From assembly GCA_016218705.1 (NCBI GenBank), contig JACRDC010000036.1, positions 1 through 64,000 of the forward strand: a stretch of DNA of 64,000 bases, written 5' to 3'. This stretch comes from Desulfarculus sp. GTDB taxonomy: Bacteria > Desulfobacterota > Desulfarculia > Desulfarculales > Desulfarculaceae. Both the position numbers and the translations under genes were made by a program. The notes beneath the pieces were generated by a model. That model worked only from the letters and a program-made list of their open reading frames with translations. It did not search any database and had not been told where the DNA came from. Below are positions 1 through 64,000 of the stretch, in pieces. How positions within the stretch are numbered: position 1 is the stretch's first letter; every line of letters begins with the position of its first letter.

Positions 1-61
1 CAAAATGCGCCTCTAAAAACCGCATCTTCCGAACCTCCTGCAACAGCTCTGTCCGCCTCAT
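1..61 (-). CDS. Transposase, N-terminal fragment (gene runs off the left edge)
   Basis: Only the first 20 codons are visible, reading leftward from an ATG whose first base is at 61. The peptide begins MRRTELLQEVRKMRF, an opening I associate with ISNCY/IS1202-type DDE transposases; this is recognition from memory, not a search. A good ribosome-binding site (GGAGGTG) sits about 5 bases upstream of the ATG. The rest lies outside the window, so catalytic residues cannot be checked. The gene starts just inside a recognisable IS end (91-139), which supports the call. Confidence 0.55.
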   Translation of the reverse strand, partial: MRRTELLQEVRKMRFLEAHF

Positions 62-139
62 CGGGGCACCTCCATGGACCCCAACTCAAACCGGACAACT
101 CATGTGCTACAAGTCCGGACAGTTTATGTGTCAGCTACA
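1..139 (-). mobile_element. Insertion sequence, one terminus plus start of transposase
   Basis: Read leftward, the element begins at about 139 with TGTAGCTGACACATAAACTG. This is followed within a few bases by a second, slightly shorter copy of the same motif (TGTAGCACATGAGTTGTCC, 111-93). The tandem terminal motifs (91-111 and 115-139 on the + strand) followed by a transposase start are typical of an IS end with internal transposase-binding repeats. The opposite end is outside the window, so target duplication and completeness cannot be judged. Confidence 0.6.
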
Positions 140-208
140 ATTCCTGAAAAAGGGCTGGACAGCGGCCCCGCCAGTGCGCATACTTGAATCATGGGAGGCG
201 GACGAGTC

Positions 209-256
209 GAGTTCCGATCCGAGTTCCGATCCGAGTCCAGATCCGAGTTCCGATCC
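209..256. repeat. 12-bp tandem repeat, four copies
   Basis: Four contiguous 12-bp units GAGTTCCGATCC occupy 209-220, 221-232, 233-244 and 245-256. The third unit differs at two positions (GAGTCCAGATCC). The period is a multiple of three, so any reading frame through it stays open. It is next to an IS end and is not inside a recognisable gene. Confidence 0.8.
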
Positions 257-363
257 GTGTAACCGAGTCGTCTAGCGTTTCGGAGCAAGGCGATGGCCGC
301 CGCGGTCGCAGAGGAAGAGGCGGCGGCCCCACCCCAACCACCAAACCTATAACCGCCTCCCCT

Positions 364-397
364 AGGCCGGGCCCCCGTGGGTCCGGCCTTCAATTTT
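364..397 (+). terminator. Intrinsic terminator-like hairpin
   Basis: An 11-bp stem (364-374 with 379-389, one G-T wobble) closes a 4-base loop and is followed by TCAATTTT. This would stop transcription coming from the left before the chagasin-like gene at 535. No upstream rightward gene is visible in the window, so its client is unknown. Confidence 0.5.
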
Positions 398-534
398 GCC
401 CCGGTGCCCGGGCGGGCCTTAACGGGTCGGATGGGGCTTTTGCCCTGGCGGGGGCCACCGGCTCCCGTGGTCTGGCTGATTGGGCCGGGAGGTTGCCCCG
501 GTTCCCGGGTGGTGGAGGGTGAGGGGGTAACGCC

Positions 535-918
535 ATGAAAGGCCAGGCCGTGTTGATCTGGGGCCTGCTGTGGTCCCTGCTGGGCTGCGCCGGCGGCCAG
601 GACGGATTGGATCGGTCCTCGCGGGTAAGCCTGACCGTGGGCCAGGTCTGGGAACTGGCCCTGCCCGCCAATCCCACCACCGGTTATGCCTGGACCCTGG
701 CCCAGCCGCCCGACGGCGCGGTGCTGGCCCTGGAATCCCAGGACTTCCACCCCGCCCGCCGGGCCACCCCGGACCTGGTGGGGGCTGGCGGCACGCAGGT
801 CTTTTTGTTTCGGGCGGTGGGTCCTGGGGCGACCCAGTTGGAGGCGGTCTACGCCCGGCCCTGGGAAAGGGACCAGCCCCCGGCCCTGCGCCAGCGCCAC
901 GCCGTGAGCGTGCGTTGA
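535..918 (+). CDS. Chagasin/ICP-type cysteine protease inhibitor, lipoprotein
   Basis: 127 residues. The N terminus is a lipoprotein signal (hydrophobic stretch, then LLGC with the lipidated Cys at about residue 18), so the protein should be membrane-anchored outside the cytoplasm. The mature part carries the three loop motifs of the I42 chagasin family in order: NPTTGY (46-51), a GxGG loop (83-86) and RPWE (108-111). In this family these loops insert into the active-site cleft of papain-like cysteine proteases; in bacteria they are thought to protect against self or foreign proteases. Length fits a single-domain inhibitor. ATG chosen because of the signal peptide and an upstream GAGGGGG. No cognate protease is visible nearby. 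Confidence 0.85.
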   Translation: MKGQAVLIWGLLWSLLGCAGGQDGLDRSSRVSLTVGQVWELALPANPTTGYAWTLAQPPDGAVLALESQDFHPARRATPDLVGAGGTQVFLFRAVGPGATQLEAVYARPWERDQPPALRQRHAVSVR

Positions 919-947
919 GGCCGGCCCGGGAAAGGCCGGACGGGCGG

Positions 948-1691
948 TCAGATACGGCCGGCGGGGAGCGGGCAGTCCGGGGGGGGGAAGCGGGTGAAAC
1001 GCTTGCCGAGGATGAGCCAGATCATGCGCAGGCCCAGCTTGAAGGCCACGAAGTGGTTGCCGGTCACCGAACTGACGCCTACCCGCTCCTTGTAGTTCAG
1101 CGGAATCTGCACGTTCTTGAGCCCGGCCCGGATGGTGGCCATCATCATCTCCGGGCCGAAGTAGTTGGCCTTGATGCGGCAGGTGGCCAGCACCAGGTCC
1201 CGGGCCTGGCGGTTGAGCAGGCGGTAGGTGCAGCCCACGTCGGAGAGCGAGCAGGAACCGTAGAGCACCTCCATGAGCTTGGCCACGCTCCAGTTGCCGA
1301 AGCGTAGAAACCAGCCCATGTTGGCCCCCTCCCAGATCAGGTCGTTCATGGTGCGCGAGCCGTAGACCACGTCGAAGTCGCGGCTGTACTCCAACAGCTT
1401 GAAGATGTCGCGCTCCAAGAAGGTACCATCAGGCTCGCAGACCGCCACCAGGTCGCCCTTGGCCTCCCTGAGGCCGCGCATGATGGCCGCGCCGTAACCC
1501 TGGTCGCTCTCCAGCACCTCGCGGGCCGCCGTGCCGGCCACCTCCTGGGAGGTACCCTCCTTGGCGTTGTTGTTGACCACGATGATCTCGTCCAGCGCGC
1601 CCAGGGCCGCGAAGTTGTTGATGACCTCGCGGATGGAGTCCTTCTCGTTGTAGGTGGGCAGCACCAGCGAGACGCTTTGGCCGTGATACAT
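948..1691 (-). CDS. Glycosyltransferase family 2 (dolichol-phosphate-mannose-synthase-like)
   Basis: 247 residues with a GT-A nucleotide-sugar-binding fold. The N terminus SLVLPTYNEKDSIREVI is typical of DPM1/polyprenyl-phosphate glycosyltransferases, and EPDGTF (about 87-92) takes the place of the usual DxD-like metal-binding motif. No C-terminal membrane helices of the GtrB kind are clear, so it resembles the short soluble class. It probably charges a polyprenyl phosphate or transfers a sugar for the adjacent GT-C enzyme. Last gene of a leftward operon; its ATG lies one base after the stop of the methyltransferase gene, implying translational coupling. Donor and acceptor cannot be told from sequence. 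Confidence 0.85.
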   Translation of the reverse strand: MYHGQSVSLVLPTYNEKDSIREVINNFAALGALDEIIVVNNNAKEGTSQEVAGTAAREVLESDQGYGAAIMRGLREAKGDLVAVCEPDGTFLERDIFKLLEYSRDFDVVYGSRTMNDLIWEGANMGWFLRFGNWSVAKLMEVLYGSCSLSDVGCTYRLLNRQARDLVLATCRIKANYFGPEMMMATIRAGLKNVQIPLNYKERVGVSSVTGNHFVAFKLGLRMIWLILGKRFTRFPPPDCPLPAGRI

Positions 1692-1692
1692 G

Positions 1693-2325
1693 TCAGCTCC
1701 TGTGGGCCACGATGAGCATCTGCCTGGCCAGAAGGGGCACCTTCAGCCCCAGGTAGAGGCGGGTCAGCCAGTAGGACTTGGGCAGGCGGCTCTTGATGGT
1801 CAGCGGCAGGTAGCGCGCCCGCCGGCACTCAATGTCCCAACCCTGGGAGAGCAAGAGCCCGCACAGGGACTCGTCGCTGAACACGCTGACGTGGGTGTAG
1901 TCGTCAAAATATTCGCGAAAGCACAGCCGGTAGTTGGGCTGGATCAAAATGAGCCGGCCCCCGCGTTTGAGCACCCGCCCGGCCTCGCCCAGCACCTGGA
2001 TGACCGCCGGCCGCTCTAGGTGCTCCAACAGGTTGCTGGCGAAGACCACGTCCAGCGACTGGTCTTCCAAAAAGCCCAGTTCCCCGGCCTGGCCGGGGTG
2101 GAACTCCACCTCCGGGGCCAGGTGGGGTGCCACCTGGGGCAAGAGGTCCACGGCGACCTTGCGGCTGGCGCGCACCTGATTGATGAAATCGCCGTAGCCG
2201 CAGCCCAGCTCCAACACCGCCCCGCCCGGGGCGATGAAGCGTTTCTCCAGATCATTGACGATGGCCCGCCAGACCTTGACCCGGCCGGGGTCGTAGGTGA
2301 AGCGGGCCTCAAGATAATCCGCCAT
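1693..2325 (-). CDS. Class I SAM-dependent methyltransferase
   Basis: 210 residues. SAM-binding motif I is clear (VLELGCGYGDF, about 38-48), followed by an acidic residue at the end of strand 2 (VAVDLLP) and a motif near DVVFASNLLEHLE, the Methyltransf_11/UbiE-like pattern. It lies among glycosyltransferases, so a sugar or glycolipid substrate is likely but not shown. A 97-bp gap with a promoter-like sequence separates it from the upstream GT-C gene, so it can also be transcribed independently. Confidence 0.82.
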   Translation of the reverse strand: MADYLEARFTYDPGRVKVWRAIVNDLEKRFIAPGGAVLELGCGYGDFINQVRASRKVAVDLLPQVAPHLAPEVEFHPGQAGELGFLEDQSLDVVFASNLLEHLERPAVIQVLGEAGRVLKRGGRLILIQPNYRLCFREYFDDYTHVSVFSDESLCGLLLSQGWDIECRRARYLPLTIKSRLPKSYWLTRLYLGLKVPLLARQMLIVAHRS

Positions 2326-2375
2326 GGGCCTGACCGCCTTGCAGGGAGCAGGATAGCGCCGCCTACGGCGCCTAG

Positions 2376-2404
2376 ACTCTACCGGGAATCACTCCTGGCG
2401 TCAA
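2376..2404 (-). promoter_or_regulatory. Candidate sigma-70-type promoter for methyltransferase/GT2
   Basis: On the minus strand TTGACG (404-399 within 2300s, i.e. 2404-2399) is followed after 17 bases by TAGAGT (2381-2376), about 50 bp upstream of the methyltransferase ATG. A small GC-rich hairpin (GCGCCG...CGGCGC) lies between promoter and gene. Assignment rests only on consensus similarity. Confidence 0.4.
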
Positions 2405-2422
2405 GCATTGGATTATGCGGGC

Positions 2423-4795
2423 TTATTTTGCCAGGCCCCCGGGCACCCGCCGGGTGGGGTCCAGGCGCACCAGCCTGAAGGGCCGGTGCTCGCCGTCCTG
2501 GGGTATGTCATCCATTTGGTTGCGGGGCCTGGGCACCGTCACCACCTCGCCCGTCAGGGCCGGGGCGCTGAAGCTGCGCTCCAGGAAGAAGTCGTATAGC
2601 TCTTTTTGCAGATACACCACCGGCTTCGAGGCGCCGATCACCAGATGGCGGGGCGAGGGCCGGTCGGGGGTGTGCAACAGCCAGTCGCTGTGAAAGCGCT
2701 CGCGAAAATCGGGGGGCAGCTCCCAGGCCTTGAGGAACCCCGGGTACAGGCCGTCCAGGAACCACAGCAGGCGGGCGCTGGGCTTGCTGTGGCGCTCGTC
2801 CCGCACGGCCTGGTAGAGCGAGTCCACGTGGCGGCCCTCCCAGAAAAAGCCGTCCGGCTTGACCTGGCCCCGGAAGTTGCCGATGTAGCCGGCCTCGGTG
2901 CGGTTGTAAAGGGACAACTCGTAGAAGCCAGGGGTGCGGGCCTCGCCGATTTTTTGCCCCAGTTCCAGGGAGGCCTGGCGCACGGTATGGGTGACGTCGC
3001 TGAAGTAGCTCCAGGCAAAGCGCAGGTTCACCGGCAGCAATAGCAGCCCCGCCAGGCCAAGGGCCAAAAGCGCCGCCCGGAGCTTGAGGCGCAGGATGAG
3101 CCAGTACAGCAAGGCCCCCAGCAACAAGAGTCCGGCCATGGGCCAGAACATTTGGGCGGCCTGGCCAAAGGGCAGGGGGTGGACCAGGCGGCCGGCCAAC
3201 AAGTAGAAGACATAGGCAAAGACCAGCCAGGCCAGGGGGCCGGGGCGGGGGGGCAGGTCCCAGGAGCGCCAGGCGCGGGCGGCGTGTGCCAGCTTGAGCA
3301 GGCCCAGGTACCCCAGGGGCATCAGGGCGTAGTAGCGGTGCCAGCTCATGTCGTACATGATGCACTGAAAGAAGAACAGGCCCGCGCCGGCCATGAGGGC
3401 CAGGTCCAGGTCGCCGTGCCCGCCCCGGCGGCGCAGGGCCAAGAGCAGCACCCAGGCCAGCAGGCCGAAGACCCAGGCCGAGTGCAGGGAAAGCACCCCG
3501 TGCCCGGCCGCGAGGCTGCCCTTTTGTCCCAGCAGGTCCAGCACGTGCCCGGCCAACTCCCGGATGTGGGCCGGCGGCAAGAGCCGGCCGCTGGTGCCGA
3601 ACATGCGCCAGGAGAAGTACATGGCCCCGTCAAGGTGGGGGATGATCCAAAATAGGGCCGCCAGGCCCAGCACCAGCCCCAGGCCCAGGTGGGTCCAGCC
3701 CAGGGCGGGGGCATCGCCGCAGGCCAGGCCTTGCCAGCCGTGTTTAAGCCAGGTGGCGTGGACAAACCCCAGGGCCGCCACCAGGGGCAACAGGTTGCGC
3801 AGGAGCATCAGCCCCTGGCCGGGGCTGGCGGCCAGGGCCTTGGCCCCCAAGAGGCCCCACAGCCCCAGGTTGAGGGCCAGCCACCAGAACAGGCCCCAGC
3901 GCCCCCGCTCCTGCCCCCCCCGCCAGGCCCGCCAGGCGCTGAGCCCCAGGCCGGCATCCAGGTACAGCAGGGGCAACAGCGGCCACAGCAGGAGTCCCAG
4001 GTTGAAGGAGCGGTCGCTGCCCAAGAGGCTGGCGTCCAGGAACAGGTACAGGGTGGGGGCGTAGAGCAACAGCCAGCGCGCCCAGGGCCGCCCGGGCGCG
4101 TCAGGGGCAACCGCGCCCGGGTAGGCAGGCGCCGGCGCCTGCCCCAGCCGCCAGCGCAGGTGCAGATAGACATAGGGGAACAAGGGCCACAGAAAGGCCG
4201 AGAGCTTGTAGCAGAAGGCCAGGCCGCAGAAGGCCCCGGCCAGCAGGTGGCGGGCACGGGTCTGCCCGTCGCGGGCGGTGACCATGAGGAACAGCGACAG
4301 GGCGATAAGCCCGGTCTGGGGCGAGTCAACGGCCCCGGTGCGCGACATCTCGTTCATGGCCGGCAGGAGCGACACCAACAGCAGGCTCAAGACCAGATAG
4401 CTGGTCTTTTTGTACTCCCGCCACACCAGATAACAGATGAGGCCCTTGCTCAGGGCCATGAAGAAGAAGGCGTGGGCGCGCAGGCCGGTGAGCGTCAGGC
4501 CGAAGACCTCGAAGCCCAGCCAGACCAGGAAGGAGTGCAGGGGCACCAGGAAGATGGGCCGCCAGTCGTCCAGGCCGGGCCGGAACCACGCGCCGTGCAG
4601 GTACTTGACCCGGGCGGAGTGGGCAAAGGCCATCTCGTCGCCCAGGGAGGTGCCGTTGATTTGAAAGGGCAGACGGTCGGCCTCCAGCAGGGCGAAGTTG
4701 TAGGCCAGGCCGGTCAGGAACAGGGCCAGGGCCAGCCAAAGGGGCCAGCGGTGGGGCCGGGCGGCGGCGGAGGGGATGGGCTGGGGGTCTTCCAT
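2423..4795 (-). CDS. GT-C (GT39/ArnT-like) multi-pass membrane glycosyltransferase
   Basis: 790 residues from the ATG at 4795, preferred over an upstream in-frame start because it removes a Pro/Gly-only leader and the overlap with the GT4 gene. A first transmembrane helix (about 17-38) is followed by a periplasmic loop containing SLGDEMAF, matching the acidic pair after TM1 that is catalytic in GT-C enzymes. Many further hydrophobic helices follow to about residue 580, then a soluble C-terminal part (EARTPGFYELSLYNRTEAG). Such enzymes transfer a sugar from polyprenyl phosphate to lipid or protein on the outer face of the membrane; the acceptor is unknown. It is the first of four large proteins of this type in the window. 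Confidence 0.72.
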   Translation of the reverse strand: MEDPQPIPSAAARPHRWPLWLALALFLTGLAYNFALLEADRLPFQINGTSLGDEMAFAHSARVKYLHGAWFRPGLDDWRPIFLVPLHSFLVWLGFEVFGLTLTGLRAHAFFFMALSKGLICYLVWREYKKTSYLVLSLLLVSLLPAMNEMSRTGAVDSPQTGLIALSLFLMVTARDGQTRARHLLAGAFCGLAFCYKLSAFLWPLFPYVYLHLRWRLGQAPAPAYPGAVAPDAPGRPWARWLLLYAPTLYLFLDASLLGSDRSFNLGLLLWPLLPLLYLDAGLGLSAWRAWRGGQERGRWGLFWWLALNLGLWGLLGAKALAASPGQGLMLLRNLLPLVAALGFVHATWLKHGWQGLACGDAPALGWTHLGLGLVLGLAALFWIIPHLDGAMYFSWRMFGTSGRLLPPAHIRELAGHVLDLLGQKGSLAAGHGVLSLHSAWVFGLLAWVLLLALRRRGGHGDLDLALMAGAGLFFFQCIMYDMSWHRYYALMPLGYLGLLKLAHAARAWRSWDLPPRPGPLAWLVFAYVFYLLAGRLVHPLPFGQAAQMFWPMAGLLLLGALLYWLILRLKLRAALLALGLAGLLLLPVNLRFAWSYFSDVTHTVRQASLELGQKIGEARTPGFYELSLYNRTEAGYIGNFRGQVKPDGFFWEGRHVDSLYQAVRDERHSKPSARLLWFLDGLYPGFLKAWELPPDFRERFHSDWLLHTPDRPSPRHLVIGASKPVVYLQKELYDFFLERSFSAPALTGEVVTVPRPRNQMDDIPQDGEHRPFRLVRLDPTRRVPGGLAK

Positions 4796-4803
4796 GGGCT
4801 GGT

Positions 4804-5970
4804 TCAGCGGCCCAGGGCCAGGTCCAGGATGCGGCGGCAGCGCTGGGTCCAACTGAAGGGCCGCACCTGGCGCCAGGCGCCCTCGGCCAGGGCACCAGCC
4901 AGGCCGGGGTCCTCCAGCACCCGGGCGATGGCCTGGGCAAAGGCCTGGGTGTCACCGGGTGGGACCAAGAGGCCGCTCTGCCCGTGATGGAGCACCTTGG
5001 CCACCGTGGGCACCCCGGTGGCCACGATGGGCCGGCGGGCGGCCATGTACTCGAAGAGCTTCAGCGGGCTGGTGGTGTGGATGTCCATCACCGTGTGCTT
5101 GTGGTCCAGGCGGTAGGGCAACAGCAAACAGGAGGCGGCCTTGAGGTAGCCCGGCAGGACCGCGTTGGGCACGAAGCCGGTGAAGCGCACGTTACTGGCC
5201 CCCCGCTGGCGGCACCAGCCCTCCCAGTGCCGGCGGTCGGCCTTGGTGCCGCCCACCAGCAGGAAGGTGAGGTTAGCCTGGCCGGCCAGGGCCTGGGCCG
5301 CCTCCAGGAGCACCTCGATGCCCTTGTCCGGGTAGAGGTGGCCGGCGTAGACGGCGTAGCGCCCGTCCGGGTCCAGGCCCAGTTCGCGCCGCCAATGGGC
5401 CGGGTCGTCCTCGATCAAAAAGCGCTCCAGGTCCACCCCGTCCTCCAGCACCAAGAGCTTGTCCTCTGGCACACCCCGGCGGGCGTGTTCTTGGGCGATG
5501 TCGGCGTGGATGGTGACCAGCCCCCGGAAGGCCGCCAGACCAGCCACCTGGTGGATGCCGGCCAGGTGGGGGTTGTCATAGTTGGTGGTGTGGGTCTCCA
5601 CCACCGTGGGGATGCCGGCCCGGGCCGTGAGCACCGGGGTGAGGTAGGAGCGGGCGTAGACCAGGTCCAGGCCCCGCGCGCCGGCCAACTCGGCGGCCCG
5701 CTGGGCAAAGGCGGGGTCGTTCTGGGTCTGGCTGTTGAAGAAGGCCCGGGGCGAGGGCGGCAGCCAGGTGACCTCCAGGGGATGGCGGATGCCGTAGTGG
5801 GCGGCCAGGTCCCTGTGGCGCCAGCGGTTGAGGGTGGCCCCCAGGCTGTTGGCCGTGACCACCAGGGTCTGGTGCCCCAGGGCGGCCATGCCCTGGGCGG
5901 TCTTCATGACGCTGAAGCTGTGCGCCCACAGGGAAGGGATGTCGGCGTCGCTGAAGACCCCCACCTTCAC
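4804..5970 (-). CDS. Glycosyltransferase family 4
   Basis: 388 residues with the two-domain GT-B layout. The N-terminal domain begins MKVGVFSDADIP with SFSVMKTAQGMAALGH as the acceptor-side start. The donor half shows YAVYAGHLYPDKGIEVLLEA and the conserved E-x7-E region SPLKLFEYMAARRPIVAT characteristic of GT4. Cytosolic retaining glycosyltransferase, likely adding a sugar to a lipid-linked or core glycan. It is 28 bp downstream of the NeuB-like gene and 8 bp upstream of the GT-C gene, in one operon. Confidence 0.88.
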   Translation of the reverse strand: MKVGVFSDADIPSLWAHSFSVMKTAQGMAALGHQTLVVTANSLGATLNRWRHRDLAAHYGIRHPLEVTWLPPSPRAFFNSQTQNDPAFAQRAAELAGARGLDLVYARSYLTPVLTARAGIPTVVETHTTNYDNPHLAGIHQVAGLAAFRGLVTIHADIAQEHARRGVPEDKLLVLEDGVDLERFLIEDDPAHWRRELGLDPDGRYAVYAGHLYPDKGIEVLLEAAQALAGQANLTFLLVGGTKADRRHWEGWCRQRGASNVRFTGFVPNAVLPGYLKAASCLLLPYRLDHKHTVMDIHTTSPLKLFEYMAARRPIVATGVPTVAKVLHHGQSGLLVPPGDTQAFAQAIARVLEDPGLAGALAEGAWRQVRPFSWTQRCRRILDLALGR

Positions 5971-5998
5971 CGGGGCTGGCCCCCGCGTCCCTGGGGCC

Positions 5999-7003
5999 TC
6001 AGTCCCACAGCACGTCCTCCTCCTGGATGACGCTGTCGGTGGCCAGGAAGCGCTTGGCCCGGCGGCCCAGCACCTCGTCCAGGCGGGCCGCCGGCAGGCC
6101 GGTGCCGGGCTTCTTGACCCCCACCAGGGCCGGGGTGAACACCGCGCCGGCGGGGATGTCGGTCACGGCCACCAGGCTTTTCTCGAAGACCCGCTTCATC
6201 TCGCCGAAGCGGGCCGCGTCGGACTTGTCCACCGGATGGGCCAGCATGGTCTCGATGGCCCGCACCCCCTCCACCAACCCCTTGAATTCTGCCGGCTCCA
6301 GGGAGTGGGGGGCGTCGGAGCCGTACATCAGGCGGCTGAAGGTGAAGTGCCGCTCGATGACGCTGGCCCCCATGGTCACGGCGGCCAGGGAGGCGTGGAT
6401 GGTCAGGGTGTGGTCGCTTAGCCCCACGGGCAGGCCGTAGCGGGCATGCATCTCGGCCAGCACGTTGAGACCCACCTGCTCGTAGGGGCAGGGGTACTCG
6501 GAGGTGCATTGCAGCACCACCAGGTCGTCGTGCTGGCGGCGCACGGTCTCCACGGCCTGGTCCAGCTCCTGCCAACTGCTCATGCCCGAGGAGAGCAAGA
6601 GCGGCTTCTTTGTCTTGGCCAGGGCGGTGAGCAGGGGCAGGTTGGTCACCTCGCCCGAGGCCACCTTGTAGCGGGCCACGCCCACGGCCTCCAGCAGGTC
6701 CACCGCCTGCCGGGAAAAGGGCGAGGAGAGGAACTCCACCCCCCGCTCGGCGCAGCGGGCCTTGAGTTCGCACCACTGCTCCAGGCCGAAGCCGGTGCGC
6801 TCAAAGTACTGGTAGCGCGGCTCGCCGGTGAAGAAGCCGGGCATGGGCGCGTCGCGGGTGGTCTCGGCCTCGGCGATGTGGGTCTGGAACTTCACCGCGT
6901 CGGCCCCGCAGGCGCTGGCCGCGTCAATCAGCCGCTTGGCGTTGCCCAGGCTGCCGTCGTGCACCGAGCCCACCTCGGCGATGATGAAGACCTTTTGCCC
7001 CAT
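5999..7003 (-). CDS. neuB: NeuB-family sugar-acid synthase (N-acetylneuraminate/legionaminate-type)
   Basis: 334 residues. The N terminus FIIAEVGSVHDGSLGNAKRLIDAA followed by DAVKFQTH is the hallmark of the NeuB/SpsE/PseI family, which condenses phosphoenolpyruvate with a hexose derivative to make a nonulosonic acid in the cytosol. The TIM barrel covers about 1-260, and a C-terminal SAF (antifreeze-like) domain occupies about 275-334 (PAGAVFTPALVGVKKPGTGL...). Length matches the family. First gene of the leftward operon. No CMP-sugar synthetase (NeuA) or epimerase (NeuC) is seen in the window, so which nonulosonate is made cannot be decided. Confidence 0.85.
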   Translation of the reverse strand: MGQKVFIIAEVGSVHDGSLGNAKRLIDAASACGADAVKFQTHIAEAETTRDAPMPGFFTGEPRYQYFERTGFGLEQWCELKARCAERGVEFLSSPFSRQAVDLLEAVGVARYKVASGEVTNLPLLTALAKTKKPLLLSSGMSSWQELDQAVETVRRQHDDLVVLQCTSEYPCPYEQVGLNVLAEMHARYGLPVGLSDHTLTIHASLAAVTMGASVIERHFTFSRLMYGSDAPHSLEPAEFKGLVEGVRAIETMLAHPVDKSDAARFGEMKRVFEKSLVAVTDIPAGAVFTPALVGVKKPGTGLPAARLDEVLGRRAKRFLATDSVIQEEDVLWD

Positions 7004-7072
7004 GCCTGCCCCCGCGCTTGGGTTGTACTATGGCCAAGCTGTAGTTATCATGAAGAGCCCGGCTTGTCCATC

Positions 7073-7112
7073 GGGGTCCCCAGGCAACCCCCAGATTGCC
7101 TGGGGTGAATCA
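7073..7112. repeat. Solitary hairpin related to the multi-hairpin element
   Basis: A perfect 10-bp stem CCCCAGGCAA (7078-7087) with TTGCCTGGGG (7096-7105) and an 8-base loop. The flanks GGGGTCCCCA and TGGGGTGAATC resemble the flanks of the internal hairpin of the element at 13548-13789 (GGGGTCCCCA and TGGGGTGGAGTC), while the stem between differs. It lies in the 135-bp gap between divergent neuB and GT2 genes, about 35 bp before the GT2 start, so it could be a leader hairpin or a fragment of the repeat family. Confidence 0.5.
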
Positions 7113-7138
7113 TCTGCCCCAGCCACCCGGAGGCGCCC

Positions 7139-8188
7139 TTGCCACCCCTGGTCTCGGTCTTGTTGAGCGTGTACAACGGCCAGGACTACCTGGCCCAGGC
7201 CTTGGATTCGCTCCTGGGCCAGACGCTAACGGACCTGGAGATACTGGCCGTGGACGACGGCTCCACGGACCACACCTGGCCGCTCCTGCAAGACTACGCC
7301 CGCCGCGACCAGCGCCTGCGCCTCATGCAAAACCCCGCCAACCTGGGGCTGACCCGCTCTCTCAACCGCGGCCTGGGTGAGGCCCGGGGGCGCTACCTGG
7401 CCCGCCAGGACGTGGACGACCTCTCGGAGCCCCAGCGCCTGGAGGCGCAGGTGGCCTTCCTGGAGCAAAACCCCAAGGTGGTCATTCTGGGCAGCGACAT
7501 CCGGGTGGTGGACCAGGCCGGCCGGCCCACGGGCGAGATCGGCTTCCGCCCGCGCTCCGACGCCGGCATTCGGCGTTACATGTTATTGAACAACGCCTTC
7601 TTTCACTCCACGGTGACGCTGCGCCGCCAGGCGCTGGTTGACCACGGCCTGGCCTACGACGAGACCCTGGCCTATGCCCAGGATTTTGACCTGTGGTCTA
7701 GGCTACTTGAGCACGGCCAGGGCGCCAACCTGCCCCAGCCCTGGTTGCGCTTTCGCCGCCACGGCGGCCAGCTATCGGAGACGGCCTGGCAGGCCCAGCA
7801 GGCGGTGGCCGACCAGGTGGCGATGGCCAATCTGGCCCGCCAGGGCCTGGCCGGCCGCCTGAGCCAGCGGGATATCTACCTGCTGCGGCGGGTGGCCCTG
7901 GGGCCGGGGGCCTTGAGCGGCCGCGAGCGCCTGGAGCAGCTAGAGGCCCTGCGCCGTTTTGGCGCCCTGCCGCCGCCGCCCGGGGCCGGCCAGGACCCCG
8001 GCCCGCGCCAAATGGAGCGGGAGCTGTGGTCCCACCTGCGGCGCCAGGTGCTGCGCCTGCCCCGGGGCCTGGACGACCTCAAGGCCCAGGCCGCCATCCT
8101 GGCCGCCGACCCCGCCGGGGCCGTGGCCGGCCTGGCCGCGCGCCTCAAGGAGCGCCTCAGTGGAAGGCGGGGGCCGGGGGTGCTATGA
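7139..8188 (+). CDS. Glycosyltransferase family 2
   Basis: 349 residues starting at a TTG preceded by GGAGG at the right spacing; no ATG alternative includes the conserved N terminus. VSVLLSVYNGQDYLAQALDSL is the canonical GT2 opening, DDGSTD (about 40-45) lies on the nucleotide-binding strand, and RQDVDDLSEP (about 90) supplies the DxD-like metal ligand. The QDFDLW segment near residue 182 is the usual ED/QD catalytic region. The C-terminal 90 residues are basic and poorly conserved. Probably adds a residue to surface polysaccharide; divergent from the neuB operon. Confidence 0.87.
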   Translation: MPPLVSVLLSVYNGQDYLAQALDSLLGQTLTDLEILAVDDGSTDHTWPLLQDYARRDQRLRLMQNPANLGLTRSLNRGLGEARGRYLARQDVDDLSEPQRLEAQVAFLEQNPKVVILGSDIRVVDQAGRPTGEIGFRPRSDAGIRRYMLLNNAFFHSTVTLRRQALVDHGLAYDETLAYAQDFDLWSRLLEHGQGANLPQPWLRFRRHGGQLSETAWQAQQAVADQVAMANLARQGLAGRLSQRDIYLLRRVALGPGALSGRERLEQLEALRRFGALPPPPGAGQDPGPRQMERELWSHLRRQVLRLPRGLDDLKAQAAILAADPAGAVAGLAARLKERLSGRRGPGVL

Positions 8189-8253
8189 TGGCGGCGGTTA
8201 TTGGCTCCCCTTTGCGGTTACTTACTTAATCCGGCCCACGGAGAAGCCCCGCC

Positions 8254-9996
8254 GTGTCCACGCCCTCGCCGACGCCCCGGCGCCTGCACCCCGAGCACTG
8301 GCTGATCCTGGCCGTGGTGGCGGCCATCATGTCCTTAAGCCTGGGCTGGGGCCTGCCCGGCCAGGGGCGCCTGGAGTTGCTCAACTGGGGCCAGCCGCCC
8401 ACCCCCCAGGAGCTGTCGCGCGTCTTCAGCGCCCGCGAGGCCTATTACCAGACCCTGGACACCCTACAGGCCCAGGCTGGCCGCCTGGTGCTCCAGGGCC
8501 AGCCCGCCCCCCTGGGCGACCCGGTCAACCTGACCGCGGTGCTCAATCAGGCCGAGAAGGACACCGCCTGGCGGGCCTACATCCTGGGCAGCGCCGCCGT
8601 GGACGAGCGCTACGCCTTCAGCGTGCTCTCGCGCATGAACCCCGCCACCTGGGACTTCAACCCCCGACGCCACAACTACGGCGGCTCCTTCATCTATCCC
8701 CTGGGGGGCCTGCTTTTTCTGCAAAAGGCCCTGGGGCTAATGCACATCACCCCCGAGCTGGCCTATTACGTGGAGCACCCCGGGCAGGTGGCCCGCATGT
8801 ACCGCACCGGCCGGCTCATGAGCGTGCTCTCCCTCCTGGGCGGCCTGCTCTTGCTGGGGCTCTTGGGCAACCGCCTGGGAGGGCGGGCCGCCGCCACCCT
8901 GGCCATGCTGGCCTATGGCTGCTCCTCGGTGGGGTTTTGGCAGGCCCTGGTGACCAAGCCCCACCTCTACGCCGCCTGCTTCAGCTTCCTGGGCCTGTAC
9001 CTGCTGGTGCGCTTCCAGGAGGAGGAGCGCCTAACCCTGCTCATCCTGAGCGCCGCGGCCTGCGGCTGGGCCATGGGCGCCTCCCTGCCCGCCGGCGCCC
9101 TGGGCTTGGCCTATCCCATCCTGCTATACGCCCCCGGTGGCTGGCGCTGGCTAAGGCACACCTGCCTGGCCGGCTTGGTCATGCTGGCCGTGTACCTCCT
9201 CACCAACCCCTACGTGTTGATCAGCCCCGAGACCTTCGCCTACACCCTGACCCTGCACAGCTCGGGCCAGGGCTTCGGCTACGGGGTCTTCGGCCTGCTC
9301 AAGATGCAGGAATACCTGCACGACATCTTCTTCAGGGCCTACGCCTTCCCCCTGGGCCTCTTGGGCGGGTTGTGCGCCCTGGGCCTGGCCATGTGGGGCC
9401 AGGGGCTAGTGCGCCGCCTGGCCCTGTTGTTCATCGCCCTGACCCTCCTGGCGGGCGGCACCGTGGCCACCCCGCGCATCACCCTGTTCACCGGCCCCCT
9501 CTTGTGCCTGCTGGCCGGCCTGGGCCTGGGGCGCTGGCTGGTGGACGCGGCCTGGCTGGCGCGGCCAGCGCGGGCCGCCGTGCTGGGGGCGCTGATGCTG
9601 CCCGGGCTGTTCACCCTGGGGCTCATGGCCCACGACGCCATCTGGGACCAGGACTGGCGGGCGCCCACCCGGCAGTGGGTGGAATCGGCTGGACTCACCC
9701 CCCAGACCAGCCTGGGGGCCTTTGGCCGGCCCGACCCCATTAACCTGCCGCCCTTTCCCTTCCTGCGCAACCGCCTGGTGGACCTCTTCCAATACAAGGA
9801 CGCCGCCCAGGCCCCGGACTACGTGATCCTGGGCAACTTCCAGGGCGACCCCTCTTTATGGAAAACCCACCCCCTGGCCGGCCAGTACCGCCTGGTGGCC
9901 ACCCTGGGCTACCGCCCCTCCTGGGAGTGGCTGGCCGGCTGGCGCCACCCCAGCGAGCCCCGCTTGGCCGCCTGGGTCTATAAGCGCCAGGATTAG
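8254..9996 (+). CDS. GT-C type multi-pass membrane protein (GT39-like)
   Basis: 580 residues from a GTG start with upstream CGGAGAAG. About ten to twelve hydrophobic helices are visible, the first at about residues 15-35. The first long extracytoplasmic loop contains SAREAYYQTLDTLQ and NPRRHNYGGSFIYP, resembling the loop of mannosyl/arabinosyl GT-C enzymes and the glycosyltransferase family 39 grouping. An acidic pair directly after TM1 is less obvious than in the protein at 2423-4795, so catalysis is uncertain. Follows the GT2 gene by 65 bp in the same direction. Confidence 0.62.
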   Translation: MSTPSPTPRRLHPEHWLILAVVAAIMSLSLGWGLPGQGRLELLNWGQPPTPQELSRVFSAREAYYQTLDTLQAQAGRLVLQGQPAPLGDPVNLTAVLNQAEKDTAWRAYILGSAAVDERYAFSVLSRMNPATWDFNPRRHNYGGSFIYPLGGLLFLQKALGLMHITPELAYYVEHPGQVARMYRTGRLMSVLSLLGGLLLLGLLGNRLGGRAAATLAMLAYGCSSVGFWQALVTKPHLYAACFSFLGLYLLVRFQEEERLTLLILSAAACGWAMGASLPAGALGLAYPILLYAPGGWRWLRHTCLAGLVMLAVYLLTNPYVLISPETFAYTLTLHSSGQGFGYGVFGLLKMQEYLHDIFFRAYAFPLGLLGGLCALGLAMWGQGLVRRLALLFIALTLLAGGTVATPRITLFTGPLLCLLAGLGLGRWLVDAAWLARPARAAVLGALMLPGLFTLGLMAHDAIWDQDWRAPTRQWVESAGLTPQTSLGAFGRPDPINLPPFPFLRNRLVDLFQYKDAAQAPDYVILGNFQGDPSLWKTHPLAGQYRLVATLGYRPSWEWLAGWRHPSEPRLAAWVYKRQD

Positions 9997-10017
9997 CCCA
10001 ACCGGCAAGCCGGCCGT

Positions 10018-10043
10018 GGACCTCGTCTCCGAGGTCCTCTTTA
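10018..10043 (+). terminator. Probable intrinsic terminator after the GT-C gene
   Basis: GGACCTCG (10018-10025) pairs perfectly with CGAGGTCC (10030-10037) around a TCTC loop and is followed by TCTTTAC. It sits 22 bp after the stop codon at 9996. The T tract is weak, so partial read-through into the next gene is possible. Confidence 0.5.
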
Positions 10044-10094
10044 CAGCAAGCAACTTAGGTGGGATATTGGGGAAACTATTCTGGGGAGCGATGC

Positions 10095-11330
10095 GTGAAT
10101 TCCCTGTTGATGCGCAAGATTGACCGTTGGGCGGGCGTGCCCCTGTGCTGGCTGTGCACTCTGGCCATGGGGGCCTGGGCCTGGCTGCGCCCCCGGCCCC
10201 GCCCGGCCGGGCCGCCCCGGCGCATCGTGGTCATCGAGCTGGCTGAGATCGGCGGCCTGGTGGTGGCCTACCCCGCCCTGGCCCATCTGCGGCGGCGCTT
10301 CCCCCAGGCGGAGGTGTACTTCCTCACCTTTGCCGGCGGCCAGGGCATCCTGGATCTGATGGGCCTCATCGGCCGCGAGCGGCAGATCATCATCCGCCCC
10401 GAGGGCCTCTTGACCTTCCTCGCGGACACCTGGGCGGCCATCCGGCGCATGCGCCAGCTTGAAATTGACGCCACCATCAACCTGGAGACCTTCGCCCGCT
10501 TCAGCACCCTCTTGGCCCTGCTGAGCGGCGCCGCCCGCCGGGCCGGGTTTGACCGCTTCCACGACGAGGGGCGCTACCTGGGCGGGCTCATCACCCACCA
10601 GGTGATCTACAACCCCCACCACCACGCCGCCCAGACCTTCCTGACCCTGGTGGAGGCCCTGGCCGAGGAGCCAGACGCCGAGCCCCGGGCCAAGGTGAGC
10701 CTGGAGGGCTTGAGCCTGGACCTGCCGCGCATCGAGACCACGCCCGCCGCCGCCCAGACCATCGAGGACAAGCTCCAGGCCCTGTACCCCGGCGTGACCC
10801 CCGCCACCCGCCTGGTGCTCATCAACCCCAATGCCAGCGACCTGGTGCCGGTGCGGCGCTGGCCCGACCACTACTTCATGCACCTGGTGCAGGGCCTCCT
10901 GGAGGACCCCGGCCTGCTGGTGGTGCTCACCGGCACCGCGCCCGAGCGCCCAGCCGCCGAGGTGCTGCGCCTGGCCCTGGACAGCCCCCGGGTGCTCAAC
11001 CTGGCCGGGGCCACCACCCTGCCCGAACTCATAGACCTGTACAACCGCGCCAGTCTGCTCATCACCAACGACTCCGGCCCGGCCCACTTCGCCTCGCTCA
11101 CCAGCCTGGCCGTGCTGGTGCTCTTCGGCCCCGAAACCCCACGCATCTACGGCCCCCTGGGGCCGGGGGTGCGGGTGCTCTACCGTGGCCTGGCCTGCTC
11201 CCCCTGCGTCTCGGCCTACAACCAGAAGCTCTCGCCCTGCAACGACAACCGCTGCCTCAAGCAGATCACCCCCGCCGAGGTGCTGGAAAAGGCCCGCGAG
11301 ATACTGGGCCGCGAGCCGCGGCGGGCGTAG
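10095..11330 (+). CDS. Glycosyltransferase family 9 (heptosyltransferase-like)
   Basis: About 411 residues from GTG 10095, chosen for the GGGGAG about 6 bases upstream; ATG 10110 is an alternative. The N-terminal Rossmann half reads RRIVVIELAEIGGLVVAYP (GT9 enzymes usually have a G-D/E-xxx-P motif here). The donor half has VLINPNASDLVPVRRWPDHY, then LINDSGPAHFASL-type residues (LLITNDSGPAHFAS) and VLFGPETPRIYGPLG, diagnostic of ADP-heptose:LPS heptosyltransferases. Two Cys-containing motifs near the C terminus (CSPCVSAYNQKLSPCNDNRC) recur in a subset of GT9 proteins. Likely acts on the inner core of LPS. Confidence 0.85.
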   Translation: MNSLLMRKIDRWAGVPLCWLCTLAMGAWAWLRPRPRPAGPPRRIVVIELAEIGGLVVAYPALAHLRRRFPQAEVYFLTFAGGQGILDLMGLIGRERQIIIRPEGLLTFLADTWAAIRRMRQLEIDATINLETFARFSTLLALLSGAARRAGFDRFHDEGRYLGGLITHQVIYNPHHHAAQTFLTLVEALAEEPDAEPRAKVSLEGLSLDLPRIETTPAAAQTIEDKLQALYPGVTPATRLVLINPNASDLVPVRRWPDHYFMHLVQGLLEDPGLLVVLTGTAPERPAAEVLRLALDSPRVLNLAGATTLPELIDLYNRASLLITNDSGPAHFASLTSLAVLVLFGPETPRIYGPLGPGVRVLYRGLACSPCVSAYNQKLSPCNDNRCLKQITPAEVLEKAREILGREPRRA

Positions 11331-11438
11331 ACGGGCCAGGAGGCGCTGTCGCCCAAGGCCGGCGCCGCCGGCTCCCGGTGAAGGCCTAACCACTAGAAAC
11401 AGATGTCAATGCGACGCGGCAATCCACCCTACCGATCT

Positions 11439-11601
11439 TGCCGGGTGGCGCGGACAATTCATTGTCCAGGCCGCGCAGCGGCAAGAGGTTTACAGGAATC
11501 ACTGGCTGACTACCTGCCGCTGCCCTACTGCGGGCGGGGCAAGAAACCTCTTGAGCCTTCGGCACCCGGACAACAGCAAGCCGTTGTCCGGGCCACCCGC
11601 C
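11439..11601. repeat. Cloverleaf-like inverted repeat with nested hairpins
   Basis: Two arms (about 11439-11491 and 11544-11601) are reverse complements with mismatches, including the perfect pair CAAGAGGTTT (11482-11491) and AAACCTCTTG (11544-11553). Each arm also folds on itself: GGACAA with TTGTCC at 11452-11467 and CGGACAAC with GTTGTCCG near 11566-11590. The whole can form a branched structure. There is no gene in 11331-12226; this element and the larger inverted repeat beside it account for most of that stretch. Confidence 0.65.
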
Positions 11602-11614
11602 GCGCTTTAACCTC

Positions 11615-12165
11615 GCCTGCCCCTCGCCGGCCAAGGGGCCTCGATTTGTTGGCTTCACCAAGTCCCGTGTCCCGCTCCTTAGCCCGGCCATTCTTAATCG
11701 CCCGGATGGCGGCTGCGCCATTACGCGCGGCCCAAGCGGCGTGGGGCCGTGGCGCGCGCAGGAGCCTCAAAGGCTACGCCGCCTCGGTGGGGCTTACGTA
11801 GCGCGAGGGCGCGGTATGGCCGGGCGTGGGAGCGGGGCATAAAAAGAAACCGCTGGGGTTTTCTCTTGCCTTGCCTTGGGCGCGGGCAGGCCCGCAACCG
11901 GCAGTTGCCGGGAGGAAGCATAAAACCAAGCGGTTCTTTTTTGTGCCCCGCCCAGCCGCCCGGCCATACCAGGCCCCCCGGTGCATGGGCACCACCGCGA
12001 GGGCATGGTCTTGGGGGCCAGAACGCGGGCGAGCCTGGAACGCGGCAGGGGCTTGGGCATAATGGCCAGGCCTTGCGGCGGTGATTAAGAATGGCCGGGC
12101 TAAGGGCAGGGCACGGGGCTGGTTGCGGCCAGGAAGAAGGGAACAAGACCAGCGCGGGCCTTGCC
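11615..12165. repeat. Long imperfect inverted duplication (arms about 200-250 bp)
   Basis: The left arm (about 11615-11865) and right arm (about 11920-12165) are diverged reverse-complement copies. The outer part contains a perfect 23-bp match (11677-11699 with 12083-12105, core GCCCGGCCATTCTTAAT). The inner part matches strongly again (11814-11862 with 11925-11972, core GGTATGGCCGGGCG and an A-run followed by GAACCGC). The centre is about 55 bp. Open frames on both strands give similar peptides (for example SGxFLCPAxxPGHT on each strand), which is what an inverted DNA duplication predicts rather than a gene. Arm ends are approximate. It lies directly upstream of the TIR-domain gene. Confidence 0.7.
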
Positions 12166-12226
12166 AGGGCGGCGCGGCGTGGGTTAGCCTCGGGGGCGGG
12201 GAAGAGCATCAGGGAAAGGGGGGAGC

Positions 12227-13213
12227 ATGGCCAACCCGGAGCATCTGGCGGTATTGCAGCAGGGCGTGGAGGCGTGGGACAGGTGGCGGGCTGAACACCC
12301 GGATATAATGCCTGATTTAGGCAAAGCGGAACTAAGCGGGGCGAACCTCGGCGAGGCGAATCTCAACGGGGCGAACCTCGCTGGGGCCGATCTCCGCTAT
12401 GCGGACTTGAGCTGGGCAACCCTTCATTCGGCGGACCTCGGTGGGGCCGACCTCCGCAGGGTGGACCTCGGCTGGGCAAACCTTTTCAGAGCTAACCTCG
12501 TCGGGGCCAACCTCGTCGGGGCGAGCCTCAACAGTACGCCCCTTGATGGTACGGACCTGTCGGGAGCAAGCATTGGCTACACCCTATTAGGAAACGTAGA
12601 CCTGAGCCAGGTGAAGGGCCTGGAAAAAGTTGAACACCAAGGCCCCTCCTCTATCGGCCTCGACACCATCTACCGCTCTCGCGGCAAAATCCCCGAATCC
12701 TTCCTGCGCGGGGCCGGTGTGCCCGAGGAATTCATCGTCTACATGCGCTCGTTGGTGAACAACCCCATCGAATACTACTCCTGCTTCATCAGCTATTCGC
12801 CCCGGGACAAGGAATTAGCCCAGCGCCTTTACGCCGACTTGAAAGCCGCCAATGTGCGCTGCTGGTTCGCGCCCCATTACATGGCCATCGGCGACGACAT
12901 TCTGGACCGCATTGACGAAACCATACGCCACCGGGACAAGCTGCTGCTTATCCTTTCCCGTAATTTCATCAACAGTACTCGGGTGGAGAATGAAGTGGAG
13001 ACGGCCCTAGAGGAGGAAACCAGGCGCAGCAAGGTCGTGCTGTTCCCCATCCGGCTGGACGATGCAGTTATGACCACCGATAAAGCTTGGGCCGCTCACC
13101 TGCGCCGCACCCGCCACATCGGCGACTTCACCCGCTGGAAGGACCACGACGCCTACAAGAAGGCCCTTGACCGCCTGCTGCGCGACCTCAAGGTCTCGGC
13201 CCAGGTTGGTTAG
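12227..13213 (+). CDS. Pentapeptide-repeat / TIR-domain protein, putative defence effector
   Basis: 328 residues. About 36-127 is a run of A(D/N)LxG-type pentapeptide repeats (ANLGEANLNGANLAGADL...), which form a right-handed quadrilateral beta helix. After a linker, 182-320 is a TIR domain: YYSCFISYSPRDKELAQRLY, CWFAPHYMAIGDDILDRI and NFINSTRVENEVETAL. In NADase TIR domains the catalytic Glu follows a W-V motif; here the Trp is Arg (R252), but Glu256 is at the expected place. TIR proteins in bacteria often act as NAD-consuming or signal-producing effectors in anti-phage systems; that role here is inference. ATG has an upstream GGGGGG. The gene ends exactly where an IS remnant begins and is preceded by long inverted repeats, so the locus looks acquired. 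Confidence 0.85.
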   Translation: MANPEHLAVLQQGVEAWDRWRAEHPDIMPDLGKAELSGANLGEANLNGANLAGADLRYADLSWATLHSADLGGADLRRVDLGWANLFRANLVGANLVGASLNSTPLDGTDLSGASIGYTLLGNVDLSQVKGLEKVEHQGPSSIGLDTIYRSRGKIPESFLRGAGVPEEFIVYMRSLVNNPIEYYSCFISYSPRDKELAQRLYADLKAANVRCWFAPHYMAIGDDILDRIDETIRHRDKLLLILSRNFINSTRVENEVETALEEETRRSKVVLFPIRLDDAVMTTDKAWAAHLRRTRHIGDFTRWKDHDAYKKALDRLLRDLKVSAQVG

Positions 13214-13215
13214 CG

Positions 13216-13903
13216 GCGGCCCGTCCACCGAGAAGTGCTCGTCGCTGAGCAGCCCCTGCCTTCGGGCCAAACCTACCACCTCGGCAAAGAAGCAGCCGGC
13301 CACCTCATGGGCCAGCAGCCGCTCCCGGTTCTTGGAAAAGGTGCTGTGGTCCAGGCCCTCGCCGACCATGTCCATATCCAGGAACCAGCGAAAAAGAAGG
13401 TTGTAGCCGAGCTGCTCACAAAACAGCCGTTCGCTGCGCACCGAGTTGAGCGCCATCAGCAAAAGCGACTTCAGAGGCCGCTCAGGAGGAATGGAAGGGC
13501 GCTCCACTCGGCTGTACATCTGGTCAAACACCGGCGACAGGCCCTTGATACCAAGTTGCGGTCAACCGAGTAGTTTGATCGCAACTTGGTATGCGGGTCA
13601 TGTATCCACCCCAAGCAAACTGCGTTTGCTTGGGGACCCCGGGGAATGGCCCGCCTGGCCCGTTAGCGCCCGGGAGGCCGGGCAAAAACCGGGGTCCCCA
13701 CAAAGCGCTAGCTTTGTGGGGTGGAGTCACTCTTTTGCCCGGCCGATCAGCAATCAAAGCCATGGATGGCTTTGATTGCATATTGGTATGAGTGCCCCGC
13801 CGGCCAGTTTCTTGATCCGGCGCAGGGGATGGTCAGGAGGAACCAACTGGTCAGGGGAGATCAGGCACACCATCGTGGCTTGCTTGGCATCCTCTCCTCG
13901 CAT
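13216..13903 (-). pseudogene. IS1182/IS5-type transposase, interrupted and 3'-truncated
   Basis: The reading frame starts at ATG 13903 with a good GGAGGTG upstream and encodes MRGEDAKQATMVCLISPDQ..., the usual opening of this transposase group, up to about 13790. The frame is then broken by 242 bp of hairpin element (13548-13789) and resumes in phase at 13547 (KGLSPVFDQMYSRVERPSIP...) through NRERLLAHEVAG and LLSDEHFSVDG, where it stops matching at about 13216. The missing downstream part would carry the rest of the DDE catalytic domain. So the gene suffered two events: insertion of the element and loss of its 3' half at the junction with the TIR gene. Confidence 0.82.
13548..13789. mobile_element. 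Multi-hairpin palindromic element, copy A (242 bp)
   Basis: Bounded by ATACCAAGTTGC and its imperfect inverse GCATATTGGTAT. Inside are stacked hairpins: 13548-13592 (18-bp arms around CCGAGTAG), 13609-13635 (12-bp stem, loop TGC), 13696-13721 (11-bp stem, loop GCTA) nested within a GGGCAAAA...TTTTGCCC pair, and 13750-13779 (GCAATCAAAGCCA stem). It matches copy B at 36060-36261 in the opposite orientation. Conserved blocks (ACCCCGGGGAATGGCCCGCC; GCGCCCGGGAGGCCGGGC) alternate with stems whose sequence differs but still pairs. It splits a transposase frame exactly, with at most one duplicated base, showing that it moves. Confidence 0.85.
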
Positions 13904-14028
13904 GGCCACCTCCGGTCGGGGTGTATCGCTGGCTTCACCCTAAAGCCCAGTTGCAATGCTGTCCAGCCTAAAACCAGTGTTTTTCAACAGCCTGCTAAGC
14001 GCTTATACCTTCGCCTCCCTGGCCGGCC

Positions 14029-15159
14029 TCACGCCAATAACTCAGCCACCTCGCTCACGGCCTCGATGACCCGGTCCACCTCGGCCTCGGTGATGCCGGG
14101 GAAGAGCGGCAGGGTGAGGGTGGAGTCGCCGATGCGCTCGGCCACCGGGAAGTCGCCTGGTTTGTAGCCGAAGCGCTGGCGGTAGTAGCTGAGCAGATGG
14201 ATGGCCCGGTAGTTCACCGACACGCCGATGCCCCGGGCCTGCAACTCGCTCAAGAAGCGGTCGCGCTCCTTCACCCAGATGGTGAAGAGATGGCGCGCGC
14301 TCTTGGCTCCCTCGGGCACCCGGGGAAAGTCCACCCCGGGCAGGGCCGCGAAGGCCTCCTCGTAGCGCCGGCAGACCTCCTGGCGGCGTGCCCACATCTG
14401 TTCGATGCGCTTCAGTTGGGGTGAGAGCATGGCCGCCAGCAGGTCGGGCAGATTGGCCTTGCGCCCCAGTTCCAGCATGTCCCAGTGCTGAAAGCCGCCC
14501 ACGTAGCGGTCGGCGGCGCCCTTGCTCATGCCGTGCATGCGCAGGCACTTCAAGCGCTCGGCCAGGGCCGGGTCGCCCACGGCCACCGCCCCGCCCTCGG
14601 CGCAGGTTATGTTCTTGGTGGCGTAGAAGCTGTAGCAGGCGGCCTCGGCCAGGCCGGCGGAGCCCAGGCCGTCGCGGCGGCTTTCGATGGCGTGGGCGCA
14701 GTCGCTGACGATCTTGAGGCCGTGGCGGTCGGCGATGTCCCTCAAGGCGCGCATGTCGCACATGGTGCCGTAGAGGTGCACCGGCAGAATAGCCTTGCTG
14801 CGCGGCGTCACCGCCGCCTCCACCCGTCCGGCGTCCAGGTTGCCGGTCAAGGGCTCCACGTCCACCAGCACCGGGGTGGCCCCCAGCTCCAGGCAGACGT
14901 TGGCCGTGGCGATGAAGGTCATGGGCGTGGTGATGACCTCGTCGCCGGGGCCGATGTTGAGCGCCATCAGGGCCAGCTCCAGGGCGGCGGTGCCGGTGGA
15001 GACGGTTACGGCCTTGGCGGCGCCCAGGTAGGAGGCGAACTCCTGCTCGAAGCGGGCGCAGGCCCCGCCGGTGGTTATGAACAGCCCCTCCAGCACCTCC
15101 AGGCAGGCCGCCTTTTCCTCCGGTCCCAGGCCGTGCCTGAAGAAATCCACCTTGTCCAT
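14029..15159 (-). CDS. DegT/DnrJ/EryC1/StrS-family PLP-dependent sugar aminotransferase
   Basis: 376 residues. VTVSTGTAALELALMAL (about 51-67) binds the PLP phosphate, DCAHAIES (153-160) supplies the cofactor-contacting Asp, and FYATKNITCAEGG (178-190) contains the Schiff-base lysine at about 182. This family transaminates keto-sugars bound to nucleotide diphosphate, giving amino-sugars for O-antigen or capsule. Length is standard. It is isolated between the IS remnant and a divergent GT-C gene, but fits with the NeuB-type synthase of the same locus. Which sugar is used cannot be told. Confidence 0.87.
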   Translation of the reverse strand: MDKVDFFRHGLGPEEKAACLEVLEGLFITTGGACARFEQEFASYLGAAKAVTVSTGTAALELALMALNIGPGDEVITTPMTFIATANVCLELGATPVLVDVEPLTGNLDAGRVEAAVTPRSKAILPVHLYGTMCDMRALRDIADRHGLKIVSDCAHAIESRRDGLGSAGLAEAACYSFYATKNITCAEGGAVAVGDPALAERLKCLRMHGMSKGAADRYVGGFQHWDMLELGRKANLPDLLAAMLSPQLKRIEQMWARRQEVCRRYEEAFAALPGVDFPRVPEGAKSARHLFTIWVKERDRFLSELQARGIGVSVNYRAIHLLSYYRQRFGYKPGDFPVAERIGDSTLTLPLFPGITEAEVDRVIEAVSEVAELLA

Positions 15160-15305
15160 CGCACCGCCCGCCTTCCGGCCGGCGCCGCCGGCCCGCTGAT
15201 GATTTGGCCAACCTTATCCCGACTGGCCGGCGGGAGCAAGCCCGACGGCCGCCCCCGGCGGGATTGGGTTTGCCGGCGGCGCGCTTTTCGGTTACAGATA
15301 CAGCC

Positions 15306-16727
15306 ATGGACCACCACCCCGCCATACCCGGCCCGGACGGCGGCGGCCAGGGAACCTGGCTGCACCGCTGGTTTTGGCGCCTGCTCCTGGCGGCGGTGCT
15401 GCTGCGCCTGCTCTTGGGCGTGGGCATCTTCCTGTGGAGCCAGCAAGCCAACCCCCGACAGCCCGTGGAGGCCATGGCCCAGCGCCTCATGGCCCCCGAC
15501 GGCCTGGGCTACCACATCGGCGCCGTCAAGGTGGATGGATACTGGTCCGATCCCAACCCCGACAAGGTGCTGCGCCACGAGCACATGGTGGCCCGCTTCT
15601 CGGTGCTGGTGGGGGCGCTCTATCACCTCACCTGGCCGCAGCCCCTGGTGATGACCCTGCTCAACTGCCTGTGCTACCTGGGCGTGGGCCTCCTGGCCCG
15701 GGACCTGGGGCGGCGGCTGGGCCAGCCGCCGGCGCGGGCCGCCGGGCTGGCGCTCTTGATTTGCCTGTGGCCGTCCTCCCTGGCCTGGTCGGCCCTGCCC
15801 ATGAAGGACAGCCCCAGCCTCTTCCTGATCTTCGCCCTGCTGAGCCTGACGCTCTACCTGGCGCGCTCGGCCGGCCAGCCCTGGGGCCGGCGCCTGTGGG
15901 CCGCCGCCGGCTTCCTGGTCTGCGCGGCGCTCATGGTCTACACGCGCTTTTACTTCGGCTATGTGGTGCTGGCCCTGAGCGCCCTGCCGCTCCTGGCCCG
16001 CCTGTGGCCCTGGGCCGCCGCCGGTCCCCGCCCGGCCTGGTCCAGCTTGGCCCTGACCTTGGCCCTGGGGATACTGGCCTTCGCGCTCACCAAGCCCTGG
16101 CACCAGGAATACTTCGTGTACTTCGAACGGGGCGAGATCCTGCCCCGCAGCCAGTTCGAGGCCAAGAGCCGCAAGGATGAAGTCTACAAGGAGTTTGCCC
16201 GGCGGGCCGAGTTGGACCCCGGCTTCGTGGCCCCCCAGCCCCCGCCGCCCCCCGTGCCGCCCCAGGGCCTGACGGGGCTGTGGGAGGAACTGAACACCTA
16301 CCGCCAGCGCTTCCAGCGCTTCGCCGGCCGTTCCCTGGCCCCTGACGCCGATGCCTCCCCGCTGGGTGGGCTGGCGCGGGCCCTGCGCGACAGCCTGCTC
16401 TTCCCCTATCCCTGGCAGCGCTGGCCGGCCAATGAGCGCTGGACGGCCTTCAACCTGGCGGTCTCGGCCCAGGGGGTCTTGTGGTACGCCCTCTTGCTAG
16501 GCATTCTGCCGGGGGTGGCGGCCCAGGCGCGCCGCCGGCCCGACATCGCCCTGCCCCTGGCCCTGTGGGGGTTGGGGCTGGGGCTGCTCTTGGCCTTCGT
16601 GGTACTCAACCGGGGCACCCTGTTCCGTCTGCGCGACATGGCCATGATGCCCCTGGTGCTGTTCTGGGGCCTGGGCTGGCCCTGGCGGCGGAGGCAGTCC
16701 CCGCCGGCCGCCCCAGATAACCCCTAG
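15306..16727 (+). CDS. GT-C-like multi-pass membrane protein
   Basis: 473 residues from ATG 15306; a longer frame exists upstream but its added residues are charged and GC-driven. TM1 is at about 24-45, followed by an extracytoplasmic loop (GYHIGAVKVDGYWSDPNPDK) and then helices to about 290. SALPMKDSPSLFLI resembles the xKDS motif found at the same place in exopolysaccharide-type GT-C proteins. A soluble loop with a Pro-rich stretch (QPPPPPVPPQG, about 305) precedes two or three C-terminal helices. Divergent from the aminotransferase; function likely in glycan assembly, acceptor unknown. Confidence 0.55.
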   Translation: MDHHPAIPGPDGGGQGTWLHRWFWRLLLAAVLLRLLLGVGIFLWSQQANPRQPVEAMAQRLMAPDGLGYHIGAVKVDGYWSDPNPDKVLRHEHMVARFSVLVGALYHLTWPQPLVMTLLNCLCYLGVGLLARDLGRRLGQPPARAAGLALLICLWPSSLAWSALPMKDSPSLFLIFALLSLTLYLARSAGQPWGRRLWAAAGFLVCAALMVYTRFYFGYVVLALSALPLLARLWPWAAAGPRPAWSSLALTLALGILAFALTKPWHQEYFVYFERGEILPRSQFEAKSRKDEVYKEFARRAELDPGFVAPQPPPPPVPPQGLTGLWEELNTYRQRFQRFAGRSLAPDADASPLGGLARALRDSLLFPYPWQRWPANERWTAFNLAVSAQGVLWYALLLGILPGVAAQARRRPDIALPLALWGLGLGLLLAFVVLNRGTLFRLRDMAMMPLVLFWGLGWPWRRRQSPPAAPDNP

Positions 16728-16852
16728 CCGCGCCGGCTGACCGGCGGGCGGCCAGGCCCGGCCTTGCATTTTGGCCGTGGACTTGGCATCTTGGATTAAC
16801 GGTGCCGCCTGGCCGGGAACGGCGGGGACCATCAACCACCGGGAGTGCTCCC

Positions 16853-17101
16853 ATGGCCGACAAGGACTTCATGCTCTCCACCGAGCAGGTGCGCATGTGG
16901 GTGGAGCAGGGCGGCAACTGGTGCCCCTTCTGCCAGAGCGAGAACCTTAGCTACCTGGGCACCAGCCGCAGCCTCAACGCCCTGACCACCGTGGAATATT
17001 CCTGCGTGAGCTGCCGCAACAAGCACTTCGCCATCTACCAGGGCGACACCCTGGTGGACCTGACCCACGACCAGGTGAATTTCCACCACCGCCGCTGGTA
17101 G
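16853..17101 (+). CDS. Small zinc-ribbon protein
   Basis: 82 residues from ATG 16853, which has GGGAG 7 bases upstream. Two CxxC knuckles, CPFC (about 24-27) and CVSC (about 50-53), separated by 22 residues, form a probable zinc ribbon. The N-terminal segment STEQVRMWVEQGGNW is amphipathic. No catalytic feature is visible. I do not recognise a named family. It may be a small regulatory or protein-binding protein. Confidence 0.7.
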   Translation: MADKDFMLSTEQVRMWVEQGGNWCPFCQSENLSYLGTSRSLNALTTVEYSCVSCRNKHFAIYQGDTLVDLTHDQVNFHHRRW

Positions 17102-17241
17102 GGCCGGGGCCCACCAACCCCCACTGTTTGGGCTGGCCTTCAGGTAAAATGTAAGCACAATTAGTTTCCTCGGGGCCTGGCTGCCCAGGGGCGGCGCCGC
17201 CGGCCTCGTCGTTTCCTCGCCCGCCCCAAAAAGGGGTTGTC

Positions 17242-17736
17242 ATGCCAAACCATCGCCGTGCGATTTCCCAGCGGACGCCGTGGCTGGCCCTGGCCACGGC
17301 CCTTCTGGCCCTGCTGCTCCTGGCCGGCTGCGCGGGGGTCTATGTGGACCCGGGGGCCTCGCCGGCCCGGGTGCGGGTGCAACTGGACATGACGCCGGAC
17401 CGCTCGCTCCTGCCCGTGGACGGCGGGGAGGCCAGCCGCGTCACCTCCTGGGAATGGGGCCTGTACCTGGTGGCCAGCGACGGACGGCTGCTGCCCCTGG
17501 CCCCTGAGTCCAAGGAGCGGCTGCGCGGCATACCCGCCGAGCGTCTGGTGATGGACACGGTCTTTTTGGTGCCGGCCGGCCGCCAGCGCCTGCGCCTCTT
17601 GGTGGAGGGCTACGTCCTGGTGCGCCTGCGCATGGGGGCCACGCCCTACGACGTGGCCCTGTTGCAGGAGGACCTGGAGCTGGACCTGGCCCCGGGCCAG
17701 GAGGTGACCATCAGCCGCGCCAAGACGGGGCGCTAG
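17242..17736 (+). CDS. Predicted lipoprotein of unknown function
   Basis: 164 residues. A basic N terminus and a hydrophobic core end in LLLAGC, so lipidation at about Cys30 is expected. The mature part is beta-rich and contains an Ala/Pro linker, then MDTVFLVPAGRQRLRLLVEGYV, suggesting a transthyretin- or Ig-like sandwich; this is inference from hydrophobic patterning. I do not recognise the family. The stop codon region overlaps by four bases with the convergent radical SAM gene. Confidence 0.7.
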   Translation: MPNHRRAISQRTPWLALATALLALLLLAGCAGVYVDPGASPARVRVQLDMTPDRSLLPVDGGEASRVTSWEWGLYLVASDGRLLPLAPESKERLRGIPAERLVMDTVFLVPAGRQRLRLLVEGYVLVRLRMGATPYDVALLQEDLELDLAPGQEVTISRAKTGR

Positions 17737-19292
17737 CGCCCCTGGGCCTTCAGCGCAGGGCGCCGCCCCCGGGGCGCGAGGCTGGGGGGGCCGCCTTCCA
17801 GGAAGCTCTTGGTGACCATGCACAGGTGGTAGCCGGTGGCGGCCAGGCCCATGGCCTGGGCCAGGCGGGCTGGCCCGCTCAAGGACGCCCGGGCCAACAA
17901 GGCCCAGAAGCTCAAGCGCCCCCGCTCCCGAAAGCCCAGGCGCCACAGGATGCGCGCCGCGGCGGCCAGCTCCTCCAGGTGTAGGGCGGGGCGGGGCCGC
18001 TGGCGGCGCCCCAGGGCCGTGCCCTGGCGCCGCAAAAACTTCAGCACTCGCCGGTAATAGGCCCGCGGCTCGTAGAGCCGGTCCAAGACGTAGCGGTAGC
18101 CCTCCAGCAACTTGGCCGCGCCCATCTTGGGCACGAAGTTGAGCGCCCCCTCGTCCATGGCGTTGTTGCCGCTGGTCAGGCCCAGCAGGCGGTCCTGGTT
18201 GCGCATGCGCTCCCACAGGCGGGTGCCCGGGGCCAGGGACAACAGGCCCACCATGGCCGTGGGAATGGCCGCTTCCTTGATGAAGCGCACCTGGTCCTTG
18301 AAGATGCTGGGCGGGTCGGCGTCGAAGCCCACGATGAAGCCGCCCATCACCTCCAGGCCGTAGCCCTGGATGGTGCGCACGTCGGCCAACAGGTCGCGCC
18401 CCTGGTTCTGGTGCTTGTGGCACTCCTGCAGGGAGGAGGCCGAGGGCGTCTCCAGGCCCAGGAAGACCGCCGTGAAGTTGGCCTGGGCCATGAGGGCCAG
18501 CATCTGGGGGTCGTCGGCCAGGTTGACACTGGCCTGGGTGAGGAAGTTGAAGGGACGGCGCCGCTGTTGCTGCCAGCCGGCCATCAGCCCCAACAGCTCC
18601 CGGGCGCGGGCGCGTTGGCCGATGAAGTTGTCGTCCACCATCATCACCGTGCCCCGCCAGCCCAGTTGGTACAGGCGCTCCAACTCGGCCAGGACCTGCC
18701 CCGGGGCCTTGAAGCGCGGCCGCCGGCCAAACAGGGCCACCACGTCGCAGAAGTCGCAGTCAAAGGGGCAGCCCCGCGAGAACTGCACCAACAGGGTGCG
18801 GTAGTTGGACAGGTCTATAAGCTCCCAACTGGGTATGGGCGTAAGCCCCAGGTCGGGGTAGCCCTGGGCCTGGTACAGGGGCTGGGGCCTGCCGGCCTCC
18901 AGGTCGGCCAAAAAGCGGGGCAGGACCTCCTCGGCCTCGCCGGCGATGACGTGGTCCACGCCCTCAAGCTCCTGGTGCAGGCGGGTGAACAGCGGCCCGC
19001 CGCCCACCACCCGCCGCCGCAATCGCCGACAGCGCTCCAGCACCTCCTGGGTGGCGTCCTTTTGCAGCACCATGGCGCTGACCAGGACCAGGTCGGCCCA
19101 CAAGAGGTCCTGGTCGTCCAGGGGCCCCACGTTCATGTCCACCACCTTCTTGGCCCAGGCGGCGGGCAACATGGCCGCCACGGTAAGAAGGCCCAGGGGC
19201 GGCGAGGCGGCCTTGAGGCGGGCGAAGGGCAGGGAATGGCGAAAGCTCCAGAAGGTCTCGGGGCAGGGGGGATAGACCAGCAGGGCATTCAT
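17733..19292 (-). CDS. B12-binding-domain radical SAM protein (DUF4070-like C terminus)
   Basis: 519 residues from ATG 19292, with GGAG 8 bases upstream. Residues 1-150 form a cobalamin-binding-like Rossmann domain (LLVYPPCPETFW..., VVGGGPLFT). The radical SAM core begins at about 175 with the cluster motif CPFDCDFCD and continues through VMMVDDNFIG and GLETPSASSLQECHKHQNQ. The C-terminal part resembles DUF4070 (EPRAYYRRVLKFLRR). Such proteins include methyltransferases and ring-forming enzymes of lipid or pigment pathways. The substrate is not predictable here. It overlaps the convergent lipoprotein gene by four bases. Confidence 0.85.
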   Translation of the reverse strand: MNALLVYPPCPETFWSFRHSLPFARLKAASPPLGLLTVAAMLPAAWAKKVVDMNVGPLDDQDLLWADLVLVSAMVLQKDATQEVLERCRRLRRRVVGGGPLFTRLHQELEGVDHVIAGEAEEVLPRFLADLEAGRPQPLYQAQGYPDLGLTPIPSWELIDLSNYRTLLVQFSRGCPFDCDFCDVVALFGRRPRFKAPGQVLAELERLYQLGWRGTVMMVDDNFIGQRARARELLGLMAGWQQQRRRPFNFLTQASVNLADDPQMLALMAQANFTAVFLGLETPSASSLQECHKHQNQGRDLLADVRTIQGYGLEVMGGFIVGFDADPPSIFKDQVRFIKEAAIPTAMVGLLSLAPGTRLWERMRNQDRLLGLTSGNNAMDEGALNFVPKMGAAKLLEGYRYVLDRLYEPRAYYRRVLKFLRRQGTALGRRQRPRPALHLEELAAAARILWRLGFRERGRLSFWALLARASLSGPARLAQAMGLAATGYHLCMVTKSFLEGGPPSLAPRGRRPALKAQGR

Positions 19293-19442
19293 GTCTCCTA
19301 CTCCTGGCAAAGGATTAGGAACCATGCCCCGACAGCACAAGCGGGAGATGAGCAGGCGCGCGAAGGGCGGTGTGGAGATCTAAGCTGAGTTTAGCCCCTC
19401 CCCGGCGGCAAAAGCAAGGGGGTGACCGGCCCCCTCGCCGGT

Positions 19443-19479
19443 AAAAATGGGGCGGGGGCCTCCCCGTGCGGAGGCCCCC
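19443..19479 (-). terminator. Intrinsic terminator of the chemoreceptor gene
   Basis: Reading leftward, GGGGGCCTCC (19479-19470) pairs perfectly with GGAGGCCCCC (19463-19454) and is followed by GCCCCATTTTTAC. It lies about 30 bp beyond the chemoreceptor stop codon at 19511. Confidence 0.82.
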
Positions 19480-19510
19480 GTCTGGTGGTGCGCGAACTTG
19501 CGCGGTCAGC

Positions 19511-21385
19511 CTAGAAGCCTTGGAAGTCCTCGGCTTGGTCCTTCTGGCCCTTGGTCCCCCGCCAGGCCTGGAGCGCCGGGGCGGGCAGGGCCTGGCGCCC
19601 CCGCAACAGGCGCCGGCCGCCGGCGGGTCTGGCCGCCTCCTGGCCCGCGCCGGCCACCAGGGTGACCAAGTCGCCCACGAAGCCCCGCATGGTGGCGGCC
19701 TGGGCGGTCAACTCCTCGGAGGCGGCGGCGGATTCCTCGGCGTTGGCCGCGTTCTGCTGGGTGACGCGGTCCATCTCCACGGCGGCCTTGTTCACCTGGC
19801 CGATGCCCTGGGCCTGCTCGGCGGACGCCGCGGCGATCTCGCCCACCAGGTCAACCACCTTGCCGCTGCTCTTGGCCACCTCGGCGAAGGCCTCATTGGT
19901 GCGCGCCACCAACTGCTCGCCTTCCTTGGTCTTCTTGATGGTGCCTTCGATGAGGCTGGCGGTGTTCTTGGCCGCCTCGGCGGCGCGCATGGCCAGGTTG
20001 CGCACCTCGTCGGCCACCACGGCGAACCCGGCCCCGGCCTCTCCGGCGCGGGCGGCCTCCACGGCGGCGTTCAAGGCCAGCAGGTTGGTCTGGAAGGCGA
20101 TCTCGTCAATGGTCTTGATGATCTTGCCGGTCTGCTCGCCGGCCTGGCTTATCTCGGCCATGGCCTGGGTGAGTTTGGTCATGGCCAGGTTGGCCTTGGC
20201 AACCTCGCTGTTGCCATCCACGGCCAGTTGGTTGGCCTGGGCCGCGTTTTCGGCGTTGGTCTTGGTCATGGAGGAAAGTTCCTCCAGGGCCGAGGCTGTC
20301 TCCTCCAGGGAGGCGGCCTGCTGGCTGGCCCCCTCGGCCAGGGACTGGCCCGCGCGTGAAACCTCGCCCGCCGCCGAGGCCACCTGCTTGGCGCCCTCGT
20401 CCAGGCCCTTGATGATGCGTTGCACCGGGTTGGTCACCGAGCGCACCACCAGGAAGAGCAGAGTCAGTATGGACAGTGCCCCAGCCAGGGACAGGGCCAG
20501 GTTGACCATGGTGATGTGGTTGGCCTGGGCGAACACCTCGCCGACTGGGGCCGAGATGGCCACCGTCCACTCCACGCTCCGGCAGGGCTCCAGCATCACC
20601 AGTTGGTCCTGGCCCTGGGCCTGGTAGGCCACCAGCCCGCTCTTCTGGGCGCGCCACTGGCGCCCCCAGTCCTGCTCATCCAGCTTGAGCTTCAGGATCA
20701 GCGACTTGTCCCGGTGGGCGAAGATTGTGCCCGTGTTGTCGTAGAGGGTCATATATCCCGATTGCGCCACCCGCACCCCTTCCACGAACCTCTGGCTGAA
20801 CTTGGTCAGGTCGGGCACGCCGAAGATCACCCCCAGCACCTTGCCGCCCTCCTTGATGGGCGCGGCCACGGCAAAGGCCGGCTGGCCGGTGGTGCGGGCC
20901 AGGTAGACCTCGGAGACGTTGACTTGGCCCTGCATGGCCTTCTGGAAGTACTGACGGTCGGGCACCTTGATCTTGCCCACCGAATCGGGGATGGAGGAGG
21001 CGCGCACCTCGCCCTGGACGTTGGCGATGTTGATGTAGGAAAAACCGGCCAGGGCTTGCACCTGCTCCAGAAGTTCATTGTTGGCCGTCTTGCGCGTTGC
21101 CTCGTTGTCGTTCTTCAGCACCTCGGTGAATTCCCCCCGGCCCGCCGAGACCAGCATCAAGCCCTTGGCGTCCTCGATCCACAGGTCGATCAGCTCGGCC
21201 TTGGAGCGGGCCAGTTGCTGCAATCCCTCGTTGGTGGCGCTGGTCAGGGCCTGGCGGGTGTAGTGGTAGGTCAGCCCGGCGATGAGGCCCAGGACCAGCA
21301 CCACCAATAGGCCGGTGGGACCCAGGATGCGCAGGCGCAGGCTATAACGCGAACTCCTTGTTTCCCCCCGCGATAACGTCGCCAT
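19511..21385 (-). CDS. Methyl-accepting chemotaxis protein with dCache-type sensor
   Basis: 624 residues. TM1 (about 22-45) and TM2 (about 290-315) bracket a periplasmic sensor whose [51 protein letters not shown] pattern is a dCache_1 ligand-binding domain (small ligands such as amino acids or organic acids). A short HAMP-like segment follows, then the signalling hairpin with its invariant tip ([38 protein letters not shown]). It relays ligand binding to CheA/CheW. No CheW-binding pentapeptide for CheR is clear at the C terminus (ends AEDFQGF). A small receiver-like gene lies just upstream, on the same strand. Confidence 0.9.
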
Positions 21386-21439
21386 GTCTAGCCCTCCGGA
21401 TTTGGGAATGAAGCCGGGCGCGGCGGTGGCCGGCGCCGG

Positions 21440-21844
21440 CTAGCAGGCTTGTTGGGTTTCCCAGGAGCGGTCGTACTTCTCGATCATGCGGCCCACCACG
21501 GCGGCGATCATCTGGGGGGCCTCGGGACGTTGCAGAGAGGTGAGGTAGCGGGCGCGCAGGCGATGGGCCTGGGCCAGGGTGGCCGGCTGCTCGTCGGGCA
21601 AGACCAGCACCAGGGGGATGCCTTGCAGCAGGGGGGCCACATCCAACAGACGGGCCAGGTCCTCCCCCGAGGGGGCCAGGGCCAGGCATAGCAGGCACTG
21701 GGGGCGGGGTTGTTGCAGGCGCGGCCCCAGGTCGGCGGCGTTCTTGAGCACCTCTACCTGGGGATGGCAGGGCAGGTTGTTCACCACGGCCAGCAGGCGC
21801 GAGTTGATCTCTGCTTCTCCGGGCAGGCAGCAAAGTAGCAGCAT
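21440..21844 (-). CDS. Degenerate receiver-like protein
   Basis: 134 residues, 54 bp upstream of the chemoreceptor. Alternating hydrophobic strands and helices (LLCCLPGEAEINSRLLAVVNNL, CLLCLALAPSGEDLARLLDVAPLLQGIPLVLVLPDE) look like a CheY-type fold. There is no DD pair and no phospho-acceptor Asp at the end of strand 3 (LLCLAL), so it would not be phosphorylated. Possibly a docking or adaptor protein for the signalling genes around it. Family assignment is by pattern only. Confidence 0.5.
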   Translation of the reverse strand: MLLLCCLPGEAEINSRLLAVVNNLPCHPQVEVLKNAADLGPRLQQPRPQCLLCLALAPSGEDLARLLDVAPLLQGIPLVLVLPDEQPATLAQAHRLRARYLTSLQRPEAPQMIAAVVGRMIEKYDRSWETQQAC

Positions 21845-22140
21845 GGCCTGTTCTCCAGCTTGTCACCGACTCTGCCACTTGCGTAAAGCAAAGCCGGTGC
21901 CAGCGGGGTTGGCCAGGTCATTGGCAATGATGACACATGGTTGCATGGCTGACCTCTCATGGACGCTTCGTCCGGCGCCCCCCAGGGTCAGGCCGGGGCG
22001 CACGACTGTCCGCCGCCAGAGGACACCTGGGGCGGGCGGGGTGGCTAGGAGCCTGTCGGAGTAATACGCAGACAGGTCTCCTACGCGGGCCATGGACGGC
22101 CAAGAGGAGAAAGCCAGGGATGGCTTTCTCCGACACACAC
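21845..22140. other. Intergenic region rich in hairpins
   Basis: A 296-bp gap between the sigma-54 activator (stop at 22141) and the receiver-like gene (start 21844), both leftward. No gene is seen. The part next to the activator carries two hairpins (22046-22083 and 22106-22131). The rest (21870-22040) has no clear structure beyond short palindromes; it should contain the promoter for the receiver-like/chemoreceptor pair, but no convincing consensus was found. Confidence 0.5.
22046..22131. repeat. Hairpin pair resembling part of the multi-hairpin element
   Basis: Hairpin one: TAGGAGCCTGTC (22046-22057) with GACAGGTCTCCTA (22071-22083), one bulged base. Hairpin two: GGAGAAAGCCA (22106-22116) with TGGCTTTCTCC (22121-22131), loop GGGA. 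The centre AAAGCCAGGGATGGCTTT is nearly identical to AAAGCCATGGATGGCTTT of the terminal hairpin in copies A and B, while the outer stem differs and still pairs. It could also serve as the 3' end structure of the activator transcript. Confidence 0.5.
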
Positions 22141-23661
22141 CTAGGCGTCCTCGGCGGAAAGGTCTTGCAGCGAAACCTGTTTGAACAGCGTCAGATTGTG
22201 CTTTTTGAGCAGGGCGTAGAGGTGGCCGCGGGAAACCCCCGCCATCTGGCAGGCGCTGTGGATGTCGCCGCCGCTATACCGCACCAGGCTGTACAGATAC
22301 TGCCGCTCGGCCTGGTTGGCCAGGGATTCCTTGAAGTCCTTGAGGGAGGGCAGACCGCCCGGATCAGCCGGGTCCGCCGCCTCTTGCCGGGACGGGGGGG
22401 TGGGGGCGGCCGGGGCCGCCGCCAAGCCGGCCTGGGGTGGTGGAGGCGCGGAGACGCCCGGGGAGGCGCCAGCGGACTTGCCGCCCACGGCCCGGCGGGC
22501 CAGCTTGGCCCGGAAATAGGCAGGCAGGTGGAAGACCGAGATTTCCTCCTGACCGGCGGCCGCCCCCACGGCGCTCTCCAGGACGTTGACCAGCTCGCGC
22601 ACGTTGCCGGGCCAGTGGTAGCGCCCCAGGGTCTCCAGCACCCCGGGGGCCAGGCATTTGGGGGGCAGCCCGGCCCGCTGGCAGATGCGCTCCAGGTGGT
22701 GGGCCGCCAGTTCCCCCAGGTCGTCCAGACGCTCGCGCAGGGGCGGCAGCTCGATGACCAGGGACTTGAGCCTGAACATCAGGTCCTGGCGAAAGGTGCC
22801 CTCGGCCACCATGCGCTCCAGGTCGCGGTTGGTGGCGGCGATGAGGCGAAAATCGCTCTGCTGCTCCCGCCGGCTGCCCAGGGGGCGGAAGCGCTTTTCT
22901 TGCAGGCAGCGCAGGAAGGACTTCTGCACGCTGGGGGGCAGCTCGCCCACCTCGTCCAGAAATAGAGTGCCGCCGTCGGCCTGGCCCAACAGCCCCTCCT
23001 GGGGCAGGTTGGCGCCGGTGAAGGCCCCACGCTCGTGGCCGAACAACAGGCTCTCCACCAGGTTCTCGGGTAGGCAGCCGCAGTCCACCACCACGAAGGG
23101 GTGGGCGCGGCGGGGGCCATTGTCGTGGATTACCCAGGCCACCAGTTCCTTGCCGGTGCCGGTCTCGCCGGTGATAAGCACGTTGGCCAGGCTGGCCGCG
23201 GCCTGGGCGGTGACCTCCAGACAGGCCCGCATGGCCGGGCTGGAGCCCACCAGGTCGCGGCGGTCCAGGGCCGGCAGGGAGCGCCCCGCCCGCCGTTGGC
23301 GCCGAAACTCCAGGGCCTGTTGCAGGGTCAGCTTGATCTCCTGGGTGGAGGCCGGTTTCTCCAGGTAGTCCCAGGCGCCGTTGTTGATGGCCAACTCGGC
23401 CCCGTCGGGGTCGCCGTGGCCGGTGAGGATGATGATCTCGGGCTCGGAGGGGCTCCACTTCAGCGCCGGCAGGCTCTCCAGGCCGCTGCCGTCGGGCAAC
23501 TGCACGTCCAACAGCACCAGGTCCAGCGGGCACTCGGCGGCCAGGGCCTGGGCCTGGGCCAGGTCCGGGGCCAGGAGGGCCTGGTGCCCCAACTTGGCCA
23601 CCAGGGCGGCCAGGGTCTCCCGGATGAGCGGATCATCGTCCACGATCAAGATGACGGACAC
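22141..23661 (-). CDS. Sigma-54-dependent response regulator (NtrC family)
   Basis: 506 residues. An N-terminal receiver (1-120) with the acidic DDD cluster at 8-10, phospho-acceptor Asp52 (LVLLDVQLPDG) and the KP pair near 102. The AAA+ domain (about 138-365) has Walker A GETGTGKE (165-172), the sigma-54 contact loop GAFTGA (212-217) and Walker B GGTLFLDEVG. A Pro/Ala-rich linker leads to a Fis-type helix-turn-helix (about 460-500, GGDIHSACQMAGVSRGHLYALLKKH). It should activate sigma-54 promoters when phosphorylated, most likely by the hybrid kinase encoded 79 bp upstream. Confidence 0.93.
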   Translation of the reverse strand: MSVILIVDDDPLIRETLAALVAKLGHQALLAPDLAQAQALAAECPLDLVLLDVQLPDGSGLESLPALKWSPSEPEIIILTGHGDPDGAELAINNGAWDYLEKPASTQEIKLTLQQALEFRRQRRAGRSLPALDRRDLVGSSPAMRACLEVTAQAAASLANVLITGETGTGKELVAWVIHDNGPRRAHPFVVVDCGCLPENLVESLLFGHERGAFTGANLPQEGLLGQADGGTLFLDEVGELPPSVQKSFLRCLQEKRFRPLGSRREQQSDFRLIAATNRDLERMVAEGTFRQDLMFRLKSLVIELPPLRERLDDLGELAAHHLERICQRAGLPPKCLAPGVLETLGRYHWPGNVRELVNVLESAVGAAAGQEEISVFHLPAYFRAKLARRAVGGKSAGASPGVSAPPPPQAGLAAAPAAPTPPSRQEAADPADPGGLPSLKDFKESLANQAERQYLYSLVRYSGGDIHSACQMAGVSRGHLYALLKKHNLTLFKQVSLQDLSAEDA

Positions 23662-23740
23662 GGCCGCTGCCTTTCGCTGGGAGTCGTTACTTACGAAAAT
23701 ACCACATGGACGGGACGGGACATAAGGCCCTTGTGAATTC

Positions 23741-26700
23741 CTAGGCGCCGGGAGGGGGCAGGCCGCCGGCCAGGGCGCGCTGCACCGCCGTGGCCAGGCG
23801 CGCCTTGGAATAGGGCTTGTTGATGACCTCGGCGATGCCCAACTCCTGGATTTCTTGATCCAGGCTGGGCTCCATGAAGCCGGTGCAGAGGATGATGGGC
23901 ACCTGCGAGGGCAGGGAGCGGATGTGCCGGGCCAGCGTGAGGCCTGTCATCTCGGGCATGGCCTGGTCGGTTACCACGGCGTCGAAGGTCCCGGGGTCGG
24001 CCTGGAAGGCCCGCCAGGCCAGGGCGCCGTTGGCGTGGGGAATGACCACGTAGCCCAGGCGGCCCAGCATGTGCCGTCCCAGGGCCAGGACCTCGGGCTC
24101 GTCGTCCACCAAAAGGACGCGGCCCGAGCCCCGGCTGGCGGGCTGGCTGTCGGTGGTGGGGGCCGCGGCCGCCGCCTGCGGGGCCACGGGCAGGATTATT
24201 TGAAAGGTGGCGCCCCTCCCCGGCTGGCTGTGCACGGTTATGGCCCCGCCCAGGGCCTGCACCAGGCCGTGCACCACGGCCAGGCCCAGGCCGCTACCCT
24301 CGCCGGGGGCCTTGGTGGTGAAGTAGGGCTCGAAGACGCGTTCGCGGGTGGCCTGGTCCATGCCCCGGCCGGTGTCGCTCACGCTCAGGCTGAAGTACCT
24401 GCCCGGGGTCAGGTCCAACGTCCTGGCGTCCTCCTCCAGGCCCACCTCGGTCAGCTCCACGCGCAGGGTGCCGCCATCCTGTCCCATGGCGTGGGCGGCG
24501 TTGGCGCAGAGGTTCATGAGCATCTGGTGCAGCTCGGTGGGGTCGGCCAGCAGGCATGATCCTCCGGAGACCAGGCGCTGCTCTATCTTGATGTTGGCCG
24601 GCAGAGTGGATTTGAGCAGCTTGAGGGTCTCCTTCCAGATGACGGCCGGGTCCACGGCCAGGGGCTGGCGTCCGCGCTGGCGGCTGAAAGCCAGTATTTG
24701 CTTGACCAGTCCCTTGCCGCGCTGGCAGGCGCTCAGGATGCGCCCCAGCATCTCGGCCTGGGGCCCCTGGGCTGGGGCCTCGTCGCGGGCCATGTCGGCG
24801 TTGCCCATGATGATGGCCAGGATGTTGTTGAAGTCGTGGGCGACGCCGCCGGCCAGGGTGCCCACGGCCTCCATCTTTTGGGCCTGGCGCAGACGCGCCT
24901 CCAACTCGGCCTTTTCGCGGGCCAGGCGCTTGGCCTCGGTGATGTCCAGCAGCATGAAGACCAGCCCGGCGGAGGGGTCGCCGGGTTCCAGGGGGGCGCA
25001 TTTGACGAGCACGTCCATCAGGGAGCCGTCCTTGTGCACCATTTGGGTCTCCACCGAGGCCACCCCCTGACCGCGGATACCCTCATCTATCAGCCGCCCC
25101 ACGCGCTCGTATTCCTCCTGGCTGGGGTAGCCCTGGCGGGAGGCCAGGCCGATCAGTTCGTTGGTCAGGCCGTAGCCGCTCATCTCGGCCAGGCGCTCGT
25201 TGGCCCAGAGCAGGCGTCTACCGGGGAAGCTGATCATCCCGATGCCGGCGGGCGAGGCCCGGTAAATGCCCCGCAGGGTGGCCTCGCTCTGACGAATGGC
25301 CTCCTCGGCCTCCTTGCGCTGGGTGATGTCGTTGAACAGCACCGCCACCTGGTCCGGCTCGCCCTGGAAGGCCCGCACCTCGAAGACACGGTGGACGCCG
25401 CCATGGAGGTAGGCCACCTGGTCGTCCTGCCACAGGCCCCCCTGGCTGGCCACCTCCCGGAAGCGCGCCGGCGCCGGCCCGGCGGTCAGACCGGGGAAGG
25501 CCTCCTCGATGCCACGGCCCAGGAGCTGGCGGTGGTCCAGGCCCGTGATGGCGTCGGCGGCCGGGTTGGCCTCGCTCAAGATCAGGCGCCCGCCGGGCAA
25601 CAACTGATAGAGATGCAACCCCAGCGGCGAGGACTGGGCCAGGCGCCGGAACTTGGCCTCGGACAGCCTGAGCGACTCCTCGCGCTGACGCACGGACTGG
25701 GCCATGTGTTGCAGGTCGCCGGCCAGGGCCTGGAACTCGCGGATGCTGGAGCCTGGCCAATGCTCCACCTCCTGGCCCAAGGCGATGCGGCGGGCGCCCT
25801 CGGCCACGGTCTCGAAGCGGCCGGCCAGGCGGCGGCTGAGCCACACCGCCGCCGCCAGGCCGGCCAGCAGGGTCAGGGCCAGGGCCGTGGCGAAGATGCC
25901 CAGGATGGCCAGGAGGGGCTGATAGGCCTCCTTGGCGGGCAGGGCCACCAGCACGTACCAATCCATGCTGGGGGCCTTGACCAGGCTGCCGATCATGGCC
26001 ACGCCATTGAAATCCAGGCCGCCCACGGCCGGGCCGCCGCCGGCCAGGCCCTGGCGCACCAGGGGGACGTCGCTCACGTTGAGTTGCTGGGCGGTGTGGC
26101 GTCCCTCCTGGTCGGCGATGACCTGGCCCCGGCGGTCCAGCACCAATAGCAATTGCCGGGGCACCGTGGCCATGTGCTGGAGGTGGCGGCTGAGGTTGTC
26201 CAGGCGCAGTTCGCCGATGACCGTGTGCCGGCCCGAGGGCACCCCCAGGGCCACCGACAGGCCTCCGCCCACCACGGATAGAAAGGTGTCGGACCACACC
26301 GGGCCGCCGTGCTCCTTGATCTGCCGGAAAAGGCTGTTGCGCGACATGTCCATGCCCAGGAGGTCCTTCTGCTGGGCATGGTCCTGGCCTCCCAGGGCCA
26401 CCGCCCTGACCCGGCCCTCGGCCCCGGTTACGTAGATGGCCCGCAAGGCCCCACCCTCGCGTACCTGGGTGTCCAGTATCTGTTGGAGGTGCCCGCCCTC
26501 CTGCTCCTCGAAGTAGAGCACGGCGGCCAGGTCCCGCACGCTGGCCAGGGAGGCGCTCAGGTAGGTGTCCACCTGGGAGGCCACGGCCCTGGCCAGTTGA
26601 CCCTGCCGGGCCTCGATCTCCGACTTGACCTGGGGCGGCAGCCACAGGGCGCCCAACCCCGCCGCCACCACAAAGGGCAACAGGGCCACCAGGACAGTCT

Positions 26701-26746
26701 GCAGGGTAAGTATCAGACGCAGGGGGCGCGCGGCCATGGGGCTCAC
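23741..26746 (-). CDS. Hybrid sensor histidine kinase (Cache, HAMP, PAS, PAS, HisKA, HATPase, REC)
   Basis: 1001 residues if the GTG at 26746, which overlaps the binding-protein stop codon, is used; ATG 26737 is equally possible. TM1 about 10-35, a periplasmic Cache-type region (about 40-275) with QVDTYLSASLASVRDLA, TM2 about 280-300, HAMP, two PAS/PAC units (about 365-485 and 490-610), the phospho-accepting His at about 637 (GGVAHDFNNILAI), HATPase motifs (NAAHAM, DTGRGMD, GEGSGLGLA) and a C-terminal receiver with Asp at about 927 (AVVTDQAMP). The His region is of the HDFNNIL type common in NtrB-like hybrid kinases. Likely partner: the sigma-54 activator downstream. Confidence 0.9.
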   Translation of the reverse strand: MSPMAARPLRLILTLQTVLVALLPFVVAAGLGALWLPPQVKSEIEARQGQLARAVASQVDTYLSASLASVRDLAAVLYFEEQEGGHLQQILDTQVREGGALRAIYVTGAEGRVRAVALGGQDHAQQKDLLGMDMSRNSLFRQIKEHGGPVWSDTFLSVVGGGLSVALGVPSGRHTVIGELRLDNLSRHLQHMATVPRQLLLVLDRRGQVIADQEGRHTAQQLNVSDVPLVRQGLAGGGPAVGGLDFNGVAMIGSLVKAPSMDWYVLVALPAKEAYQPLLAILGIFATALALTLLAGLAAAVWLSRRLAGRFETVAEGARRIALGQEVEHWPGSSIREFQALAGDLQHMAQSVRQREESLRLSEAKFRRLAQSSPLGLHLYQLLPGGRLILSEANPAADAITGLDHRQLLGRGIEEAFPGLTAGPAPARFREVASQGGLWQDDQVAYLHGGVHRVFEVRAFQGEPDQVAVLFNDITQRKEAEEAIRQSEATLRGIYRASPAGIGMISFPGRRLLWANERLAEMSGYGLTNELIGLASRQGYPSQEEYERVGRLIDEGIRGQGVASVETQMVHKDGSLMDVLVKCAPLEPGDPSAGLVFMLLDITEAKRLAREKAELEARLRQAQKMEAVGTLAGGVAHDFNNILAIIMGNADMARDEAPAQGPQAEMLGRILSACQRGKGLVKQILAFSRQRGRQPLAVDPAVIWKETLKLLKSTLPANIKIEQRLVSGGSCLLADPTELHQMLMNLCANAAHAMGQDGGTLRVELTEVGLEEDARTLDLTPGRYFSLSVSDTGRGMDQATRERVFEPYFTTKAPGEGSGLGLAVVHGLVQALGGAITVHSQPGRGATFQIILPVAPQAAAAAPTTDSQPASRGSGRVLLVDDEPEVLALGRHMLGRLGYVVIPHANGALAWRAFQADPGTFDAVVTDQAMPEMTGLTLARHIRSLPSQVPIILCTGFMEPSLDQEIQELGIAEVINKPYSKARLATAVQRALAGGLPPPGA

Positions 26747-27858
26747 TCCAGGGTCAGGTAGCGGCCATCCTTGACCATGGTTATGAAGGTGGCCCGGTCG
26801 GCGTCGCCATTCTGGTCCACGCTGATGACCTGCTGCACACCCTGGAAGGTCTTTTGCGCGATTATGGCCTGCTTGAGGGACTGGCCGGGCTGGCGCAGCT
26901 CCAGGCCCTTGAGGACCACCTGGGCGGCGTCATAGCCGGCCAGGCCGGCGAAACCGGGCTCCTGGCCGAAGCGGGCGCGGTAGGCCGCCTCGAAGTCCAG
27001 ATAGCGCCTGGAGGTGTTGTTGCGGTCGAGAAACTGGGCCACCACCACGCCGTCGGCGGCGGCCCCTGCCAGTTCCACGAAGCGCTCGGTGGAGGCCCAC
27101 TCCGACATGGCGATGGCCACCGCCCCGTCCAGCTTGCGCACCTGCTGGCAGATCAGGGCCGCGTCCACGGCGTTGGAGATTATCACCACCAGGTCGGGCC
27201 GGGCCGCCAGCAATTCCGTCACCGTCTCCAGAAAGGCGGCCTCGTTGCTGGAACGGAAGGCGCGGGTCAGCACCACGCGGCCGCCCAGTTCCTCGAAGGA
27301 CTGGCGGAAGTCATGCAGCCAGCTTTCGCTGTAGGCGGCGTTGCCCACGTCGTAGATGGCCGCCGCCCGGGCCTGCCCCAGTTTCTGGCGATGGTAACGG
27401 GCGCTTTTGCTGGCGTATTGGTAGGTGGTGGAGATCACGCGCAGGAAGTTGTCGTCGCGGCCGGTCAATAGGGTGGTGGTCACGGTGGGGCTGACCATGA
27501 CCACCGGCCCCTTCTCCAACAGGGGCAGGGTGTCCATGGCCACGCGGCTGGTCATGGGGCCGATGATGGCCTCCACCCCCAGTTCCAACAGCTCCGTGAG
27601 CGCCCGCCGGGACTGCTCGCTCTCCTGGCCGTCATCGCGCACGATCAGCTCCACCGTGCGGCCTCCCAGGCCGCCAGCGGCGTTCTTTTGCTCCACGGCC
27701 AGCATGGCGCCGTTGCGGCCGGCCACGCCCAGGTCGGCCACCCGGCCGCTCAGCCCCCCCAGGAAGCCCAGGCGCAGGGGCGGGGCGGGTCCGCAGGCGG
27801 CCGATAGCGCCATCAGCGCCGCCAGGCCCCAGCAGGCAAGCACGGACATGCGTGGCAT
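26743..27858 (-). CDS. LIV-type periplasmic binding lipoprotein (ABC or sensor accessory)
   Basis: 371 residues from ATG 27858, which has GGGAGA upstream and gives a proper lipoprotein signal ending in SAAC; a longer frame upstream is Arg/Pro-rich. The mature protein is a type 1 periplasmic binding fold (LRLGFLGGLSGRVADLGVAGRNGAMLAVEQKNAAGGLGGRTVELIVRDDG), the branched-chain amino acid/amide receptor family. No permease or ATPase genes are adjacent. Instead its stop overlaps the start of a hybrid kinase, so it more likely presents a ligand to that kinase than feeds a transporter. This is inference from gene order. Confidence 0.85.
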   Translation of the reverse strand: MPRMSVLACWGLAALMALSAACGPAPPLRLGFLGGLSGRVADLGVAGRNGAMLAVEQKNAAGGLGGRTVELIVRDDGQESEQSRRALTELLELGVEAIIGPMTSRVAMDTLPLLEKGPVVMVSPTVTTTLLTGRDDNFLRVISTTYQYASKSARYHRQKLGQARAAAIYDVGNAAYSESWLHDFRQSFEELGGRVVLTRAFRSSNEAAFLETVTELLAARPDLVVIISNAVDAALICQQVRKLDGAVAIAMSEWASTERFVELAGAAADGVVVAQFLDRNNTSRRYLDFEAAYRARFGQEPGFAGLAGYDAAQVVLKGLELRQPGQSLKQAIIAQKTFQGVQQVISVDQNGDADRATFITMVKDGRYLTLE

Positions 27859-28087
27859 GGCCAATCTCCCGGGTGTGGCGTCCTCTAGAAGAGACCACGC
27901 GCCTGGCCCGCCACGCGATGGCCAGGGGCGGGCCAGGCGGGGGCCGGCGGCTCGGGGCATTTAGTTAAGTATGCCCCAGCCGGGCCGTGGGGCGCAAATA
28001 CCGCCGCGTCAATCCCGCTGGCCCCCAGGCCGCCGGTTTGGGTTATATTAAAAGGGAAACTCCCGTACGTCCCGGAGAGACGCCAGC

Positions 28088-31000
28088 GTGCCTCCAGAGA
28101 CGATACCCATCCACAGCCTGGGGCCCATCATCGGGCTGGCCATCAACGCCACCCTGTGCCTGTGCTGCCTGGTGCTGGCGGTGATGTACCCCCAGTACAG
28201 GCCGCTCAAGAGCCTGTGCGTGTTCTACGCGGCCCTGGTCTGCTTCTTCCTGGGTTTCGCCGCCTACCGCTTTCAGATCTCCCAGGCCTGGATAATCTAC
28301 TGGTACCGGATAATGCTCCAGGGCCTGGTCTGGCTGCCCCTTACCTGGCTGATGTTCGCCCGCGACCTGCGTGGGGCACGAAACGGCGTGCTCTACTATA
28401 TCTGCCTGGCCGTGGGCCTGGCGGTCACGGCGGCCCTGTACCTCAGCGACCATCCGGCGGTGCTGGGCCTGCCCCTGACCTTTCATGCCCACGGCGGGGT
28501 CTGGCGTCCCCAGTCGCTGCTCCTGCGCCCCTTCATCTATGCCTTCGCCCTGCTGGTCAGCCTGGCCTGCATCGCCCTTAGCTACCTGCGCTGGTGGAGG
28601 GAGCGGCCCCGCCCGGGCTTCGTCACCCCCCTGACCGGCGGGCTGGCGGTGTGGCTCTTGGCCGGCGTCCACGACGCGGCCCTGTCCCTGGGTTTTGCCA
28701 CGCCCTTCGGGCGCAACCTCATCTGGCTGGGGGGGCTGTGCTACTCCATGTTCCAGGTGGTGGCCGTGGGGCTGTACTTCCGCGACGTGCTGGGCGCCCA
28801 GGACAAGATGCGCGGCGAGCTGCGCGACACCCAGGCCCGCTTCCAGGAGGTGGCCGAGATGTCGCCCTCGGCCATCGCCGAGTGCGACACCCAACTCAAT
28901 GTCACCTATGCCAACCGCGCCGCCCTGGAGATGCTGGGCTACGGCCCCCAGGACCTGGCCCAGGGCTTGAGCCTGCTTCAGTTGGGCGGCGGCGAGGTCC
29001 CACCCGGGCAGGCCGGCCTGCTGGCCCGGCTGGTGCTGGCCGGCACCTCGGGCTACGAGGAGTTGCGTCTAAGGCGCAAGGACGGCCGCCACATCCACGC
29101 CCTGGTCAACTACGCGCCCATCATCAAGGATGGGGTGGTGACCGGAGGACGGGCCGCCGTCCTGGACATCAGCGAGCGCACCCGCACCGCCAAGGCCCTC
29201 AAGGCCAGCGAGGAGCGCTACCGCAACATCCTGGACCAGATGGAGGACGGCTATTACGAGACCGACCTCAAGGGCAACTTCACCTTCTTCAACGACTCGG
29301 TGGGGCGCATGCTGGAATACAGCCGCCAAGAGCTCATGGGCATGAGCTACCGCCAGTACATGGACGGCGAACAGGCCGAGCGCATCTTCAAGGAGTTCAA
29401 CGAGGTCTTCTTAAGCGGCCGGCCCCAGAAGGCCTTTGACTGGCAGATCATCACCAAAAGCGGCCAGCGCCGCTTCTTCCAGTCCTCCATCTCCCTGATG
29501 CGCGACGGCCAGGGCCAGCCCGTGGGCTTTCGCGGGGTGGCCCGGGACATCACCCAGCTCAAGCTGGCCGAGCAGGACCGCCAGGCCAGGCTCCAGGCCC
29601 AACTGGCCAGCCAGGCCAAGAGCCAGTTCCTGGCCAAGATGAGCCACGAGATACGCACCCCCATCAACGCCATCCTGGGCATGTCGGAGTTGGCCGCAGA
29701 GGGCGAGTTGGACCCGGCCCAGGCCAAGTACCTGGCCACCATCCAGCACGAGGCCCAGGCCTTGATGTCACTGGTCAACGACATACTGGACTTCACCAAG
29801 ATCGAGGCCGGCAAGCTGAAGCTGGAGTCGCTGGAGTTCGCGCCCCGCGCCTTGGTGGAGGGCCTGGCCATGAGTTTCGCCCAACTGGCGCGGCGGGGCG
29901 GCGTGGACCTGTACTGCCGGGTGGACCCCAGCCTGCCGGCCCTGGCCCTGGGCGACCCCGTGCGCCTCAACCAGATGCTCACCAACCTGGTGATGAACGC
30001 CATCAAGTTCACCGCCCGGGGCGAGATAGGCATCGAGGTGGAGCCGGCGCCAGGCGAGGACCCCGCGTCCCTGGTCAGGTTCACGGTGGCCGACACCGGC
30101 ATAGGCATCGCCCCCGGCAAGCTGGAGAGCATCTTCGAGAGCTTCACCCAGGCCGACGCCTCCACCACCCGGCGCTACGGGGGCAGCGGCCTGGGGTTGA
30201 CCATCGTCAAGGAGATGGCCCAGCTCATGGGCGGGACCATCGGGGTGCGCAGCCAGGAGGGCCAGGGCAGCGCCTTCTGGTTCCAGGTGCCCCTGGCCCC
30301 GGCCGGCCCCCCCGGTCTGGCCGCGCCCCCCGGCGCAGAGGCGGTGCTGCTCTGGCACCAGAGCGCCAGGGGAGGCCAGGCGGCGGCCCAGTACCTGGAG
30401 GCCCTGGGCCATGGTGTGCGCCTGGCTTCCAGCCCCGATCAGGCCCTGGCCCTGGCACCCGGCTGCCGCTTGGTCGTCTGGGGCCTCTCCAGCCAGGACG
30501 GCCCGCCGGCGCCGGCCCTGGCACAGGTTGCCGGTTTTGGCGGCCCGCCGCTGTTGGTGATGACTCCACCCGGCCAGGCCAGGCCCAGCCCCCAGGTGCT
30601 GGACCTCATGCCGGCGGCCCTGGTCTGCCAGCCCCTTTGCATGGACGACCTGGCCCGGGCTCTGGACCTGGCCCTGGGCCGGGGGCCGCTGCTGGCCCCC
30701 CAGGCCCTGCCGCCGGTGCCACCCCAGGCCCAGGCCACCGGCCGGCCGGGCTCGGGGCCACGGGTGCTGTTGGCCGAGGACTACCCCACCAACCAGCTCT
30801 TGGCCCTGCGTCACCTGGAGCGCATAGGCTGCCGGGTGGTGGTGGCCGAGGACGGCCGCCAGGCCGTGGAGGCCTTTGGCGGGCGGGATTTCGACCTGGT
30901 GCTCATGGACGTGCAGATGCCGGAGATGGACGGCTACGCCGCCACCCGGGCCATCCGCTCCCTGGAGGCCCGGCGGGCCGGCGCCGGCCAAGACGGCGGC

Positions 31001-31543
31001 CGGGTGCCCATCATCGCCCTGACCGCCCACGCCACCACCGAGCACCGGGCCCAGTGCTTCGCCGCCGGCATGGACGACTACCTGGCCAAGCCCTTCCGCC
31101 GAGGCGACTTGCTGGCCATGGTGGAGAAATGGGCGGGCGCCGCCCAGGGGGCCGCGTCCGCCGCCGGCCAGGACGGCCTGGAGCAACCGGAGGGTCAGGA
31201 GGAGGCGCCCCTGGACCTGGCCCAGGCCCTGGCCGAGTTCGATCACGACGCCGCCTTCCTGACCGAGGTGCTGGACGGCTTCCAGAAGCAGACCGCCGGC
31301 CGTCTGGCGGGCATGCATAAGGCCCTGGCCGAGGGTGACGGTCCGGCCCTGGCCGCCCTGGCCCACGCCGTCAAGGGCGGGGCGGCCAACCTGACCGCTG
31401 GAGTGGCGGCGGCATTGGCGGCCCGCCTGGAGGAACAGGCCCGCGCCGGCGACCTCCAGGGAGCGGGCCAGACGCTGACCATCCTGGAGCGGGAACTGGA
31501 GCGCGTGCGAGACCACGCGCGGGAAAACCTGAAGGAGACCTAG
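28088..31543 (+). CDS. Hybrid histidine kinase (7TM, PAS, PAS, HisKA, HATPase, pseudo-REC, REC, Hpt)
   Basis: 1151 residues from a GTG with GGAGAGA upstream. About seven hydrophobic helices (14-240) form a 7TM histidine-kinase input module. Two PAS units follow (about 255-365, 375-495). The HisKA box is [14 protein letters not shown] with the phospho-His at about 520. HATPase motifs ([29 protein letters not shown]) follow. A first receiver-like segment (about 750-860) has lost its phospho-acceptor Asp (VVWGLSS); the second is intact ([12 protein letters not shown], Asp at about 941). The C-terminal Hpt domain has [11 protein letters not shown] with His at about 1093. This is a BarA/ArcB-like phosphorelay. 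The HDOD response regulator gene starts 3 bp later. Confidence 0.92.
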
Positions 31544-31546
31544 CCC

Positions 31547-32836
31547 ATGAGAATCCTGGTGGTGGACGACGACCTGGCCAGCCGCAAAAAGATGGAGCGC
31601 ATCATGGGCTCCTTTGGCCAGTGCCAGGCCGCGGAGAGCGGCAACGCCGCCATGGAGGCCTTCCTGGATGCCCTGAACCAGGGCCAGCCCTTTGACCTGG
31701 TGACCCTGGACATCGTCATGCCCGACAAGGACGGCATCGAGACCCTGCTGGACCTGCGCGAGGTGGAGCGTGCCCTGGCCGGCCCTGGCCACAAGCGGGC
31801 CACGGTCTTCATGGTCACCAGCAAGTCCGAAAAGGACTCGCTGATAACCTGCGTGCAGGCCGGCTGCGACGACTACATAATCAAGCCCTTTGACCGCGAG
31901 GTGGTGGCCCGCAAGCTCACCAAGTTCGGCCTCGGCCAACCCGAGCCCGAACCCGAGCCCCAGGACCCGCCCGCCGCCCCGGACGGCCCCAAGGTGGACA
32001 TCGGCCACGAGGTGCTGCGCCAGTTCCAGCGGGGCGAGCTGAACCTGCCCTCGCCGCCCACCATCTACACCAAGTTCCACCAGCTCCTGGAGCAGGAAGC
32101 CAGCCTGGAGGAGATCGCGGAACTGCTCAAGCTGGACGTGGCCATCTCCTTCCAGATCATCGGCGTGTCCAACTCGCCCTTTTACCGCGGCGCGGCCGAG
32201 AACAAGACCCTGGAGCAGGCCCTGGGCCGCCTGGGCCTGGAGGCCACCAAGAAGTACGTGGACGTGTTGGCCACCCGCTCCCTCTACGCCCCGGCGGGGG
32301 CCAAGTACCGGGAGCAGACCCAGACCCTGTGGCGCCAGGCCCTGGCCTGTGCCCACGCCAGCGAGCTGTTGGCCCAGGCCCTGGGGCTGACCCTCTCCCA
32401 GGACGCCTTCACCCTGGGGCTGTTGCACGAGATCGGCAAGATGATCCTCCTGCACATCGTGGCCGATCTGGAAAAGGGGCACAAGCTGGGCGGGCCGGTG
32501 TCGCCGCAGGACCTTCAGGCCACCCTGTCCGCCTACCAGGGTCAGTTCGGGGCGGCGGTGCTGCACAAGTGGGGCTTCCCGCAGGAGTACGCGCTGGTGG
32601 CCAGGCACCACGACCAGCCCGGGCAGGCCCCCCACCCGGACCTGCCCGAGCTTCTGCTGGTGCGCGCGGCCAAGACCCTGGCCACGTCCCTGCTGGCCCA
32701 GGAGGACCCCGGGGACCAGAGCACCCTGGAGGGTCTGGAGGTGGCCCAGCGCCTGGGCCTGACGCCGGCGCTCTGGAAGGACGTGTGGGAACGGGTGCGC
32801 CAGCGCATTGAGGGCCTGGGATCGCTGTTGGAGTAG
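31547..32836 (+). CDS. Response regulator with HDOD output domain
   Basis: 429 residues. Receiver at 1-125 with DDD at 7-9, phospho-acceptor Asp55 (VTLDIVMPDKDG) and Lys near 108 (YIIKPFD). An acidic Pro-rich linker (EPEPEPQDPPAAPDGPK) leads to an HDOD domain (about 160-360; ISFQIIGVSNSPFY, LGLLHEIGKMILL). HDOD domains are HD-related but usually lack full metal-binding sets and act in signalling. It starts 3 bp after the hybrid kinase stop, so the Hpt domain of that kinase is the probable phosphodonor. A strong terminator follows. Confidence 0.9.
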   Translation: MRILVVDDDLASRKKMERIMGSFGQCQAAESGNAAMEAFLDALNQGQPFDLVTLDIVMPDKDGIETLLDLREVERALAGPGHKRATVFMVTSKSEKDSLITCVQAGCDDYIIKPFDREVVARKLTKFGLGQPEPEPEPQDPPAAPDGPKVDIGHEVLRQFQRGELNLPSPPTIYTKFHQLLEQEASLEEIAELLKLDVAISFQIIGVSNSPFYRGAAENKTLEQALGRLGLEATKKYVDVLATRSLYAPAGAKYREQTQTLWRQALACAHASELLAQALGLTLSQDAFTLGLLHEIGKMILLHIVADLEKGHKLGGPVSPQDLQATLSAYQGQFGAAVLHKWGFPQEYALVARHHDQPGQAPHPDLPELLLVRAAKTLATSLLAQEDPGDQSTLEGLEVAQRLGLTPALWKDVWERVRQRIEGLGSLLE

Positions 32837-32858
32837 GCGCGGCCGGCCGGCCCACCCC

Positions 32859-32899
32859 CGCCGCCCAAAGCCCATGATGGTTTTGGGCGGCGTTTTGTT
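32859..32899 (+). terminator. Intrinsic terminator after the HDOD regulator
   Basis: CGCCGCCCAAAGCC (32859-32872) pairs with GGTTTTGGGCGGCG (32879-32892), with one G-T wobble, around a CATGAT loop and is followed by TTTTGTT. Strong rho-independent structure 22 bp after the stop codon. Confidence 0.88.
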
Positions 32900-32916
32900 A
32901 TAACTTGGCGGCTGTC

Positions 32917-35505
32917 ATGCAGACGCACCGCACACCGCAGGCCGGCTTCGCCCCGGCCGACACTCTTGTCCTCGGACATGGGCCGGCCCCGGCGTGGTGG
33001 TTGGTGGGCTTGGCGGTGGTCCTGTTGGGGCTGGCGCTGCTCTGTGGGGGGGAGCCGGGCCAGGCCGGTGGCGCCCAGGGCGGTGAGCTGGCGCTGCCTC
33101 CTGGCGCGCGGGCGATCCTGGAACCCTGGCCGGAGGCCTGGGAGCGGGCGGTGCTGCGCCTGGACTGCGCCCCTGGGCAGGACTGCGCCGGCCTCCTGGC
33201 CGTGGCCGTAACGGGCGGCCCCGAGGTGCCTGGTCAGGGACGGGGTCAGGCCCGTTATGACCTGAGCCGGCCGAAGGGTCGGGCCTGGCGGGTAGAGGTG
33301 GTCAACCCAGGCCCCCGGACGGCCATGGTGCGGCAATGGCGGGCGGTGAACTTCCTGGCCGTGAATTCGCGGCCCCCGCGCCTGGCCCTCTTGCTGGGGG
33401 CCGCCCTGCCGGGGGCCGGCCAGGGCCAGGCCCTGGCTGGGGGAGCGGCCCTGGCCCTGCTCTTGGCCCCGGCCCTGGTGCTGTGGTGGCGGCAGGGGCG
33501 GCGGCGGGGCTCCTGGCTGTTCTGGGGCGCGGCCCTGCCCCCCCTGGCGGTGCTGGCCTTGACCTTGGGCCTGTGGGGCCTGGGCCTGCGCCTGGCCCTG
33601 GCCTGGGAGACCCTGGCCCTGCTGGGCCTGCCGGGGCTGGCCCTGGCCCTGGCGCAAAGGCCGCTGTGGGGCCTTCTGCTGGGGATGGGCGCCCTGTGGG
33701 GTCTGTTGCTGGCCACCCTGCTGGGGGTGGGGCTGCCGCGGGAGTGGTTCGGGCCGCCCCTGGTGCAACAGCTTCACTATACCTATATGTGTGGGCTGGC
33801 GGCCCTGGCCCAGGCCCTGCTGACCTGGGGCCTGTATCGCCAGCGGCCAGCCTGGCTGCTCCCCGGCGAGCATCCGTTGATCGCCTCGCTGCTGTGGGTG
33901 GCCGCGCCCTGCCTGCTCTTCTACCTGGCCAACGGCTACACGGTCTTCGGCGGCGACGCCACCTACAACGGCCTGCTGGCGATGCGCCTGCTGGGGGGGC
34001 ACGGCCTGTACTACGGCCAGGCCTGGGTGGCGGCCCACGGCGGCTGGGGCCTGGTGGAGGTGGGCGAACACTTCCTGCCCACCTTCCCCATGGGGCCGGG
34101 CTTCCTGGGCCTGCCCACGGCCCTGCTCCAGTCCCTGCTGGGCGGCGGGCCAGAGCACCTCCTGGCGGCCTGGAACCAGAAGGTCACGGCATCCTGGGTG
34201 GCGGCCACCGCGGCCATGGTGATGTTCCAACTGGTTTATCGCCTGGGGCGGCGCGTGGGCTGGGCGGCGCTGTTGACCCTGGGCTTCGCCCTGGGCTCCA
34301 GCCAACTGGGCATCTGTGCCTCCACCCTGTGGCAGCACGGCCCCACGGTGCTGTTCATCACCCTGGGGCTGTATTGCCTGCTGCGCGGCCTGGCCGACGG
34401 CGACCCCCGGTGGCTGGCCCTGGCCGGCCTGCCGCTGGGTTGTTTGCCGGCGCTGCGAACCCAGGCCGTGCTCTTCCACCTGGCCGGCCTGGCGGTGGTG
34501 GCCTGGCACCGGCCCAGGGCCTTGCCCGGCTTCATTCTTTTCACCCTGCCCGGCCTGGCGGCCTTCCTGGCCCTCAACCTGGGGCTCTACGGCTCCATCT
34601 TTGGGGGCTACGCCTACCAGGCCCACGGGGCCAACTTCCCCACCTCGCTGTGGGAGGGCCTGTCTGGCCTGCTCTTTTCGCCCAACCGGGGGCTGTTGAT
34701 ATTCTCGCCCTTCGTGGTGCTGGGCCTGTGGGCCACGGCCCGCCTGGCCCTTAAGGAGCCGCGCCTGGCCTGGCCGCTGGTGCTGGCCATGGCCGGCTTC
34801 CTGGCCGTGCACGCCAAGTTCGACGGCTGGTACGCCGGCTGGTGCAACGGGGCGCGCTACACCGCCGAGCTGGTGCCGGTGCTGGTGGCGCTTTTGGCCT
34901 GGCATTACCGCGCGGCCGCCTGGCGGGGCCTGCGTTGGGCCTTGGGCGGCCTGGTGGGGCTGGCCGTCCTGATAAACCTGCCCCTGCACCTGTTTGTGCC
35001 ACACGTCTTTCAGTGGAACATCTTCCCGGATATTGACCAGCGGGTGCTGGAGCGCGTCTGGGACTGGCGGGACTGGCAGCCCCTGCACTTCCGGCACCAC
35101 CTGGCCCTGGGGCGGGGCGAGGTGGTGCCGGCCTTTGCCCTGGCGCGCAACCAGCGGCTCACCCCCCTGCCCGACCCCAGCCTGGGCTACCGCGTGGGCG
35201 TGAACCTGGGGCAGGAGCCGGTGGAAGCCCTCAAGGTGGTCAACCTGGCCTTGGGGCCGGGGGCCTATCGCTTCAGCCTGCGGGGCGGCGCAGCGCCGGG
35301 CAGCCAGGCCCAGGCCGAGCTGACCCTGGATGTCATCAACCAGGAGGGCCGGCGGCAGCGGGTGGACCTGGCGCCGGGCGAGGCCTGGGAGCTGGCCCTG
35401 GACTTCCGGGTGGGCCGCGCTGGCTGGGTGGACCTGGGCGTGGCCTTTGCGGGCCAAGGCCATCTGGAATTGACCACCGCCCAGGTGGGGCGCCTGGGGG
35501 ATTGA
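32917..35505 (+). CDS. Large GT-C-like membrane protein
   Basis: 862 residues from ATG 32917. A first helix at about 27-48 is followed by a soluble beta-rich region (about 50-155). A long run of helices (about 155-700) includes an extracytoplasmic loop with YTVFGGDATYNGLLAMRLLGG, where the GGDA element recalls the first-loop acidic motif of GT-C enzymes. VHAKFDGWYAGWCNGARY (about 630) is a further conserved-looking loop. The C-terminal 150 residues are soluble. It may be a membrane glycosyltransferase or glycan-related protein. No operon partner; preceded by a terminator. Confidence 0.5.
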   Translation: MQTHRTPQAGFAPADTLVLGHGPAPAWWLVGLAVVLLGLALLCGGEPGQAGGAQGGELALPPGARAILEPWPEAWERAVLRLDCAPGQDCAGLLAVAVTGGPEVPGQGRGQARYDLSRPKGRAWRVEVVNPGPRTAMVRQWRAVNFLAVNSRPPRLALLLGAALPGAGQGQALAGGAALALLLAPALVLWWRQGRRRGSWLFWGAALPPLAVLALTLGLWGLGLRLALAWETLALLGLPGLALALAQRPLWGLLLGMGALWGLLLATLLGVGLPREWFGPPLVQQLHYTYMCGLAALAQALLTWGLYRQRPAWLLPGEHPLIASLLWVAAPCLLFYLANGYTVFGGDATYNGLLAMRLLGGHGLYYGQAWVAAHGGWGLVEVGEHFLPTFPMGPGFLGLPTALLQSLLGGGPEHLLAAWNQKVTASWVAATAAMVMFQLVYRLGRRVGWAALLTLGFALGSSQLGICASTLWQHGPTVLFITLGLYCLLRGLADGDPRWLALAGLPLGCLPALRTQAVLFHLAGLAVVAWHRPRALPGFILFTLPGLAAFLALNLGLYGSIFGGYAYQAHGANFPTSLWEGLSGLLFSPNRGLLIFSPFVVLGLWATARLALKEPRLAWPLVLAMAGFLAVHAKFDGWYAGWCNGARYTAELVPVLVALLAWHYRAAAWRGLRWALGGLVGLAVLINLPLHLFVPHVFQWNIFPDIDQRVLERVWDWRDWQPLHFRHHLALGRGEVVPAFALARNQRLTPLPDPSLGYRVGVNLGQEPVEALKVVNLALGPGAYRFSLRGGAAPGSQAQAELTLDVINQEGRRQRVDLAPGEAWELALDFRVGRAGWVDLGVAFAGQGHLELTTAQVGRLGD

Positions 35506-35574
35506 CGGCCCGTCGCCGCCGGAACGGTCTGGGTCTTTTTCACAACTCCGCGCCCAGATGGCACTTAATCCTGC

Positions 35575-35605
35575 TTGACTAGGTGAATACCAGTCCGCAT
35601 ACTAT
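35575..35605 (+). promoter_or_regulatory. Candidate promoter/operator upstream of the HigA-like gene
   Basis: TTGACT (35575-35580) is followed after 19 bases by TACTAT (35600-35605) in an unusually AT-rich patch. The imperfect palindrome ATACTATATATTGTGGTAT (35599-35617) overlaps the -10 box and would suit autoregulation by the helix-turn-helix protein downstream. Spacing is longer than ideal. Confidence 0.35.
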
Positions 35606-35701
35606 ATATTGTGGTATTTATGGTTAAGGTTTCCAGATGTGGATAACTTGAGGAGTTTTCCATTTAATTGCAAGCCGTTGACCGCTTGAGGGATGGGCAA
35701 T

Positions 35702-35956
35702 ATGCATGCATCAAGGCTCAGCCCCGACCACCCCGGTGAAATACTCCTGGATCAATTCCTGCTGCCCCACCAGGAATCCATGGCCCAACTGGCCCGGGCC
35801 TTGGACGAGCCCCTCAGCCGCATCCAGGAGCTGATTAGCGGCCGGGGCCGCATCACCGAAGCCATGGCCATGAAACTAGCCCACCACTACGGCGTGGCCG
35901 CCAAGTTCTGGCTCAACCTGCAACTGCGCTTCGATCACCAGGCCTCGCTCTGCTGA
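35702..35956 (+). CDS. HigA-family helix-turn-helix protein, solitary
   Basis: 84 residues from ATG 35702, preferred over 35693 because GAGGG lies 9 bases before it. LSPDHPGEILLDQFLLP is the HigA/VapI antitoxin opening. The helix-turn-helix follows (ESMAQLARALDEPLSRIQELISGRGRITEAMAMKLAHHYGVAAKFWLNLQ). In higBA modules the toxin gene normally precedes higA by a few bases; here the upstream 190 bp holds no toxin frame and the downstream DNA is a repeat element. So this is either a relic antitoxin or a stand-alone regulator. Sequence and length are otherwise normal. Confidence 0.85.
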   Translation: MHASRLSPDHPGEILLDQFLLPHQESMAQLARALDEPLSRIQELISGRGRITEAMAMKLAHHYGVAAKFWLNLQLRFDHQASLC

Positions 35957-36393
35957 AGACACCCCGGGGCGTCCCAGGCCCCCCGTGGCGCCAGCGCCAG
36001 GCTCTCCCCGCCGGGGCTTGGCCCGTCGCCAAGCCCTGGTTTGCCCACCGGACGCCTTGATACCAATATGCAATCAAAGCCATCCATGGCTTTGATTGCT
36101 GATCGGTCGGGCAAAAACGTGGTTTTGCCCGGCCTCCCGGGCGCTTTCGCGCCCGGCGGGCCATTCCCCGGGGTCCCCAAAAAAGCGCGGCTTTTTTGGG
36201 GTGGTTCTTGGCCCGCATATCAAGTTGCGATCAAACTACTCTTTTGATCGCAAGTCGGCATGACCAACCCGCCGCCAGAGAATATCCTTGCCAGGCCCGG
36301 CGCGGCTTGCGAGAATCCCTCTCTAGAAATCCCTGATAGCCACTGGCCTGTCCAGAGACAGTACACCCCTTGCATGGCCGTTTGGTGGACAGC
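35957..36393. other. Gene-free stretch holding hairpin element copy B
   Basis: 437 bp without a gene. The middle 202 bp is the multi-hairpin element (36060-36261). The left 100 bp is GC-rich with a small inverted repeat around GCTTGGCCCGTCGCCAAGC (36016-36034). The right 130 bp contains no clear promoter consensus for the downstream kinase. Confidence 0.6.
36060..36261. mobile_element. Multi-hairpin palindromic element, copy B (202 bp)
   Basis: Opposite orientation to copy A. Begins ATACCAATATGCAATC and ends GATCGCAAGTCGGCAT. It contains the same terminal hairpin (36070-36099, stem GCAATCAAAGCCAT), a GGGCAAAA/TTTTGCCC pair (36109-36130), GGGCGC/GCGCCC (36139-36154), a 12-bp stem CCCCAAAAAAGC with loop GCG (36175-36201), and an end hairpin (36223-36255). 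The 36175 stem occupies the place of CCCCAAGCAAAC in copy A: different bases, equally perfect pairing. Copy A has an additional nested hairpin that copy B lacks. Confidence 0.85.
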
Positions 36394-39300
36394 ATGATTC
36401 CGCGACCCTCCGGCCAGCCCGCCCGCCCAGACCATGGCCCCTACGGTGGCCAGGCCGCCCCCTCCGCAGCCAGCCGTCCGGCCATGCGCCGGATCCTGGT
36501 GGCGGTGCTGCTCACCCTGGCCGTGGTGCATCTGCTCACCAGCCTGCCGGTGATCCTGCGGGCCTGGGAGGACTACCAGACCTCCCACCGGGTGGAGGTT
36601 GTCAACCAGGCCGCCAACCAGCTTTTGATCGCGGCGCGCAACCTGGGCTTCGAGCGGGGGCGGGCCTACGTGATGCTGCACCATCCCGGGCCGCCGGAGG
36701 TCCTGGCCGGGGACCGGGCCTACATCCAGGAGCGCCGCCAGGACAGCCAGGCGGCCCTGCAAGAGTCCCTGACCCTGCTGGAGCAGGCCCACATGCCCCC
36801 GGCGCCGGCCCTGGCCGGCCGTCTGGCCCAGGCCCGGGAGAGGGTGGCTTTTCTGCGCGGGCAAGTGGACCGGGACCTGGCCCTGGCCGGCCCCCAGCGC
36901 GACTCCGCCCTGCCGGCGGCCTGGCTGGCGGCCACCAACCAGGTCATGGAATGCCTGGATAGCCTCATGGCCCAACTGGCCCGCCAACTCAGCCAGATGA
37001 ACCGGGGCCTGGCCCGGCTCTCCCTTTTCCGGCTGAACCTCATCGCCCTGCGCAACAACGCCGGGCAGGAGGTGGCCCTGCTGGCGGCGGCGGTGTGCGC
37101 GGGCCGGCCCCTGGACCAGGCCACCCAACGGACGGCCCTGCTGGTGCGGGGCCAGGCCGAGCAGCAACGGCAGTGGCTGCGCTATTTCAGCGGCGAGGGG
37201 GCCGACCTCCGCCTGTTGGCGCCCTTGGAGGAGTACGCCAGGCTGCTGGAGGAGTACCACCGCCAGGCCGACCGGGTGCTGGCCCAGGCCTGGAGTGGCG
37301 ACCCCCATGACCTGACCCTGGCGCAATTTTTGACCAGCGGCCGCCAGGTGCTGGAGGGCCTGGGGGAACTGGGCGACACTCTGCTGACCCTGGCCGGAGA
37401 GAGGTCGGGGCAACTGCGGGCCCAGGCCCAGAAGGCCCTGTTCTGGCAGTTCTTTTCTCTGGCGGTGGTGCTGGTGTGCATCATGCTGGGTCTGGTGGTG
37501 GCCCTGCGCCGGGTGGTGAGGCCGGCGGCGGCGGCCATGGAGCGCGCCCTGTCGCTGCTCACCGCCACCCTGGAGGCCACCGCCGACGGCGTCCTGGTGA
37601 CCGACGGCCAGGGCCGCCTGGTGCTGTGGAACCAGAAGTTCGCCCAGATGTGGGGTCTGGGCGACGACGACCTGGCCGAGCGCGACGACGGCAATGCCCT
37701 GTCGCGGGTGCGCGGTCTGCTCAAGGACCCCCAAGGCTTTCTGGCCAGGGTGCGCCAGTTGTATGCCCAGCCCGAGGCCACCAGCTTCGACCTGCTGTAC
37801 CTGAACGACGGCCGCATCTTCGAGCGCCAATCCCAGCCCCAGCGCATCGGCCAGCAGGTGGTGGGCCGGGTGTGGTCCTTCAGCGACGTGACCCAGCGCG
37901 AGCAGGCCCGCCAGGAGTCGCAGGAAAGCCAGGAGCGTCTCAGGACCATCGCCCAGAACGCCCCAGCCTACATCGTGGAACTGGACCGTCAGGGACGCAT
38001 CGCCTACACCAACCGGGTGGCCCCGGGCCTGAGCATGGAGCAGATGGCCGGCTCGCGCTTCGCGGACTGGGTGCCCCCGGAACAGCGGCCCCTGGTGGAA
38101 CAGGCCCTGGCGCAGGCCTTCGCCAGCGGCCAGCCGGTGGAGTTCCGCGCCCAGGGGCCAGGGGCCGGTGGTCCCCTGACCCATTACCAGGTGCGGCTGT
38201 CGCCGGTGCGCCTGGACCAGCAAGTGGCCAGCGCCGTGGCCGTGGTGGTGGACATCAGCCAGATCGTGGCCGTGGAGGAGAGGCTGCGCCGGTCGGAGGA
38301 GCGCTACCGCTTCCTGGTGGAGTCAGCGGGGGTGGTGGTGTGGCGCGGGCGGCCGGGCAGCTTCCAGTTCACCTTCGTCAGCCCCGAGGCCGAGCACCTG
38401 CTGGGCTACCCCGTCGAGCAGTGGCTGAGCGAGCCCGATTTCTGGGAAAACCACCTGCACCCCGAGGACCGCCAGCGGGCCAAGCAGGCCTGCCTTCAGG
38501 CCGCCGCCGAACTGACCCCCCACGAGTTCGACTACCGCATGCTGGCCGCCGACGGCCGCGTGGTGTGGGTGCGCGACATCGTCAGCTTCGAGGTGGAGGA
38601 CGGCCAGCTCAAGGGCGTGGTGGGGGTGCTGGTGGACATCACCGACCGCCGCCAGGCCGAGGAGGCCCTGCTCAAGAGCCAGGCCGCCATGCGGGGCCTC
38701 TTGGACGCCACCAGCGATTCGGTGCTGCTCCTGGACGAGGCCTTCGTCATCAAGGCCGTCAACGAGGCCGCCGCCCAAGGGCTGGGCCAGACCTCGGCCA
38801 GCCTCCTGGGCCGGCGCCTGCTGGACTTGCTGCCGGCCCCGCGGGCCCAGGCCCTGGCCGGCCAACTGGCCCAGGTGATGCAAAGCGGCCGGCCCCTGCG
38901 CTGGCGCGACGAGCAGGAGGGCCTGCACCACGACAACCATCTCTACCCCGTGCGCGGCCAGGACCAGGGGGTGGCCGGCATTGCCATGTTCTCCCGCGAC
39001 ATCACCGAGTCGGTGGCCGCCGGCCAGAAGCGGGCCGAGCTGGAGAAGCAGCTCTTCCAGGCCCAGAAGATGGAGGCCATCGGCACCCTGGCCGGGGGCA
39101 TCGCCCACGATTTCAACAATATCCTGGCCGCGGTGCTGGGCTTCGCCGAGATCGCCCAGGACATGGCCCGCAAGCGGGCCGACAACCGGGCCGAGATAGG
39201 CCAGATCATCAAGGCCGCCGAGCGCGCCCGCGACCTGGTGCGGCGCATACTAACCTTCAGCCGCCAGGCCGCCAGTGATAAAAGGCCCTTGAACCTCAAC

Positions 39301-40191
39301 CAGTCTGTGCGCCAGGCCCTGGAAATGCTGGAGCACGCGCTGCCCAAGATGATAGCCATCGCGGCCGACCTGGCCCCGGGCCTGCCGGCGGTCAACGCCG
39401 ACCCCACCCAGATGGAGCAGGTGCTGATGAACCTGGCCACCAACGCCGCCCACGCCATGCCCGAGGGCGGCCGCTTGACCATCGCCACCAGAGCCGTCAG
39501 CCTTGAGGAGCGGGTCTGCCCGGTCTGCGGCGAAACCTTTAGAGGCGAGCATTTGCTGCTGGCCATCGGCGACACCGGCCAGGGCATGGACCAAGCGACC
39601 CTGGACAAGATGTTCAACCCCTTCTTCACCACCAAGGAGGTGGGCCAAGGCACCGGCCTGGGCCTGGCCACGGTCTACGGCATCGTCAAGGACCACGGCG
39701 GACACATCCATTGCCAGAGCACCCCTGGCCACGGCACCACCTTCAACATCTACCTGCCCGCGCTGCCCCTCGCCGCCCAGCCGGCCCCGGAGGCAGAAGC
39801 CTCCACCGACCTGCCCGGGGGCAGCGAAACCATCCTGCTGGTGGACGACGAGCAGCCCCTGCTCCAGGTGGGCGCCCGCCTGCTGGCCCAGGCCGGCTAC
39901 CGGGTGCTGCGGGCCACCAGCGGCGAGGAGGCCCTGGCCATCTTCCGCCGGGGTGACGGCCTCCCGGACCTGGTGGTCATGGACCTGGGCATGCCCGGCA
40001 TGGGCGGCCGCCGGGCCGTGGAGGAGATTCTGGCCCTGCGCCCCCAGGCCCGGGTGGTCATCGCCAGCGGCTACGCCCTGAGCGACAGCGTGCGCGGCCT
40101 GCTCCAGGAGGGTGGGGCGGCCTTCGTGGCCAAGCCCTACAAGAAGGCCGACCTGCTCATCACGGTCAGGGGGGTCCTGGACCGGGTCTGA
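36394..40191 (+). CDS. Large PAS hybrid histidine kinase (TM sensor, 4 PAS-like, HisKA, HATPase, REC)
   Basis: About 1265 residues from ATG 36394. After a Pro-rich N terminus, TM1 is at about 30-52, an extracytoplasmic helical-bundle sensor (about 55-345; RNLGFERGRAYVML is reminiscent of NIT/4-helix sensors), then TM2 at about 353-375. Three to four PAS units follow (about 385-500, 515-630, 640-760, 770-880). The HisKA box GGIAHDFNNILAAVLG places the phospho-His at about 905. HATPase motifs are complete, and a Cys pair (CPVCGETF, about 1042) interrupts the ATPase domain. The receiver at the C terminus has Asp at about 1197 (VVMDLGMPGMGG). No partner regulator is adjacent. Confidence 0.88.
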   Translation: MIPRPSGQPARPDHGPYGGQAAPSAASRPAMRRILVAVLLTLAVVHLLTSLPVILRAWEDYQTSHRVEVVNQAANQLLIAARNLGFERGRAYVMLHHPGPPEVLAGDRAYIQERRQDSQAALQESLTLLEQAHMPPAPALAGRLAQARERVAFLRGQVDRDLALAGPQRDSALPAAWLAATNQVMECLDSLMAQLARQLSQMNRGLARLSLFRLNLIALRNNAGQEVALLAAAVCAGRPLDQATQRTALLVRGQAEQQRQWLRYFSGEGADLRLLAPLEEYARLLEEYHRQADRVLAQAWSGDPHDLTLAQFLTSGRQVLEGLGELGDTLLTLAGERSGQLRAQAQKALFWQFFSLAVVLVCIMLGLVVALRRVVRPAAAAMERALSLLTATLEATADGVLVTDGQGRLVLWNQKFAQMWGLGDDDLAERDDGNALSRVRGLLKDPQGFLARVRQLYAQPEATSFDLLYLNDGRIFERQSQPQRIGQQVVGRVWSFSDVTQREQARQESQESQERLRTIAQNAPAYIVELDRQGRIAYTNRVAPGLSMEQMAGSRFADWVPPEQRPLVEQALAQAFASGQPVEFRAQGPGAGGPLTHYQVRLSPVRLDQQVASAVAVVVDISQIVAVEERLRRSEERYRFLVESAGVVVWRGRPGSFQFTFVSPEAEHLLGYPVEQWLSEPDFWENHLHPEDRQRAKQACLQAAAELTPHEFDYRMLAADGRVVWVRDIVSFEVEDGQLKGVVGVLVDITDRRQAEEALLKSQAAMRGLLDATSDSVLLLDEAFVIKAVNEAAAQGLGQTSASLLGRRLLDLLPAPRAQALAGQLAQVMQSGRPLRWRDEQEGLHHDNHLYPVRGQDQGVAGIAMFSRDITESVAAGQKRAELEKQLFQAQKMEAIGTLAGGIAHDFNNILAAVLGFAEIAQDMARKRADNRAEIGQIIKAAERARDLVRRILTFSRQAASDKRPLNLNQSVRQALEMLEHALPKMIAIAADLAPGLPAVNADPTQMEQVLMNLATNAAHAMPEGGRLTIATRAVSLEERVCPVCGETFRGEHLLLAIGDTGQGMDQATLDKMFNPFFTTKEVGQGTGLGLATVYGIVKDHGGHIHCQSTPGHGTTFNIYLPALPLAAQPAPEAEASTDLPGGSETILLVDDEQPLLQVGARLLAQAGYRVLRATSGEEALAIFRRGDGLPDLVVMDLGMPGMGGRRAVEEILALRPQARVVIASGYALSDSVRGLLQEGGAAFVAKPYKKADLLITVRGVLDRV

Positions 40192-40203
40192 GGCCGGTTT
40201 TTT
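40179..40203 (+). terminator. Weak terminator overlapping the kinase stop
   Basis: ACCGG (40181-40185) pairs with CCGGT (40194-40198), closing a loop that includes the TGA stop, followed by six T residues. The stem is short, so efficiency is doubtful. Confidence 0.35.
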
Positions 40204-40214
40204 CACATTGGCAC

Positions 40215-40244
40215 TTGACGCGGCCGCCCGGCCAACCTTAGCCT
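40215..40244 (+). promoter_or_regulatory. Candidate promoter of the nuo operon
   Basis: TTGACG (40215-40220) with TAGCCT (40239-40244) after 18 bases, about 155 bp upstream of nuoA. The -35 box is good, the -10 box is poor. The 207-bp gap between the kinase and nuoA has no other clear promoter. Confidence 0.3.
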
Positions 40245-40399
40245 GAAATTAGGGTAGCGCTCTTTCCACCTGCGCCGGATAAGCCTCGTCTTCCACCAGG
40301 ACCGCCCCCCGATCCGCTTGGTCCGAGCTTTGCCGGGACCCTTTGGAGGACAGCGAAGGTTCCACATAAAATGCCCCCCCTCACTTGGCGGTGCGGCAT

Positions 40400-40765
40400 A
40401 TGTCAGACCAAATCGGCACGGACTATCTATTCGTTTTGGTCTTTTTGCTGGCGGGAGTGGCCTTCGCCCTGGTGCCCATCCTCCTGGCCTTCCTCATCAC
40501 CCCCCGCGGGGTGGGTCTAAGAAAGCTGACCAGCTACGAATCGGGCATGACGCCCATCGGACAGGCCTGGATCCAGTTCGGCGTGTCCTACTACCTCTTC
40601 GCCCTGGTCTTCCTGGCCTTCGATGTTGATGTGCTCTACCTGTTCCCGGTGCTGGTGGCCTACGGCGGCTTCGCCTGGCGCGACCTGGTGGGGCTGTTGG
40701 TCTTCGTGGGCATCCTTAGCCTGGCCGTGGTCTACGCCTGGTGCAAGGGGGTGTTCGAATGGTAG
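40400..40765 (+). CDS. nuoA: NADH-quinone oxidoreductase subunit A
   Basis: 121 residues from ATG 40400. Three transmembrane helices with the conserved loop [36 protein letters not shown] between TM1 and TM2; the E in YESG and the acidic residues of [10 protein letters not shown] are typical of NuoA. It sits at the junction between membrane arm and quinone site. First gene of the operon, overlapping nuoB by seven bases. Confidence 0.95.
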
Positions 40766-41295
40766 GGCACCGCCAGGAGGCGCCGCCGGTCAGCCTGGCG
40801 GTCTTGAGCCAGGTGCTGGACGCCGTGCGCGCCAACTCACTGTGGCCCCTGACCTTCGGCCTGGCCTGCTGCGCCATCGAGATGATGGCCGCCGGGGCCG
40901 CGCGCTTTGATCTGGACCGCTTTGGGGCCGGGGTCTTCCGCCCATCGCCCCGCCAGTCGGATGTGATGATCGTGGCCGGCACCATCAGCCGCAAGATGGC
41001 CGCCATTGTGGTCACCCTCTACGACCAGATGCCCGCCCCCAAGTGGGTCATCGCCATGGGCAACTGTGCCATCGGCGGCGGCCCCTTCACCTACCCCGGC
41101 CAGTACGCCATCGTCAACGGCGCCGACAAGATACTGCCCGTGGACATTTTTGTGCCCGGCTGCCCGCCCCGGCCCGAGGCCCTGATCCAGGGCATGCTGG
41201 AGTTGCAGGACCGGCTCACCCAGGGCGGACGCACCAACCTTCTGCGCCGCTTCGCGCGTTACCCCAGGCGGGCGGAGCCGGGGGGCCGGCCATGA
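40759..41295 (+). CDS. nuoB: NADH-quinone oxidoreductase subunit B
   Basis: 178 residues from ATG 40759 inside the end of nuoA. It carries the N2 [4Fe-4S] cluster next to the quinone site: the tandem Cys in [10 protein letters not shown], then [10 protein letters not shown] and [10 protein letters not shown], all four ligands present. The core is complete. The C terminus is slightly longer than minimal versions ([20 protein letters not shown]). Stop overlaps the nuoC start (ATGA). Confidence 0.96.
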
Positions 41296-41768
41296 GCGCG
41301 GACTTTTGCCAGCGCCTGGGCCGCCGCCTGGGCCAGCGCCTGGGCGCCGCCGCCCTGGGCCAGGCCGATTACCGGCGCCAGGGCTATCACCTGCGCCTGG
41401 AGCTGGCCCCCGACCACCTGCGCGAGCTGGCGGCCATGATGGCCGAGGAGGGCTGCTACCTGGAGTACATCACCGCCGTGGACCGGGGCGGTCACCTGGA
41501 GCTGGCCTACGTCTTTGGCCGGCACCAGGAGGCCTGCCGCCTATTGGCCCTGGCGGCGGTGCCCAAGGGCCAGGGAGTGCTGAGCATCGCCGGCGTGTTT
41601 CCGGCGGCCGACTGGCAGGAGCGCGAGGTCTTCGACATGCTGGGCCAGCGCTTCATCGGCCACCCCAACCTGAAACGCATCCTGCTGCCGGAGGACGCTG
41701 ACTTCCACCCCCTGCTCAGGGACTTCCAGGCCGGACCCGAGCTGGGCGGGGACGAGATGGAGATTTAG
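41292..41768 (+). CDS. nuoC: NADH-quinone oxidoreductase subunit C
   Basis: 158 residues from ATG 41292, overlapping nuoB. The family signature is at the C-terminal half: [40 protein letters not shown]. Part of the peripheral arm, packing with NuoB and NuoD. Separate from NuoD here (no nuoCD fusion). Confidence 0.95.
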
Positions 41769-41806
41769 CGCCGTCAACCAGGGGACACCGGGGAGGGCGA
41801 GGCGCC

Positions 41807-42919
41807 GTGCACCGACAAGCCCTGACCGAAGACACCTTCTACCTCAACCTGGGGCCGCAACACCCCAGCACCCACGGCGTGCTGCGCCTCTTGCTCAGGC
41901 TGGACGGCGAGCGCATCGTGGAATGCCAGCCCATCCTGGGCTATAGCCACCGGGGCCACGAGCACATGGCCCAGAACCGCACCTATTTGCAATTCATGCC
42001 CAACCCCTGCCGCATGGACTACCTCTCGGGGCTGATGTACAACCACGCCTACTGCCTGGCCCTGGAGCGGGCCTGCGGCCTGGAGGTGCCCGCGCGCGCC
42101 GAGCACCTCCGCGTGATCTGCGCCGAGCTGAACCGCATCAGTAGCCACCTGTTGTGGTTCGGGGCCTACCTCATGGACCTGGGGGCCTTCACGCCCTTTC
42201 TCTACGCCTTCGACGACCGCGAGGACATCCTGGCCATCCTGGGCCTGGCCACCGGCAGCCGGCTCACCTATAGCTACTGCCGCTTCGGCGGGGTTAGGGA
42301 CGACGTGGGCCAGGACTTCCTGGAGGGCATCAGGGCCTTCATCCCCAAGATGCGCGCCCGGCTCAAGGACTACGACACCCTGGTGACCAGGAACGTCATC
42401 TTCGTCAACCGCACCCAGGGAGTGGGTGTCATCAGCCCCGAGTTGGCCCGGGCCCACGCGCTGACCGGCCCCTGCCTGCGGGCCAGCGGGGTGGGCTACG
42501 ACATCCGCAAGGCCGAGCCCTACGGCCTCTATCCCGAGCTGGACTTCGACATCCCGGTGCGCGCCGGCGGCGACTGCCTGGACCGCTACCTGGTGCGTGT
42601 CCTGGAGATCGAGCAGAGCCTGCGCATAATCGAGCAGGCCATGGCCCGCCTGCCCGGGGGACCGGTCAAGGCCACGGGCGTGCCCCAGTTCATCACCCCG
42701 CCGCCGGGCCTCTACCACACGAGCTACGAGACGGCCCGGGGCCACCTGGGCATCTTCCTGGCCGCCGATGGCACCCGGGTACCCTATCGCCTCAAGTTCC
42801 GGGTGCCCTCCTTCGGCAACCTGGGCATTCTGCCGAAGCTCTTGCCCGGCACCCTGGTGGCCGACACCATCGCCATCCTGGGCAGCATGGACGTGGTCAT
42901 GCCCGAGATAGACCGCTGA
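41807..42919 (+). CDS. nuoD: NADH-quinone oxidoreductase subunit D
   Basis: 370 residues from a GTG start (GGGAGGGCGAGG upstream). The N terminus LNLGPQHPSTHGVLRLLLRLDGE is the NuoD/49-kDa signature; it corresponds to the large subunit of [NiFe] hydrogenases without metal ligands and forms the quinone-binding cavity with NuoB. GYSHRGHEHMAQNRTYLQ and the C-terminal DVVMPEIDR ending are typical. Full length. Confidence 0.96.
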   Translation: MHRQALTEDTFYLNLGPQHPSTHGVLRLLLRLDGERIVECQPILGYSHRGHEHMAQNRTYLQFMPNPCRMDYLSGLMYNHAYCLALERACGLEVPARAEHLRVICAELNRISSHLLWFGAYLMDLGAFTPFLYAFDDREDILAILGLATGSRLTYSYCRFGGVRDDVGQDFLEGIRAFIPKMRARLKDYDTLVTRNVIFVNRTQGVGVISPELARAHALTGPCLRASGVGYDIRKAEPYGLYPELDFDIPVRAGGDCLDRYLVRVLEIEQSLRIIEQAMARLPGGPVKATGVPQFITPPPGLYHTSYETARGHLGIFLAADGTRVPYRLKFRVPSFGNLGILPKLLPGTLVADTIAILGSMDVVMPEIDR

Positions 42920-42949
42920 CCCCTTTTTAGGGAGGACGCCCCAAGCGCC

Positions 42950-43960
42950 ATGGCCTGGCTGAGCAACATACCCGCGACGGTCTGGGAGGGGCTGCGGGCC
43001 TTCCTGGGTCCCCTGGCCCTGACCATGATCGTGGGGCTCTTGCTGACCCTGGGCTGGGTGCAGGTCAACGCCCTGTTTTTGGTGTGGCTGGAGCGCAAGG
43101 TGGCCGGGCACATCCAGTTGCGCATCGGCCCCAAGGAGGTCGGCCCCTTCGGCCTGCTGCAAACCTTGGTGGACGGCGTCAAGCTCCTGGGCAAGGAGCT
43201 GATAACCCCGGCGCCGGTGAGCTGGCCGCTGTTCGTCCTGAGCCCCATCCTGGTCTTCGCGCCGGTGCTGGTCTCCTTCGTGGTCATCCCCTTCGGCCCA
43301 GGCACGCAGATACGCGACCTAAACGTGGGGCTGATGCTCATCTTCGCCTTCGGTGGGCTGGGCGTGCTGGCCATCCTCATGGGAGGGTGGGCCAGCAACA
43401 ACAAGTACGCCCTCTTGGGGGCCATCCGCTCGGTGGCCCAGAACGTGGCCTACGAGATACCGCTCTTGTTGTCGGCCATGAGCGTGGTCATCATGGCCGG
43501 CTCTCTTAGCTTCCAGGCCATCGTGCAGGCCCAGGAGGGCCTGTGGTACGTCTTCTGCCAGCCGGTGGCGGCGCTTCTTTACCTGGTGGGGGCCACGGCC
43601 GAGACCAACCGCGCGCCCTTCGACATCCCCGAGGCCGAGAGCGAGCTGGTGGCCGGATTCCACACCGAGTACTCGGGCATGCGCTTCGCCCTGTTCTTCC
43701 TGGCCGAGTACACCAACATGTTCATCGTGGCCTCGGTGGCCACGGCCCTGTTCTTCGGCGGCTGGCGCGGTCCCTTCTGGCCCGGGCCCTGGTGGTTTCT
43801 GCTCAAGGTCTACCTGCTCATCTTCGTGGTCATCTGGGTACGCTGGACTTTTCCCCGGCTACGCTTCGACCAGCTCATGAACTTCGCCTGGAAATACATG
43901 ATCCCCATCGCGGTGCTCAACCTCATGGTCACGGCGGTGGTACTGAAGATAGTGCGCTAG
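42950..43960 (+). CDS. nuoH: NADH-quinone oxidoreductase subunit H
   Basis: 336 residues, about eight helices. [34 protein letters not shown] and the loop [26 protein letters not shown] are diagnostic. It links the peripheral arm to the proton-pumping membrane arm and contributes to the quinone channel. 30 bp after nuoD, 7 bp before nuoI; in canonical operons nuoEFG would lie between D and H, and they are absent at this place. Confidence 0.96.
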
Positions 43961-43967
43961 GAGGGGC

Positions 43968-44417
43968 ATGAACGCTCTGCTTAACTACGTGCGCGAGGTG
44001 ATCGGTGGGACCTGGAGCCTGGCCACGGGCATGGGCGTGACCATGCGCTACATGTTCAAGCCCGTGACCACCGTGCAGTATCCCCGCCAGCGGCTGCCCC
44101 TGCCGGCGGCCTTTCGCGGACCCATCGAGCTGGTGCGCCTGGAGGGCGGCGATCACCGTTGCGTGGCCTGCGGCGAGTGTTTTCGCACCTGCCCCAGCGG
44201 AGTCATCAAGGTGCAGGGCCACAAGAGCGTGGCCGCTAGCCGCAATCAAGGCCGCTTCTACTTCATTGACTTCGCGCGCTGCTCCCTGTGCGGTCTTTGC
44301 GTGGAGGTCTGCCCCGAGGGGGCCTTGCGCTTCTCCCGCGACTACGAGCAGTGCGGCCTAAGCTCCCTGGTGGGCGTGCAGGACCTCATGGCCAAGCTCA
44401 AGGAGGAACACCCATGA
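43968..44417 (+). CDS. nuoI: NADH-quinone oxidoreductase subunit I
   Basis: 149 residues with two [4Fe-4S] ferredoxin motifs, CVACGECFRTCPSG (about 66-79) and CSLCGLCVEVCPEG (about 105-118), binding clusters N6a and N6b that carry electrons to N2 in NuoB. An amphipathic N terminus (LNYVREVIGGTWSLATGMGVTMRYMF) anchors it to the membrane arm. Stop overlaps nuoJ start. Confidence 0.95.
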   Translation: MNALLNYVREVIGGTWSLATGMGVTMRYMFKPVTTVQYPRQRLPLPAAFRGPIELVRLEGGDHRCVACGECFRTCPSGVIKVQGHKSVAASRNQGRFYFIDFARCSLCGLCVEVCPEGALRFSRDYEQCGLSSLVGVQDLMAKLKEEHP

Positions 44418-44968
44418 CCCCGGTGATGGGCGAATACATCCGCCCCGAGGCCGTGGCCTGGGCGGCCTTCATCTTGGTCACCGCCTTGACCTTCGTGGGC
44501 GCGCTCATCGCGGTGTTGCCGCGCAACATCATCTATAACGTCTTCGGCCTGGCCACCTGCATCCTGGGGGTGGCGGGGCTGTTCATCTTTTTGGGCAGCG
44601 AGTTCCTGGCCATGATGGAGATACTCATCTACATCGGCGCCATCAGCATCGCCATCGTGTTCGCCATCATGCTCAGCCAGCCCATGCACGTGCAGATTCC
44701 GCCGGCCTGGCGCCCCAAGCTCTACCTGTCCTTCGCGGTCAGCGCCGTGGTCTTCGTGGCCTTCAGCATCATCGTGCTGCGCACCCCCTGGGAGGTGGCC
44801 CTGGAGCGCGGCCAGGACTGGACGGTCAGGCGCCTGGGCGAACTGTTCCTCACCCGCTACGAGCTGTTGTTCGAGCTGATCTCCCTGGCGCTCTTGGTGG
44901 CCATCATCGGGGCCATCATCACGGCGGCGGCCCTGGGCGGCGGGCGCAAGTCGGAGGGCGGCTCATGA
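44414..44968 (+). CDS. nuoJ: NADH-quinone oxidoreductase subunit J
   Basis: 184 residues from ATG 44414 (ATGA overlap with nuoI), five predicted helices. TM3 with FLAMMEILIYIGAISIAIVFAIML is the conserved segment, including the pi-bulge region implicated in coupling. Overlaps nuoK by four bases. Confidence 0.94.
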   Translation: MTPVMGEYIRPEAVAWAAFILVTALTFVGALIAVLPRNIIYNVFGLATCILGVAGLFIFLGSEFLAMMEILIYIGAISIAIVFAIMLSQPMHVQIPPAWRPKLYLSFAVSAVVFVAFSIIVLRTPWEVALERGQDWTVRRLGELFLTRYELLFELISLALLVAIIGAIITAAALGGGRKSEGGS

Positions 44969-45273
44969 ACAGCCTGCATACCTATCTCTTCATCGCCCTG
45001 GTGCTCTTTTGCATAGGACTGTTCGGGCTTCTTAAGCGGCGCTCGCTCATCGGCATGCTCATCAGCGTGGAGCTGATGCTCAACGGCGCGGGGCTGAACT
45101 TCATGGCCTTCAACCGCTTCCTGGCCCCGGACCCGGCCGTGGGGCAGGTGGCGGTGCTGTTCATCATGGGCATCGCCGCCGCCGAGGCGGCCATCGCCTT
45201 GAGCCTGATACTGGCCCTGTTCCGCAAGATACGCTCCGTCAACGTGGAGCAGGCCCGGCAACTGAAGGGATGA
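44965..45273 (+). CDS. nuoK: NADH-quinone oxidoreductase subunit K
   Basis: 102 residues, three helices. The conserved Glu lies in SVELMLNGAGLNFMAF and the second acidic position in AAAEAAIALSLIL. Standard length. Overlaps nuoJ and nuoL by four bases each. Confidence 0.95.
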   Translation: MNSLHTYLFIALVLFCIGLFGLLKRRSLIGMLISVELMLNGAGLNFMAFNRFLAPDPAVGQVAVLFIMGIAAAEAAIALSLILALFRKIRSVNVEQARQLKG

Positions 45274-47177
45274 CCATGGACCCCGTGGCGCCCAATGGCA
45301 ATGAGCTTCTCCTGGCCCTCCTGGCCATGGGCCTGCCGCTGTTGTCCTTCTTCCTGGTCTTCTTCGTCACGCGGCCTTGGGTGAACCTCTCCTGCGCGGT
45401 CAGCCTGGTCTGCTCGGGCCTGCCGCTCTCGGCGGCGGTATGGCTGCTGGCCGGCCACTGGCGCATGGAGGCGCCCATCCTCTGGCAACTGACCTGGATG
45501 GAGGGCGGCGGCGCGCTGGTCACCTTCGGCTTTTTGCTGGACCCCTTGAGCCTGTTGATGCTGGTGATCGTCACGGCGGTTAGCTTTTTGGTGCAAGTCT
45601 ACAGCCTGGGCTACATGGCCGGCGACCCGGGCAAGGCCAAGTACTACGCCTTCCTGTCCTTGTTCGCCTGGTCCATGATCAGCCTGGTGCTGGCCTCGGG
45701 GCTGATGCAGCTCTACATCTTCTGGGAGCTGGTGGGGCTGTCGAGCTACCTACTCATCGGCTTCTGGCACCACAAGTTCAGCGCCAGCCAGGCCGGCAAG
45801 AAGGCCTTCGTCATGACCCGCCTGGGCGACCTGGGCTTCTTCCTGGGCATCATAGTGCTGCTCCTTAACCTGGGCGATCTGTCCATCCTGGGCTTGAACC
45901 AGCAGGCCGCCGCGCGCTTGACCCCAGGGCTCTTGACCGCCAGCGCGCTTCTGATCTTCTGCGGCGTGGTGGGCAAGAGCGCCCAGTTCCCCCTGCTCAC
46001 CTGGCTGCCCGACGCCATGGAAGGCCCCACGCCGGTCAGCGCGTTGTTGCACTCGGCCACCATGGTGGCCGCCGGCGTGTACCTGGTCAGCCGGCTTTTC
46101 CCCTTCTACCAGGGCTCGCCCCAGGCCCTGGGCTGGGTGCTCGTGATCGGAACCGTCACCATGCTGCTCTCCTCCACCATGGCCATGGTGGCCGAGGACA
46201 TCAAGCAGGTCTGGGCCTACTCCACGGTGAGCCAACTGGGCTTCATGCTCATGGGCCTGGGCGCCGGCGGCTATTTCGCGGGTGTGTATCACCTGGCCAC
46301 CCACGCCGCCTTCAAGGCGCTGTTGTTCCTGTGCTCGGGCGTGTTCATCCACCAATACGCCACCAACGACTTCTTCGCCATGGCCCGGGCCGGGGCGCGG
46401 GGCCTCAAGGTGCCCATGCTCACCCTGACCCTGGCCGGGGCGGCGCTGTCGGGGGTGTGGCCCCTGGCCGGCTTCTTCAGCAAGGAGACGGTGCTCGCCG
46501 CCCTGGCCGAGCTGCCCAACCCGGCCTGGCTGTGGCTGGGCATCCTGGGCGCGGGGCTCACCGCCTACTACACCTTCCGCCTCTTGTTCGTGATGTGGCG
46601 GCCCCGGCGGCTGGAGCCGCCGCCCGAGCACGGCGAGCGTGCAGGGCATGGGGCGCACGAGGGCCACGGCGCGGCGGTGTACTGGGTCATGGCCGCGCCG
46701 CTGTTGGTGCTGGCCGCGCTCACGGTGTTGCTGGGCGCCGCCGGGCCGGCCTTGCAGTCCTTCCTGGCCTGGGGGCGGCCCCTGCCCGCCGGGGCGCATC
46801 ACACCTGGCTGGTCTGGGCCTCGGTGTTGGTGGTGGCCACTGGCGCGGGCCTGGCCTGGCTGGAGTTCGGCCGGGCCGGCGCGGCCCAGCAGGGTTTTTT
46901 AAGCCGCATGCCCGGCCTATGGAACCTCTTCGCCAACCGCTGGTATCTGGACTGGCTCTACCGCTGGCTGCTGGACCACGTGGTCTACGGCCTCTTCAGC
47001 CGGCTGTTCACCTTGAACGACCGGCGGGTGGTGGACGGCGGCATAGATGGCTTCTGCCGGGCCACCCTGGGGGCGGGCTGGCTGTTTAGCCTGCTGCAAA
47101 GCGGGCTACTGCAATACAACCTGTTCACCATGGTGTTGGTCATGGCCCTGGTGGGCCTGTATTTCCTCCTGGTGTGA
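45270..47177 (+). CDS. nuoL: NADH-quinone oxidoreductase subunit L
   Basis: 635 residues, about fifteen helices plus the long C-terminal lateral helix. Antiporter-type motifs include FWELVGLSSYLLIGFW, KSAQFPLLTWLPDAMEGPTPVSALLHSATMVAAG and the Lys/His-bearing TM7-TM8 region. One of three Mrp-antiporter-like proton channels. ATG 45270 overlaps nuoK; ATG 45276 is a minor alternative. Confidence 0.95.
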   Translation: MTMDPVAPNGNELLLALLAMGLPLLSFFLVFFVTRPWVNLSCAVSLVCSGLPLSAAVWLLAGHWRMEAPILWQLTWMEGGGALVTFGFLLDPLSLLMLVIVTAVSFLVQVYSLGYMAGDPGKAKYYAFLSLFAWSMISLVLASGLMQLYIFWELVGLSSYLLIGFWHHKFSASQAGKKAFVMTRLGDLGFFLGIIVLLLNLGDLSILGLNQQAAARLTPGLLTASALLIFCGVVGKSAQFPLLTWLPDAMEGPTPVSALLHSATMVAAGVYLVSRLFPFYQGSPQALGWVLVIGTVTMLLSSTMAMVAEDIKQVWAYSTVSQLGFMLMGLGAGGYFAGVYHLATHAAFKALLFLCSGVFIHQYATNDFFAMARAGARGLKVPMLTLTLAGAALSGVWPLAGFFSKETVLAALAELPNPAWLWLGILGAGLTAYYTFRLLFVMWRPRRLEPPPEHGERAGHGAHEGHGAAVYWVMAAPLLVLAALTVLLGAAGPALQSFLAWGRPLPAGAHHTWLVWASVLVVATGAGLAWLEFGRAGAAQQGFLSRMPGLWNLFANRWYLDWLYRWLLDHVVYGLFSRLFTLNDRRVVDGGIDGFCRATLGAGWLFSLLQSGLLQYNLFTMVLVMALVGLYFLLV

Positions 47178-47184
47178 GGCGGGC

Positions 47185-48651
47185 GTGAACGCTGGCTTCC
47201 CATATCTGTCGGCCATACTGCTGGCGCCCGCCCTGGGCATGCTGGTGATCCTGCTGTTGCCCCACGGCAACCAACGGGCGGTGCGCTGGGTGTCGCTGGT
47301 TTCGGCGGTCATCTGCCTGGCGCTGTCGGTCTATCTCTATGCCGCCTACGACCGCGCCGCCGCCGGCCTGCAATTCGTGGAGCGCGCCTCCTGGGTGCCC
47401 AGTCTGGGCATCTTCTACTATCTGGCCGTGGACGGCATCAACCTGCCCATGGTGCTCCTGACCAGCATCGTGTTCTTCACCGGCGTGTGGACCATGTGGG
47501 ACCTCCAGCACCGCGTCAAGGAATTCTTCGCCCTGATGCTCCTGATGGTGGTGGGCGTCTACGGCGTGTTCCTGTCGCTGGACCTGTTCTTCCTCTTTGT
47601 GTGGTACGACGTCTCGCTGTTTCCCATGTATCCGCTGATCGCCATCTGGGGCTCCACGCGCAAGGAGTACGGCGCCCTCAAGCTGACTCTTTATCTGCTG
47701 GCCGGCTCGGCCCTGGTGCTGCCGGGCATACTCTACGTCTACTTCCAGAGCGGGCTGTTCACCTTTGACCTGGTGCAGATCGCCCAGGCGGGCCTGCCCG
47801 TGGAGGCGCAATACCTGGGCTTTTTCCTGTTCCTCTTCGGCTTCGGGGTGCTGGCGGGCCTGTGGCCATTCCACACCTGGTCGCCGGTGGGCCACGTGGC
47901 CGCGCCCACGGCGGTGAGCATGATCCACGCCGGCGTGCTGATGAAGCTGGGGGCCTACGGCGTTCTTCGCGTGGGCATGTTCCTCTGCCCGCAGGGCCTC
48001 GGTGACTGGTCGCCCCTGTTCGCGCTCCTGGCCACGGTGGGCATCGTCTACGGGGCCTTCGTGGGCCTGGCTCAAACCGACCTGAAGTATGTCATCGGCT
48101 ACTCCTCGGTGAGCCACATGGGTCTGGTCAGCCTGGGCCTGGCCACCATGAGCCAGGGCGGGTTGAGCGGCGCGGTCTTCCAGATGTTCGCCCACGGCAT
48201 CATGACCGCCCTGTTCTTCTCCAGCGTGGGTCATATCTACGACCGCACCCACACCAAGCTCATCCCCGAGCTGGGCGGCATGGCCAAGGTCATGCCCCGG
48301 GCCAGCTTCTTCTTCATCCTGGCGGCCTTGGCCGGCATCGGCGTGCCCTGCCTGGCCAGCTTCTGGGCCGAGCTCTTGGTCTTCATCGCCGGCTACCGGG
48401 CCTATCCCGTGCTGGGCGTTTGCGCGGTGCTGGGGCTGGTGGTCAGCGCCCTGTTCATGCTGCGCGTGGTGCAGAAGACCTTCTACGGCGTCAAGAACGA
48501 GCGCTTCGCCCAAGCCGGCGACATGACCATGGTCATGATCGTGCCCCGTGCGCTGTTGGCCGGCACCATCCTGCTCTTCGGCCTGCTGCCGCGTCTGGCC
48601 CTGGACTTGATAAACACCGGGGTGGCGCCCCTGGTGGGGATGTTCAAGTGA
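47185..48651 (+). CDS. nuoM: NADH-quinone oxidoreductase subunit M
   Basis: 488 residues from GTG 47185 (GAGGCGGG upstream), 7 bp after nuoL; the open frame extends further upstream into nuoL but without support. Antiporter motifs: FFLFVWYDVSLFPMYPLI with the key Glu replaced by Asp in the WYD position compared with the usual WE, GLWPFHTWSPVGHVAAPTAVSMIHAGVLMKLGAYG and YSSVSHMG. The Glu-to-Asp change at TM5 is conservative. Stop overlaps nuoN. Confidence 0.94.
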   Translation: MNAGFPYLSAILLAPALGMLVILLLPHGNQRAVRWVSLVSAVICLALSVYLYAAYDRAAAGLQFVERASWVPSLGIFYYLAVDGINLPMVLLTSIVFFTGVWTMWDLQHRVKEFFALMLLMVVGVYGVFLSLDLFFLFVWYDVSLFPMYPLIAIWGSTRKEYGALKLTLYLLAGSALVLPGILYVYFQSGLFTFDLVQIAQAGLPVEAQYLGFFLFLFGFGVLAGLWPFHTWSPVGHVAAPTAVSMIHAGVLMKLGAYGVLRVGMFLCPQGLGDWSPLFALLATVGIVYGAFVGLAQTDLKYVIGYSSVSHMGLVSLGLATMSQGGLSGAVFQMFAHGIMTALFFSSVGHIYDRTHTKLIPELGGMAKVMPRASFFFILAALAGIGVPCLASFWAELLVFIAGYRAYPVLGVCAVLGLVVSALFMLRVVQKTFYGVKNERFAQAGDMTMVMIVPRALLAGTILLFGLLPRLALDLINTGVAPLVGMFK

Positions 48652-50075
48652 TGGCCGGCGACCTGCTACTCTTCCTGCCCGAGGCGGCCTGCCTGCTCAT
48701 GGCGCTGGCGCTGTTTGGCCTGTCGCTGCCCAGGGTCCAGGACCAGCGGCGCGTCCACTCCTGGACCATGGGCCTGTCGCTGGTGATGGTGGCCGCCGGC
48801 CTGGCCGGGCTCTTCCAGGAGGGCTCGCTGTTTTTCGAGGCCTACCGGGTGGACCTCTTCAGCCAGTTCTTCAAGCTGCTCCTGGCCGTGGCCCTGTTCC
48901 TGGTGCTTAGCATCTGCCGCCAACTGACCGGCGTGGAGGAACGCTACCAGCCCGAGTTCTTCCTTTTCCTCACCACCTGCACCCTGGGCATGATGCTCAT
49001 GGTCAGCGCCGTGGAGCTGATGACCCTCTACGTGGCCCTGGAGCTGTCGTCCTTCTCGCTCTACATCCTGGTGCCCCTGCGCAGTGGCGACAACATAGAC
49101 GTGGAGGCCGGGGTCAAGTACCTGTTCATCGGCATCACCGCCTCCTGCGTGATGCTCTTTGGCATGAGCTATATCTTCGGCGCGGTGCACAGCACCTACC
49201 TGGCCAAGATCGCCGCCACCCTGCCCCTGTGGATACATCAGCCCGGCGCGGTGATCGGCCTGCTGCTGACCCTGTCGGGCCTGCTCTTCAAGCTGGCGGC
49301 CTTCCCCTTCCACTTCTGGGCCCCGGACGTCTACCAGGGCGCGGCCAACCAGGTCACCACCTACATCGCCACGGCCAGCAAGGCCGCCGCCGTGGCGCTC
49401 TTGATAAGGCTCACCGCCCTGAGCGCCGGCACCAGCCTGTACCTCTTGGACGTGCTCATGGCCCTGTGCGTGGCCTCCATGACCCTGGGCAACCTGGCGG
49501 CCATGGTACAGAGCGACCTCAAGCGCATGCTGGCCTACAGCTCGGTGGCCCACGCCGGCTACGTGCTGATGGGCGTCTTAACCATGACCCGCCTGGGCTA
49601 CAGCTCGGCCATGTTCTACAGCCTGGCCTACATGGTGATGAACTTCGCGGCCTTCATGGTGGTGGTCAAGGTGGCCAGTGGGGGCCAGGACCTCAAGATA
49701 AGCGACCTGGCCGGCCTGCACCGGCGCGCCCCGTTGTTGGCCCTGACGCTGATGCTGGCCCTGTTCTCCCTGGCTGGCATACCGCCCACGGTGGGATTCA
49801 CGGGCAAGTTTTTGGTCTTCGCGGCGGCCATGCAAGACGGCCACTTCTGGTTGGTGCTGGTGGGCATGATAAACGCCACCTTGAGCCTCTACTACTACCT
49901 GATGGTCATCAAGGCGGCCTACCTGGCCGAGCCGGCGGGGCCGCGGGAGGCCCTGGCTGTCAGCGGCCCCACGCGGGCGCTCAACTACGCCCTGATCGCC
50001 GCCATGGTCTATCTGGGCCTGTTCCCGCGCCAGGTGCTGGAGCTGGCCGAGCAGGCCGTGCGCAATATCTTTTAA
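48651..50075 (+). CDS. nuoN: NADH-quinone oxidoreductase subunit N
   Basis: 474 residues from ATG 48651, sharing one base with the nuoM stop. Motifs: VELMTLYVALELSSFSLYIL, LLFKLAAFPFHFWAPDVYQGAANQVTTYIATASKAAAV and MLAYSSVAHAGYVLMG. Third antiporter-like subunit, fourteen helices. Followed after 15 bp by the atypical electron-input genes. Confidence 0.95.
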   Translation: MAGDLLLFLPEAACLLMALALFGLSLPRVQDQRRVHSWTMGLSLVMVAAGLAGLFQEGSLFFEAYRVDLFSQFFKLLLAVALFLVLSICRQLTGVEERYQPEFFLFLTTCTLGMMLMVSAVELMTLYVALELSSFSLYILVPLRSGDNIDVEAGVKYLFIGITASCVMLFGMSYIFGAVHSTYLAKIAATLPLWIHQPGAVIGLLLTLSGLLFKLAAFPFHFWAPDVYQGAANQVTTYIATASKAAAVALLIRLTALSAGTSLYLLDVLMALCVASMTLGNLAAMVQSDLKRMLAYSSVAHAGYVLMGVLTMTRLGYSSAMFYSLAYMVMNFAAFMVVVKVASGGQDLKISDLAGLHRRAPLLALTLMLALFSLAGIPPTVGFTGKFLVFAAAMQDGHFWLVLVGMINATLSLYYYLMVIKAAYLAEPAGPREALAVSGPTRALNYALIAAMVYLGLFPRQVLELAEQAVRNIF

Positions 50076-50090
50076 GGCAGGGGATCCGCC

Positions 50091-50891
50091 ATGTGGCGCC
50101 GTATCGCCAACGACCTCAACCCGCCCCGCCCCGGCCAGCCCAGGCAACCCGGGGCCGCGCCGGCTGGCGGGCCGGGCGGGGTGGCCGCGCCCCAGGCCGC
50201 CGGCCTCAAGGTGTCGCGCTACACCTTCTGCCAGCACGGCCAGTGCCCAAAGAGCGCCGCCCTGGCCGCCAACCTGCGCCGCGAGGCCGCCCGCCAGGGC
50301 CTGGCCCTGGAGCTGGCCCCGGCCCTGACCCTCTGCCAAGGCGCCTGCCAGGACGGACCCTTCCTGGGCCTGCCCCAACTGGACCTGTTCTACGCCGGCG
50401 TCACCCCCTCCGAAGCCGGCGCCCTGCTGGCCGAGACTTCCTTGGCCGGGCGCCTGGTCTTCCGGCGCCTGTATTTGGACCCCACGGTGGTGACCGACAG
50501 CCGCGTCATCTTCGAGCGCCACCAAGGCACCCTGGTGGCCATGGAGGCCGGCTACTGCCTGGTGGGCTTGGTCACTTATCTTTTTGAGTTCAACGCCGCC
50601 GAAAGCTGCGGCAAGTGCTACCCCTGCCGCTTGGGCGTGCACCTCATCCACCGCCTGCTGCGGGGCATCCTGGCCGGCCAGGGCGGCGAGGCCGGCCTGG
50701 AGCGCCTGGTCCAGGCCACCCGAGCCCTGGCCCAGGCCGGCTACTGCCAGTTTGGCGAGCGCATAACCGAGCCCCTGCGTTTGGCGCTGGGCATGGCCCG
50801 GCCCGTGTTCCAGCGCCACCTGGACCAGGGCGGCTGCGCGGCTGGCGAGCGCCACCTCTGGCCGGCCAGCCCCGGGGAGAGCGCGCAATGA
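50091..50891 (+). CDS. Minimal NuoE/NuoF hybrid lacking the FMN domain
   Basis: 266 residues. After a Pro/Gly-rich leader (1-38), a thioredoxin-like [2Fe-2S] ferredoxin domain has all four ligands (Cys47, Cys52, Cys82, Cys86 in TFCQHGQC and LCQGACQDGPF), as in the C-terminal half of NuoE or the N terminus of HoxF-type NuoF. After a short linker, ESCGKCYPCRLG (171-182) with a fourth Cys at about 219 is the NuoF C-terminal N3 cluster domain. The NADH/FMN-binding Rossmann region (GRGGxGFPxGxKW) and SLBB domain of NuoF, about 280 residues, are absent. So electrons could pass through its clusters but it cannot oxidise NADH. It is translationally coupled to the NuoG/GltD fusion, which supplies another flavin site. 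Confidence 0.85.
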   Translation: MWRRIANDLNPPRPGQPRQPGAAPAGGPGGVAAPQAAGLKVSRYTFCQHGQCPKSAALAANLRREAARQGLALELAPALTLCQGACQDGPFLGLPQLDLFYAGVTPSEAGALLAETSLAGRLVFRRLYLDPTVVTDSRVIFERHQGTLVAMEAGYCLVGLVTYLFEFNAAESCGKCYPCRLGVHLIHRLLRGILAGQGGEAGLERLVQATRALAQAGYCQFGERITEPLRLALGMARPVFQRHLDQGGCAAGERHLWPASPGESAQ

Positions 50892-53800
50892 GCCAGCAGG
50901 GCATCGAGCTGACCATCAACGGCCAAATGGTGCGGGCCGCCCCGGGGCAGAGCGTCTTGCAGGCCGCGGCCCTGGCGGGCTTGCGCCTGCCCATGATGTG
51001 CTTCAACCGCCTCTTGCCCGCCGAGGAGGCCTGCCGCCTGTGCATCGTGGAGGTGGAGGGGCAGCCGCGCCCGCTGGCGGCCTGCGCCACGCCGGTGACG
51101 CCGGGTTTACGGGTGCGCACCGACAGCCCCGCCTTGCGGGAGCAGCGCCAGGCCATCTTCCGGCTCCTCTTGGACGACCACTACGGCGACTGCCTGGCCC
51201 CTTGCAGCCAGCGCTGCCCGGCGAACATAGACATCCAGGGTTACATCGCCCTGGTGGCCCGGGGCCAATTCCTGGAGGCCACCCGGCTGATCCGCCAGAC
51301 CAACCCCCTGCCGCTGACCTGCGGCCGGGTCTGCCCCCATCCCTGCGAGGCCCAGTGCCGGCGGGGCCGCGTGGACCAGCCCATCGCCATCAACCACCTC
51401 AAGCGCCTGGCCAGCGACATTGCCTACCAGGAGATCGAGCGCCTCAACCCCGCCCCGGCCAGCCCCAGCGGTTTGTGGGTGGCCCTGGTGGGCGGCGGCC
51501 CGGCCAGCCTGAGCGCCGCCTATTTCCTGGCGCTCTTGGGGCACTCGCCGGTGATCTTCGAGGCCATGCCCAAGCTGGGCGGCATGCTGCGCTACGGCAT
51601 CCCCCAGTACCGCCTGCCCAAGGAGGTGCTGGACCGCGAGATCGAGGCCGTCCTGCGCCTGGGCGTGCAGGCCCGCACCGGCCTGGCCTGGGGCCGGGAC
51701 TTCACCCTGCAAGGTCTGCTCGACCAGGGCTTCGCGGCCCTGTTCCTGGGCATCGGGGCCTGGATCAACTCGCGCATGGGCCTGGAGGGCGAGGACGCCC
51801 AGGGGGTCTGGCCGGGCACGGGCTTCCTCAACCAGGTGGCCCTGGGCGGGGTTACCAGCCTGGCCGGCCAGCGGGTGGCGGTGATCGGCGGCGGCAACAC
51901 GGCCATGGACTGCGCCCGCAGCGCCCTGCGTTTGGGCGCCGCCGGCGTCACCATCTACTACCGCCGCTCGCGCCAGGAGATGCCGGCCCAGGCCTTGGAG
52001 GTGGACGAGGCCCAACGCGAGGGCGTGGTATTGGAGATGTGCACGGCGCCAGCGGCCCTGCTGACCAGCGGGGGCCGGCTGGAGGGCATGATCCTCCAGG
52101 CCATGGAGCTGTGCGAACTGGACGCCTCGGGCCGCGCCCAGCCCCGCCCCCTGGCCGGCTCCGAGCGGCGGGTGGACCTGGACTGCCTCATGGTGGCCAT
52201 CGGCCAGCAGCCTGACCTGGGCCTGTTCAAGCAAGACGCCCTGGCCAGCGGCCTGGAGCTGCGCAAGGGGCGCGCCGTGCAGGGGGCCTACCTCACCGGG
52301 GCCACCAACCTGGAGCGCGTCTTCGTGGGCGGCGACCTGGTCAGCGGCCCGGCCACGGTGGTGGAGGCCATCGGCGCCGGCCGCCGGGCGGCCCAGGCCA
52401 TGGACCGCTGGCTGCGCGGCCGGCCCCTGGAGCCGGCGCGGCACTTCACCTTCTCCCGGGGCACCCTGCACGAGGTGGACCAGGGCTTCTTCGAGGGGCG
52501 CGTGCTGGCCCCCCGGGCGCCCATGCCCGAGCTGGGGCCGGGCATGCGGGCGGGCAACTTCGCCGAGGTGGAGCTGGGCCTGAGCGAGGAGGCCGGCCGG
52601 GCCGAGGCCCTGCGCTGCCTGTCCTGTGGGTGCATGGCCTTTGCCGAGTGCCGCATCCGCCAGGTGGGCGACCTCATCGGCCTGCGCGAGCTGGTCACAG
52701 GGGCGAGCCCCAGCCAGGGGCACGGCCTCATGGAGGACCATCCCCACATCGTGGTGGACGACAACAAGTGCGTGGTCTGCCGCGCCTGCCAGCGGGCCTG
52801 CCAGCACTACCACGGACGCGACGCCGTGCAGGTGCAGGTGGAGCGCGTGGGCGACCTGGCCCAGGAGCGCCCCCACCGCACGCGCTTCAACGAGCGCTGC
52901 GACCATTGCGGCCTGTGCCTGGCCCTGTGCCCCACCGGGGCCCTGAGCCACAAGACCCCTTATGCCAAGCCGGGGCCTTTCCCCCTGGTCTGGGCCGAGT
53001 CCCACTGCGGGCTCTGCGCCGTGGGCTGCGGCCTGCGCCTGGGCAAGGTGGGCGAGCACGTGGCCCGGGTGGACGGCGCCGCCGGGGCGCCCAACTTCGG
53101 CCACCTGTGCGTCCGGGGCCGCTTCGAGTTGATCGAGCTGGCCCACGGCCCGGGCCGCCTGCGCGCTCCCCTGCTGCGTGCCCATGGCCAGGCGCGGCCC
53201 GCCTCCTGGGAAGAGGCCCTGGCCGAGACGGTGGGGCGGTTCCAGCGCCTCAGGCAGGCCCACGGGCCGGAGAGCCTGGCGGTGCTCTGCCTGGGCCAGG
53301 CCACCCTGGAGGAGCTGTACCTGCTGGGCAAGCTGGCCCGCCTGGGCCTGGGCAACAACCACATGGCCCTGCTGGACCCGGCCCGCGCAGATCAACCCGC
53401 CGGCCTGCCAGGCCTGCCGGCCCCGCCGCCCTACGAGGAGATCGAGGGCCTCGAAATGGTGGCCCTGGTGGGCGGTGGGCTGGCGCGGGCCTATCGCTTG
53501 TTGGAGCCGGCCCTGCACCGTCTGCGGGCCAAGGGCGGGCAAGTGCTCCTAGCCGCCCCGGCTGATGATGGCTTGGCCGGCCAGGCCGACCTGCGCCTGG
53601 ATTTGGCGCCAGCCCCAGCCCTGGAGATGCTGGCCGATCTGGCCCAGGGCCGGGGACAGGCCAGCCTCGCCGCCGAGATGTGGGCTACCGCCAATTCCAG
53701 GCTGGTGCTGGTGGGCGAGGTCTGCCTGGGGCCGCCGGCCCTGGAGGCCTGGCGTCGGCTGGTGGCGGCCCTGGCCGGCCAGGCGGGCGCGCGCCTGGGG

Positions 53801-54334
53801 GTGCTGCCGGCCCTGGCCGCCGGCCCGGCGGCGCGGGCTGCCGGCTTTGGCCCGGCCTGCCTGCCCGGCGGGCGGCCACTGTCTCCCTTCGGCTGGGCGG
53901 CCCTGGAGCGGACTTGGGGAGCTTCCCTGCCCCATGACCCGGGCCTGGACGGCGCCGGCATCTTGGCCGCCGCCCAGGCGGGGCGCCTCAAGGGCCTGTT
54001 GGTCCTGGGCGCGCCCCTGGCCCCGGGGGAGGATGTGGCCCCGGGACTGCTGGAGGCCGCCGCAAAGGTGGAGTTCCTGGCCTTGCTGACCAGCCAGGAG
54101 GGCGCCCTCTGCCGCCTGGCCCACGTGGCCCTGCCCCGGCTGTTGGAGATGGAAAAGGACGGCACCCTGCTGGACGCCGCCGGCCGCAGGCAGGCCCTGG
54201 CCGTGGCCGCGCGGCCCGCCCCGGGGATGCGCCCCGAGTTGGAGGTTCTGGCCGCTTTGCTGCAAGGACTCGCCGGGCAGAGTCAAGCCAGCCAGCCCCG
54301 GCAGGTGCGGGCCGAGTTGGAGGGGTTGATCTAG
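50888..54334 (+). CDS. nuoG: NuoG fused to a GltD-like FAD/NAD(P) oxidoreductase
   Basis: 1148 residues from ATG 50888 (ATGA overlap). 1-80: [2Fe-2S] ferredoxin with Cys38, 49, 52, 66. 95-185: the Cys-rich N-terminal domain of GltD/dihydropyrimidine-dehydrogenase type (CSQRCPANIDIQGYI; CGRVCPHPCEAQCRRG). 195-560: two dinucleotide-binding folds, FAD (VALVGGGPASLSAAY) and NAD(P) (VAVIGGGNTAMDCARSAL), with FVGGDLVSGPATVVEAIGAG near the end. 575-590: extra Cys motif CLSCGCMAFAEC. About 620-700: two [4Fe-4S] motifs (CVVCRACQRACQ; CDHCGLCLALCPTG). About 705-745: molybdopterin-type [4Fe-4S] motif (HCGLCAVGCGLRLG). The rest is a degenerate molybdopterin oxidoreductase fold without a metal ligand, as in NuoG. 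The GltD unit probably replaces the missing NuoF as NAD(P)H site; direction and donor are inference. Confidence 0.87.
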   Translation: MSQQGIELTINGQMVRAAPGQSVLQAAALAGLRLPMMCFNRLLPAEEACRLCIVEVEGQPRPLAACATPVTPGLRVRTDSPALREQRQAIFRLLLDDHYGDCLAPCSQRCPANIDIQGYIALVARGQFLEATRLIRQTNPLPLTCGRVCPHPCEAQCRRGRVDQPIAINHLKRLASDIAYQEIERLNPAPASPSGLWVALVGGGPASLSAAYFLALLGHSPVIFEAMPKLGGMLRYGIPQYRLPKEVLDREIEAVLRLGVQARTGLAWGRDFTLQGLLDQGFAALFLGIGAWINSRMGLEGEDAQGVWPGTGFLNQVALGGVTSLAGQRVAVIGGGNTAMDCARSALRLGAAGVTIYYRRSRQEMPAQALEVDEAQREGVVLEMCTAPAALLTSGGRLEGMILQAMELCELDASGRAQPRPLAGSERRVDLDCLMVAIGQQPDLGLFKQDALASGLELRKGRAVQGAYLTGATNLERVFVGGDLVSGPATVVEAIGAGRRAAQAMDRWLRGRPLEPARHFTFSRGTLHEVDQGFFEGRVLAPRAPMPELGPGMRAGNFAEVELGLSEEAGRAEALRCLSCGCMAFAECRIRQVGDLIGLRELVTGASPSQGHGLMEDHPHIVVDDNKCVVCRACQRACQHYHGRDAVQVQVERVGDLAQERPHRTRFNERCDHCGLCLALCPTGALSHKTPYAKPGPFPLVWAESHCGLCAVGCGLRLGKVGEHVARVDGAAGAPNFGHLCVRGRFELIELAHGPGRLRAPLLRAHGQARPASWEEALAETVGRFQRLRQAHGPESLAVLCLGQATLEELYLLGKLARLGLGNNHMALLDPARADQPAGLPGLPAPPPYEEIEGLEMVALVGGGLARAYRLLEPALHRLRAKGGQVLLAAPADDGLAGQADLRLDLAPAPALEMLADLAQGRGQASLAAEMWATANSRLVLVGEVCLGPPALEAWRRLVAALAGQAGARLGVLPALAAGPAARAAGFGPACLPGGRPLSPFGWAALERTWGASLPHDPGLDGAGILAAAQAGRLKGLLVLGAPLAPGEDVAPGLLEAAAKVEFLALLTSQEGALCRLAHVALPRLLEMEKDGTLLDAAGRRQALAVAARPAPGMRPELEVLAALLQGLAGQSQASQPRQVRAELEGLI

Positions 54335-54356
54335 GTGTTGGAGAAGGAGGCGTGAC

Positions 54357-54515
54357 ATGAGCCAAGGCGGTGAGTGGGCACAGGAAAGGCTCAAACAGGC
54401 CAACCTCATTTTCGAGCCCCACGAGAAAACCTGGCTGGCCCAGTTGGGCAACTTCCTGCTCTGGACCCTGGAGGTGGCCCTGATCTGGCTCCTGGCCGGC
54501 TGGCTCAGGCCTTGA
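54357..54515 (+). CDS. 52-residue single-pass membrane peptide at the end of the nuo operon
   Basis: Starts at ATG 54357 with a strong AAGGAGG 9 bases upstream. An amphipathic, charged N-terminal half (MSQGGEWAQERLKQANL..., FEPHEKTWLAQ) precedes one clear hydrophobic helix (about 30-50, LGNFLLWTLEVALIWLLAG). No family recognised. Position 22 bp after the NuoG fusion and the strong ribosome-binding site suggest a real accessory or anchoring subunit of the complex; that role is inference. Confidence 0.7.
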   Translation: MSQGGEWAQERLKQANLIFEPHEKTWLAQLGNFLLWTLEVALIWLLAGWLRP

Positions 54516-54547
54516 ACCACGGCGTCACCACAAGGAGGTAGGTTCAG

Positions 54548-55573
54548 ATGTGCGACTCTGATTTTTTCCGGCGCTATCTCTATGCCCTGGGCGAGATCAA
54601 CGGCTCCCTTAATCCAACGTCCACCAAGGAGGCGGTGGTGCGCAACGCCTCCCTGCTCTTCGGCGCCCGGGGAGCGGCGCTGCTGCTTTTCAACGCCGGC
54701 GAGAACACCCTTGAGGGCCTGGCCACCTTCGGGCTGAGCGAGACCTACCGCAACAAGGGCGCCCTAAGCGCCCAGGCCAGCCTGGGCGAGGCCCTCAAGC
54801 AAACCCCGGTGGTCATCAAGGACGTGGCCCAGGACCCCAGCGTGCAATACCGCGAGGCCGCCATGCGCGAGGGCATCAAGGGCATCGTGGGCGTGCCCCT
54901 GAACGCCGGCCCCATTCTGCGGGGCGCCCTACGCCTGTACTACGCCGAGCCCCACGACCCCTCGCCAGACGAGCTGGAGCTTATCAAGGGCCTGGCCCAA
55001 CAGGGCGGCCTGGCCCTCAAGAAGGCCCTGTACTACACGGCCCTCAACGCCGCCCTCATGGAGATTCACCAGCCCCCCTCCCAGGAATCCCTAAAGGCGG
55101 CCTTGCAGGCCCTGGTCAAGACGGCGGCCCAGTACAGCCTGGCCCGTGGCTGCGCCCTGTTGGTGATAGATCAGTCCAGCAACACCATGCAGAGCGTCAT
55201 CAGCCACGGCCTGAGCCAACGCTACCTGGACAAGGGACCCATCGCGGTGGGCCTGAGCCTGGGCGAGACGTCCACCGGCCGGCCGGTGATAATCTCCGAC
55301 GTGGGCCGGGACGAACGCGTGCAGTACAAGGAGGAGGCCGCCGCCGAGAACATCAAGGCCATCGTCGGTCTGCCGGTGCGGGCCGACGGGGCCATGGTGG
55401 GGGTGCTCAGGCTGTACTTCTCCTCGGTCTTCACCCCCGACCAGGACGACCTGATGTGGATGGAGTCCCTGGCCCGCCACGCCGGCCTGGCCATCGAGAA
55501 GAGCCGTTACCTCATCGCCCTCAAGGACCGGCATGACTGGTACCGGGAGGTGCTGATGGAGCGGGCCGATTGA
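54548..55573 (+). CDS. Tandem GAF-domain protein
   Basis: 341 residues with AAGGAGG upstream. Two similar GAF domains, about 20-170 and 185-335. They share a repeated core: VVIKDVAQDPSVQYREAAMREGIKGIVGVPL in the first and VIISDVGRDERVQYKEEAAAENIKAIVGLPV in the second, so the protein arose by duplication. No kinase, cyclase or DNA-binding output domain is attached. GAF domains bind small ligands, haem or iron-sulphur cofactors; a Cys at 2 (MCDSDFF) and one at about 199 (RGCALL) are the only candidates for metal binding. It may sense redox or a ligand for the complex I operon it terminates, which is inference. Confidence 0.82.
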   Translation: MCDSDFFRRYLYALGEINGSLNPTSTKEAVVRNASLLFGARGAALLLFNAGENTLEGLATFGLSETYRNKGALSAQASLGEALKQTPVVIKDVAQDPSVQYREAAMREGIKGIVGVPLNAGPILRGALRLYYAEPHDPSPDELELIKGLAQQGGLALKKALYYTALNAALMEIHQPPSQESLKAALQALVKTAAQYSLARGCALLVIDQSSNTMQSVISHGLSQRYLDKGPIAVGLSLGETSTGRPVIISDVGRDERVQYKEEAAAENIKAIVGLPVRADGAMVGVLRLYFSSVFTPDQDDLMWMESLARHAGLAIEKSRYLIALKDRHDWYREVLMERAD

Positions 55574-55901
55574 GCCGGGAGCCCCGGCGGGCATGGCGGG
55601 TCGGGCTGAGAACCTGTCCGCCAATAGGATGAGCCTTACGCTGGTGTGCAAAGGCCTTGGCGCCAAACCTCGCAACCGCGAACTGGAGGCTGTTGTTTTC
55701 GGCTGAACCAAGACGGGCGGGGATAAACCCCGCCCCTACATTAAGGCATTGTAAAGGCGTATTTTTTCATGATGTAGGGGCGGGGTTTATCCCCGCCCGT
55801 GTATTTACGGGAAAATCTTTGCACCCAGGAACAAAGGACCCCTACCCAGGGGGAAGGGCCTACCCATTCTATTTGCAGATAGGTTCTAAGTCAGCGCCGG
55901 C
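55574..55901. other. Gene-free stretch occupied by a palindromic element
   Basis: 328 bp between the GAF gene and the convergent CoA-transferase gene. Nearly all of it is the MITE-like element at 55609-55887. The central inverted repeat could serve as a bidirectional terminator for the two convergent genes. No coding frame with a ribosome-binding site is seen. Confidence 0.7.
55609..55887. mobile_element. MITE-like element with terminal and central inverted repeats
   Basis: Imperfect 25-bp terminal inverted repeats (55609-55633 and 55863-55887; 20 of 25 match, starting AGAACCT) enclose a perfect 29-bp inverted repeat (55713-55741 with 55772-55800), each arm of which is itself palindromic (GGGCGGGGATAAACCCCGCC). 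The spacer is 30 bp. No transposase is encoded and no clear target duplication is seen. The GGCGGGGTTTATCCCCGCC motif is of a kind often found scattered between genes in this part of the bacterial tree; that is recollection, not a search. Confidence 0.7.
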
Positions 55902-57110
55902 CTAGCCTAGCACGCCCTGCTCCCGCAAGGCCGCTATCTGTTCCGGGGTGTAGCCCAGCTCGGCCAGGACCTCGCCGGTGTGCTGGCCATAGCCAGGGGC
56001 CGGGCGCCGGTACTGGGCCGGGGTGGCGCTGAAGTCCCAGGGGAAGCCGGTGGTCTTGGCCGGCGCCTGGTCCCGCCCCTCCAGGCGCAGGAAATAGTCA
56101 TTGGCCAGGGCCTGGGGGTCGGCGGCCACCTCGGCGGGTGACTGGATGGGGGCGGCGATGCAGCCCGCCGCCTCCATGATCTCCAGCCACTGGGCGCGGG
56201 TTTTTTCCGCGAAGCGGCGGTCAAAGACCTCCACCAGGGCGGCGGCCTGGGCGCTGCGGGCCTCCACGGTGGCGAAGCGCGGGTCATGCTCCAGCTCGGC
56301 CAGGCCCAGGGCCTTAAGCACCTTGGGCCAGTAGCGGTCGGGCTGCAAGTGGGCCAAGGCCAGCCACTTGTCGTCGGCGCAGCGGTAGTGGTTGTAGATG
56401 GGGTTGCCGGCCTGGGCGCGGCTCTCGCGGGGGAACTCCTGGCCCAGGATGGCCGGCGCCGACATGATGAGCCCCAGGTTGGCGATGACGCTGCCCATGA
56501 GGGAGGTGTCCACCACCTGCCCCTGGCCGGTCTTCTCGCGGGCGAACAGGGCCGCGCAGACCGCCCAGGCGCAGATCAGGCCACCCATCTCGTCGCCGAT
56601 GCCCGGCAGCATCTGGGTGGGCGGCGAGCCGGCCTCCCCACCGGAGAGCATCAGGCCGCTGCGGGCGATGCCGGTGTAGTCAAAGGATAAGGCCTCGGCG
56701 TCCGGCCCCCGGCGGCCCCAGCCCGAGGCCTGGGCGTAGATCAGGCGGGGGTTGCGGGCCAGGAGCGTCTCGGGGCCTATGCCCATGCGCGCCGGCGCTC
56801 CGATGCTCAGGTTGTTGAGGAACACGTCGGCCGAGTCAATGAGCCTGAAAAAGGCCTCCAGGCCCGCCGGCTGCTTGAGGTCCAGCACCACGCCGCGCTT
56901 GTTGCGGTTACAGTGCTCAAAGTAGTAGTTGCGCCCCTTGAGCCCCACCATGGCCCCGATGATGCGCATGAAGCCCCGTCCCGGGTCGCCGCCCGGGGCC
57001 TCCACCTTGATGACCTCGGCCCCCAAGTCGCCCAGGCGCATGCCCGCCACCGGCCCCTGCTGGAACAAGGTTATCTCCACCACCCTCACGCCGTGCAATG
57101 GTCCCGGCAT
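55902..57110 (-). CDS. CaiB/BaiF-family (class III) CoA-transferase
   Basis: 402 residues from ATG 57110 (GAGGAG upstream); a longer frame is GC-driven. The opening GPLHGVRVVEITLFQQGPVAGMRLGDLGAEVIKVEAPGGDP is the family signature, and GIGDEMGGLICAWAVCAALFAREKTGQGQVVDTSL contains the catalytic Asp (in GIGDEMGG, about 175). These enzymes move CoA between acyl-CoA and a free acid in anaerobic catabolism. Substrate unknown. It stands alone, divergent from fdhD across a 269-bp gap in which I see no clear promoter. Confidence 0.9.
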   Translation of the reverse strand: MPGPLHGVRVVEITLFQQGPVAGMRLGDLGAEVIKVEAPGGDPGRGFMRIIGAMVGLKGRNYYFEHCNRNKRGVVLDLKQPAGLEAFFRLIDSADVFLNNLSIGAPARMGIGPETLLARNPRLIYAQASGWGRRGPDAEALSFDYTGIARSGLMLSGGEAGSPPTQMLPGIGDEMGGLICAWAVCAALFAREKTGQGQVVDTSLMGSVIANLGLIMSAPAILGQEFPRESRAQAGNPIYNHYRCADDKWLALAHLQPDRYWPKVLKALGLAELEHDPRFATVEARSAQAAALVEVFDRRFAEKTRAQWLEIMEAAGCIAAPIQSPAEVAADPQALANDYFLRLEGRDQAPAKTTGFPWDFSATPAQYRRPAPGYGQHTGEVLAELGYTPEQIAALREQGVLG

Positions 57111-57379
57111 GCCGCGCTCCTCTCTTTGGGGGGCTGGCCCCCTGGTCCACGGGCTGGCCCCCGGCCGTGCTGCCCCGGGGCCGCCCTGGTGATATGTATC
57201 GCCCCTGGCCGCCCGCCCCCAGGCGGGGCGAGGCGCGCCGGCGCCAATTTTACCCAACGGCCGGCGGAATTGCCCGCGGTTGGCGGCCCATAAAACTTGC
57301 CGCCCGCCCCAAAACCTGTCAGTATTTTTGCGTGCCCAGCACGTGTATGACCTGACCACCGCAGGGGAAACCGCGCGCC

Positions 57380-58240
57380 ATGACCCAGCCAGACCAGCAT
57401 CCCCCGCGCCCCCGCCTGAGCCGGGCCGGCCTTACGCCGGTGCATCAGGTGGAGGTGCTGGACCACCTGGGCCAGCCCCGGCAGGTGGCCATCCCCGGGG
57501 AATCGCCCCTGACCATCAAGGTGGATGGCCGCGAAATCGTCACCCTCATGACCCTGGGCACCAACCCCGAGGAACTGGCCCTGGGCTACCTGCACAACCA
57601 GCGCCTGCTGGAGCGCATCGAGGAGGTGGAGTCCGTGAGCGTGGACTGGCCGCGGGAGACGGCCAACGTGACCACCCGGCATGGGCAAGGCATCGCCAAC
57701 CTGGAGGAGAAGCTCTCCCGAGTCACCGTGACCAGCGGCTGCGGCCAGGGGACCCTGTTCAGTTGCACCGTGGACAAGCTCTACGAGCGCAAGCTGCCCC
57801 GGGTGACGGTGCGCCAGTCGGTCATCTATGGATTGCTCAAGGCCGTGGCCCACCTCAACCCCATCTACCGCCTGGCCGGCTCGGTGCACGTCTGCTGCCT
57901 GTGCCAGGGGGAGCGGGTGGTCATGTCGGTGGAGGACGTGGGGCGCCACAACGCCGCCGATACCATCGCCGGCCGCATGTGGCTGGACGGCCTGCCCGGT
58001 GAGGACAAGATACTCTTCACCACCGGCCGCCTGACCTCGGAGATCATGATGAAGGCGGCCTTCATGGGTATACCGGTGCTTATCTCCAAGTCCGGCGTGA
58101 CCCACATGAGCCTGGAACTGGCCCGGGACATGGGCATGTTGGTCATCGGCCGGGCCCGCGCCGCCAGCTTCATCGTCTTCAACGGCGGGGAGCGGGTGAT
58201 CTTCGACGCCGTGGCCAAAGCAAACCCGGCCAAGGGGTGA
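57380..58240 (+). CDS. fdhD: Formate dehydrogenase accessory sulfurtransferase FdhD
   Basis: 286 residues. EVLDHLGQPRQVAIPGESPLTIKVDGREIVTLMTLGTNPEELALGYL and SVEDVGRHNAADTIAGRMW are FdhD landmarks, with TTGRLTSEIMMKAA and GIPVLISKSGVTHMSLELA towards the C terminus. FdhD passes sulphur from IscS to the molybdenum/tungsten-bisMGD cofactor of formate dehydrogenase. The usual CxxC loop appears here as SGCGQGTLFSC, so one Cys is in place and the second is displaced. A formate dehydrogenase should exist elsewhere in the genome; none is inside the window. Confidence 0.95.
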   Translation: MTQPDQHPPRPRLSRAGLTPVHQVEVLDHLGQPRQVAIPGESPLTIKVDGREIVTLMTLGTNPEELALGYLHNQRLLERIEEVESVSVDWPRETANVTTRHGQGIANLEEKLSRVTVTSGCGQGTLFSCTVDKLYERKLPRVTVRQSVIYGLLKAVAHLNPIYRLAGSVHVCCLCQGERVVMSVEDVGRHNAADTIAGRMWLDGLPGEDKILFTTGRLTSEIMMKAAFMGIPVLISKSGVTHMSLELARDMGMLVIGRARAASFIVFNGGERVIFDAVAKANPAKG

Positions 58241-58277
58241 GCCCCTGGCCGGGCCTTATGCCGCGCGGCGGACGGCG

Positions 58278-58895
58278 CTATGCCTTGGGCTGGGCGGGCT
58301 CCTTCTCCAGCAGATGACCAGCCAGGGCCCGGGTGAGCACATAGGCCGCCTGGAGCGCCTCGGTGGGGCAGAGGGGGAAGCACTCCTTGCAGTCCCAGCA
58401 CTCCTTCAGGGCGATCTCGGGCACGAAACTTATCTCTTTTCTGATCCCCCGGTCAATGAAGCCCACGGCGTTCTTCTTCTTCACCTCGGCGCAGTAGCGC
58501 ACGCACAGACCGCAGTGGATGCAGAAGGAGGCCTCTTTCTCGAAGCGGTCCTTGTCGGCGCCGTACTCCTTGGCCAGGTCCTGCAAATCAAAGGCGTCGG
58601 GGGCGTGGGCCAGCAAGAGCTCCAGGATGGTCTTGCGGATCCTGTCCACCTTGGCCGACCTGGTGTGGACCACCAGGTTGTTCTCGGCGGGATAGACGCA
58701 GGAAACCACCAGCCTGCTCCAGCCCTTTTCCTCCAGCTCCACGATGCACAGCCGGCAGCCGCCGAAAGGCTCCAGCTTTTCGTGATGGCAGATGGTGGGG
58801 ATGTGGATGCCCGCTGCCTGGGCGGCCTCCAGGAGGGTCATGCCATCGCTGGCCTTGACCTCCCTGCCATCTATGGTCAGGCGGATTTCGCTCAT
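58278..58895 (-). CDS. HoxU-like ferredoxin subunit of an NADH-linked complex
   Basis: 205 residues. 1-80: [2Fe-2S] domain with CHHEKLEPFGGCRLC and a fourth Cys in VVSCVYP. 80-120: His/Cys-poor linker. 125-180: two [4Fe-4S] motifs (CIHCGLCVRYC; CWDCKECFPLCPTEAL). This is the layout of the small diaphorase subunit HoxU and of the N terminus of NuoG. Last gene of the leftward HdrA operon, 5 bp after nuoF, so it probably bridges NuoF to HdrA/MvhD. Confidence 0.88.
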   Translation of the reverse strand: MSEIRLTIDGREVKASDGMTLLEAAQAAGIHIPTICHHEKLEPFGGCRLCIVELEEKGWSRLVVSCVYPAENNLVVHTRSAKVDRIRKTILELLLAHAPDAFDLQDLAKEYGADKDRFEKEASFCIHCGLCVRYCAEVKKKNAVGFIDRGIRKEISFVPEIALKECWDCKECFPLCPTEALQAAYVLTRALAGHLLEKEPAQPKA

Positions 58896-58900
58896 CGCTG

Positions 58901-60820
58901 CTAGCTCTTTCTAGAAATGACTCGTTTGTCCTCGGGGATGGGGGCCGGCACCGGCTCGCCGGACAACTTGGTGACCGCCGAGAATTTCTGCGGGCAGACC
59001 TCGAAGCAGGTGCCGCACTTGGTGCACTTTTCCTGGTCCACGATGTGAATCTTGCCCTTGCCCCCCTCGATGGCCCCCGCCGGGCACTTGCGGCCGCAGA
59101 TCATGCAGGCCTGGCACTTGGCGGGGTCAATGTAGAAGGACACCAGCTCCTTGCAGGACAGGGCCGGGCACCTCTTGTGCTTGATGTGGGCCTCGTACTC
59201 GTCGCGGAAGTAGCGCAGGGTGCTGAGGAAGGGGTTGGGCGCGCTCTTGCCCAGGGCGCACAGGGCCGCCTCCTTGGCCGTCTCGGACAGGTCCTCCAGC
59301 AGCTCGATATCGCCTTCCTTGCCCTGGCCGGTGGTGATGTTGGTCAGCAGCTTGAGCATCTGGCGCAGGCCCTCGCGGCAGGGCACGCACTTGCCGCAGG
59401 ACTCGTCGGTGAGGAACTGGATGAAGTACCTGGCCACGTCCACCATGCAGGTGCTTTCGTCCAATACGATCATGCCGCCGGAGCCCATCATGGAGCCGGC
59501 CTTGGTCAACTCGTCGAAGCCCACCGGCAGGTCCAACAGGTCCTCGGGTATGCAGCCCCCGGAAGGCCCGCCCGTCTGCACGGCCTTGAATTTCTTGCCG
59601 CCGGGGATGCCGCCGCCGATCTTGTAGATGATGTCGCGCAGGCTCATGCCCATGGGCACCTCGACCAGGCCGGTGTTGGTGATCTTGCCCACCACCGAGA
59701 ATATCTTGGTGCCCTTGCTCTTTTCGGTGCCGAACTGGGTGAACCAGTCGGCGCCCTTGTTGATAATCAGCGGCACGTTGGCCCAGGTTTCCACGTTGTT
59801 GAGGACGCTGGGCTTTTCCCAAAGACCCTTGATGTTGGAGCGCACGTACTTGGGCCTGGGCTCGCCCACGCGGCCCTCCAGGGAGGTCATCAGGGCGGTG
59901 GACTCGCCGCAGACAAAGGCGCCGGCGCCCTGGTGCACCTTGACCGTGAAGTCAAACCCCGAGCCAAGGATGTTCTTGCCCAGGAAGCCGTACTCCTCGG
60001 CCTTCTTGATGGCGATGTTCACGTTCTCCACGGCCAGGGGATACTCTTGACGCACGTAGATGTAGCCTTCGTGGGACCCTATGGCGAAGGCGCCCAGGGT
60101 CAGGCCTTCGAGTATGGAGTGCGGGTTGCCCTCCAACAGACTGCGGTCCATGTAGGCGCCAGGGTCGCCTTCGTCGGCGTTGACGATGACGTACTTAATG
60201 GGCTCGGGGGCGTTGCGCGAGCCCTCCCACTTCCGGCCGGCGGGGAAGCCACCGCCGCCCCTGCCGCGCAGGTTGGACTTTTTTATCTCTTCCAACACAT
60301 CCACGGGGCTCATGTGGTGGAGGGCCTTTGACAGGGCGGCATAGCCGCCTATGGCCAAATAATCTTCTATGTTCTTGGGGTCAATGTTGCCATTGGAGCC
60401 AAAAACCAGGCGCTCTTGATATTTATAAAAAGGTATCTCGGATTCGCGGATTATCTTTTCCTTGGTGCTGGGGTCGGTATACAGCAGGCGGTCTATTATC
60501 TTGTTGCCGATTATGGTTTCCGAGATGATCTCCGGGACGTCCTTGGGCTCAATCTGGAAGTAGCAAATCTCCTCGGGGTGGATGACGATAATCGGGCCGC
60601 GCTCGCAAAAACCATGGCACCCGGTCTTCCTGACCTCCACCTTGCCGGCCAGGCCTTGTTTTTGTATCTCTTCCTCGATGGCCAGGGCCACCGCGCCACT
60701 TCCCGTGGCATGACAAGCCGACCCCGAGCAAATGGTGATACAGGTCTTGTTTGGGTCTCTTTTTGATAGGATCGCTTCTCGAAGCGCTTCTAATTCGGCT
60801 GGTGATTTAACAAGAGGCAT
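58901..60820 (-). CDS. nuoF: NuoF/HoxF-type NADH-oxidising flavoprotein subunit
   Basis: 639 residues. 30-115: thioredoxin-like [2Fe-2S] domain (CSGSACHATGS; KTGCHGFCERGP). 150-390: FMN/NADH domain with GRGGGGFPAGRKWEG, NADEGDPGAYMDRSLLEGNPH and CGESTALMTSLEG. SLBB domain (about 395-440). ESCGKCVPCREG and a distal Cys form the N3 cluster. 555-625: two more [4Fe-4S] motifs (CQACMICGRKCPAGAI; CTKCGTCFEVCPQ). This long form with terminal ferredoxins occurs in electron-bifurcating hydrogenases and HdrA-linked NADH modules. Everything missing from the complex I gene at 50091-50891 is present here. Confidence 0.93.
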   Translation of the reverse strand: MPLVKSPAELEALREAILSKRDPNKTCITICSGSACHATGSGAVALAIEEEIQKQGLAGKVEVRKTGCHGFCERGPIIVIHPEEICYFQIEPKDVPEIISETIIGNKIIDRLLYTDPSTKEKIIRESEIPFYKYQERLVFGSNGNIDPKNIEDYLAIGGYAALSKALHHMSPVDVLEEIKKSNLRGRGGGGFPAGRKWEGSRNAPEPIKYVIVNADEGDPGAYMDRSLLEGNPHSILEGLTLGAFAIGSHEGYIYVRQEYPLAVENVNIAIKKAEEYGFLGKNILGSGFDFTVKVHQGAGAFVCGESTALMTSLEGRVGEPRPKYVRSNIKGLWEKPSVLNNVETWANVPLIINKGADWFTQFGTEKSKGTKIFSVVGKITNTGLVEVPMGMSLRDIIYKIGGGIPGGKKFKAVQTGGPSGGCIPEDLLDLPVGFDELTKAGSMMGSGGMIVLDESTCMVDVARYFIQFLTDESCGKCVPCREGLRQMLKLLTNITTGQGKEGDIELLEDLSETAKEAALCALGKSAPNPFLSTLRYFRDEYEAHIKHKRCPALSCKELVSFYIDPAKCQACMICGRKCPAGAIEGGKGKIHIVDQEKCTKCGTCFEVCPQKFSAVTKLSGEPVPAPIPEDKRVISRKS

Positions 60821-60829
60821 TGTGTTCCC

Positions 60830-61282
60830 CTACTCATAGCTCTGTAAGACGTTCTTGGTTTCAACCGGGGTCATCTTGCCATAGGTTTTACCGTCAATCT
60901 CCAGCACTGGCCCCAAGGCGCAACAGCCCAGGCAGTTGACGGTTTCCAGGCTGAATTTCAGCTCCAGGTCCGTTTCACCAGGTTTGATTCCGGTCAGGTC
61001 CTGCACGGCATCCAGGACCCTGGTGGCCCCTCGGACATGGCAGGCCGTGCCCATGCAGATGTGGACCTCGTGGCGCCCCTTGGGTACCAGGCTGAAGGCC
61101 TTGTAGAAGGTGGAGATGTGGTGGACCCTGGTCAGGGGCACCTGGAGCTCCTGGCTGATCCTCTCCATGACTTCCTTGGGCAGCCAACTGTTTTCACTTT
61201 GAATTTCCAGCAATATCTGGATAAGTGAGCTGGCCTCGCCATGGTGCTTGGCAATGATCTCGTCAACCCTGGTCAAATCCAT
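60830..61282 (-). CDS. nuoE: NuoE-type thioredoxin-like [2Fe-2S] subunit
   Basis: 150 residues. An N-terminal helical bundle (LTRVDEIIAKHHGEASSLIQILLEIQSENSWLPKEV), then the four-Cys [2Fe-2S] site: CMGTACHVRGA and CLGCCALGPV. Standard length. It precedes nuoF by 9 bp in the HdrA operon. Confidence 0.94.
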   Translation of the reverse strand: MDLTRVDEIIAKHHGEASSLIQILLEIQSENSWLPKEVMERISQELQVPLTRVHHISTFYKAFSLVPKGRHEVHICMGTACHVRGATRVLDAVQDLTGIKPGETDLELKFSLETVNCLGCCALGPVLEIDGKTYGKMTPVETKNVLQSYE

Positions 61283-61328
61283 CGCCGTTTTCCAGTCCTT
61301 ATTGAAGCAGAGAACTCAGCCCCGCGTT

Positions 61329-62096
61329 TCAGGCCAAATGGAAGCGCTTTTCAGCGCTGTCATAAGCCACCAGCCCGTGCATCGAGGATACGTTCATGTA
61401 GTTGGACACCTCGGATGGCTTCAGGCTCAGCTTCTCGGCGATCTCGCCCGTGGAGAGGGGGCTCTCCTTCAAGAGCAGCATTATCTGGGCCATGGCCAGC
61501 TTCTCGACGATAAGCTGGTCGAACAGGGTGCGCATTTCCCCGGAGCCGTAGAACTTCCTGTACTTTTCCTCGGACTTTTCCGGCAGGCGCAGTCTTTCTC
61601 TCTCCACCAGGCGCAGGTAGGGCACCAGCTTCTTGGCCGCCTCCAGCTTGAGCCTCATGAGGCCGATGTCAAGGCCCTCGCCCTTGCCCAGGGGGCCCAG
61701 CTCTCTTATGGTCTTGGCAAAGGAGTTGATGGACTCGGCCAGCAGAATGCCGTCGCTGGCGTTCATGAACTGAATTCGCAGCCGCTCGGGGTTGACCCCG
61801 ATCTGGGTGAGGATCATCTTGGCCAACAGCGTGTTGCCCAGGGCGTCGAAATTGCCGTGGGTGACATAGTTGCACTCGCCCAGCCGGCACCCCCCGATGA
61901 AGACGCCGTCCTGGCCGTTGGCAAAGGCCCTCAGGATGAATTCCAAGTCAACCCTACCCGAGCACATGACCCGGATGAGCCGCATTTCATTTGAATATTG
62001 TAGTCTGGAAACTCCAGCCAAATCTGCCGCGCCGTACGCTCACCAATGGCAGACAAAACCCAGGAGCCTAGGCTTGTGCGCGATGTTTGCCGTCAT
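61329..62096 (-). CDS. mvhD: MvhD/FlxD-family electron-transfer subunit with probable selenocysteine (TGA at 62040-62042)
   Basis: 255 residues if the in-frame TGA at codon 19 is read as selenocysteine. From ATG 62096 the frame gives KPRLLGFVCHW-TGA-AYGAADLAGVSRLQ, and homologues have Cys at the TGA position (CNWCxYxxADLAG), a [2Fe-2S] ligand. The downstream part is typical MvhD: IRVMCSGRVDLEFILRAFANGQDGVFIGGCRLGECNY. Starting after the TGA would delete the first ligand pair. A compact hairpin follows the TGA at a SECIS-like distance (62005-62017). Extra C-terminal residues (about 165-255) end in a winged-helix-like region (STGEIAEKLSLKPSEVSNYMNVSSMHGLV), unusual for MvhD. It passes electrons between NuoEF/HoxU-like and HdrA. 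AAGGCGG precedes the ATG. Confidence 0.8.
62000..62022 (-). promoter_or_regulatory. Candidate bacterial SECIS hairpin
   Basis: On the mRNA, CUGGA-GUU-UCCAG (62017-62005) forms a 5-bp stem with a G-U-U loop whose G is the 28th base after the UGA. Bacterial SECIS elements have a short stem with G and U in the apical loop at roughly this distance. The lower stem is weak, so this is a candidate only. Confidence 0.5.
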
Positions 62097-62139
62097 TTGG
62101 TTTACCGCCTTTCCCGTGGCACGGGTGCATGGCCCATTA

Positions 62140-64000
62140 CTAAAGCGCTAGGACGCCGGGACCCGGAGCCGCGTCTATTTGGCTTTCGATCTCTTCATCG
62201 GTGAAGTGCTTGAGGTAGATGGCCCCGGTGGGGCACTTGGTGTTGCACAGCCCGTCGCCCTTGCACAGGATGGGGTTGACCCTGGCCTTCCTGCCCTGGG
62301 GGGTCTGGTGGAACTCGATGGCGTTGTAGGTGCACGCGGTGATGCAGGCCCCGCAGGAGACGCAGTTGTTTTCCAGCACCTCGCACACCGCGCCCGAGGC
62401 CACCACGGTGTCCTTGGACAGCAGGGTGAGGACCCGACCGGCGGCGCCATAGGCCTGGCTGATGGATTCGGCGATGGTCTTGGGATATTGGGCCATGCCG
62501 CAGAGGTACATGCCATCTATGGAGAACTCGACGGGCTTGAGCTTGGCGTGGGCCTCCTTGAAGAAGCCGTCGGGGTTCAGGGTGACCTTGAACAGGCCGG
62601 CGACCTCCTGGGTGGATTCGGCGGGAATGATGGCCGCCGACAAGACCAGGAGGTCGGCGTCAATGCCCAGCTCCATGCCCAGGATCTGGTCCCGCACCCC
62701 TACCTTGACCGGGCCGCCCTCGCCCTCGTCGCCCAATTCCACCGTGGGCTTGCCGTCCACGTCGTAGCGGATGAACTTGACGTCTTGGTTGGAGGCCTCG
62801 CGGTAGTAGTCCTCGCTGAAGCCGTAGGTGCGCATGTCGCGGAACAGCACATGGATGTCCGCGCCGGGGTTGACCTCCTTGAGCTTGAGCGCGTTCTTTA
62901 TGGCGTGGCCGCAGCAGATGCGCGCGCAGTAGTTGCGGTCCTCCTGCCGGCAGCCCACGCACTGGATCATCACCACGGTCTGGGCGGCCAGCACGGCCTC
63001 GTCCTGGGCGCTGATCTTTTCTTCCAGCTCCAACTGGGTCATCACGCGGCCGCTTTGCCCATACAGGTATTCCGTGGGCTTGTACTCGGCGGCCCCCGTG
63101 GCGATGACGCCGGCCCCGTGCTTGATCTCGCTCAGGCCCTTCTCGGACCTGACGGTGGTGACGAAGTTGCCCACGTAACCCGCCACGTCCAGGATGGTGG
63201 CCTCGTGGTAGACCTTTATCCGCGGGTCTTGGTACACCGCCTTGATGGTGTCCCGCACGAATTTTTGCACGTCCATGCCATCCAGGGCATGGCTGATGCG
63301 CCGCGCGTTGCCTCCCAGGGTCTTTTCCTTCTCGAGCAGGTGGACCTCGCACCCCTGCTGGGCGATGGACAGCGCGCAGGTCATGCCCGCCACGCCGCCT
63401 CCCACCACCAGGGCCGTCTTGTTCACCGGCAGGTCGAATTCCTGCAAGGGCGCCAGGAGGCAGGACCTGGCCACGGACATCCTCACTATGTCCTTGGCCT
63501 TGTCGGTGGCCTCCTCTTTTTCCTTGGAGTGCACCCAGGAGTTGTGCTCCCGGATGTTGGCCATCTCAAAGTAGTATTGGTTCAGGCCCGCCTCCAGCAG
63601 CGTGTCGCGGAACAAGGGCTCCAGGGTCCGGGGCGAGCAGGCGGCCACCACCACGCGGTTGAGCCCCCTTTCCTTGATTATCTCCGAGATCTGCATGGCC
63701 GAGTTGGTGGCGCAGGAGAACAACTGCTCCTGGGCGTAGACCACGTTGGGCAGGGTCAGGGCATAGTCCACCACCGAGGGGACGTTAACCACGCTGCCGA
63801 TGTTGGCGCCGCAGTGGCAGACGAAGACGCCCACCCTGGGCTCCTCGCCCGCCACGTCGCGCTCGGGGGGATAAACCCGGGCCTCGCTGAGCTGGCCCCT
63901 GCGGTAGCTGAGCTGTTGGCCGCACTGGGCCCCGGCGCCGCTGGCGGAGAAAACCGACTCCGGGATGTCGGTGGGCCCCTGGAAACCGCCGCTGACGTAG
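62140..64000 (-). CDS. hdrA: Heterodisulfide-reductase-like subunit A, 5' end outside window
   Basis: 619 residues visible; the frame stays open to the window edge, and the segment upstream of the GTG at 63855 (DIPESVFSASGAGAQCG..., VYPPERDV) reads as HdrA family, so the gene continues outside. Visible parts: VGVFVCHCGANIG, the FAD-binding motif ALVVGGGVAGMTCALSIAQQG, a Cys-rich cluster region (CVGCRQEDRNYCARICC), and two C-terminal [4Fe-4S] motifs (CVSCGACITACTYNAI; CKGDGLCNTKCPTGAI). HdrA holds the bifurcating FAD. With MvhD, NuoE, NuoF and a HoxU-like subunit it should couple NADH, ferredoxin and a third acceptor. HdrB/C are not in the window. Confidence 0.9.
   Translation of the reverse strand, partial: YVSGGFQGPTDIPESVFSASGAGAQCGQQLSYRRGQLSEARVYPPERDVAGEEPRVGVFVCHCGANIGSVVNVPSVVDYALTLPNVVYAQEQLFSCATNSAMQISEIIKERGLNRVVVAACSPRTLEPLFRDTLLEAGLNQYYFEMANIREHNSWVHSKEKEEATDKAKDIVRMSVARSCLLAPLQEFDLPVNKTALVVGGGVAGMTCALSIAQQGCEVHLLEKEKTLGGNARRISHALDGMDVQKFVRDTIKAVYQDPRIKVYHEATILDVAGYVGNFVTTVRSEKGLSEIKHGAGVIATGAAEYKPTEYLYGQSGRVMTQLELEEKISAQDEAVLAAQTVVMIQCVGCRQEDRNYCARICCGHAIKNALKLKEVNPGADIHVLFRDMRTYGFSEDYYREASNQDVKFIRYDVDGKPTVELGDEGEGGPVKVGVRDQILGMELGIDADLLVLSAAIIPAESTQEVAGLFKVTLNPDGFFKEAHAKLKPVEFSIDGMYLCGMAQYPKTIAESISQAYGAAGRVLTLLSKDTVVASGAVCEVLENNCVSCGACITACTYNAIEFHQTPQGRKARVNPILCKGDGLCNTKCPTGAIYLKHFTDEEIESQIDAAPGPGVLAL

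Follow-up and report, generated by a model that had tools for sequence, protein, structure and literature searches.

In-frame UGA predicted to specify selenocysteine in bamF from a Desulfarculus sp. operon for class II benzoyl-CoA reductase

The window (the whole 64,000-nucleotide stretch of Desulfarculus sp. DNA that was analyzed) contains a minus-strand gene that, we conclude with high confidence, is bamF, encoding an electron-transfer subunit of class II (tungsten) benzoyl-CoA reductase, with an in-frame UGA decoded as selenocysteine (Sec) at residue 19 via a hairpin just 3' of the codon. The stop codon inside bamF is very probably read as Sec, as the original prediction of a probable selenoprotein had it: Sec machinery, TGA-bearing paralogues and homologues, and a SECIS-like hairpin concur. 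The features are listed below in operon order; the operon was read past the window end on the contig, with bamB, bamC, bamD and the start of bamE outside the window.

Contig 69053-67005, minus strand: bamB; 1271 bits to 4Z3W_A.
Contig 67047-66460, minus strand: bamC; 277 bits to 4Z3W_E.
Contig 66456-65275, minus strand: bamD; CCG/HdrD-like, with CCG and 4Fe-4S domains.
62140-64000, running past the window, minus strand: 3' part of bamE, HdrA-like, with its own TGA at contig 65022-65020.
61329-62096, minus strand: bamF; MvhD/FlpD-family subunit of 255 residues; residue 19 is predicted to be Sec, and the C-terminal region includes a winged helix (translation, PF02662, homologues).
62040-62042, minus strand: TGA codon 19 of bamF, predicted Sec in CHWU (TGA in 67 loci, TGC/TGT in 7).
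62001-62020, minus strand: predicted bacterial SECIS hairpin UGG-CUGGA-GUU-UCCAG-a-CUA (synonymous diversity, pair counts, rare codons).
61695-62063, minus strand: FlpD/MvhD domain of BamF (PF02662; structure-model matches).
61395-61490, minus strand: C-terminal winged-helix (ArsR-like) segment of BamF, residues 203-234 (PF01022; weak fold matches).
60830-61282, minus strand: bamG, NuoE-like [2Fe-2S] subunit (PF01257, 168 bits).
58901-60820, minus strand: bamH, NuoF-like FMN/Fe-S subunit (PF01512, PF10589).
58278-58895, minus strand: bamI, ferredoxin subunit like the NuoG N terminus (PF13510 and NuoG/HydA6 matches).

Direct reading of the minus strand confirms that the frame passes through the TGA into an MvhD N terminus with its own ATG. 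From the ATG at 62096-62094, preceded by a purine-rich stretch that is a plausible ribosome-binding site, it runs through KPRLLGFVCHW to the TGA at 62042-62040, continues as AYGAADLAGVSRLQY and ends at the TGA at 61331-61329; the 255-residue product is the translation with the internal TGA taken as a residue. The reading frame of bamF itself ends in TGA, which speaks against wholesale reassignment of this codon. The internal TGA stands at the second Cys of a CxxC motif (CHWU), a placement first proposed by likeness to CNWC and borne out by the solved MvhD chains, which have CNWC.

The mechanical table-11 ORF begins at TTG 62021 and therefore yields a truncated BamF without C16 and residue 19. 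Automatic annotation is thus likely to truncate BamF; the earlier expectation that it would lose these two residues holds, with the start at codon 26 and not at codon 28. Although this shorter, TTG-start protein is what a standard ORF listing returns, we consider it extremely improbable that translation really stops at the TGA and that a protein starts at TTG 62021 or later. Such a protein would be missing the first beta strand together with two invariant ligands; among the homologues, the codons 5' of the TGA show conservation at the protein level; and a true stop predicts no selection on the hairpin, which is under selection (see below). For genes of this kind, table-11 ORF calling drops cluster ligands.

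Membership of the MvhD family, claimed from the start, is evident in the extended translation, where PF02662 scores 148 bits over residues 12-134 (cut-off 22.3); this FlpD domain is the one that characterizes Sec-containing MvhD/FrhD selenoproteins. C16, residue 19 (Sec or Cys), C45, C70 and C75 are invariant in the homologue alignment. The AlphaFold model (mean pLDDT 88) resembles MvhD chains 5odh_D, 5odc_D, 7bkb_F and 8rvu_F over about 135 residues. The C terminus matches PF01022 weakly but above threshold (23.3 bits, cut-off 22) and, in fold comparison, weakly resembles ArsR/IclR/MarR regulators; a winged helix is thus attached to an electron-transfer subunit, an arrangement kept in NuoE/NuoF-linked relatives. 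That BamF doubles as a redox-sensing regulator, in which the state of the Sec cluster controls DNA binding by the winged helix and thereby governs how strongly the aromatic-degradation genes are expressed, is very unlikely.

Codon 19 is TGA in 67 homologous loci (bamF included) spread over many Desulfobacterota, and TGC or TGT in 7 homologues. The TGA loci come from family, class, phylum and GTDB scans and include the near duplicates L047/L099, L050/L104 and L096/L097. A TGA thus aligns with a conserved Cys in several genomes, and Cys homologues exist, as is characteristic of Sec-containing MvhD/FrhD proteins; the occurrence of Cys in some homologues (L051, L052, L055) indicates that Sec is not obligatory. 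A single base separates TGC or TGT from TGA, and the draft assembly is split into 126 contigs, so that a Cys codon mutated by sequencing error or in a pseudogene might be suspected. That reading is refuted, its probability being negligible, since genomes assembled independently of one another share the TGA at this codon, 67 loci in all; the frame is also intact on either side of the TGA, and the hairpin is under codon-level selection. The pattern that had been named as telling against a selenoprotein, a TGA found only here with frameshifts nearby, was not seen among these loci.

The genome has 15 MvhD-like matches, and in four of them besides bamF a TGA stands in place of a conserved Cys codon. 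In some the TGA falls in the first motif (CRYU, CNAU), and in the paralogues at G000:C1:35681-36082(-) and G000:C80:4138-4527(-) it falls at another conserved Cys (SGUHPGDC, GUHLGEC); Sec positions therefore differ between paralogues. A further candidate, at C3:2834, was rejected: its TGA is an ordinary stop and the motif reads CTYC.

The hairpin that had been noted about 28 bases beyond the TGA is present, with its conserved loop G (62012) 28 nt past the UGA. Its core, CUGGA-GUU-UCCAG, spans 62017-62005, and three further pairs form around a bulged A (62020-62001), so that inspection of the region 3' of the TGA yields a SECIS-like stem-loop of 5+3 bp in the right position, with a small, G-bearing apical loop (GUU). 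The hairpin is under selection. Synonymous diversity in codons 27-34 is 0.146 (median 0.548), the lowest within codons 9-130, where no other separate window falls below 0.48; Cys homologues vary in codon choice for the same residues. The hairpin is largely composed of the operon's rarest codons (share per amino acid: GCT 1.6%, GGA 1.9%, GTT 6.4%, AGA 3.6%, CTA 2.0%). Its near-invariant 14-mer, GCTGGAGTTTCCAG, is exact in 63 of the 67 TGA loci and has one match only in the whole window, which makes it a ready tag for mending the annotation of such genes. Paired cells amount to 96.9%, falling to 26-50% when the partner is slid by one to three bases, and one compensatory change (U-A to G-C) occurs in L047/L099.

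Folding energy of the bamF hairpin is unexceptional (minimum-free-energy z-scores of -0.1 to -1.05), and an Rfam scan of 58-64 kb returned chance matches only and no SECIS family. Covariation is weak, with about 25 of 500 shuffles reaching the observed score, and insufficient alone; this is because the hairpin hardly varies. Its significance stems from conservation, codon choice and position, not from energy alone.

The organism is able to make Sec. Its genome (4.2 Mb, 126 contigs, 99% complete) encodes SelA (610 bits), SelB (368 bits) and SelD (364 bits), together with a tRNA-Sec with anticodon UCA (70 bits), so that the set of Sec-decoding genes sought in the genome is complete. The selD gene itself contains one in-frame TGA, close to the start of the protein (ARAAGU). 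A tRNA-Cys(GCA) of the selC* type, with an 8-bp acceptor stem and a long variable arm, lies at L010:1501-1597 (G000:C1:54779-54875), flanked by an mvhD and an hdrA that are both of the Cys type; this tRNA class has been reviewed (PMC7609411). Since tRNA-Sec-like selC* tRNA-Cys species have been proposed to read UGA as Cys in some deltaproteobacteria, the presence of one beside another mvhD might suggest that bamF encodes Cys at codon 19. However, selC* decoding is recognized by a UCA anticodon and a second selB*, and here the anticodon is GCA, which cannot read UGA, and only one SelB scores above the cut-off. The adjoining mvhD and hdrA use Cys codons, and the normal tRNA-Sec(UCA) is present. 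A suppressor tRNA-Cys of this kind is ruled out by its anticodon, and we regard Cys insertion at the bamF UGA as very improbable.

The neighboring bamE, which is HdrA-like, contains a TGA of its own, in frame, at contig 65022-65020 (C117; L110), 1 kb past the window end, in the context TNDCSMUILSPKLVEVGRH (a CxxU motif). This TGA recurs in sixteen loci of relatives and in one paralogue in the genome (C94), and a CUGGUCG-AGGU-CGGCCGG hairpin lies 3' of it in nearly all of them. Here the hairpin covaries: 98.4% of cells are paired, with three two-sided changes, and none of 500 shuffles matches the covariation score. With its own conserved TGA and covarying SECIS, BamE joins BamF, so that two subunits are predicted to carry Sec. 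The paralogue (L030:4126 on G000:C94) is an HdrA with an in-frame TGA reading CSIU ILGPK, and the selenoproteome of this genome looks large.

The original prediction placed the gene in a hydrogenase/Hdr setting, which gives way to a benzoyl-CoA reductase encoded by a bamBCDEFGHI operon. BamB and BamC score much higher against the solved Geobacter metallireducens subunits than against any aldehyde oxidoreductase (AOR); the best AOR match of BamB is 219 bits. The locus thus combines the BamB-type AOR subunit and BamC polyferredoxin of class II enzymes with a predicted bamDEFGHI operon in the order CCG/HdrD-like, HdrA-like, MvhD, NuoE, NuoF and NuoG-N; the HdrA-MvhD-NuoE-NuoF order is retained in HTH-type relatives. 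BamA (TIGR03200) is encoded elsewhere in the genome (513 bits, above cut-off). Benzoyl-CoA as the substrate and tungsten as the cofactor are predictions from sequence. HdrA-MvhD modules serve many complexes, and relatives have fusions of MvhD to ferredoxin that share this Sec and this hairpin; the Sec protein could accordingly belong to another HdrA-MvhD-NuoEF electron-bifurcating oxidoreductase. This is unlikely, given the bamB and bamC genes upstream in the same operon, with their very high scores to solved benzoyl-CoA reductase subunits, and BamA in the genome. The window also encodes a 1239-residue ORF (50615-54334, plus strand) with 2Fe-2S, pyridine-nucleotide oxidoreductase and molybdopterin oxidoreductase domains, with FdhD nearby (57380-58240).

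We envisage that SelB carrying Sec-tRNA(UCA) would bind the bamF hairpin, which begins about 20 nt 3' of the UGA, and that Sec would be placed at residue 19, where the cluster-ligand motif CxxU ends; actual insertion is inferred. Residue 19 may ligate or adjoin an Fe-S cluster, where Sec could tune or speed a redox step. The position of MvhD within HdrABC-MvhAGD is established by structure 5ODC. By analogy, BamF should connect BamE with the partner module BamGHI, and would relay electrons between this NuoEFG-like module and the flavin subunit BamE, from which they may reach BamB for ring reduction. The Bam complex is roughly 1 MDa and is believed to bifurcate electrons from ferredoxin to the BamB tungsten site, the high-potential branch leading to NAD or menaquinone (PMC12096430).

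Selenium at two CxxU sites, in BamE and BamF, is suggested for the electron-transfer core of the ring-opening enzyme in many strict anaerobes; anaerobic aromatic breakdown should therefore depend on selenium supply. The Sec-MvhD family is known, as is the presence of selenium in class II benzoyl-CoA reductase, so that BamF adds one more, well-supported member to an established selenoprotein family. Selenocysteine was reportedly found by Huwiler in 2019 in the 1-MDa Bam complex of G. metallireducens, and selenoproteins in anaerobic benzoate metabolism are said to have been described by Peters in 2004.

Sec-FrhD/MvhD has been a recognized bacterial selenoprotein family since 2006, when 19 cases of Sec-FrhD/MvhD/VhuD were counted, eight of them in Syntrophobacter fumaroxidans; Desulfobacterium autotrophicum has Sec in mvhD1, 2, 3 and 5 (PMC1794560, PMC2702500, PMC13188914). 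BamF shares the fold (PF02662), CxxU motif and taxonomic range of this family; however, its members are 130-residue hydrogenase subunits or ferredoxin fusions, whereas BamF comes from an operon for benzoyl-CoA reductase and carries a winged helix in its C-terminal part. In Desulfococcus multivorans, five Sec genes include mvhD (dmul_C28840/50) and bamE (dmul_C24500/10) at separate loci, with bamF unnamed; the UGA and SECIS reported for its bamE (PMC5109826) agree with the TGA in bamE here. G. metallireducens has the same bamBCDEFGHI order (PMC1924859, PMC12016498), and its BamF, Gmet_2083, annotated as 'hydrogenase, delta subunit; HTH' (PMC1924859), is likened to ours by operon order and annotation. 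The present operon differs in that Sec is predicted for BamE as well as for BamF.
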